A stretch of 26,926 nucleotides of DNA, taken from a virus. The notes beneath the pieces were generated by a model. It worked only from the letters and a program-made list of their open reading frames with translations. It did not search any database and had not been told where the DNA came from. The stretch is taken from positions 1 to 26,926 of IMG/VR virus record IMGVR_UViG_3300042691_017949; one strand, given 5' to 3'. A program made the translations under genes and the position numbers. This document shows, one piece after another, positions 1 through 26,926 of this stretch (its first letter is position 1; each line of letters starts with the position of its first letter).

Positions 1-2
1 CG

Positions 3-671
3 TGGATGGAACATCAGGCTTTCTACCTTACCGAAGCAACAGTTGAACTTGCTAAGGAAAGAGGCCGTTGTAAAGATTCTGACCACACCTGGTACGGTAA
101 GGGTGTCTTTCCTTGGGAGAGACGCAGTGCCGGGGTCAATGAACTCGCGGATTTTACGCCTGAACTAAACTGGGAAGGCTTACGTGCTGAAATGCGCAGT
201 TATGGAGTACGCAATGCTACACTGATGGCCATTGCACCTGTAGAAAGTTCCAGCGTGGTAATCAACTCTACCAATGGTATTGAAATGCCCATGAGTTTGA
301 TCAGTGTTAAAGAATCCAAAGCAGGAAGCCTTACGCAAGTTGTGCCTGAGTACCACAAGTTGAAAAACAAGTATCAAATGATGTGGGCACAAAAGGACTG
401 TGATGGTTATTTGAAAACAGCGGCTGTGTTAGCGGCCTATGTTGATCAATCAATCTCAACAAATACATTCTATAATCCTGCACACTTTGCTGATCGTAAA
501 GTGCCAACCACCCTGATTGCTCGAAATCTAATGCAAGCACACCACTGGGGATTGAAAACATTCTACTACAGCCTGATCAACAAAGCAGGATCAAAACAAA
601 CTGCTGAAGCGGCACCGCTTGAAGCGATTGACTTTGATCTTGAAGAAGACTGCGAAGCCTGCAAGTTATGA
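3..671 (+). CDS. nrdA: Ribonucleotide reductase class Ia alpha subunit, C-terminal part (5' end outside window)
   Basis: This is the catalytic subunit that reduces ribonucleoside diphosphates to deoxy forms. The frame is already open at the window edge, so only about 223 C-terminal residues are present. The segment aligns by eye with the end of E. coli NrdA: the FYLTEA and ELAKERG stretch, NATLMAIAPVESSS, NSTNGIEMP, QVVPEYHKLKNKYQMMW, DQSISTNTFYNP and LKTFYYS. It ends in CEACKL, the mobile C-x2-C tail that relays electrons from glutaredoxin or thioredoxin. The stop overlaps the next start as ATGA (668-671). The matching beta subunit and a glutaredoxin lie downstream in the same operon. No defect is seen in the visible part. 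Confidence 0.95.
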   Translation, partial: WMEHQAFYLTEATVELAKERGRCKDSDHTWYGKGVFPWERRSAGVNELADFTPELNWEGLRAEMRSYGVRNATLMAIAPVESSSVVINSTNGIEMPMSLISVKESKAGSLTQVVPEYHKLKNKYQMMWAQKDCDGYLKTAAVLAAYVDQSISTNTFYNPAHFADRKVPTTLIARNLMQAHHWGLKTFYYSLINKAGSKQTAEAAPLEAIDFDLEEDCEACKL

Positions 672-859
672 ACAGCATAGAAAAGATCTGGGCCCGGGCC
701 ACCGGGCACTTGATGGGCGAGAGTGATCATGACCGCCCAGATGTGCCTATACTGACCTTGCGAGAAGCCCGAATAGCCTTGTTTTTCAAAACGTTTTGGG
801 TTATAATACATGTTGTAACTTGTGGGTTTATTATTGCCAACACAATTAGACACTGGTAA
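668..859 (+). CDS. Small single-pass membrane protein between nrdA and nrdB
   Basis: This 63-residue protein has no function I recognise. Its N-terminal half is charged and soluble. Residues about 38-58 form one hydrophobic helix (FFKTFWVIIHVVTCGFIIAN), and the protein ends in a short basic/aromatic tail (IRHW). This suggests a single-pass inner-membrane protein. The start codon overlaps the nrdA stop by four bases, so translational coupling is likely. Its place inside the nucleotide reductase operon does not by itself assign a role. Confidence 0.75.
   Translation: MNSIEKIWARATGHLMGESDHDRPDVPILTLREARIALFFKTFWVIIHVVTCGFIIANTIRHW
779..807 (+). promoter_or_regulatory. Putative sigma70 promoter upstream of the aldolase-like gene
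   Basis: TTGTTT at 779-784 is followed, after a 17-base spacer, by a perfect TATAAT at 802-807. A transcript would start near 814, inside the end of the small membrane protein gene and about 50 bases before the aldolase start at 867. Location within a coding region lowers confidence. Confidence 0.4.
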
Positions 860-866
860 AATTAGC

Positions 867-1517
867 ATGTTAGAAACCTGTTGTGATATATTAGTAGATG
901 CGTACAAACGCAATTGGATAACCAGTAGAGATGGCAATATCTCTATTCGTCACCACGACCGTGATCACTTTTATATCACACCGTCGGGTGTGCGCAAGCA
1001 GACCATGCAACCTGATCAGTTTAAAAAGATCAAGTTGGTTGACAATATTAATCCTGTGCCTCCGTTTTTGACAAAAGGATGGCAAGAGGAGTATTACACT
1101 GATATCAGTAGTAAACTAAAGCCCAGCGGAGAAATTCCCTTACACTTTGGACTACAACGAGAAATGGGCCAACACTCAAACGATGTTAGAGTTGTTGTTC
1201 ATGTGCATCCAACCTATTGCATTGCAGCCATGCATGCTGGTATTGATTTAAGTACCATTAGCGATAGTTTTCCAGAACTCAATCGTTACACACGAGTTGC
1301 GCCCAATGTAGGAGATGTGGCACCCATCAGTCAAGAACTTGCTGATGCTTGTCACAGTAATTTGGGCTTGGACCCAGCGGGCAATATCAAATTTGATATT
1401 GTGGGAATAAAAGGACATGGAGTTGTGGCCATTGATGTCACGCCATGGCGTGCCTATGAGCACATAGAAAGATTAGAACATATTTGCAAGATAGTACTTG
1501 CATCAGGAAAATACTAA
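867..1517 (+). CDS. Class II aldolase/adducin-family protein
   Basis: This 216-residue protein belongs to the zinc-dependent class II aldolase family (L-fuculose-1-phosphate aldolase, ribulose-5-phosphate epimerase, MtnB). Family marks are visible in order: RDGNISIR and TPSG (phosphate-binding loops), SGEIPLHF with the usual catalytic Glu, HVHPTY with the two zinc-binding histidines, and a late GHGVVA motif followed by the terminal helix. An upstream in-frame ATG at 822 lies inside the previous gene. The ATG at 867 is preferred because it follows that stop by seven bases and begins the family-like sequence. It shares one base with the nrdB start (TAATG). The substrate cannot be told from sequence. 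A sugar-phosphate or methylthioribulose-phosphate role is possible. Confidence 0.85.
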   Translation: MLETCCDILVDAYKRNWITSRDGNISIRHHDRDHFYITPSGVRKQTMQPDQFKKIKLVDNINPVPPFLTKGWQEEYYTDISSKLKPSGEIPLHFGLQREMGQHSNDVRVVVHVHPTYCIAAMHAGIDLSTISDSFPELNRYTRVAPNVGDVAPISQELADACHSNLGLDPAGNIKFDIVGIKGHGVVAIDVTPWRAYEHIERLEHICKIVLASGKY

Positions 1518-2617
1518 TGTCAAAACAACAATACAATTTAAAAACAAAAACAGATTATCTCAGTCGCAAGATGTTCTTGGATCCAGCAGGTCCGGTGACA
1601 GTACAACGATTTGAAGAAGTCAAGTACAACAAACTGGTCAAGTACGAGCAAGAAGCACGTGGTTTCTTTTGGGTTCCAGAAGAGATCTCCTTGACCAAAG
1701 ATGCACAAGACTTCAAAGACGCTAGTGACACAGTCAAGCATATCTTTACATCAAACTTACTGCGTCAAACAGCCTTGGACAGTTTGCAAGGACGTGGTCC
1801 CAGTCAAATCTTTACACCTGTGTGTAGTATTCCTGAACTGGAAGCACTAGTCTACAACTGGACATTCTTTGAAACCAATATTCACTCACGCAGTTACAGT
1901 CACATCATTCGCAACATCTACAACGTGCCCAAGGATGTGTTCAACACAATTCACGACACACAAGAGATTGTGGACATGGCAAGTAGTGTCGGAGATCACT
2001 ATGATCAATTACACATGATCAATTGTCATAAAGAGTTAGGATCGCAGTATAGCGAAGAAGCACATATCCGAGCCATCTGGCTAGCACTCAATGCCAGTTA
2101 CGCACTAGAGGCATTCCGCTTCATGGTATCATTTGCCACGAGCCTGGCCATGGTAGAAAACAAGATCTTTATTGGCAACGGCAACATCATTCAATTGATC
2201 TTGCAAGACGAGATGTTACACAAAGAGTGGACTGCATGGTTGATCAATCAAGTGGTCAAAGAAGATCCAAGATTTGCACAGGCCAAAGCCGAATGCGAAG
2301 CCGAAGTATATCAGATGTACCTAGACGTGATTCGTGAAGAAAAAGCCTGGGCGGACTATTTGTTCAACAAAGGACCAGTGATTGGTCTAAATGCAAACAT
2401 TCTCAAGGACTTTGTGGACTTTACCGCATTCAATGCGCTTAAAGAGATTGGCATCAAGTACACAGAAGAACATCCACGTTCAACACCTATCCCTTGGTTC
2501 ACCAAGCACGTGGACACCAGCAAGAAACAAACTGCACTCCAGGAAAACGAAAGCACCAATTATGTTATTGGAGTCATGAGTGACTCAATTGATTACGAGG
2601 AGTTACCCGAACTATGA
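1517..2617 (+). CDS. nrdB: Ribonucleotide reductase class Ia beta subunit
   Basis: This 366-residue radical-generating partner of NrdA has the di-iron ligand set in order: D88 (ALDSLQGR), E119, H123, then E in LEAFRF and E/H in DEMLH. The radical tyrosine is Y127 in HSRSY. The acidic C-terminus (DYEELPEL) is the peptide that normally docks on NrdA. The start at 1517 is preferred over an in-frame ATG at 1484 because AGGAAA sits at 1505-1510 and the codon abuts the aldolase stop. One oddity is that the first Glu and His are separated by three residues (ETNIH), whereas the E. coli enzyme has two (ETIH). The gene overlaps the next start by four bases. Confidence 0.96.
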   Translation: MSKQQYNLKTKTDYLSRKMFLDPAGPVTVQRFEEVKYNKLVKYEQEARGFFWVPEEISLTKDAQDFKDASDTVKHIFTSNLLRQTALDSLQGRGPSQIFTPVCSIPELEALVYNWTFFETNIHSRSYSHIIRNIYNVPKDVFNTIHDTQEIVDMASSVGDHYDQLHMINCHKELGSQYSEEAHIRAIWLALNASYALEAFRFMVSFATSLAMVENKIFIGNGNIIQLILQDEMLHKEWTAWLINQVVKEDPRFAQAKAECEAEVYQMYLDVIREEKAWADYLFNKGPVIGLNANILKDFVDFTAFNALKEIGIKYTEEHPRSTPIPWFTKHVDTSKKQTALQENESTNYVIGVMSDSIDYEELPEL

Positions 2618-3078
2618 GAAATTTTATCAACATAATAGAAAATTTACAGGGCATCACCGACGCTTGGTTCGCTGATGGGTTCAACACTTTTAAAAATCCA
2701 GATAAAATTGAAAAATATGAGATTGCACAAAAACCCGGAGAGCTGACGCATCTTGAAAATCCAGATCCTGTACCTTACAAACCTGGTGATTACATCATGA
2801 CAGGTCCCAACAACGAACAGTATGTGTTGAGTCCCGCTAAATTCAACAGTCTTAAAGACGATTTGGGCGGCGGTCGTTGCCAACCAAAGAAAATTCCAAA
2901 GGTTGCCAAGCTGGCCGATCATGATGGCTTTGTCACTGTGGATTGGGGTAGTGGCCCGCAAAAATTATTTTACACTGCTGGCAATGACTATATTGTCAAG
3001 CACGGCCCTGGCGACTATGGTGTTGTTAAGACAGATATCTTTGCCAAGTCCTACGACAGATCAAATGAAGGAAAATAA
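2614..3078 (+). CDS. PGDYG-motif protein of unknown function
   Basis: This 154-residue soluble protein begins MRNFINIIE. It has a PGDYI motif in the middle and HGPGDYGVV near the C-terminus, the signature of the small PGDYG domain found in bacteria and phages. Two similar halves (PGDYIMTGPNNEQYVLS and GNDYIVKHGPGDYGVVK) hint at a beta-rich repeated fold. Its start overlaps the nrdB stop (ATGA) and glutaredoxin follows immediately, so it is co-transcribed with the reductase genes. I cannot assign a biochemical role. Confidence 0.75.
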   Translation: MRNFINIIENLQGITDAWFADGFNTFKNPDKIEKYEIAQKPGELTHLENPDPVPYKPGDYIMTGPNNEQYVLSPAKFNSLKDDLGGGRCQPKKIPKVAKLADHDGFVTVDWGSGPQKLFYTAGNDYIVKHGPGDYGVVKTDIFAKSYDRSNEGK

Positions 3079-3079
3079 A

Positions 3080-3301
3080 ATGAAAGCCATTGTATGGAGC
3101 AAATATCATTGCCCTTACTGCGATCAGGCCAAGGCCTTGCTCAAGCAGAAAGGTATTGAGTTTGAGGAAAAGAAAATTGGTGATGGATACACCAAAGAAG
3201 ACCTATTAGAAGCAGTTCCAAATGCTCGCACCGTGCCACAAATTTTTCTTGGCGAAGAGCTAGTGGGAGGCTTCAATGAGCTCAAACAACGTCTCACTTG
3301 A
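3080..3301 (+). CDS. grx: Glutaredoxin
   Basis: This 73-residue thioredoxin-fold redox protein probably reduces the C-terminal cysteines of NrdA. The CPYC active site lies at residues 11-14, TVPQIF supplies the cis-proline, and LVGGFNEL is the glutathione-binding GG region. The start at 3080 is chosen because AAGGAA (3068-3073) precedes it at a normal distance. An in-frame ATG at 3065 lies upstream of that site. The length matches small glutaredoxins such as NrdH or phage Grx. It overlaps the following gene by 26 bases. Confidence 0.93.
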   Translation: MKAIVWSKYHCPYCDQAKALLKQKGIEFEEKKIGDGYTKEDLLEAVPNARTVPQIFLGEELVGGFNELKQRLT

Positions 3302-3941
3302 CAGCATCACAATAGACTGGTTCCGACAAAACATTCCAGACTTTGACACCAAGCCCTTTTTCACTGCTGATTGGTTTTCAAATGGCATGGTAAATTTTAA
3401 CTTTGTTAAAGAACATGCTGAACAAAAGTTATCTAGTATCCTGGAGATTGGATCACATGAAGGTCGTGCCACTTGTTGGATGTTGGAAAACTTGTTGGCT
3501 GAAGATGGCACAATAACTTGTATTGATCCTTTTGGTAACACGCCACTAAATGCATACAAGAATGATGAGTTGCCCGAACACCTTATCATTCAAGACATAC
3601 ACAAGCACAATACAGACCTAGCAAAGTTACCCACACAGTCAGTTGAAGTTATGCCTGTCATGAGCTATCACGGTCTGGCGCAGTTAATTGTTGACCGTCG
3701 ACAATTTGACCTTATATACGTAGATGGCAGTCATTGTTCCGATGCTGTGTTGGCAGATGCTACCATGGCATTTGGTTTGCTTAAAAAAGAAGGCTACATG
3801 ATCTTTGATGATTACTTGTGGAACGAATCCCCAGATGTCTTGGACCATCCTAAAATGAGCATTGATGCTTTTGTGAACATGTTTCAGAAACATATTCGCA
3901 TTGGCATGATCAATTACCAATACGTTATACAGAAAGTTTAA
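3276..3941 (+). CDS. Class I SAM-dependent methyltransferase-like protein
   Basis: This 221-residue protein has a Rossmann-type methyltransferase core. The SAM-binding motif I is ILEIGSHEGRAT, followed by an acidic loop ITCIDPFG, then DLIYVDGSH and a late MIFDDYLW strand. This layout matches the Methyltransf_24 group (CmcI/rhamnosyl O-methyltransferase-like), which often acts on sugars or small molecules. The start at 3276 has GGGAGG a few bases upstream, inside the glutaredoxin gene. No DNA-methyltransferase catalytic motif such as DPPY is visible. The substrate is unknown. Confidence 0.8.
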   Translation: MSSNNVSLDSITIDWFRQNIPDFDTKPFFTADWFSNGMVNFNFVKEHAEQKLSSILEIGSHEGRATCWMLENLLAEDGTITCIDPFGNTPLNAYKNDELPEHLIIQDIHKHNTDLAKLPTQSVEVMPVMSYHGLAQLIVDRRQFDLIYVDGSHCSDAVLADATMAFGLLKKEGYMIFDDYLWNESPDVLDHPKMSIDAFVNMFQKHIRIGMINYQYVIQKV

Positions 3942-3942
3942 A

Positions 3943-4248
3943 ATGAAAATAGTAGCAGAAACTGGTAAAGTTTACACCTTTAAGTTGAACTCAGGAGAAG
4001 AACTCATTGCCAAGGTCAAATCAATCGACGCTGAGTTTTTGACTATTGAAAACCCAGTCAGCGTTGCTCCTGGTCCACAAGGGCTTGGTCTAGTACCATC
4101 AATGTTTACCGCAGATCCTGACGCAGAAATCAAGCTAAATAGCAACAGTGTGTCGATTTATGCACTAACTGACGATTCAGTTAAGATGAAATACATCGAA
4201 GCCACAACTGGTATCAAAGTGCCAGAGAAAAAACTAATACTAGGATAA
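3943..4248 (+). CDS. Sm-like small protein
   Basis: This 101-residue protein opens with VYTFKLNSGEELIAKVKSID, followed by LTIENPVSV. That is the beta-strand pattern of an Sm1-like fold, with a turn at SGEE. A second strand cluster (IKLNSNSVSIYAL) follows. The resemblance to the Sm/Hfq fold is at the level of pattern only, and RNA binding is not shown. It lies between a methyltransferase-like gene and the PAAR gene with spacings of one base, so it belongs to the same transcript. Confidence 0.65.
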   Translation: MKIVAETGKVYTFKLNSGEELIAKVKSIDAEFLTIENPVSVAPGPQGLGLVPSMFTADPDAEIKLNSNSVSIYALTDDSVKMKYIEATTGIKVPEKKLILG

Positions 4249-4249
4249 T

Positions 4250-4540
4250 ATGCCAGCAGTACAAAGAGACGGCGATGCAAACGCAGGCGGCGGTGTAGCT
4301 TCAGGGGGAGAGCCGACGGTGCGTGTCAATGGTCGTTCTGTAATGACTCCTGGTCAAAGTGTCACGCCCCACCCGCCGTATCCACGTAAAGGTCGTAATG
4401 GTCACAACAATGGCAGTCAGGCCACTGCTGGTGGCAACGGCACAGTCAGAGCTGGCGGCAAACCTGTTGTTCTAACTGGTGATGCAGACACCTGCGGGCA
4501 TGCTCGTGTTGGCGGCTCAGATAATGTAAGGGCTGGATAA
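4250..4540 (+). CDS. PAAR-repeat spike tip protein
   Basis: This 96-residue protein should cap the phage central tail spike as a sharpened cone that pierces the outer membrane, like T4 gp5.4. It is rich in Gly and has the short PAAR-type repeats: MPAVQRDGD at the start, TVRVNGRSV, TVRAGGKPVVLTGD and ARVGGSDNVRAG. Histidines and a cysteine that usually bind the metal at the tip are present (HPPYP, HNN, CGH). It shares a TAATG junction with the next, long virion gene. Confidence 0.92.
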   Translation: MPAVQRDGDANAGGGVASGGEPTVRVNGRSVMTPGQSVTPHPPYPRKGRNGHNNGSQATAGGNGTVRAGGKPVVLTGDADTCGHARVGGSDNVRAG

Positions 4541-6597
4541 TGCCCAGTGTATTAACACCACTGCAATTGACTGTTGCAGCATCCATGTTGAACAATTCAG
4601 GGTTGCGTGGATTCCCATCTGCATTGCAAACTGCCATTGCCGCATTCAATGCCACCACAGTGATCAGCAATTTTATTGCCGCAGTTAATTTTTATAAATC
4701 ACAGACATTTGCCACTGAGTCAACACTGACCAGTCTCTTGAGCATTGGCAGTACTGTGTGTCCAGCTCTGGGTAACAGCATACCTGCCAGTCCAGTAGGC
4801 ACATACACTTATCTCAACAGTGAATATCTCATCAACTATCTTGACCCAGTTGACGGCTCGACCATTGACCCTAGTGGATTTTCTAATCTTATTGAACAGA
4901 CCTGTGCGGCCTATCTTGGCAATGGAGATTATGGTCGATTCAGTCAGGGTTTCATAGCTGTGCAAGGCTACATTGCTAGCACCAATCAGTACATCAATTC
5001 AGCAGTGAATGCCAATCAATTTCTTGGTCCAACATTTACCAACATGGATTCCTTGACCACTGCAGGAATCAGTAGTGTAAACAGCGACCTTGAAACATTT
5101 GGTGCGGACTTGGCCAAGCAAGGTAATCTTGTAAACCTTCAGAAACTAGATCTTTATGGCACGCCCGCAGGTTTGATACAACAGATATCCCTCCTGGCTG
5201 GGGTCAGTAGACAAACTGTACCTGCGGTGCAATCAGCTATGACCGCAGTGGGACTAACAGACAGCGACATTGAAAATCTTGTTACTGACAATAGAGTGGG
5301 AATCAACAGACCCAACGGTCTCAGCCAAAACGACTTTGACCGCATACAAAAAAATGCCTACCTAGCATTGACATTGGTGTCTGGCGATGATCTAGATCAA
5401 GTTTTGTCAATTCTGGACGTGACAACTCCCAACATAACCAGTCTGGATCAGTTGTTGGATCCTACCAAGGTGTTTCCGTTGAGTTATCCCACCATGCTGA
5501 CTCCCACACCCGCAGGAGCAGTGCCCATATTTGGCACAGATGGCAGTGTGAATTCCAGTATCACTCCCATTGTCAATTCATATCTGCCCACAGCATCAGG
5601 TTGTGATGAACTGGGCAAAATTATTCCGCCTGCTGATGCAGTTGCCAACAAGGCCATTGAAGTGGCGATGAAACAAATCAACAATATTGTCACCGCCACA
5701 CTGCCTGCCCTGGCCGAAACAATTCTGGGCTCAACAGATCGCGACTGGGATCCAACACAAGAATATCTGGCCAATGATGTGGTCAAGGTAGACAATACAT
5801 TTTATCGAGCCAAATCGCCGGGCTGTACTCCCAGCACATTCACAGTGCCACCGGGTGTGGACATTACTGACACTGACTACTGGGCAGAAACCACACTGGG
5901 TGGCCTCAGTACCATGGCTGATCTACCGTTGATTCAACAACAGACCACGCCGGTGCCCGCTAGTGTGGCGCAATTTTTTGCAACTGAAGTGGCCACAGGC
6001 ACAGGACCATGCGGAGTGCTTACCACTCTTGATGTGCTGGGTCTAGCACTGGACAGCAACGACTTTGCCGCACGGCTTACTGACGTGGCTGATATTATTG
6101 ACGGGCTTGGCACTGGCCTAGACGATTTATCTCAAATCTACATTGACATGTTGAGTTCGGCAAATGATGCCGCTATGATAACACTCATTGCTAATGCCAA
6201 TGCAGAAATAGCAAGTATTAATTCAGTGCATCCGTCTCAAGTGGCAACAATGAATACCGCATGGATCTACATGGCCAACTTGATGAATCTTTCAGCCAAG
6301 TATACTAGTCAGGCTGGAGTTGATTATTTTGTGTTGCTCCCAGGCGACACTGGTAGCACAAAGAGTTTTGTACAAAATTTACCACAATATGGTTTGCTCA
6401 CAGCCTCGGGTGATGCCGCTGAGTTTTTGGAAAGCCTTGCTGACGTCACAACCTTGGGTGGACAAGCCATTGTGGGTGCCATGAGAGAAGGTCGCAATCA
6501 GGCAAGATTAAACACCGGTGGACTGTACAATAACACTCAAATACCTAGCGATGCAGTGGTGGCACCAATCCCAGTAATACCCCCAGTTAATACGTAA
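4540..6597 (+). CDS. Probable virion structural protein with carbohydrate-binding-like module
   Basis: This 685-residue protein lies directly downstream of the PAAR tip and is translationally coupled to it, so a baseplate or tail role is likely. It is low in charge and rich in Ala, Thr, Ser, Leu and Asn, with long helical-looking stretches. Around residues 402-435 it contains WDPTQEYLANDVVKVDNTFYRA, interrupted here by no gap. This resembles the WxxxxxYxxGDxVxxxxxxYxA pattern of CBM5/12-type carbohydrate-binding modules. It has no signal peptide. A role in contacting surface glycans is inferred from this motif and the neighbour. I cannot place the rest in a family. Confidence 0.75.
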   Translation: MPSVLTPLQLTVAASMLNNSGLRGFPSALQTAIAAFNATTVISNFIAAVNFYKSQTFATESTLTSLLSIGSTVCPALGNSIPASPVGTYTYLNSEYLINYLDPVDGSTIDPSGFSNLIEQTCAAYLGNGDYGRFSQGFIAVQGYIASTNQYINSAVNANQFLGPTFTNMDSLTTAGISSVNSDLETFGADLAKQGNLVNLQKLDLYGTPAGLIQQISLLAGVSRQTVPAVQSAMTAVGLTDSDIENLVTDNRVGINRPNGLSQNDFDRIQKNAYLALTLVSGDDLDQVLSILDVTTPNITSLDQLLDPTKVFPLSYPTMLTPTPAGAVPIFGTDGSVNSSITPIVNSYLPTASGCDELGKIIPPADAVANKAIEVAMKQINNIVTATLPALAETILGSTDRDWDPTQEYLANDVVKVDNTFYRAKSPGCTPSTFTVPPGVDITDTDYWAETTLGGLSTMADLPLIQQQTTPVPASVAQFFATEVATGTGPCGVLTTLDVLGLALDSNDFAARLTDVADIIDGLGTGLDDLSQIYIDMLSSANDAAMITLIANANAEIASINSVHPSQVATMNTAWIYMANLMNLSAKYTSQAGVDYFVLLPGDTGSTKSFVQNLPQYGLLTASGDAAEFLESLADVTTLGGQAIVGAMREGRNQARLNTGGLYNNTQIPSDAVVAPIPVIPPVNT

Positions 6598-6624
6598 AAC
6601 GGCCAGATTGAGGTTGATTTTGTA

Positions 6625-6653
6625 TTGACTTAGTACAAACACGCATATATAAT
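6625..6653 (+). promoter_or_regulatory. Sigma70 promoter for the porin gene
   Basis: TTGACT (6625-6630), a 17-base spacer and a perfect TATAAT (6648-6653) predict a start near 6660. The early transcript contains a small hairpin (ATGACT at 6659-6664 with AGTCAT at 6668-6673). AAAAGGAAA then precedes the porin start codon at 6697. Confidence 0.85.
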
Positions 6654-6696
6654 GAGGGATGACTAACAGTCATTCTACTTTAAAAGGAAAAAACTA

Positions 6697-7794
6697 ATGA
6701 AGAAAATCTTCGCAATCATGATTGCATTTGCGGCTACCTCTGTGTTTGCTCAAAGTGCTGTCAACATCACTGGCCTGGTTGACACTGGCCTCTTGTTCAC
6801 CAATGCAGCCACTGGTGTAAATACCAAAGGCCTTGCAGCCAACAATTCATCTACCACAGTGCTTACTATCGGAGGCACTGAGGATTTGGGCAGCGGCCTA
6901 CGTGCCAATTTTAAACTGCAACTCACACCTGATTTTATTAATGGTGCTGGTGTTGAAGGCACCTCATACAACTCAACCACAGCAGGCACTGTGGGTGTTG
7001 GTCAAGAAGCCTTTATAGGCACAGAAGCCAAGTGGGGCACTGTGAAACTTGGTCGTGTGAACTCAAACATCTTGGATGCATGGAACAACGGCTCGGTATT
7101 CGGAACTGCTATAGGTTCAGGCTATGGACTAGCAGGTAACGTATTCACTCGTTACAGCGCCACAGCAACTCACACCGCACAAACAGCACCCACACGTTTC
7201 AATGGAGCCATTCGTTATGAGTCTCCAGCAGTGGCAGGTTTTAGTGGTTCCTATTTGTATGTGCCACCAAGTGCAAGTATCAATGCTCAAAGTGTAGTAG
7301 ATTATGGTGTTAAATATGTCAATGGTCCTTTGAGTGTGCAGTATGCCGCTCAACGTATCGAACAATCAGGCACTTTGGCCACTACCACGGCATCGTTCAT
7401 TGCCACTGGTTCGCAGGCCTTAGAAGCCGGCACTAACAATACTCTCAGCTTGTTGTCTGCCAACTACAAGATTGGTGCTGCAACTGTGTATGGTGCTCGT
7501 TGGACAGAAAAACAAAACACTGCCACTGCCATTGACCAGGTTGGACAGATGCTTGGTGCCAAGTACACCGTGGGTGCTACCAGCTTCATGATTTCAACTG
7601 GTTCCAGCAACGAAAAGAGCACAGCCAATGTAGACAAGAAAATTCTTGGTTACGGTGTGGATCATGAACTCAGCAAGAGAACCAACTTGTATGCACGTTT
7701 TGACACACGTGATGCGGACACCAACACAGCAGGTGCTACTACAACTGCTGGAGTGACTAAACGCACCGCAGTTGGACTACGTCACACGTTTTAA
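6697..7794 (+). CDS. Gram-negative outer-membrane porin (betaproteobacterial type)
   Basis: This 365-residue protein is a trimeric-porin-family beta-barrel. A classical signal peptide (MKKIFAIMIAFAATSVFA) ends at an AFA|QS cleavage site. Mature sequence starts with the SAVNITGLVDTGL strand, followed by repeated amphipathic strands, the GTEDLGSGL and QEAFIG...WGTVKLGR motifs of Burkholderiales porins, and a terminal VGLRHTF strand ending in Phe for BAM recognition. The gene is intact, has its own promoter and is followed by a terminator, so it behaves as an independent cassette within the phage genome. The cargo is unknown. It could change nutrient flux or replace the receptor surface of the infected cell. 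Confidence 0.93.
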   Translation: MKKIFAIMIAFAATSVFAQSAVNITGLVDTGLLFTNAATGVNTKGLAANNSSTTVLTIGGTEDLGSGLRANFKLQLTPDFINGAGVEGTSYNSTTAGTVGVGQEAFIGTEAKWGTVKLGRVNSNILDAWNNGSVFGTAIGSGYGLAGNVFTRYSATATHTAQTAPTRFNGAIRYESPAVAGFSGSYLYVPPSASINAQSVVDYGVKYVNGPLSVQYAAQRIEQSGTLATTTASFIATGSQALEAGTNNTLSLLSANYKIGAATVYGARWTEKQNTATAIDQVGQMLGAKYTVGATSFMISTGSSNEKSTANVDKKILGYGVDHELSKRTNLYARFDTRDADTNTAGATTTAGVTKRTAVGLRHTF

Positions 7795-7798
7795 TACC

Positions 7799-7829
7799 AA
7801 AGTATTACAGATTAAAAAGGTAATACTTT
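7799..7829 (+). other. 10-bp stem-loop after the porin gene
   Basis: AAAGTATTAC (7799-7808) pairs perfectly with GTAATACTTT (7820-7829) across an 11-base loop. It begins five bases after the porin stop and lies just before the terminator. It may protect the 3' end of the porin message. It is AT-rich and lacks a T tract of its own. Confidence 0.6.
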
Positions 7830-7838
7830 AGTACTACA

Positions 7839-7863
7839 AAACCCTGCCCTGTGCAGGGTTTTT
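7839..7863 (+). terminator. Rho-independent terminator of the porin unit
   Basis: AAACCCTGC (7839-7847) pairs with GCAGGGTTT (7853-7861) around a five-base loop and runs into a T-rich tract (7859-7863, then CTTTT). This is a strong intrinsic terminator. It isolates the porin from the next promoter, which begins at 7871. Confidence 0.88.
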
Positions 7864-7870
7864 CTTTTGG

Positions 7871-7899
7871 TTGACTGATAATTGCTCTTTTGCTATAAT
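7871..7899 (+). promoter_or_regulatory. Sigma70 promoter for a small basic ORF
   Basis: TTGACT (7871-7876), a 17-base spacer and a perfect TATAAT (7894-7899) place the start near 7906. It directly follows the porin terminator. Confidence 0.82.
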
Positions 7900-7929
7900 T
7901 AAAACATGAAAACAAAAAAGGAAAAGAAG

Positions 7930-8031
7930 ATGACAAAAAACAAAAAGCCAACCCTGGGTGAACTGTTCCGCAAGCGACTGGGACTCAAACCAACCTTGAA
8001 TCAGTTGTTGATCAAGCGGTTGCGCGGTTGA
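7930..8031 (+). CDS. Very small basic protein (33 aa)
   Basis: This is a short lysine/arginine-rich ORF (MTKNKKPTLGELFRKRLG, ending LIKRLRG) with no recognised family. It lies between two consensus promoters. The start at 7930 is preferred because AGGAAAAGAAG lies just before it. An in-frame ATG at 7906 coincides with the predicted transcript start and would add eight residues. The composition suggests a nucleic-acid-binding or membrane-active peptide, but this is only inference. Its stop codon TGA forms part of the next promoter's -35 box. Confidence 0.55.
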   Translation: MTKNKKPTLGELFRKRLGLKPTLNQLLIKRLRG

Positions 8032-8056
8032 CCAAATATTCCCGATTTGTTATAAT
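8028..8056 (+). promoter_or_regulatory. Sigma70 promoter overlapping the preceding stop codon
   Basis: TTGACC (8028-8033) contains the TGA stop (8029-8031) of the small basic ORF. A 17-base spacer leads to a perfect TATAAT (8051-8056), so the start is near 8063. The gene at 8086 follows, with AGGAG at about 8076-8080. Confidence 0.82.
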
Positions 8057-8085
8057 ACTTGTATAGAAACTAACAGGAGCTCAAC

Positions 8086-8370
8086 ATGGAAAAACTTAGC
8101 ACTATTCAGCAAATCAATTCTGCTATTATGTTTGGCAATCTCTCCAACGTGGAACTCAACAGCATTGTTGACGCTGTGAAGTTTGCCCGCACTCAGTTGA
8201 CCAAGCAAAACAGACGAGCATTTCAGCCCGGCGACTCTGTCAAGTTCACCAGCAACCGCAACGGCTTGACTTATGTTGGCACTGTGCGTAAAGTTAAAAT
8301 TAAATTTGTTCTTGTAAGCACCAATGCTGGTGTGTATAATGTTCCTGCCAACATGTTGGAGGCCGCATGA
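8086..8370 (+). CDS. Conserved-type small phage protein with KOW/SH3-like C-terminus
   Basis: This 94-residue soluble protein has a helical N-terminal half (IQQINSAIMFGNLSNVEL). The beta-rich C-terminal half reads FQPGDSVKFTSNRNGLTYVGTV, then KVKIKFVLVST and YNVPANML. The PGD-V-F...GTV-KV pattern resembles small SH3-like/KOW barrels. No catalytic residues stand out. It is the first gene after the promoter at 8028 and overlaps the next start by four bases. Confidence 0.75.
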   Translation: MEKLSTIQQINSAIMFGNLSNVELNSIVDAVKFARTQLTKQNRRAFQPGDSVKFTSNRNGLTYVGTVRKVKIKFVLVSTNAGVYNVPANMLEAA

Positions 8371-8600
8371 TACCACTTTATGAAGTTTGGGTTGCCACAG
8401 GTGAGCCCACATTGAGCCCAGGGTTTAACGGATACAGTTCTTGGGCTCCTGCTTATTACGGAGATTATGAACGTGTTCGATTGCCACTACCCTGGGCCAA
8501 AGGTTATGCAGAGCGTCTTAGCAAAAAAGTTAAACGTCCTGTAGAAGTGCGTAATCGAAATCACAAGGTACGAGCTACCTTTAATGAGGTAGCAGTATGA
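8367..8600 (+). CDS. Hypothetical protein (77 aa)
   Basis: This is a small soluble protein rich in aromatic residues at its N-terminus (YEVWVA, YSSWAPAYYGDYERV), with a basic C-terminal half (LSKKVKRPVEVRNRNHKVRA). I recognise no family. The start is supported by GGAGG a few bases upstream and by the ATGA overlap with the previous gene. Its stop overlaps the next small gene in the same way. Confidence 0.65.
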   Translation: MIPLYEVWVATGEPTLSPGFNGYSSWAPAYYGDYERVRLPLPWAKGYAERLSKKVKRPVEVRNRNHKVRATFNEVAV

Positions 8601-8752
8601 ACTTCCGTTCTTGGTGCAGAGAAAAATGGTACGAGCATATTGACGAACTGATCAGTTACGGGCTTGAACCACAGTTCACTGCACAAGAATATTTTAACCG
8701 ATATAAATTTTGGCTCAAACGCGAATTTAAACATCATCAAGGAGCAAAGTAA
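8597..8752 (+). CDS. Hypothetical protein (51 aa)
   Basis: This short ORF starts MNFRSWCREKWYEHIDEL and ends YKFWLKREFKHHQGAK. It starts on the ATGA overlap with the previous gene and ends on a TAATG overlap with the next, filling the gap exactly, which supports a real gene. It looks helical, and is aromatic and basic at the C-terminus. No family is recognised. Confidence 0.65.
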   Translation: MNFRSWCREKWYEHIDELISYGLEPQFTAQEYFNRYKFWLKREFKHHQGAK

Positions 8753-9162
8753 TGGGTCTCGACATGTACGCATACACCGCCGCCAAGGCTGGCCAACAAA
8801 ATGAATTTTATGAATCAGCTGAGTGGGATCCGGCGGCCAAAGAGTCTGTTAACCCCAAGATAACCAAGCCACGTGAACTGGCCTACTGGCGTAAACATCC
8901 TAACCTGCATGGTTGGATGCATCGCTTGTGGGAATCAAAAGGCAACAAAGGTGATTTTAACGGTGACGAACTAGAACTTACCTGGGCGGATCTAGACGAA
9001 TTAGAACGTGCAGTAACGCATGGCCAATTGCCAAGTACATCGGGATTCTTCTTTGGCAACGAATCCGATGACTACTACAAAGAGCAAGATCTTGAATTCA
9101 TCAAGAATGCCCGAGCAGAATTGTTTCTGGGTTTAAAAGTATTTTATAATTCTTCATGGTAA
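8752..9162 (+). CDS. Conserved hypothetical phage protein (MGLDMYAY family)
   Basis: This 136-residue acidic soluble protein opens with MGLDMYAYT, followed by ELAYWRKHPNLHGWMHRLW and a late GFFFGNESDDYY stretch. I know this type of protein as a recurring phage hypothetical that is sometimes given unreliable enzyme names. No nucleotide-binding or catalytic motif is visible to justify one. The start shares TAATG with the preceding stop. Confidence 0.75.
   Translation: MGLDMYAYTAAKAGQQNEFYESAEWDPAAKESVNPKITKPRELAYWRKHPNLHGWMHRLWESKGNKGDFNGDELELTWADLDELERAVTHGQLPSTSGFFFGNESDDYYKEQDLEFIKNARAELFLGLKVFYNSSW
9121..9150 (+). promoter_or_regulatory. Putative sigma70 promoter for DNA ligase
   Basis: TTGTTT (9121-9126), an 18-base spacer and a perfect TATAAT (9145-9150) lie inside the last codons of the preceding gene. 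The predicted start near 9157 is about 17 bases before the ligase start codon, with AAGG at 9161-9164 in between. Confidence 0.6.
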
Positions 9163-9173
9163 GGCTGTAAATA

Positions 9174-10547
9174 ATGAATGAAACCAATTTCTCCAACGAA
9201 AGGTTTGACAGCATAGTGGCGGCGGGATGGATCCGTGATCTAGAAAGTTCGGACAGTCGCATACACAAAGAAAAAACAATTGAAAAAGCATTAATGGCCG
9301 CCAAGTTGGGCAGTGCCGATGCACAATGTTTCCTCTTTAATTGTTATCAGGCTTACAATCCTTTCTACACCTTTAACATCCGTCAGGTGCCCGAAACTTC
9401 AGGCCTGACTGGTCGCCCTAACCCTTGGACAAAGTTTTGGGCCTTGCTGGAAGCCTTACGTACACGATACATCACAGGCAATCGTGCTAGAGAGAGCATT
9501 GAGTCGCTGAGCCAAGAATTTGATTCGGACGAGTGGAACAACTTGGCCCGTCGTGTGATGATCAAGGATCTGCGTTGTGGCATCTCAGAAAAAACACTAA
9601 ACAAAGTGCTGGGCAAGACTGAGTATAAGATTCCTGTGTTTACTTGTCAACTGGCACAGGACTCTACAGACCAACCTAAAAAGCTCCGAGGTATCAAACG
9701 CCTGGAAGTCAAACTGGATGGTGTGCGTGTGTTGGCAGTGGTGGACGGCGACAATGTCACCTTGTTTAGCCGTAACGGCAAAGAGTTTGAAAACTTTCCT
9801 CAGATCGCTGACGCCATCGAAGATGCTCGCAAGCACTTTCAATATGGCCGTGGCACAGGTGGGCGTTTTGTACTAGATGGTGAGATTGTGGGTGAGAGTT
9901 TTCAGAAGCTCATGAAGCAAGCACATCGCAAAAGTGATGCCCGAACTGAAGGCATGGTATATCATATTTTTGATATCATTCCATTGGATGCATTACAAGA
10001 AGGGCATTGCAACATACAACAGCACAAACGCATTGAATGGATTGACAGTGCCAAGGAACGTCTATTAGAAACGTCTTGCCTGCGCATCATGAACGGCTTG
10101 GAAGTGGACTTAGACACAGCCGAAGGTCATGATATCATGCATCGGTTTGCCGAAGATGCTGTGGCCCAAGGCTTTGAAGGCATCATGATCAAGAACATGG
10201 ATGCTCCCTATGAGTGCAAACGTTCGGACTCGTGGATGAAATGGAAACCCACAATCAGTGTTGATCTTGAAATTGTAGGGTTTGAGCAAGGAACAGGTCG
10301 CAATGAAAATAGACTTGGTGCTATAATATGTGAAGGAGAAGACAATGACCGTAGAATTCGTGTTAATGTTGGTAGTGGCTTTAGTGATGCTCTTCGTGAT
10401 GAGTATTGGGCCAGTAGGGATCAGTTACTTGGTCACTTGGTGGAAGTCCAGGCGGACGCAGTCACTCAAAACCAAGACGGAACCTACAGTCTCCGATTCC
10501 CCCGGTTCCTAAGATTCCGAGACTTTACCGCAGGAGAAAAGGTTTAA
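9174..10547 (+). CDS. ATP-dependent DNA ligase
   Basis: This 457-residue enzyme seals nicks in duplex DNA through a lysyl-AMP intermediate. The nucleotidyltransferase motif I is EVKLDGVRV with the adenylated lysine at K180. Later come FSRNGKEF, FVLDGEIV, EGIMIKN (motif IV) and the motif V-like WMKWKP, followed by an OB-fold ending LRFPRFLRFRDF. The length is close to T4 DNA ligase (487 aa), and an N-terminal helical domain of about 150 residues is present as in that family. The start at 9174 follows an AAGG site. The 3' part overlaps a possible second ORF in another frame. The stop shares TAATG with the next gene. Confidence 0.95.
   Translation: MNETNFSNERFDSIVAAGWIRDLESSDSRIHKEKTIEKALMAAKLGSADAQCFLFNCYQAYNPFYTFNIRQVPETSGLTGRPNPWTKFWALLEALRTRYITGNRARESIESLSQEFDSDEWNNLARRVMIKDLRCGISEKTLNKVLGKTEYKIPVFTCQLAQDSTDQPKKLRGIKRLEVKLDGVRVLAVVDGDNVTLFSRNGKEFENFPQIADAIEDARKHFQYGRGTGGRFVLDGEIVGESFQKLMKQAHRKSDARTEGMVYHIFDIIPLDALQEGHCNIQQHKRIEWIDSAKERLLETSCLRIMNGLEVDLDTAEGHDIMHRFAEDAVAQGFEGIMIKNMDAPYECKRSDSWMKWKPTISVDLEIVGFEQGTGRNENRLGAIICEGEDNDRRIRVNVGSGFSDALRDEYWASRDQLLGHLVEVQADAVTQNQDGTYSLRFPRFLRFRDFTAGEKV
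10319..10327 (+). promoter_or_regulatory. Extended -10 promoter candidate inside the ligase gene
   Basis: TGCTATAAT (10319-10327) is a perfect extended -10 element (TG-n-TATAAT) without a good -35. It lies 18 bases upstream of an ORF in another frame, which has AAGGAG at 10333-10338. It could also serve the genes after the ligase. Confidence 0.4.
10345..10512 (+). CDS. Candidate overlapping small membrane protein within the ligase gene
   Basis: This 55-residue ORF lies wholly inside the ligase gene in a different frame. The start has AAGGAG six bases upstream and an extended -10 element before that. The product would have one strongly hydrophobic helix (residues about 4-33, FVLMLVVALVMLFVMSIGPVG as its core in part), then a WWKSRR basic anchor and a soluble tail. 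Such a layout would suit a small inner-membrane or lysis-related peptide. Against it, the ligase frame is conserved here, and hydrophobic out-of-frame runs can arise by chance. Confidence 0.35.
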   Translation: MTVEFVLMLVVALVMLFVMSIGPVGISYLVTWWKSRRTQSLKTKTEPTVSDSPGS

Positions 10548-10777
10548 TGACAACAGCAAAATCAGCCAAAGGTGTACGTGGTCATATCATTGACAGTTTT
10601 GATGGCGCCTATTATTTCAGGGTGTATGATGCTGATCATAACTTTGTGGACTATGACTTGCGGCATTGCGACCTGACAGTGATCATTGATGACGATGATG
10701 CATTCTTGTATGACGATGAGTTCAGCACAAGATTGGATCACAGTCCAGGAACACTAGGAACAAAAGATGGTACTTGA
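10547..10777 (+). CDS. Hypothetical acidic phage protein (76 aa)
   Basis: This small soluble protein has the pattern GVRGHIIDSFDGAYYFRVYD, then HCDLTVIIDDDDAFLYD and a tail LDHSPGTLG. It is strongly acidic and probably beta-rich. I do not recognise a named family. Its start shares TAATG with the ligase stop, and its end overlaps the next small gene by eleven bases. Confidence 0.7.
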   Translation: MTTAKSAKGVRGHIIDSFDGAYYFRVYDADHNFVDYDLRHCDLTVIIDDDDAFLYDDEFSTRLDHSPGTLGTKDGT

Positions 10778-10892
10778 AATATTTTTATATGGTTTTATAA
10801 GTGCGTTTGGTTGGTGGTCAGCCACACACTACGTGATTGAACCTCATTTCCCACCCTCGGTTATAGAAAAGAAAATGGAGCAACAAAAATGA
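10767..10892 (+). CDS. Small membrane protein (41 aa)
   Basis: This short ORF encodes one hydrophobic, aromatic segment (IFLYGFISAFGWWSATHYVI) followed by PHFPPSVIEKK. AGGAA lies just upstream of the start at 10767, and the stop overlaps the next start as ATGA (10889-10892). It is probably a single-pass membrane peptide. Tight packing on both sides supports translation. Confidence 0.65.
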   Translation: MVLEIFLYGFISAFGWWSATHYVIEPHFPPSVIEKKMEQQK

Positions 10893-11308
10893 AAATTGGA
10901 CTCAGCTACAGCCGATGCGTTCGCGACATTGTGGACGGTACGGTGGATATCAATGATGTGTTGATTGTTATTGCCCGCACTGATTTTGACCCCCACGACG
11001 ATGCTCAGTGGTCAAGTATTTGGGAGGGTTATCACGATAGTTATGGCCTTAGCAATCCAGAATGGCGTAATTATTCTCCAGAGGATGAAGATCGTTTCCG
11101 TAGTGTCAGCATTGAACTTTGGGAAACTGGTAAACTACACCAGCCACGTAAATTTGGTTGGCATCCTCGACGCCTGCCCTACATTTGGCTTGAAACTGTG
11201 GTAACAGACAGTGACTTAGCAAACTCTCCAGCAGTAAAAGACGCTTGGGAAAAATTTCAAACGGTTTCTGGCCTCAAAGGCACCCCCTTGAAAGCACATA
11301 ATGAGTAA
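10889..11308 (+). CDS. Hypothetical phage protein (139 aa)
   Basis: This soluble protein begins MKIGLSYSRCVRDIVDGTVD and continues DVLIVIARTDFDP. The middle is aromatic (WSSIWEGYHDSYGL), and RRLPYIWLETVV follows later. I know of no function for this pattern. The start overlaps the preceding small membrane gene by four bases. The stop overlaps the next start by eight bases, so it belongs to the same transcript as its neighbours. Confidence 0.72.
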   Translation: MKIGLSYSRCVRDIVDGTVDINDVLIVIARTDFDPHDDAQWSSIWEGYHDSYGLSNPEWRNYSPEDEDRFRSVSIELWETGKLHQPRKFGWHPRRLPYIWLETVVTDSDLANSPAVKDAWEKFQTVSGLKGTPLKAHNE

Positions 11309-11531
11309 ACGAGTAGGACCCATTACACTGGACGGCGAAGCCGCTGACCGAATTACTGTGCTCACTCTCAAAGAGCAGAGAGCCTACCTTAAAAAAGAAC
11401 TTAGTGAGTGGAAAAAGAATCCCCGCTCAGATACCAATCCTGGTGGTGTTTGGATGCATCCCGAGGATGTTGTGATCAACGCTCAGTTGATCGAATCTCT
11501 AAACACAGTTATCAAATACTTTGGCGAATGA
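11301..11531 (+). CDS. Hypothetical protein (76 aa)
   Basis: This small, mostly helical protein (ITVLTLKEQRAYLKKELSEWKKN) ends VINAQLIESLNTVIKYFGE. A short Gly/Trp loop (PGGVWMHPED) separates the two helices. No family is recognised. It overlaps both neighbouring genes, by eight and four bases. Confidence 0.65.
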   Translation: MSKRVGPITLDGEAADRITVLTLKEQRAYLKKELSEWKKNPRSDTNPGGVWMHPEDVVINAQLIESLNTVIKYFGE

Positions 11532-11986
11532 AAAAAATTTACTATGAAAAAATTGGACGTCGGTATCATCCTGTACATGAGTACGATAGTACTCTTTTGG
11601 ACAGTTTCCCTAAAGGTAGTCACCTTGTCCTCGTATACCCCGGGGGTCAATCCCGTAGGTTTAACGTGGAACCTAACCATGTCGCGTTGATTGCGGCCAG
11701 TCGTGTGGCTGAAGATGCCATGTGCGATGCTCTTAGAAAAGCCAGCGAAATGCGCCCGCAACGAACTCCTATTACAGAAGGCCAACGTCGAGCTTGGCGC
11801 AAGTTGGCCAAAGAGTTTGGCGATGACTTGGCCACACTGAGCTTGAGCTGTGCCCGAGACATTGCTGATGCTGGGATTCAGGCCTTGCAAGACGAAGCAG
11901 ATAAATTAATGCAACACGAAAGTGTAAAAAACGCATACGAACAATTCCTGTTGGTATGCGAATTAACCAAGAAGGAGAATGCATGA
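11528..11986 (+). CDS. Hypothetical protein (152 aa)
   Basis: The start at 11528 (MKKIYYEKIGRRYHPVHEYD) is chosen because it overlaps the previous stop as ATGA. The frame is open further upstream, but that region is inside another gene. The N-terminal 50 residues look beta-rich (GSHLVLVYPGGQSRRFNVEP), and the rest is helical (AEDAMCDALRKASEM, then GQRRAWRKLAKEFG). I recognise no family. The last bases contain the ribosome-binding site of the membrane protein that follows. Confidence 0.65.
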   Translation: MKKIYYEKIGRRYHPVHEYDSTLLDSFPKGSHLVLVYPGGQSRRFNVEPNHVALIAASRVAEDAMCDALRKASEMRPQRTPITEGQRRAWRKLAKEFGDDLATLSLSCARDIADAGIQALQDEADKLMQHESVKNAYEQFLLVCELTKKENA

Positions 11987-12681
11987 TGTATGCAACAACT
12001 ATTGACAGTTATCGAGACGCCGCAGGCGTGAATCAGGCCATGGGCCGAGTGTATGGACACATGGCGCTGGCTGTGTTAACCAGCATGCTGGTAAGCATGT
12101 TTGTGGGTATGAACCCGGAACTGGTTGAGTTTTTCTTTACCGGCATCCTAAAATGGGTGGTAATTTTTGCACCCCTGGCGGCAATATTTGTGGTTGCGCC
12201 TGTGCTGGCCGGTAATCCCACACCTCCAGTGGCCATGGCAGCCTTGCACGGCTTTGCGGCCTTGATGGGCTTGAGCTTTGCAATGATCTTTGTGATCTAC
12301 ACCATGGGGTCGATCTTTACTGCCTTCATGGGTGCGGCTGTGCTGTTCGGCACCATGAGTGCGTATGGTTATTTTACCAAACAAAGTCTTGATTCAGTGG
12401 GCAAGTATGCCTTTGTCGCTTTGATCGCCATCTGCATTGCCAGTATAGTTAATATCTTTATTGGCAGCACCGTGATGCAGATGGTGATCTCCGCAATTGC
12501 AATCCTGGTGTTTTTGGCACTCACAGCCTACGACACCCAAACCATTCGTGAAAGGGTATCACGTGAGGATAGCACCTACGGTGATGAAGTGTCTGGAGCA
12601 CTGAGTTTGTACTTGGACTTTATCAATATCTTTATTCACTTGCTTCAGTTGTTCGGAATCATGAACAACAAAGACGACTGA
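11983..12681 (+). CDS. Bax inhibitor-1/YccA-family membrane protein
   Basis: This 232-residue polytopic membrane protein has about seven hydrophobic helices. It carries the BI-1 signature FALTAYDTQTI-like segment here as FLALTAYDTQTIRE, preceded by FIGSTVMQMVISAIAI. Family members (E. coli YbhL/YccA, TMBIM) conduct Ca2+/H+ or bind the FtsH protease. YccA is known to inhibit FtsH. The start at 11983 has GAAGGAG at 11971-11977 and overlaps the previous stop. It is intact. A role in protecting phage membrane proteins or regulating host FtsH is only inference. Confidence 0.88.
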   Translation: MMYATTIDSYRDAAGVNQAMGRVYGHMALAVLTSMLVSMFVGMNPELVEFFFTGILKWVVIFAPLAAIFVVAPVLAGNPTPPVAMAALHGFAALMGLSFAMIFVIYTMGSIFTAFMGAAVLFGTMSAYGYFTKQSLDSVGKYAFVALIAICIASIVNIFIGSTVMQMVISAIAILVFLALTAYDTQTIRERVSREDSTYGDEVSGALSLYLDFINIFIHLLQLFGIMNNKDD

Positions 12682-12791
12682 TGTATATCTCATCCAGGAA
12701 TCTTGAAATACAGTTACCTTGGGAACCAGGCCTGTTGGAATGGTTGCAAGAACACTACCCAGTTTCGGGTTATTTTTTAGTAGAGGACTAA
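12681..12791 (+). CDS. Hypothetical very small protein (36 aa)
   Basis: The ATG at 12681 overlaps the TGA stop of the membrane protein by one base, and the ORF fills the gap before the next gene. The product begins MYISSRNLEIQLPWEPGLLEWL and includes HYPVSGYFLVED. No clear ribosome-binding site is visible, so translation would depend on coupling. The ribosome-binding site of the next gene lies in its last codons. Confidence 0.45.
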   Translation: MYISSRNLEIQLPWEPGLLEWLQEHYPVSGYFLVED

Positions 12792-12792
12792 C

Positions 12793-13743
12793 ATGGCCAC
12801 AATTACAGAACAAGAGAAACTGATTGAAGTACTCAAGTTCACTCCACGTACCTACAAGATTCAACTGTGGGGCTACGGTGGTGAGTACATCATGGGTACG
12901 GTGGATCGCAAAATCTACGACTACTTTCGCTATCGTAGACTGAGCCTAAGTGACTTTGCCTGGGACTCGGACTATGCAGAAGAAAACAACATTCCCGAGG
13001 AAATGTGGCCATTCACTCCCGGCAGTTACTATGACTGTGATGACATTTGTCATGAACATGGTGTTGACCGCAATGCTGGCACCGTACAAATCCTAGATGA
13101 GAACGAAGAAATTGTTTATGAAAAGCGACTGGAAGACATCTCAGGCATGGGTGCAGATGCCATCACACCAGAACCCGAATGGGGTGGCGGCGAGGAATAC
13201 TGGATTGGCATGAAACCAGTGGGCACAGTGGTGTTTTTTGGTGTCAGCAACGAGAAGGGCACTTTCTTTGAAGGCGAACTTCCGCTAACACAACCGTTTG
13301 ATGTTGCTAAACTTGAACTGGGCTACGATGAAATTGACGGCAACGACATTATCACTAGCGTGAAATACGATGGCGAACAAATTGATAACTGGGGTGGTGA
13401 CACCAGCGGCAAAAGTTCAGACTTTGGTTTCTACTTGGTCAAGGATTCCAACACCTCGCAAAAATACTGTACCATGGACGATATTGAGTATCCAATGACT
13501 GAGTGGTTCCCAAAAAAGATCAAGCCTGTGCGTGAAGGCGTGTACATGATCAGAGTACCGGGCAAAAGTGGTTATACACATCATGCCAAGTGGACCGGCG
13601 CACGTTGGATCAGCGCCTGGCAAGAGGACATTGGCGACACTGAAGAACTCAAAATCAAGGAGTGGCAAGGTATCTCTTTTGATCCTGAGGAACTTGAAAT
13701 TCGAGAAGACTTTGATAAACTTGTATTAAACCAGGAGAACTAA
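12793..13743 (+). CDS. Hypothetical phage protein (316 aa)
   Basis: This acidic soluble protein has the repeated sequence style IQLWGYGGEYIMGTVD and FWFP-like tryptophan/tyrosine-rich segments. Several glycine-rich turns occur (PEWGGGEEYWIG, NWGGDTSGKSSDFGF). No signal peptide or catalytic motif is seen. AGAGGA at 12782-12787 supports the start. It is followed after one base by another acidic gene. The composition suggests beta-sheet domains. I cannot assign a function. Confidence 0.72.
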   Translation: MATITEQEKLIEVLKFTPRTYKIQLWGYGGEYIMGTVDRKIYDYFRYRRLSLSDFAWDSDYAEENNIPEEMWPFTPGSYYDCDDICHEHGVDRNAGTVQILDENEEIVYEKRLEDISGMGADAITPEPEWGGGEEYWIGMKPVGTVVFFGVSNEKGTFFEGELPLTQPFDVAKLELGYDEIDGNDIITSVKYDGEQIDNWGGDTSGKSSDFGFYLVKDSNTSQKYCTMDDIEYPMTEWFPKKIKPVREGVYMIRVPGKSGYTHHAKWTGARWISAWQEDIGDTEELKIKEWQGISFDPEELEIREDFDKLVLNQEN

Positions 13744-13744
13744 T

Positions 13745-14128
13745 ATGGCAACTTGGGTATTAACAACTGCTGAAAAGAAAAACGTTGTAGAAACTGAATT
13801 CTGGACCAAGGATGGACAAACCATCAAACGCAGTACCGGTTTTCGTTGGGGCACAGTGTCATGCGAAAGTGACGAACGTCCAGATATTGATCTAGACAAT
13901 CCCGATGGTCTAGAAGTGTTTAATACCGACTACGATTTTGAACTAGACAGTCTTGATGATGGATGCTGGGCTGAAGTTGAATATCCAGACGACATGACAG
14001 AAGAAGAACAGGAACGCATGGATGAGCTTTGGGATGAAGATAGTTACAGTGCCTGGGAAGAAGAAGGCTGGATCAACAGTGACACAGAAACTTATTTCAA
14101 CGGTCCACTAAATTTAGAACAACAATAA
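13745..14128 (+). CDS. Highly acidic hypothetical protein (127 aa)
   Basis: This protein is rich in Asp, Glu and Trp, especially in its C-terminal half (DDGCWAEVEYPDDMTEEEQE, then DELWDEDSYSAWEEEGW). The acidity resembles DNA-mimic proteins, but no specific family is recognised. AGGAGA precedes the start. The stop is immediately followed by the strong promoter of the structured RNA region. Confidence 0.7.
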   Translation: MATWVLTTAEKKNVVETEFWTKDGQTIKRSTGFRWGTVSCESDERPDIDLDNPDGLEVFNTDYDFELDSLDDGCWAEVEYPDDMTEEEQERMDELWDEDSYSAWEEEGWINSDTETYFNGPLNLEQQ

Positions 14129-14129
14129 C

Positions 14130-14159
14130 TTGACACGGCCACCACTCCCCATGTATAAT
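14130..14159 (+). promoter_or_regulatory. Consensus sigma70 promoter for the structured RNA region
   Basis: TTGACA at 14130-14135 is a perfect -35 box. It is separated by 18 bases from a perfect TATAAT at 14154-14159. The predicted start is near 14166. It begins two bases after the previous stop codon. Confidence 0.85.
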
Positions 14160-14165
14160 TACTGT

Positions 14166-14345
14166 GTGCATGGACAGGGAGATTGGTGGCGATCTAATGG
14201 TATGAGCGGGGTGATCGATTCGCCCGGGCCCGACATAACCGTGGCAGGTAGATGTAAAGTCCACGAGGTTGAGACACTGTCCAAGACCTAGCAATAGGTC
14301 AAAACCGGCTGGTACCCGGTGTATGCTCAAGTTGGAACTCACAGT
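14166..14345 (+). ncRNA. Structured RNA of unknown family (leader or small RNA)
   Basis: This non-coding stretch of about 180 bases folds by eye into a multi-helix structure. A closing helix pairs 14171-14177 with 14277-14283 (TGGACAG/CTGTCCA). It encloses three hairpins: 14180-14185/14190-14195, 14209-14213/14221-14225 with a seven-base loop, and 14237-14244/14261-14270 with a two-base bulge. Two hairpins follow: 14285-14290/14295-14300 capped by a GCAA tetraloop, and 14304-14308/14316-14320. Two helices contain G-U pairs that would become C-A mismatches on the other strand, which favours plus-strand RNA. AAAGGAA at 14347-14353 serves the next gene, so this may be its 5' leader. No known family matches convincingly. 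Confidence 0.7.
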
Positions 14346-14359
14346 GAAAGGAACGTTAA

Positions 14360-14677
14360 ATGTCTGTTAAAATAGAAGCCTCTGATTCCATGCTTCAATC
14401 CCTTGACTCTCTTAAAACAACGGCCTTGCCCATGCACAAATTATATTTTGAACTGAGTGATGTTGACACATGGTATGCCATCATGCGTGAAGCACGAGCA
14501 CAGTTTGGCAAAAACTGGCGCAGTCAAGCTCATGTCAAACGACGACTAGAACACTCCAGTCTCTGGCGAGTGGATGGCCACGCGGAACGTGTGTGGTTTG
14601 AAGTACCTGATCCCAAGTTTGGCACCTGGATAGCCATTAAACATGCTGTTAGACAGGTGTTACCACCCGGTAAATAA
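14360..14677 (+). CDS. Hypothetical protein (105 aa) downstream of the structured RNA
   Basis: This soluble, mostly helical protein includes LYFELSDVDTWYAIMREARAQFG, the basic segment NWRSQAHVKRRLEHSS and a late WFEVPDPKFGTWIAIKHAV. I recognise no family. It is the first gene after the strong promoter at 14130 and starts seven bases after the AAAGGAA site. Whatever the RNA leader senses, this protein would be the first product affected. Confidence 0.68.
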   Translation: MSVKIEASDSMLQSLDSLKTTALPMHKLYFELSDVDTWYAIMREARAQFGKNWRSQAHVKRRLEHSSLWRVDGHAERVWFEVPDPKFGTWIAIKHAVRQVLPPGK

Positions 14678-14683
14678 TACTCT

Positions 14684-16213
14684 ATGATATTTGGTTTCAG
14701 TATACTGGCCACTGCTCTGTTGTTGAGCGTAGTGGCCGCTTATTATTCGGTAGCAGGTCTCACTGCTATCTTCTCCGCGGCCACGATTCCAGTTATTATC
14801 ATGGGTGCCAGTCTCGAACTGGGTAAGATTGTGGCCACTGTATGGCTGCACAACAACTGGAAACGTGCTGGTATCTTGTTCAAGATGTATTTGATACCTG
14901 CTGTGGCATTCCTCATGCTGTTGACTTCGATGGGCATTTTTGGATACTTGTCCAAAGCCCACAGTGACCAAAGCCTAGTATCTGGAGACGCGGTGGCCAA
15001 GGTTGCCATCTACGATGAAAAGATCAAAACCTCAAAGGACAATATAGATGCGAACCGGAAGGCGCTTAAACAAATGGATGAAGCTGTGGACCAAGTTATG
15101 GGTCGAAGCAGTGATGAAAAAGGTGCCGATAAAGCTGTTGCAATCCGAAGAACACAGCAAAAAGAACGTGTCCGCCTTCAATCTGAGATTGCGGCCGAAC
15201 AGAAAACTATTGCCGCCCTTAGTGAAGAGGCAGCGCCATTACGGGCTGAGTTCCGCAAGGTCGAAGCTGAAGTAGGCCCAATCAAGTATATTGCGGCCTT
15301 GGTGTATGGCGACAATCCCGATGCCAATGTGCTGGAGAAAGCGGTCAGACTTGTGATCATAATGATTGTGCTGGTATTTGACCCACTGGCTTTGACTTTA
15401 ATTTTGGCCGCCAACAAACAATTTGAATGGGCTCGGCAAGGCACCGGAGGCTTTGTGCATGACGAACCTGCGTACCCGCCCGACGATGGTCCTATCAATT
15501 CTCAAGTGCTAGATCAATTACGTGCTAGAGCAAGCGAGGAATTGCCACAGGGTAAAATGGTAGATAAACAAGAATTATTCCCCGACGATCCCATACCTTG
15601 CTACAAGTGTGGTACGCCACTGGTTGACGCTCCAGGTATTGGTCTGTTCTGCCCCAACCGGGAATGTGATGTCATGGACAATATCAACGGGGAAGAACCT
15701 ATTGAGTTTGCAACTAACACTCAAGAGATCCCGAGTGTAGAACGTCCTGGCGATTATGTAGAACCACCTGATGATTATTGGGAACACGAAGCAGAAAATG
15801 AAATCAAAGCCGCCATTACAAAATGGAAAGCAGCCAATCCTGACGATACTCTGAAAAATCAACGTTATAAATTCATACGCGGTGAAATCTCTCAGTTGCC
15901 ATGGATGAGCTTGATTGCTGACACAGTGTCGGGCAAGCAAAGCAACAGTGGGTTTGGCACACAGTTTCCGCCACATGCCGAACGCGGTGACACCTTTGTA
16001 AGAGTTGATCGTCTGCCCAGCATGGTCTATAAGTACAATGGCAAAGACTGGATGGAAGTTGACAAAACTGTAACTGACAGTTATACTTACGATACTGCTT
16101 ATATTGATCACTTGATTGAGCATATTGCATCCGGCGAATATGATCCAGAGTTGCTGAGTGAAACCGAGCGTGAGCAAGTGGCCCAGCGTTTACAACAAAA
16201 TACAAACACATGA
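14684..16213 (+). CDS. Large membrane protein with coiled coil and zinc ribbon
   Basis: This 509-residue protein has three hydrophobic helices at the N-terminus (about residues 3-24, 28-50, 68-88). A long charged coiled coil (about 105-200) follows, then a fourth helix (about 223-245, LVIIMIVLVFDPLALTLILA). Next comes a zinc ribbon with C306, C309, C323 and C328. The C-terminal domain contains RGDTFVRVDRLPSMVYKYNG and ends near ELLSETEREQVAQRL. The first part resembles phage inner-membrane proteins of unknown role. The start at 14684 has only a weak ribosome-binding site. The stop overlaps the clpX start by four bases. A membrane-anchored scaffold is inferred. It could also be a virion protein. 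Confidence 0.75.
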   Translation: MIFGFSILATALLLSVVAAYYSVAGLTAIFSAATIPVIIMGASLELGKIVATVWLHNNWKRAGILFKMYLIPAVAFLMLLTSMGIFGYLSKAHSDQSLVSGDAVAKVAIYDEKIKTSKDNIDANRKALKQMDEAVDQVMGRSSDEKGADKAVAIRRTQQKERVRLQSEIAAEQKTIAALSEEAAPLRAEFRKVEAEVGPIKYIAALVYGDNPDANVLEKAVRLVIIMIVLVFDPLALTLILAANKQFEWARQGTGGFVHDEPAYPPDDGPINSQVLDQLRARASEELPQGKMVDKQELFPDDPIPCYKCGTPLVDAPGIGLFCPNRECDVMDNINGEEPIEFATNTQEIPSVERPGDYVEPPDDYWEHEAENEIKAAITKWKAANPDDTLKNQRYKFIRGEISQLPWMSLIADTVSGKQSNSGFGTQFPPHAERGDTFVRVDRLPSMVYKYNGKDWMEVDKTVTDSYTYDTAYIDHLIEHIASGEYDPELLSETEREQVAQRLQQNTNT

Positions 16214-17424
16214 AATCAATTGACCAAATCACAACTTGTAGTTTTTGTGGCAAGCACAAAGACGCAGTAGCAAAACTTATTGTTGGAGTAGACGTTGCAA
16301 TTTGCAATGAGTGTGTAGAATTATGCGAAACATTACTCAAAGATGATACTATAATTAAACCAGTTGAAGTAACAGCACTGGACCCCGAAGATATTAAAAA
16401 CCATCTTGATCAATATGTGATTGGACAAGAACGTGCCAAACAGGTACTGAGCGTGGCAGTTGTGAATCATTACAAACGTATCAGTAATCCAGGAACTGAT
16501 ACTGAAATTGAAAAGTGCAACATTCTTATGCTTGGCCCAACCGGGTCGGGTAAAACATTGTTGGCCCGTTCAGTAGCACGTTATTTGGATGTGCCATTTG
16601 TTATTGCTGATGCCACAAGTTTGACCGAAGCAGGTTATGTGGGCGATGACGTTGAGAGCTTGATCTCTAGACTGTTTGCTGCGTCAGGCGGCGACATTGC
16701 CAAAACACAACGTGGTATTGTGTTCATTGACGAAATTGACAAGATCAGCCGTCGTAGTGAAAGTGCCTCAATCACTCGAGATGTATCAGGCGAAGGTGTA
16801 CAACAGGCCTTGCTCAAACTGGTAGAAGGCACCAAGTGCAGAGTCACTCCCACAGGCAATCGCAAGCATCCTTCGGGAGACATGATTGAGATTGACACCA
16901 CCAACATCTTGTTTATTGCTGGTGGCGCATTTGTGGGACTAGATAATCTAGTAAAAAATCGTGTGCGTGGAACTTCAATTGGTTTCAATGCCAGGGTCAA
17001 GGATGACACAGAAACTCATCTGGACCAGGTCACGCCAGAAGACTTGATCAAGTTTGGTATGATCCCAGAGTTTGTGGGTCGTTTCCCCAGCTGGGTAGCA
17101 CTAAACGAGCTCAGCAAAGAAGATTTAATCCGTATCTTGCTGGATGTCAAACACAGTTACATTGCACAATACTCTTGGTTGTTTGAACAAGACAAAGTAG
17201 AACTAGAATTCAGTGCCGAAGCCCTGGAAATGATCGCAGATCGTACTATCTTGAACAAAACTGGTGCTAGAGGCTTGCACTCAGAGCTAGAGCGTGTGTT
17301 ATTGCCCCATATGTTCTATTTGGCTCGCTACCGCAGGGAAGGAGTAAACCGCGTGTTTATTGATGCAGACCAGGTAAATACCCCTACAGAACTAAAGGAA
17401 GCAAATGGAAAAGTTAAGGGGTAG
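16210..17424 (+). CDS. clpX: ClpX-type AAA+ unfoldase
   Basis: This 404-residue protein should unfold substrates and feed them to ClpP. The N-terminal zinc domain has CSFCGK and CNECVELC. The AAA+ module has Walker A GPTGSGKT (109-116), the GYVGDD pore loop, Walker B VFIDEID (171-177), an RKH loop (NRKHPSGD), sensor 2 GARGL, and an IGF tripeptide at 257-259, the loop that docks on ClpP in cellular ClpX. It is about 20 residues shorter than the E. coli protein, mainly at the C-terminus. No clpP is seen here, so host ClpP is the probable partner. The start overlaps the previous stop by four bases. Confidence 0.95.
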
Positions 17425-17629
17425 ATCAGTACTGGTCACAGACGGCAACGTAGACAAGGCTCTACGTAAATTCAAAAAGAAGATACAAACATCGGGTATC
17501 TTGGATGATGTTCGGGCCAAAGAATTCTACGAAAAACCCACTACAGAACGCAAACGCAAAAAGTCAGCGGCACAAAATCGTTGGCAGAAAAAACTAAGAG
17601 AACAGTCTTTACCCAAAAAACTTTATTGA
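17405..17629 (+). CDS. rpsU: Ribosomal protein bS21
   Basis: This 74-residue basic protein matches bS21 of the small ribosomal subunit: [17 protein letters not shown], then the near-invariant [17 protein letters not shown] and a C-terminal KKLY. E. coli bS21 (71 aa) has the same pattern, ending RLY. It contacts the anti-Shine-Dalgarno region of 16S rRNA and helps initiation. A phage copy could bias ribosomes toward phage messages. AAGGAA precedes the start, which overlaps clpX by 20 bases. Its stop lies just before the hsp20 leader. Confidence 0.93.
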
Positions 17630-17644
17630 TAATAAGTTTTCGTG

Positions 17645-17650
17645 TATAAT
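17645..17650 (+). promoter_or_regulatory. -10 element of a putative hsp20 promoter
   Basis: A perfect TATAAT at 17645-17650 lies 65 bases upstream of hsp20. The nearest -35-like match, TTGATA at 17626-17631, leaves a spacer of only 13 bases, so the -35 is uncertain. A start near 17657 would put the transcript at the foot of the first leader hairpin. Confidence 0.5.
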
Positions 17651-17657
17651 AAATAAC

Positions 17658-17708
17658 AATGTAGCGCCGATGGTCGGGCTACATTAGTCATCTTGCTTAT
17701 AAAGGAGA
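17658..17708 (+). promoter_or_regulatory. ROSE-like RNA thermometer in the hsp20 leader
   Basis: The leader has two hairpins. The first pairs AATGTAGC (17658-17665) with GCTACATT (17678-17685) and CCGA with TCGG inside, with one bulged G. The second, 17691-17708, pairs TCTTGCTT with the ribosome-binding site AAGGAGA, leaving a bulged G at 17695. It has the U-U/C-G-C-U against A-G-G-A pairing that defines ROSE thermometers of small heat-shock genes. The ribosome-binding site is thus sequestered at low temperature. This is a reading from pairing, not a covariance result. Confidence 0.7.
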
Positions 17709-17714
17709 AAACAA

Positions 17715-18173
17715 ATGACAAAAACCCTCACCCTTCGTAGTTTCGACATTCCCGCACTCACCAAATTTGGCATCGGTTTCGATAACATGTTTGATGAACT
17801 CATGCGTGTGAGTGCTCAACAATCCAGCACAAACTATCCACCCTACGATATTGTACAAATCAATGAAGACGAGTACATGATCAGTGTGGCTGTGGCCGGT
17901 TTTGGGCACGACAATCTTTCGGTGACTAAGGACAAAAACTTCTTGATCATTGAAGGCAAGCACAGTCGTGAAAACGTAGAGAATGAAGATGCCACTGCAA
18001 AATATTTGCACAAAGGTATTAGTGAAAGAAGTTTCCGCAGAGAATTCCAACTTGCGGACCATGTGGAAATCAGCAATGCTCATCTTGAACTTGGTGTTCT
18101 AAGCGTTCACTTGCGACGTGAAGTGCCTGAAGAAGCCAAGCCAAAGACTATTGCTATCACATACACTGTGTAA
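17715..18173 (+). CDS. Small heat-shock protein, Hsp20/IbpA type
   Basis: This 152-residue holdase chaperone has an N-terminal FDIPALTKFGIGFDNMFDEL region that aligns with IbpA. YPPYDIVQINEDEYMISVAVAGF begins the alpha-crystallin domain, LIIEGKH follows, then a typical YLHKGISERSFRREFQLADHV and a terminal EAKPKTIAI, similar to the I-x-I-bearing tail of IbpA. It should bind unfolding proteins in the cytoplasm. AAAGGAG precedes the start but is folded in the leader hairpin. The promoter of clpS lies in its last codons. Confidence 0.93.
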   Translation: MTKTLTLRSFDIPALTKFGIGFDNMFDELMRVSAQQSSTNYPPYDIVQINEDEYMISVAVAGFGHDNLSVTKDKNFLIIEGKHSRENVENEDATAKYLHKGISERSFRREFQLADHVEISNAHLELGVLSVHLRREVPEEAKPKTIAITYTV

Positions 18174-18179
18174 TATAAT
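18151..18179 (+). promoter_or_regulatory. Putative sigma70 promoter for clpS
   Basis: TTGCTA (18151-18156), a 17-base spacer and a perfect TATAAT (18174-18179) straddle the hsp20 stop codon. The start would be near 18186, just before the strong hairpin in the clpS leader. Confidence 0.65.
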
Positions 18180-18189
18180 AGTGTAAATA

Positions 18190-18214
18190 CAGTAGGGACG
18201 CGGTGTCCCTACTG
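18190..18214 (+). promoter_or_regulatory. Strong 10-bp hairpin in the clpS leader
   Basis: CAGTAGGGAC (18190-18199) pairs perfectly with GTCCCTACTG (18205-18214) around a GCGGT loop. No T tract follows, so it is not a normal terminator. It lies at the expected 5' end of the clpS message and eight bases before AAGGAAA. A stabilising or regulatory role is inferred. Confidence 0.65.
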
Positions 18215-18230
18215 ATTACAAGGAAACAAA

Positions 18231-18542
18231 ATGGCACAAAGCGAAACCAAAACTAGAATCAAACCCTTAGAATCTGTGCAAGAACCTCCCTTGTACCGTG
18301 TGGTCTATCTCAATGACAATCAAACCACATATGAATTTGTAGTAGAAACCTTGATTGAATATTTTAATTACACCGCAGAAACCGCAGAACAAATCACAAT
18401 AGACATCCATGATGCAGGATCAGCTGTGGTAGCAGTGCTACCATATGAGATTGCCGAACAAAAAGGTGTAGAAGTCACCATGCTGGCACGAGCTCAAAGT
18501 TATCCATTACAAATCAAACTAGAACCAGAGTCTGTTGGTTAA
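18231..18542 (+). CDS. clpS: ClpS, N-degron adaptor of ClpA
   Basis: This 103-residue adaptor should deliver N-degron proteins to ClpAP. The flexible N-terminus is followed by the core YRVVYLNDNQTTYEFVVETL and ITIDIHDAG. N28, D29 and H60 match the E. coli residues N34, D35 and H66 that hold the substrate amino group. The residue equivalent to the E. coli gatekeeper M40 is Y34. The end (SYPLQIKLEPE) matches the PLLCTLE strand. AAGGAAA supports the start. It converges with a minus-strand gene and overlaps it by four bases. Confidence 0.92.
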   Translation: MAQSETKTRIKPLESVQEPPLYRVVYLNDNQTTYEFVVETLIEYFNYTAETAEQITIDIHDAGSAVVAVLPYEIAEQKGVEVTMLARAQSYPLQIKLEPESVG

Positions 18543-19327
18543 AAGTCAATCACAATGCGTTGTGGATGGTACACATGCTGTGAATATTTGGTATGTTGCC
18601 GTCCACGACAGTTGTTGACAAAACGTATGCCCGAACGTGTTTGGTCCACTGATCCATGATAGTGACCAAAACACCAGGTGTGTATCTTGTTTTCAGTATC
18701 GGCCGCCATGGCCTGCATCATGAGTCTGTTGCCCATGGTATTGAATTTCATACTACCGTCTAGATCAATGTCATGAGCAATCAAGGCCGGATCGGGCACA
18801 GTATGGGTAACCATCACAATCTTTCGCACATCTTGATGCCGTTGTAATTTTTGCACACTGCTGATCATATAGCTGGCATCGTTGTTGCTTAGTCTTGCTA
18901 TTTTTTTAGTAGCCCCGGCGCTCATGTTGTATTTTTCTTGAACCCACTGGTCTACTTGATCTGGATCAATGCCCAGATCAAAATCAAATCCAAACCAACC
19001 ATTGGTGCCCAGAATAGCTACTCCTTCAACAATAACCACATTATCTTGTAAATACACTACATTGGGTACACGTTTGATTCGTCGCACAAGATCACTGTAA
19101 CTAGACCCAAGATCTTCGAGATAATTATAATGTTCATCATTGCCATCAATATAAAACACTGCCTGATAGCATTGTCCAAGATGCCGAAGAGTACGTATAA
19201 CAGTATCGCGGTCGCGAGCAATGTCTCCGGCAACCACACACAATGGACTTGTGGCCTGATGATGCCAATCCAGTTGATCCCAGGTTTCAACGTGTAGATC
19301 AGAAATTAAATCAAATGCAAAACTCAT
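18539..19327 (-). CDS. Calcineurin-like metallophosphoesterase
   Basis: This 262-residue protein has the complete metal-binding motif series of the family: D10-L-H12, G34-D35, GNDEH (62-66), a VTHTVP histidine, and GHYHG near the C-terminus. The two-metal site is therefore intact. Members cleave phosphomonoesters or phosphodiesters, including nucleotides and Ap4A, and this sequence does not tell which. It is one of two genes on the minus strand. The start at 19327 lies 24 bases from the divergent gene at 19352. No clear promoter or ribosome-binding site is seen. Confidence 0.88.
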   Translation of the reverse strand: MSFAFDLISDLHVETWDQLDWHHQATSPLCVVAGDIARDRDTVIRTLRHLGQCYQAVFYIDGNDEHYNYLEDLGSSYSDLVRRIKRVPNVVYLQDNVVIVEGVAILGTNGWFGFDFDLGIDPDQVDQWVQEKYNMSAGATKKIARLSNNDASYMISSVQKLQRHQDVRKIVMVTHTVPDPALIAHDIDLDGSMKFNTMGNRLMMQAMAADTENKIHTWCFGHYHGSVDQTRSGIRFVNNCRGRQHTKYSQHVYHPQRIVIDF

Positions 19328-19351
19328 GATACATATTTAAAAGGAAACAAC

Positions 19352-19702
19352 ATGAACATAATATTTGGAGACGCCATCAACGAGATCCCTGACAGTTTTA
19401 CTATCCTAGAGCTGGATACATTCCGCATGCGCAGTCAAGAAACACGCACTGCATACTGTGTGGTAGAAACCATTCCACTGTCAGAATTTACCACGCTGGA
19501 AGACTATAAAAAAATACATGCTGATCTTATGAAATACTATCGGGAACAGCAATGGAACTATTGTGAACACGCAATAGAAGGACTCATGGGTCGCTGGAAT
19601 GGCGAACTTGACTCATTTTATACCAACCTATTGAGTCGTATAATGCAGTTCAGAGAAAATTCGCCGCCAGTTGATTGGGACGGATTCATAGTCATGAAAT
19701 AG
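19352..19702 (+). CDS. Hypothetical phage protein (116 aa)
   Basis: This soluble protein starts MNIIFGDAINEIPDSFTILELD and has a central AYCVVETIPLSEF, then CEHAIEGLMGRWNGELDSFY. I know this kind of sequence as a recurrent phage hypothetical of unknown role. AAAAGGAAA precedes the start. It lies between divergent and convergent minus-strand genes and overlaps the latter by eleven bases at the 3' end. Confidence 0.75.
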   Translation: MNIIFGDAINEIPDSFTILELDTFRMRSQETRTAYCVVETIPLSEFTTLEDYKKIHADLMKYYREQQWNYCEHAIEGLMGRWNGELDSFYTNLLSRIMQFRENSPPVDWDGFIVMK

Positions 19703-21008
19703 CAGAATGCTTGCTGTTTTGTTGTACCCAAATTTTTAGTCTGTCACGAGTTTCTATAGTAGGGTCACCCGACGGATCGTCGCAGGATCTTTTTTGTCTC
19801 AACACTGTGTCAGTCAATGCTATACGATCTAGTTCTTTTTCGTACTTTGCTGTGGCAGTTAATTGTGTCACTGCTGAATCAAAATTATCTTTGAACTCTT
19901 TTACAATAGAATCTTGCCAGTCATCTGAGAAAAATAATTTTTGATTGCGCTCTGAAATAGCATATAGTTGCGCCCACAATGATTTTTTTTCATCCAAGTT
20001 CATGCTACTAATTCTTGCAAGTTCTTGAACAATTGCTTCGAGACGTTGTCGAGGATCTAACACGCTGTCATAAGTTTCGTTGATCAGTCCATCAAATGTT
20101 TCAAATCCGTATTGTTTCAAATACTCCAAACTTCCCTGAGTTGCAACCAATATAAACGGTCGTCCACATGCAATTGGGCGCAGTATTTTTTCAGTCAGGT
20201 GATGACGACTGTCATCAAACAATGTTTCCATTACTACTTCAATGGCTGAAATGCTGTAGTCTTCACTGCTGTAATCGGCACTGGAACTGGCATCACTTAG
20301 ATTTACTGGATACAATGTGTGCAAGTCATTGCGAGAGATAGCAAGATCAGCATTGACAAATGTGTGCTGAGTATAATGCAACCCATTATCAGTCTCTGAG
20401 AATGACATTCGACAACAAGATATTAAATTTTTGTTGGCCAACATTTCTGCAAAGGTCAATCGGTATTCTCGTCTGCCCTGCCAGGCACGATTATAGATTA
20501 AAAAATCATAAACAATGCGGTCAAAATTTGGTTTCAGCATAGAGTCAAGTTGGGCAAATCTAAACCAGTCCCTGGCAATAACAGCATGACTCCAGTAGTA
20601 CACACCAATGAATCCATTTTGCTGGTAAACATCAAGTTCTTGACTATTTTTTTCAGAATGACACAACAGCACCTGATCATACACTCCTATTGGTGCGACC
20701 ACGCAAGATCGTAAATGCATGTTGGCAATAAGCATTTTGAGTTCTTCAGAGGAATGGTGCGCAAATCTTTGGTCAACTAGATGCTTGAAATCTTCCATAC
20801 TGTACAAATCATACAGCAAGAGTTCTTGATCATGAAATATCATGTACGGGCTAGTCATCTGTGTGAACCAATCTTGGTCTTGCCAATTGAGTGCAATTAG
20901 GTCTTCTAATTTTCTTGAGCCATGTGGAAAAAAGCCATAAATTATTAGATCGCGATGGTTGCAAACATCGTGTAAAAAGTTATATAATCTATCTAAAGGA
21001 ACACTCAT
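19692..21008 (-). CDS. Putative glycosyltransferase-like protein
   Basis: This 438-residue protein (start taken at MSVPLDRLYNFL, 21008) has a C-terminal segment EVVMETLFDDSRHHLTEKIL, followed by RPIACGRPFILVATQGSLEYL and KQYGFETF. The TEKI-(L/F)-x-PI-x-x-G-x-PF...GSL...GF-TF pattern resembles exostosin/fucosyltransferase-type nucleotide-sugar-binding domains seen in phages. The N-terminal half is not recognised. The frame is open 24 codons further, but those overlap the divergent gene. Its start codon and that of the next gene form a CATATG at 21006-21011. No ribosome-binding site is visible. The function is an inference. Confidence 0.65.
   Translation of the reverse strand: MSVPLDRLYNFLHDVCNHRDLIIYGFFPHGSRKLEDLIALNWQDQDWFTQMTSPYMIFHDQELLLYDLYSMEDFKHLVDQRFAHHSSEELKMLIANMHLRSCVVAPIGVYDQVLLCHSEKNSQELDVYQQNGFIGVYYWSHAVIARDWFRFAQLDSMLKPNFDRIVYDFLIYNRAWQGRREYRLTFAEMLANKNLISCCRMSFSETDNGLHYTQHTFVNADLAISRNDLHTLYPVNLSDASSSADYSSEDYSISAIEVVMETLFDDSRHHLTEKILRPIACGRPFILVATQGSLEYLKQYGFETFDGLINETYDSVLDPRQRLEAIVQELARISSMNLDEKKSLWAQLYAISERNQKLFFSDDWQDSIVKEFKDNFDSAVTQLTATAKYEKELDRIALTDTVLRQKRSCDDPSGDPTIETRDRLKIWVQQNSKHSAIS
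20959..20988 (+). promoter_or_regulatory. Sigma70 promoter for the sugar-nucleotide dehydrogenase gene
   Basis: TTGCAA (20959-20964), an 18-base spacer and a perfect TATAAT (20983-20988) lie within the 5' end of the minus-strand gene. The start near 20995 is just before AAAGGA (20996-21001) and the ATG at 21009. Confidence 0.7.
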
Positions 21009-22250
21009 ATGAAGAAAATTGGATTTATTGGTATCGGCAAACTGGGACTTGATTGTGCTGAAGTCATGGCAGAGAAGCACGAAGTCAGAGGCTACGATAT
21101 TTACCCACGGGTCAGTGACTCAGTAAAAGTTTGCGATATTGATGAATTGGTCAATGAGAGCGAATGGATTTTTATTGCAGTACCAACCCCACACGCTGAA
21201 GGCTATGATGGATCTGTACCCAGCTCACACATGGAGCCACGTGACTTTGGCCACGATGCTGTAATCGATGCTATCAAGAACATCAACAAGTATGCCAAGA
21301 GTTCTAAAAAGGTTGTGTTAATTTCCACAGTGTTGCCTGGTACTACTCGTAAAAAGTTTGTACCGTTGTTGGATCAGCAACATCAGTTCTTGTACAACCC
21401 TTATCTAATTGCCATGGGCTCGGTCAAGTGGGACATGGTAAATCCTGAGATGGTTATGATTGGCACTGAAGACGGCAATCCCAATGCCTTGGCTAGTGAG
21501 CTGATTGACTTGTACAAGACCATGATGGTAAACGATCCACGCTATGAGATTGGCACCTGGGACGAGTGTGAAGCAATGAAAATCTTCTACAATACATTCA
21601 TCAGTGCAAAAGTTGGGCTGGTCAATATGATTCAAGACTTTGCTTTGCGAATAGGTAACATAAACGTTGATGTTGTTACCAGCGCCCTGGCTCGCAGTAC
21701 CATGCGTATCATGGGTCCTAAATACATGACAGCGGGCATGGGCGATGCTGGTGCTTGCCACCCACGAGATAATATTGCTCTGCGCTGGTTGGCCAAAGAG
21801 TACAACATCGGTTATGACTTGTTTGACACAGTGATGCATGCTAGAGAAATTCAAGCCAAGAATCTTGCACACTTCTTGGTAGACATGAGTGTGATGAATA
21901 ACAACATGCCTATTGTTATTCACGGCAAAGCATACAAACCAGACGTTGAATACTGCATTGGTAGTTATAGTACTTTGGTTGGACATTATGTTGAGCAAGA
22001 AGGTCGTACAGTGGTTTACATCGATCCCTTGGCAGACAACAAAGACAAAGTAGTTGACAACATTGATCGTCCTAGTGTTATTTTGTGGGCACACGATCGT
22101 CAAATCACATATGAATACACTGGTGAACAACACAAGACTCAACCCTATTGCGCTATTCCTAGCGGATCTATGATTGTCGACCCTTGGCGCAAGCTCAAGT
22201 CTACTGACCAGGTTGAAGTTGTTCACTATGGTAACACACGAAATTCTTAA
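21009..22250 (+). CDS. UDP-glucose/GDP-mannose dehydrogenase-family protein
   Basis: This 413-residue enzyme oxidises a nucleotide sugar at C6 with NAD in two steps. The N-terminal Rossmann loop is GIGKLG, followed by IFIAVPTP and STVLPGTT. The catalytic cysteine is C250 in GACHPRDN, the family G-x-C-x-P-(K/R)-D motif. The C-terminal domain (VIHGKAYKPDVEY) matches the hydrolase-like nucleotide-binding half. AAAGGA precedes the start. The next gene overlaps by 23 bases. Neighbouring glycosyltransferase-like and amidinotransferase genes suggest a role in making or modifying a sugar, but the substrate is not known. Confidence 0.9.
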   Translation: MKKIGFIGIGKLGLDCAEVMAEKHEVRGYDIYPRVSDSVKVCDIDELVNESEWIFIAVPTPHAEGYDGSVPSSHMEPRDFGHDAVIDAIKNINKYAKSSKKVVLISTVLPGTTRKKFVPLLDQQHQFLYNPYLIAMGSVKWDMVNPEMVMIGTEDGNPNALASELIDLYKTMMVNDPRYEIGTWDECEAMKIFYNTFISAKVGLVNMIQDFALRIGNINVDVVTSALARSTMRIMGPKYMTAGMGDAGACHPRDNIALRWLAKEYNIGYDLFDTVMHAREIQAKNLAHFLVDMSVMNNNMPIVIHGKAYKPDVEYCIGSYSTLVGHYVEQEGRTVVYIDPLADNKDKVVDNIDRPSVILWAHDRQITYEYTGEQHKTQPYCAIPSGSMIVDPWRKLKSTDQVEVVHYGNTRNS

Positions 22251-22746
22251 ATATCATATTCCCAAGTTTTGGGATGATGAGTTCAAGCAACTCAACTATG
22301 TCAACGAAGAATTCAATGACGCAGAAAGTCTGCAGCGTTGGACTGCTTTAGGTTATGCCAACCGGTTCACCGGGGACATGTGCGACATGCGCAGTCCACA
22401 ACCAAGTTGGAATGATCGTTTTTTAAACATCTACCGTGAACTGGGCTGGAAAGACATTGGCACTAGTTATTATAGAATGGGCACTGGTACTATTCTTCCA
22501 ACTCACGGTGACTTGTATCTTCGTTATGTTGACCTGTTCAATCTTCGGGGGCAAGAACAACGCATACGCAGAGCCATTGTGTTCTTGGAAGACTGGAAAC
22601 CCGGGCACTATTTTGAAGGCAACAATGATGCCAAGGTCAATTGGCGAGCAGGAGATGTAGTTGAGTGGCAATATGATGCACCACACTTGGCCGCCAACCT
22701 TGGGCTAGAACCAAGGTACACATTACAAATCACAGGATGGGTATGA
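22228..22746 (+). CDS. Putative 2-oxoglutarate/Fe(II) oxygenase-like protein
   Basis: This 172-residue protein has a double-stranded beta-helix pattern: PTHGDLYLRY with the H-x-D pair, RIRRAIVFLEDWKPGHYF, WRAGDVVEWQYDAPHLAAN with a distal His, and EPRYTLQITGW with an Arg. This layout fits an iron- and 2-oxoglutarate-dependent hydroxylase such as the aspartyl/asparaginyl type. The start at 22228 gives a sensible overlap of 23 bases with the dehydrogenase gene. The ribosome-binding site is weak. Its stop overlaps the next start by four bases. A cupin-type epimerase is an alternative reading. Confidence 0.65.
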   Translation: MVTHEILKYHIPKFWDDEFKQLNYVNEEFNDAESLQRWTALGYANRFTGDMCDMRSPQPSWNDRFLNIYRELGWKDIGTSYYRMGTGTILPTHGDLYLRYVDLFNLRGQEQRIRRAIVFLEDWKPGHYFEGNNDAKVNWRAGDVVEWQYDAPHLAANLGLEPRYTLQITGWV

Positions 22747-23654
22747 TTAACAGTTACAACGAGTGGAGTCCACTAAAACGCATAGTAGTAGGTTCTGCCA
22801 CTGATGCTAACTGGCCTGTTAACGATCCTGTGTTTGCCAAAGAATCAGAAAAGACCACCTGGAAAGAAACTCCTGTTCCACGTGGACCTGTTTCACAACG
22901 AATCATAGATGAAGCCAATGAAGATCTAGATACTCTAGCAACCACACTGATCGGCCTAGGTGTAGAAGTCTTACGTCCAGATCCACTCAATTTCCAAACC
23001 CACGACGGAATGTACAATTATTGTCCACGTGATCGTTTGTTGGTGTATGGCAATAGCATTGTGAACCCTGCTATGATGTATCCTTGTAGAGACATGGAAC
23101 TGCAATGTTATCACGATATTGTGGACGAAGCAGAACACTACCACTTCATGCCCAGGAACGAAGGCTTTGTATTGGATGCAGCCAATGTTTGTAGACTAGG
23201 CGACCGCATGTTGTTTTTGGAATCAGCTTCGGGTAACCGTAAAGCCTACAATTGGTTGTGTGAGGTATTCCCAGATGTCAAAATTGAGTTGTGCAATTTT
23301 TATGCAGGAGTACATATTGATTCCACCATTGTGCCTTTACGTGAAGGCCTGGTGTTACTCAACAGTTCGCGTGTGAACTTTGATACAGTACCGCAAGTGT
23401 TTGATGGTTGGCACAAGATCTGGGTAAACGAAGTGGTAGCACAAGGTTTTCACGAGTACCCATATGCATCAAAATGGATAGCAATGAACATGTTGGTAGT
23501 TGATCCACACACTGTGATATGTGACCGAAATCAAACTGAGTTGATTCGAACACTCCAAAGTTACCAATTTGAAGTGATACCTTTGGAATTACGCCATTCA
23601 CGCACTTTAGGCGGCGGTTTCCATTGTGTTACACTAGACCTAGAACGCGGTTGA
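22743..23654 (+). CDS. Amidinotransferase family protein
   Basis: This 303-residue protein is related to glycine or inosamine-phosphate amidinotransferases, which move an amidino group from arginine to an amine. The catalytic series is visible: FVLDAAN (Asp), GVHIDSTI (His) and the late GGGFHC (C295). The N-terminal NEWSPLKRIVVG is typical of the family. The start at 22743 is chosen because AGGA lies at 22734-22737. An ATG at 22737 would overlap that site. The stop TGA is part of the -35 box of the next promoter. Acceptor substrate unknown. Confidence 0.9.
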   Translation: MINSYNEWSPLKRIVVGSATDANWPVNDPVFAKESEKTTWKETPVPRGPVSQRIIDEANEDLDTLATTLIGLGVEVLRPDPLNFQTHDGMYNYCPRDRLLVYGNSIVNPAMMYPCRDMELQCYHDIVDEAEHYHFMPRNEGFVLDAANVCRLGDRMLFLESASGNRKAYNWLCEVFPDVKIELCNFYAGVHIDSTIVPLREGLVLLNSSRVNFDTVPQVFDGWHKIWVNEVVAQGFHEYPYASKWIAMNMLVVDPHTVICDRNQTELIRTLQSYQFEVIPLELRHSRTLGGGFHCVTLDLERG

Positions 23655-23679
23655 CTAATATTAAAAAATGCTGTATAAT
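23651..23679 (+). promoter_or_regulatory. Sigma70 promoter for uvdE (leaderless start)
   Basis: TTGACT (23651-23656) contains the TGA stop of the previous gene (23652-23654). A 17-base spacer leads to a perfect TATAAT (23674-23679). The expected start, seven bases further, is 23686, the A of the start codon. Confidence 0.82.
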
Positions 23680-23685
23680 TACAGT

Positions 23686-24726
23686 ATGACTACACCTATT
23701 ACTCCTCGTATCGGCTTTTGTTGCAAATGGCTCAATGACCCCACAGAATGTGGCGGTATGAAAGTCAATGCCAAAGACCGTGATCTAAACGGACGTTCCA
23801 CTACCATGCGCTGGCTCCGCGAACACAAAGACGAAGCTGAACAGCGTCAGTGGGACATTATGAATCACAATGCGTCAGCGGCTGTGAAGATGATTGAGCG
23901 TGTGGGCACATTGCCTCCTGAACGGCGCATGGTGCGGCTGGGCAGTGAAATGCTACAAGGTTACACTGAGAAAGATTGGATAGATTGGTGGCAACGACGT
24001 GAAATTCAAGATCACTGCGAACAAATTTTTAAACCGGTGGGCGATACTGCTCGGAGGCTTGGCGTTCGGCTTTCCTTCCATCCAGGACAATTTTGTGTAC
24101 TGGCAAGTGAGAGTGATGAGATTGTGGAACGAAGCATACTCGAATTTGAATATCATGCTGACATGGCACGGTGGATGGGCTATGGCGAGACCTGGCATGA
24201 TCATGGATTCAAGATCAATGTACACCTGTCAGGCAAAGGCGGCCCTGCTAAGTTTTTGCAAACACTCAAACGATTGAGTCCCGAGGCTCGCAACCTCATA
24301 ACTATCGAAAATGATGAGATGACAAATGGATTGGACACTACTTTGGCTGTGGCTCAGCATGTGGCTCTTGTGTTGGATGTACACCACCACTGGATCAACA
24401 CCGGCGAATACATCGAACCGCAGGACGTTCGTACAAGTCGGGTTATTGACAGCTGGCGCGGTGTTCGTCCTGCAATGCATTTTAGTACTAGTCGCGAGGA
24501 CATTTTGGTCGACCATGTTCGAACAGTTCGACCAGACCTTACTGAACTTCTTGCTAGAGGTTATAAGAAACAGAAACTCCGAGCACACAGTGATTTCTGT
24601 TGGAACTCGGCTGTGAACGAGTGGGTCTTAGGCTTTCGTGATCAGTTTGATATACAAGTGGAAGCCAAGGGCAAAAACTTGGCAAGTGAACAACTTTATG
24701 AACAATATATTTCTCAACATCTTTGA
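23686..24726 (+). CDS. uvdE: UV DNA damage endonuclease (UVDE)
   Basis: This 346-residue metal-dependent nuclease of the TIM-barrel type nicks DNA next to UV photoproducts and other lesions. Metal ligand motifs appear in order: LSFHPGQF with H132, INVHLSG, ITIENDE, LDVHHHW, MHFSTSRE and AHSDFCWN. An in-frame ATG at 23668 lies upstream of the promoter's -10 box and cannot be the start of that transcript. The start at 23686 is therefore preferred, and no ribosome-binding site precedes it. The length is similar to Schizosaccharomyces and bacterial UVDE cores. The 3' end overlaps a membrane protein gene by 29 bases. Confidence 0.92.
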   Translation: MTTPITPRIGFCCKWLNDPTECGGMKVNAKDRDLNGRSTTMRWLREHKDEAEQRQWDIMNHNASAAVKMIERVGTLPPERRMVRLGSEMLQGYTEKDWIDWWQRREIQDHCEQIFKPVGDTARRLGVRLSFHPGQFCVLASESDEIVERSILEFEYHADMARWMGYGETWHDHGFKINVHLSGKGGPAKFLQTLKRLSPEARNLITIENDEMTNGLDTTLAVAQHVALVLDVHHHWINTGEYIEPQDVRTSRVIDSWRGVRPAMHFSTSREDILVDHVRTVRPDLTELLARGYKKQKLRAHSDFCWNSAVNEWVLGFRDQFDIQVEAKGKNLASEQLYEQYISQHL

Positions 24727-24985
24727 TTGGATACGCAGTGACTACAACACTAACTCGTTTAGGTTCTTCGTGGAAGTACTGGCTTGGGCTGTGTCTATTG
24801 GGTGCAGTATTACGATGGCTGCCACTGTACCTAATCCCCCTCTCGTTGTACTTTACCCTATTTGGATTGCTGGTTGTGCTATGTACGCTTGGGCTGCTTG
24901 GACTCGTAAAAGTTTTGGTATGTTGGCCAACTACATTCTTTTAGTCAGCATCGATACTGTGGGTTTGCTACGCATGATTTTGTAA
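24698..24985 (+). CDS. Small polytopic membrane protein (95 aa)
   Basis: The start at 24698 (MNNIFLNIFDWIRSDYNTN) is taken as the first ATG that gives a limited overlap with uvdE. The frame is open further upstream. Three hydrophobic helices are likely: FFVEVLAWAVSIGCSITMAAT, PPLVVLYPIWIAGCAMYAWAA and ANYILLVSIDTVGLL. A charged WTRKSFG loop lies between the last two. This looks like a small integral membrane protein of a type found in phages. No function is recognised. Its stop codon lies in the Pho box of pstS. Confidence 0.72.
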   Translation: MNNIFLNIFDWIRSDYNTNSFRFFVEVLAWAVSIGCSITMAATVPNPPLVVLYPIWIAGCAMYAWAAWTRKSFGMLANYILLVSIDTVGLLRMIL

Positions 24986-24997
24986 CAAAACTGTAAC
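24980..24997 (+). promoter_or_regulatory. PhoB box upstream of pstS
   Basis: Two direct repeats, TTGTAAC (24980-24986) and CTGTAAC (24991-24997), are 11 bases apart with an AAAA linker. This is the layout of the PhoB box (CTGTCAT-A/T4-CTGTCAT). A -10-like CTAAAT/TAAATA follows about eleven bases later (25008-25014), as in PhoB-activated promoters. Confidence 0.72.
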
Positions 24998-25038
24998 ATG
25001 ATTTGGCCTAAATACTTGTGAACTACAAAGGAGAAATC

Positions 25039-26040
25039 ATGTTCAAACACTTACTGACACTACTGGCCGCTTTCACAGTGGTTACAGCACAAGCACAGTC
25101 GACCATCAACGGTGGTGGAGCAACATTCCCAGCTCCTCTCTATTCAAAGTGGGCAGAAGCCTATAACAAAGCCTCCGGTATTCGTGTGAATTACCAAAGT
25201 GTGGGGTCGGGCGCCGGTATTAGAATGACTGAAGCACGAACAGTGACATTTGGTGCTAGTGATATGCCGCTTACAGATGACCGATTGGCCGCCCTGGGTG
25301 TGTTTCAATTTCCCACATGTATTGGCGGTGTGGTGCCTGTTATCAACATAAAAGGTATTGAACCTGGTTCCATGCGTTTGACTGGCACGGTGATGGCCGA
25401 CATCTTCTTGGGCAAAATTAAAAAGTGGAACGATCCTGTAATCACGGCATTAAATCCCACTCTTAAACTACCAGATCAAGAAATCACAGTGGTCCGCAGA
25501 GCTGACGGGTCGGGCACTACATTTATTTGGACCAACTATCTCAGCAAGGTCAGCCCAGAGTTCAAGGCCACCATAGGTGAAGGCACCGCAGTTAACTGGA
25601 AGGTGGGCGCTGGCGGCAAAGGCAACGAAGGTGTTGCCGCCATGGTTCGACAACTGCCAGGATCCCTAGGTTATGTTGAATATGCATACGTTACACAAAC
25701 CAAAATGAACTGGGTCAGCGTACAAAACTCAGCTGGTACTTGGGTAGCACCTACTGAAGATGCTTTTAAGGCAGCCGCCGCTAATGCTGATTGGAATCGC
25801 ACCTACTTTCAAATCTTGACAGATCAAAAGGGTCGCGATGCTTGGCCCATTAGTGGTGCTACATTTGTTCTGGTACATCTCAAGCCAGAAAAACCTGAAG
25901 ATCTCAAAGCAGCGTTGACATTTTTTGATTGGGCATTTACCAACGGTGACAAAATGGCTGATGACCTAGATTATGTTACATTGCCGGCGGCAGTCAAAAC
26001 CAAGATTCGTTCAGACTGGAAACGCCTGGGCTTGTATTAA
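25039..26040 (+). CDS. pstS: Phosphate-binding protein PstS
   Basis: This 333-residue periplasmic protein captures phosphate for the PstCAB transporter. A signal peptide (MFKHLLTLLAAFTVVTAQA) is cleaved at AQA|QS. Binding-loop motifs follow: GGGATFPAPLYSKW, SVGSGAGIR, FGASDMPL, RADGSGTTFIW and GNEGVAAMV. It ends RLGLY. AAAGGAG precedes the start at 25039. A GTG at 25018 lies too close to the promoter. No pstC, pstA or pstB follows, so host transporter parts would be used. An intrinsic terminator follows the gene. Confidence 0.95.
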   Translation: MFKHLLTLLAAFTVVTAQAQSTINGGGATFPAPLYSKWAEAYNKASGIRVNYQSVGSGAGIRMTEARTVTFGASDMPLTDDRLAALGVFQFPTCIGGVVPVINIKGIEPGSMRLTGTVMADIFLGKIKKWNDPVITALNPTLKLPDQEITVVRRADGSGTTFIWTNYLSKVSPEFKATIGEGTAVNWKVGAGGKGNEGVAAMVRQLPGSLGYVEYAYVTQTKMNWVSVQNSAGTWVAPTEDAFKAAAANADWNRTYFQILTDQKGRDAWPISGATFVLVHLKPEKPEDLKAALTFFDWAFTNGDKMADDLDYVTLPAAVKTKIRSDWKRLGLY

Positions 26041-26084
26041 ATCGACCACAACGATGGAGTGGCGCTGGAACTCGTAACCAGCAG

Positions 26085-26112
26085 ATACCCCAATTTTTTG
26101 GGGTATTTTTTT
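26085..26112 (+). terminator. Rho-independent terminator of pstS
   Basis: ATACCCC (26085-26091) pairs with GGGGTAT (26100-26106) around a T-rich loop, followed by a run of T (26106-26112). It lies 45 bases after the pstS stop and closes the unit that begins at the Pho box. Confidence 0.88.
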
Positions 26113-26152
26113 GTCCGTGTTTAATGATTTAATCACAAAGTTAAATATCTAT

Positions 26153-26317
26153 ATGAGTTGGTTTAAACGAATCCCACATCGCCATCCCCCAGTTCCGCCT
26201 GTTTCTGCACCACATAGAACCAGTCCTGCCACTGATCGGGCACTAGAAGAGTCCAAATTGTTAGGCCCAAAACCCCGTAAGAAAACGGTCAAAAAGCCCC
26301 CACTAAATACCGAATGA
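26153..26317 (+). CDS. Small proline/basic-rich protein (54 aa)
   Basis: The ATG at 26153 begins MSWFKRIPHRHPPVPPVSAP, followed by a helical ALEESKLLG and a basic tail PRKKTVKKPP. It looks disordered and positively charged. No family is recognised. The ribosome-binding site is weak, but the stop overlaps the next start as ATGA (26314-26317), which supports translation. Confidence 0.55.
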   Translation: MSWFKRIPHRHPPVPPVSAPHRTSPATDRALEESKLLGPKPRKKTVKKPPLNTE

Positions 26318-26926
26318 AACCCACCATAGCCCTATTTTTGCATGACCCCAAATGTAGTGTGCAAAGCAGTAATGGGCTCATGCGAGCCCTAGGCGATCAT
26401 TACAAGTTCAAAATATTTGGAAAAAACAAATTAGAAGACGTGTTCTTCGACGATGTAGACATGATTGCTGTGCCTGGCGGCTTTGGCGATGCTGATTCAT
26501 TTGATAGTCTTTTCAAACACAATGCTGAACGTGTGCGACAATTTCTTGCTCGTGGCGGTCGATACCTGGGTATTTGCATGGGCGCCTACTGGGCCGGAAG
26601 TGCATATCTTGACATCTTAGATGATGTTGATGCAGTACAATATATCCGTCGCCCAGGTACAGACACCCGCAGACCGCATGCCAAACACTTGCCTGTGTTA
26701 TGGCAAGATCGTTATGGAAGTGTTGAGCCTTGGAAGATGTTTTTTTATGATGGATGTGCGCTGGTAGGAGACAAAACCAAGTTCAAGACCATGGCCACAT
26801 ACATGAACGGTGATGCCATGGCCATCATACAAAACAACATTGGACTAATAGGTTGTCATCCCGAAAGTGAACAGTTTTGGTATGATGGGTATTCATGGAT
26901 GCGAGGCCACTATCACAGAGGACAAC
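26314..26926 (+). CDS. Class I glutaminase-like protein, BPL_N type (3' end outside window)
   Basis: The frame stays open from the ATG at 26314 to the window edge, giving 204 residues. The fold marks are DMIAVPGGFGDADSF, then a nucleophile elbow YLGICMGAYWAGSAY with a cysteine, and GLIGCHPESEQF with the His-x-Glu pair of class I glutaminase-type triads. This resembles the BPL_N/GATase1-like group found beside biotin-protein ligase-like and peptide-ligase genes. No partner synthetase is visible before the window ends. A hydrolase or amidase role is possible. Confidence 0.8.
   Translation, partial: MKPTIALFLHDPKCSVQSSNGLMRALGDHYKFKIFGKNKLEDVFFDDVDMIAVPGGFGDADSFDSLFKHNAERVRQFLARGGRYLGICMGAYWAGSAYLDILDDVDAVQYIRRPGTDTRRPHAKHLPVLWQDRYGSVEPWKMFFYDGCALVGDKTKFKTMATYMNGDAMAIIQNNIGLIGCHPESEQFWYDGYSWMRGHYHRGQ

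Follow-up and report, generated by a model that had tools for sequence, protein, structure and literature searches.

Some leaders of bacterial ribosomal-protein mRNAs, e.g. alpha-operon S4, extend into the coding start, and in Helicobacter pylori type I toxin mRNAs of the AapA1 type are inactivated by long-range pairing of the 5' end. In phage T4, the proteins gp32 and gp43 act as repressors of their own translation by way of leader structures, each a small pseudoknot or hairpin located entirely upstream of the start codon (PMC3014915). GOLLD and ROOL, which are large RNAs of ~660 to over 800 nt, usually lie near tRNA islands and are not fused to an ORF (PMC12286853).

Here, we describe an RNA element of ~275 nt in the DNA of a virus (IMG/VR record IMGVR_UViG_3300042691_017949, positions 1-26,926; this stretch of 26,926 nt is referred to as the window). 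The element runs from the start site of a promoter to ~14440, i.e. into codon 27 of a gene for a hypothetical protein, gene X, and we suggest, with a probability of about 0.6, that, as a cis-acting structured mRNA element, it governs how the gene X operon is translated. With ribosomal-protein leaders it shares a structure that can span the ribosome-binding site and the first codons as well as the linkage to one gene; unlike them, it has no sequence or structure match in Rfam, and gene X does not encode a ribosomal protein. To our knowledge, no translational operator is at once this large, nested in its architecture and so deeply overlapped with a coding region. Structured mRNA elements of such length that reach deep into a coding region, with codons that covary with the leader, are rare, and none is known to us from phages of this group. 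Similarly to the T4 gene 32 and gene 43 operators, the element is a structured leader near a ribosome-binding site in T4-like phages with initiation as the proposed point of control; unlike these operators (PMC3014915), it is nested and multi-branched and reaches into 26-27 codons, and the binding of protein X to it is putative. GOLLD and ROOL, known from phages and lake metagenomes (PMC12286853), are likewise large and strongly covarying, whereas the element described here is 275 nt long, is tied to gene X, matches nothing in Rfam and has no tRNA nearby in the loci checked. In the comparison with toxin mRNAs of the AapA1 type (PMC6733600), the common trait is long-range pairing of the transcript's 5' end with a far-off segment of the same mRNA, and the differences are that gene X is no recognised toxin and that the partner is the early coding region.

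The element is absent from Rfam and, in how it would work, is like known phage and bacterial translational operators. The window has no match at the gathering threshold of Rfam 15, in agreement with the first-pass annotation, which had seen no signature of a riboswitch, tmRNA, RNase P or 6S RNA, and scanning the window and nine homologous loci with permissive settings gave matches at chance level. ARAGORN found neither a tRNA nor a tmRNA in the window, and six homologous loci likewise yielded no tRNA. The element is not described in the openly accessible journal papers searched.

Transcription of the element likely depends on a conserved promoter, as suggested by its score and spacing. The TTGACA-N18-TATAAT sequence, which had been called a perfect -35/-10 pair, is indeed the sole match in the window (0.03 expected by chance), and a promoter score of at least 10/12 is found at the same spot in 57 of 75 homologues compared to 0.8% of random places. 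The spacing from the -10 box to helix P1 is 5 or 7 nt in 67 of the 75 homologues, and the start site is expected at ~14165-14167, which is where P1 begins. In L054 and L056, relatives of the gene upstream of gene X (13745) precede a tRNA-like sequence, and a similar strong promoter lies before that sequence.

Table 1. Coordinates in the window of the promoter, the RNA element with its helices, and the genes of the proposed operon
Feature	Position	Strand	Evidence or remark
Sigma-70-type promoter, TTGACA-N18-TATAAT	14130-14159	+	Motif match and conservation in homologues
Entire RNA element (leader and gene X codons 1-27)	14164-14440	+	R2 full-length match, 255 bits; end of synonymous-site constraint near codon 26-28
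P1 5' strand (transcript 5' end), GUGCAUGG.CAGGG	14165-14179	+	Partner 14424-14438
P2, GUGG / CCAC	14186-14189 / 14261-14264	+	Column pair 14188/14261, E=0, phylogeny-aware scan
P3, AUCUA / UAGAU	14192-14196 / 14249-14253	+	92% paired; 5/5 pairs two-sided
P4 hairpin arm, 14199-14210 / 14229-14240	14199-14240	+	81% paired; 8/10 pairs two-sided
P8 5' strand, GAGA, in leader	14271-14274	+	Partner UCUC 14408-14411; covariation
P10 5' strand, CACUGUCCAA	14275-14284	+	Pairs with 14332-14335 and 14341-14346; two-sided cells 34 vs 11.6 shuffled (alignment A5)
P5 hairpin, GCAA tetraloop, 14285-14290 / 14295-14300	14285-14300	+	96.7% paired; 5/6 pairs two-sided
P6 hairpin, ACCGG-loop-CCGGU, 14304-14308 / 14316-14320	14304-14320	+	96-100% paired
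P10 3' strand, UUGG-AACUC-ACAGUG, adjoining Shine-Dalgarno	14332-14346	+	Partner 14275-14284; covariation
Joining segment with putative Shine-Dalgarno AAAGGA (14347-14352) and start codon (14360)	14347-14365	+	Unpaired in consensus structure; position read from sequence
Gene X, hypothetical protein, 105 aa	14360-14677	+	ORF; no Pfam/PHROG/NCBIfam/PDB match
P9 5' strand, GUUAA, codons 3-4	14366-14370	+	Partner UUGAC 14403-14407; 99.6% paired
P7 hairpin inside gene X, GAAGC 14375-14379 / GCUUC 14392-14396	14375-14396	+	Covariation
P9 3' strand, UUGAC, codons 15-16	14403-14407	+	Partner GUUAA 14366-14370; covariation
P8 3' strand, UCUC, codons 17-18	14408-14411	+	Partner GAGA 14271-14274; covariation
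P1 3' strand, within codons 22-27 of gene X	14424-14438	+	Partner 14165-14179; covariation
Membrane/virion-like protein gene	14684-16213	+	Downstream in 70/70 RNA-bearing loci
ClpX-like AAA+ ATPase gene, zinc-binding domain	16210-17424	+	Downstream in 64/70 RNA-bearing loci; two genes behind RNA

The helices in Table 1 would form a multi-branched domain in which (i) P1 closes the domain, (ii) P2, P3 and P4 make up one arm, and (iii) P8 opens into P10, which carries P5 and P6, and into P9, which carries P7. All covarying helices are nested, and in the window the Shine-Dalgarno sequence and the start codon lie unpaired between P10 and P9. In P1, 14165-14173 and 14175-14179 pair with 14424-14428 and 14430-14438, 14 of the 15 positions pair in the window, two-sided changes are found in 11 of the 15 pairs, and the helix is also present in the single-sequence minimum free energy fold of 14164-14440. 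An interim pseudoknot between GCAUG (14168-14172) and UAUGC (14322-14326) was 97% compatible with the sequences and was rejected because it had no two-sided change and because its 5' strand has a covarying partner in gene X; this was the sole pseudoknot-making pairing, and none that covaries was found upstream of the start codon. A pairing between CAAGG in the 5' part and CCUUG in the middle of the element has borderline covariation and is possibly an alternative state. In one locus (L296:7207-7472) an in-frame deletion of 48 nt takes out the 3' strands of P8 and P1, representing either a natural mutant or an assembly artefact.

The compensatory changes that the first-pass annotation had proposed to look for in homologues were found. 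In a structure-blind, phylogeny-aware covariation scan of 58 full-length sequences, the two best pairs, 14272/14410 (paired in 58/58 sequences) and 14188/14261, scored above every simulated null alignment; the next pairs fall in P1, P4, P7, P10 and P3 and are singly modest (E 0.1-5), reflecting the limited number of sequences. When pairs were counted on a sequence-only alignment of 51 sequences and 64 pairs, from which sequences the structure had itself been drawn, 90.3% of the pair cells were paired compared to 77.5% after shuffling and at most 43% after sliding, 50 of the 64 pairs changed on both sides, and two-sided cells numbered 460 against 152 expected. The more divergent class II sequences are the better test because they did not contribute to the model: 84.2% of the cells are paired compared to 68.3% after shuffling, 42 of 62 pairs are two-sided, and there are 180 two-sided cells compared to 54 (0 of 500 shuffles), in an alignment that was made by the model and is thus biased towards it. 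P8 is 100% paired in classes I and III and also in class II, where its pairing was spotted by eye before counting. On a tree for which only the folded part of protein X was used, ~13 state changes, each on both sides, map to the variable P8 pair 14272/14410, which is paired in 67/67 sequences; P7 had ~7 pair-state changes at each of two pairs, and in the group of L290 the substitutions of Ala7 by Gly and of Met11 by Ile turn a C-G pair of P7 into G-C. The excess of G-U cells over A-C cells (186 vs 82) identifies the plus strand as the functional strand, as had been proposed. Single-sequence folding of the 277 nt gives a weak signal (MFE z -1.29). Judged by these compensatory changes, which exceed shuffled and slid controls and extend to sequences outside the model, the element is a conserved structured RNA family.

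Part of the element is protein-coding. Synonymous sites are frozen in codons 2-26 of gene X but not in later codons, the mean synonymous constraint being 1.12 bits for codons 2-26 compared to 0.30 for codons 28-100 (Mann-Whitney p 4e-9). For example, CTT encodes Leu18 in 73/73 sequences and ACG encodes Thr21 in 71/73, with TCT used for Ser8 in 41/41 and GCC for Ala7 in 32/32. The homologues fall into window-like sequences (class I), shorter ones (class III; L193, L198, L268 and L271) and the class II sequences (L158, L187, L199, L204-L213, L218-L220, L228 and L231). In class I, translation covers the P9-P7 part; classes II and III leave its 5' portion untranslated, with the sequence still kept, and in L193 the homologous untranslated stretch holds in-frame stops (TAAAATAG), which argues that the RNA rather than the peptide is conserved. 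In class II the start codon is shifted downstream within the RNA by ~12 codons, which means that the geometry of the start site is not conserved throughout. Where relatives of gene X lack the RNA, their proteins begin with the residue that opens the folded domain or just ahead of it (e.g. MHKIWF in L270). Correspondingly, residues 1-20 of protein X are predicted by AlphaFold2 to be disordered (pLDDT 45-51 vs 94-96 in the core) and the fold starts near residue 25. Together, these comparisons indicate that over the first 26 codons the same letters specify an RNA structure and code for protein. For annotators this is a caution that RNA structure rather than protein can dictate the first 26 residues of a gene. 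Synonymous freezing is also seen at the end of gene X, in its final three codons (CCC GGT AAA, 14666-14674), which probably reflects overlap with the start signals of the next gene.

Searching IMG/VR with protein X gave 21 relatives in the first round, and all of these first loci with enough upstream sequence have the promoter followed by a leader much like that of the window, including those with a different gene upstream; deeper protein-alignment searches reached loci down to ~40% protein identity, nearly all with a recognisable leader. Among 100 sources, the model R2 detected the element at the start of gene X in 95 loci and the window, at full length except in L172, a locus truncated at the end of its contig; the four negative sources are gene X loci that lack the RNA by inspection. 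A DNA pattern derived from the leader alone, ignoring gene X, found 21 contigs with 16 new loci, all of which have the element followed by gene X. In total, the element precedes gene X on ~110 viral contigs, a count that includes near-identical contigs, the independent lineages being fewer. Exactly one copy is present in each of 13 large records and none in two 316-kb records with gene X (L214 and L270), and neither the R2 scan of loci and large records nor the leader-only pattern detected a copy away from gene X. Comparison of the homologues thus supports the fold, its extension into codons 1-27 and its single-copy linkage to gene X. Linkage to one gene and overlap with the translation start mark the element as a cis-acting mRNA leader, and the promoter suggests that leader and gene share a transcript.

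The loci without the RNA keep the same downstream genes, and several share an upstream gene with the RNA-bearing L122 and L123 (39-49% identity). On a ClpX tree the RNA must have been gained or lost at least twice, L195 being nested among RNA-bearing phages. That a few relatives have gene X with the same neighbours but not the RNA indicates that the RNA is dispensable for gene X. The carriers are uncultured large (giant) T4-like phages, and sibling contigs have T4-type Gp23 capsid genes. No relative of protein X was found in 84,980 bacterial and archaeal species genomes by two protein-alignment scans or in cultured phages by tblastn, and six cultured jumbo phages with major capsid proteins ~61-66% identical to one of the group have neither gene X nor the RNA.

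Combining these data, we suggest that transcription would start at the strong promoter and that the first ~275 nt would fold into a nested domain, which would control translation of X and, via the operon, possibly of the membrane protein and the ClpX-like ATPase encoded behind it. We infer translational control because the domain holds the start signals and because three helices and one hairpin use codons. With codons as one strand of P9, P8 and P1, the folded element and translating ribosomes would be in competition, folding and translation being mutually exclusive: repression would follow from a regulator stabilising the fold, and a ribosome loading first would keep the fold open. A point against cis control is that the model leaves the ribosome-binding site unpaired, and repression would then call for either a ligand or tertiary masking. 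Protein X may be the likeliest regulator, holding roughly half of the probability assigned to translational control, by autogenous control analogous to that by T4 gp32 and gp43 and in line with phages that lost the RNA yet keep X; against this, protein X has no known RNA-binding domain by sequence, no match in Pfam, PHROG, NCBIfam or PDB sequences and no confident fold match (best E 0.07). Alternatively, a metabolite or host factor is a possible regulator. Loss of the RNA with retention of gene X and its neighbours fits a regulatory add-on. The element and protein X make a specific RNA-protein pair that is open to testing, and an operon that includes a ClpX-like ATPase probably has its point of control here.

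The large fold with its many conserved unpaired bases could also serve beyond control of X. More tentatively, the element may be a translation-coupled switch that is off when bound or folded and open when translated, or a ribozyme or aptamer of an undescribed class. In the case of a switch, the initiating ribosome would have to dismantle the domain that presents its own start codon, and the switch would set early expression of the operon for X, the membrane protein and the ClpX-like ATPase.

That the ligand is a small molecule is unlikely. In such a riboswitch, the P1/P2/P8 junction (AGAU / UAGGUU / CUUAAAnnAACG) would bind a metabolite signalling host state and in that way set translation of the X operon, and the three-way-junction architecture, the clustering of conserved unpaired bases at junctions and the proximity of the leader to the ribosome-binding site are all as expected for it; however, the element matches no Rfam riboswitch and always precedes the same gene X, never a recognisable metabolic gene, in a context without a clue to a metabolite. 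We consider it slightly less probable still that the strong promoter serves a trans-acting or structural RNA, i.e. a decoy, an RNP component or a ribozyme, with which gene X is merely co-transcribed. Large ornate phage RNAs without an assigned function do exist (GOLLD and ROOL; PMC12286853), the promoter is near the host-type consensus and the fold persists while the start codon moves, but the fold requires codons of gene X for P1, P8, P9 and P7, no copy was found away from X in the loci and records scanned, and some phages lost the RNA and kept X. The first-pass annotation had considered a new phage leader or a small RNA acting before the gene at 14360: a structured leader is present at that gene, and the coding overlap argues against a free small RNA and in favour of the cis-acting mRNA element.

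It is very improbable that conservation reflects a constraint on DNA, such as an operator or a packaging site, or on the N-terminal peptide. An inverted repeat, GCCACC..GGTGGC (14136-14189), spans the -10 box in close relatives of the window and speaks for this reading, yet it is absent in most of the distant homologues, and neither version accounts for lockstep double changes over long distances, the plus-strand excess of G-U over A-C, the synonymous freezing or the persistence of the homologous segment where it is untranslated. Equally small is the chance that the structure is the one drawn earlier, i.e. a leader of ~180 non-coding bases closed by 14171-14177/14277-14283. The bases are structured, but the RNA is not purely non-coding as it runs ~80 bases into the gene at 14360. 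The proposed closing helix can be formed by the window sequence and could be a window-specific alternative state; in 32 sequences, however, it is 54.1% paired compared to 55.4% after shuffling and has no excess of double changes, and both of its strands have other, well-supported partners, 14277-14283 pairing within 14332-14346 and 14171-14177 belonging to the true closing helix, 14165-14179 with 14424-14438 in codons 22-27. Likewise, the hairpin at 14180-14185/14190-14195 lacks covariation, the T-arm-like hairpin at 14209-14214/14220-14225 is no different from shuffles, and 14171-14350 on its own, the basis of the earlier drawing, shows no folding excess over shuffles (z -0.31), whichever strand is taken, so that the earlier evidence alone did not suffice for a structure. 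The GCAA hairpin is real and covaries (P5 in Table 1). By these comparisons most of the earlier structure is wrong, and the cis-acting element closed by P1 takes its place.

Elsewhere in the window, the large and small chains of ribonucleotide reductase are encoded at its start, a Gram-negative porin at 6697-7794 (Porin_4, E 1.6e-33) and a UvdE-type UV endonuclease at 23668-24726. A Bax1-I (BI-1 family) membrane protein is encoded at 11956-12681 (E 1.5e-52), and 26 of 70 loci encode a relative of it upstream of gene X.
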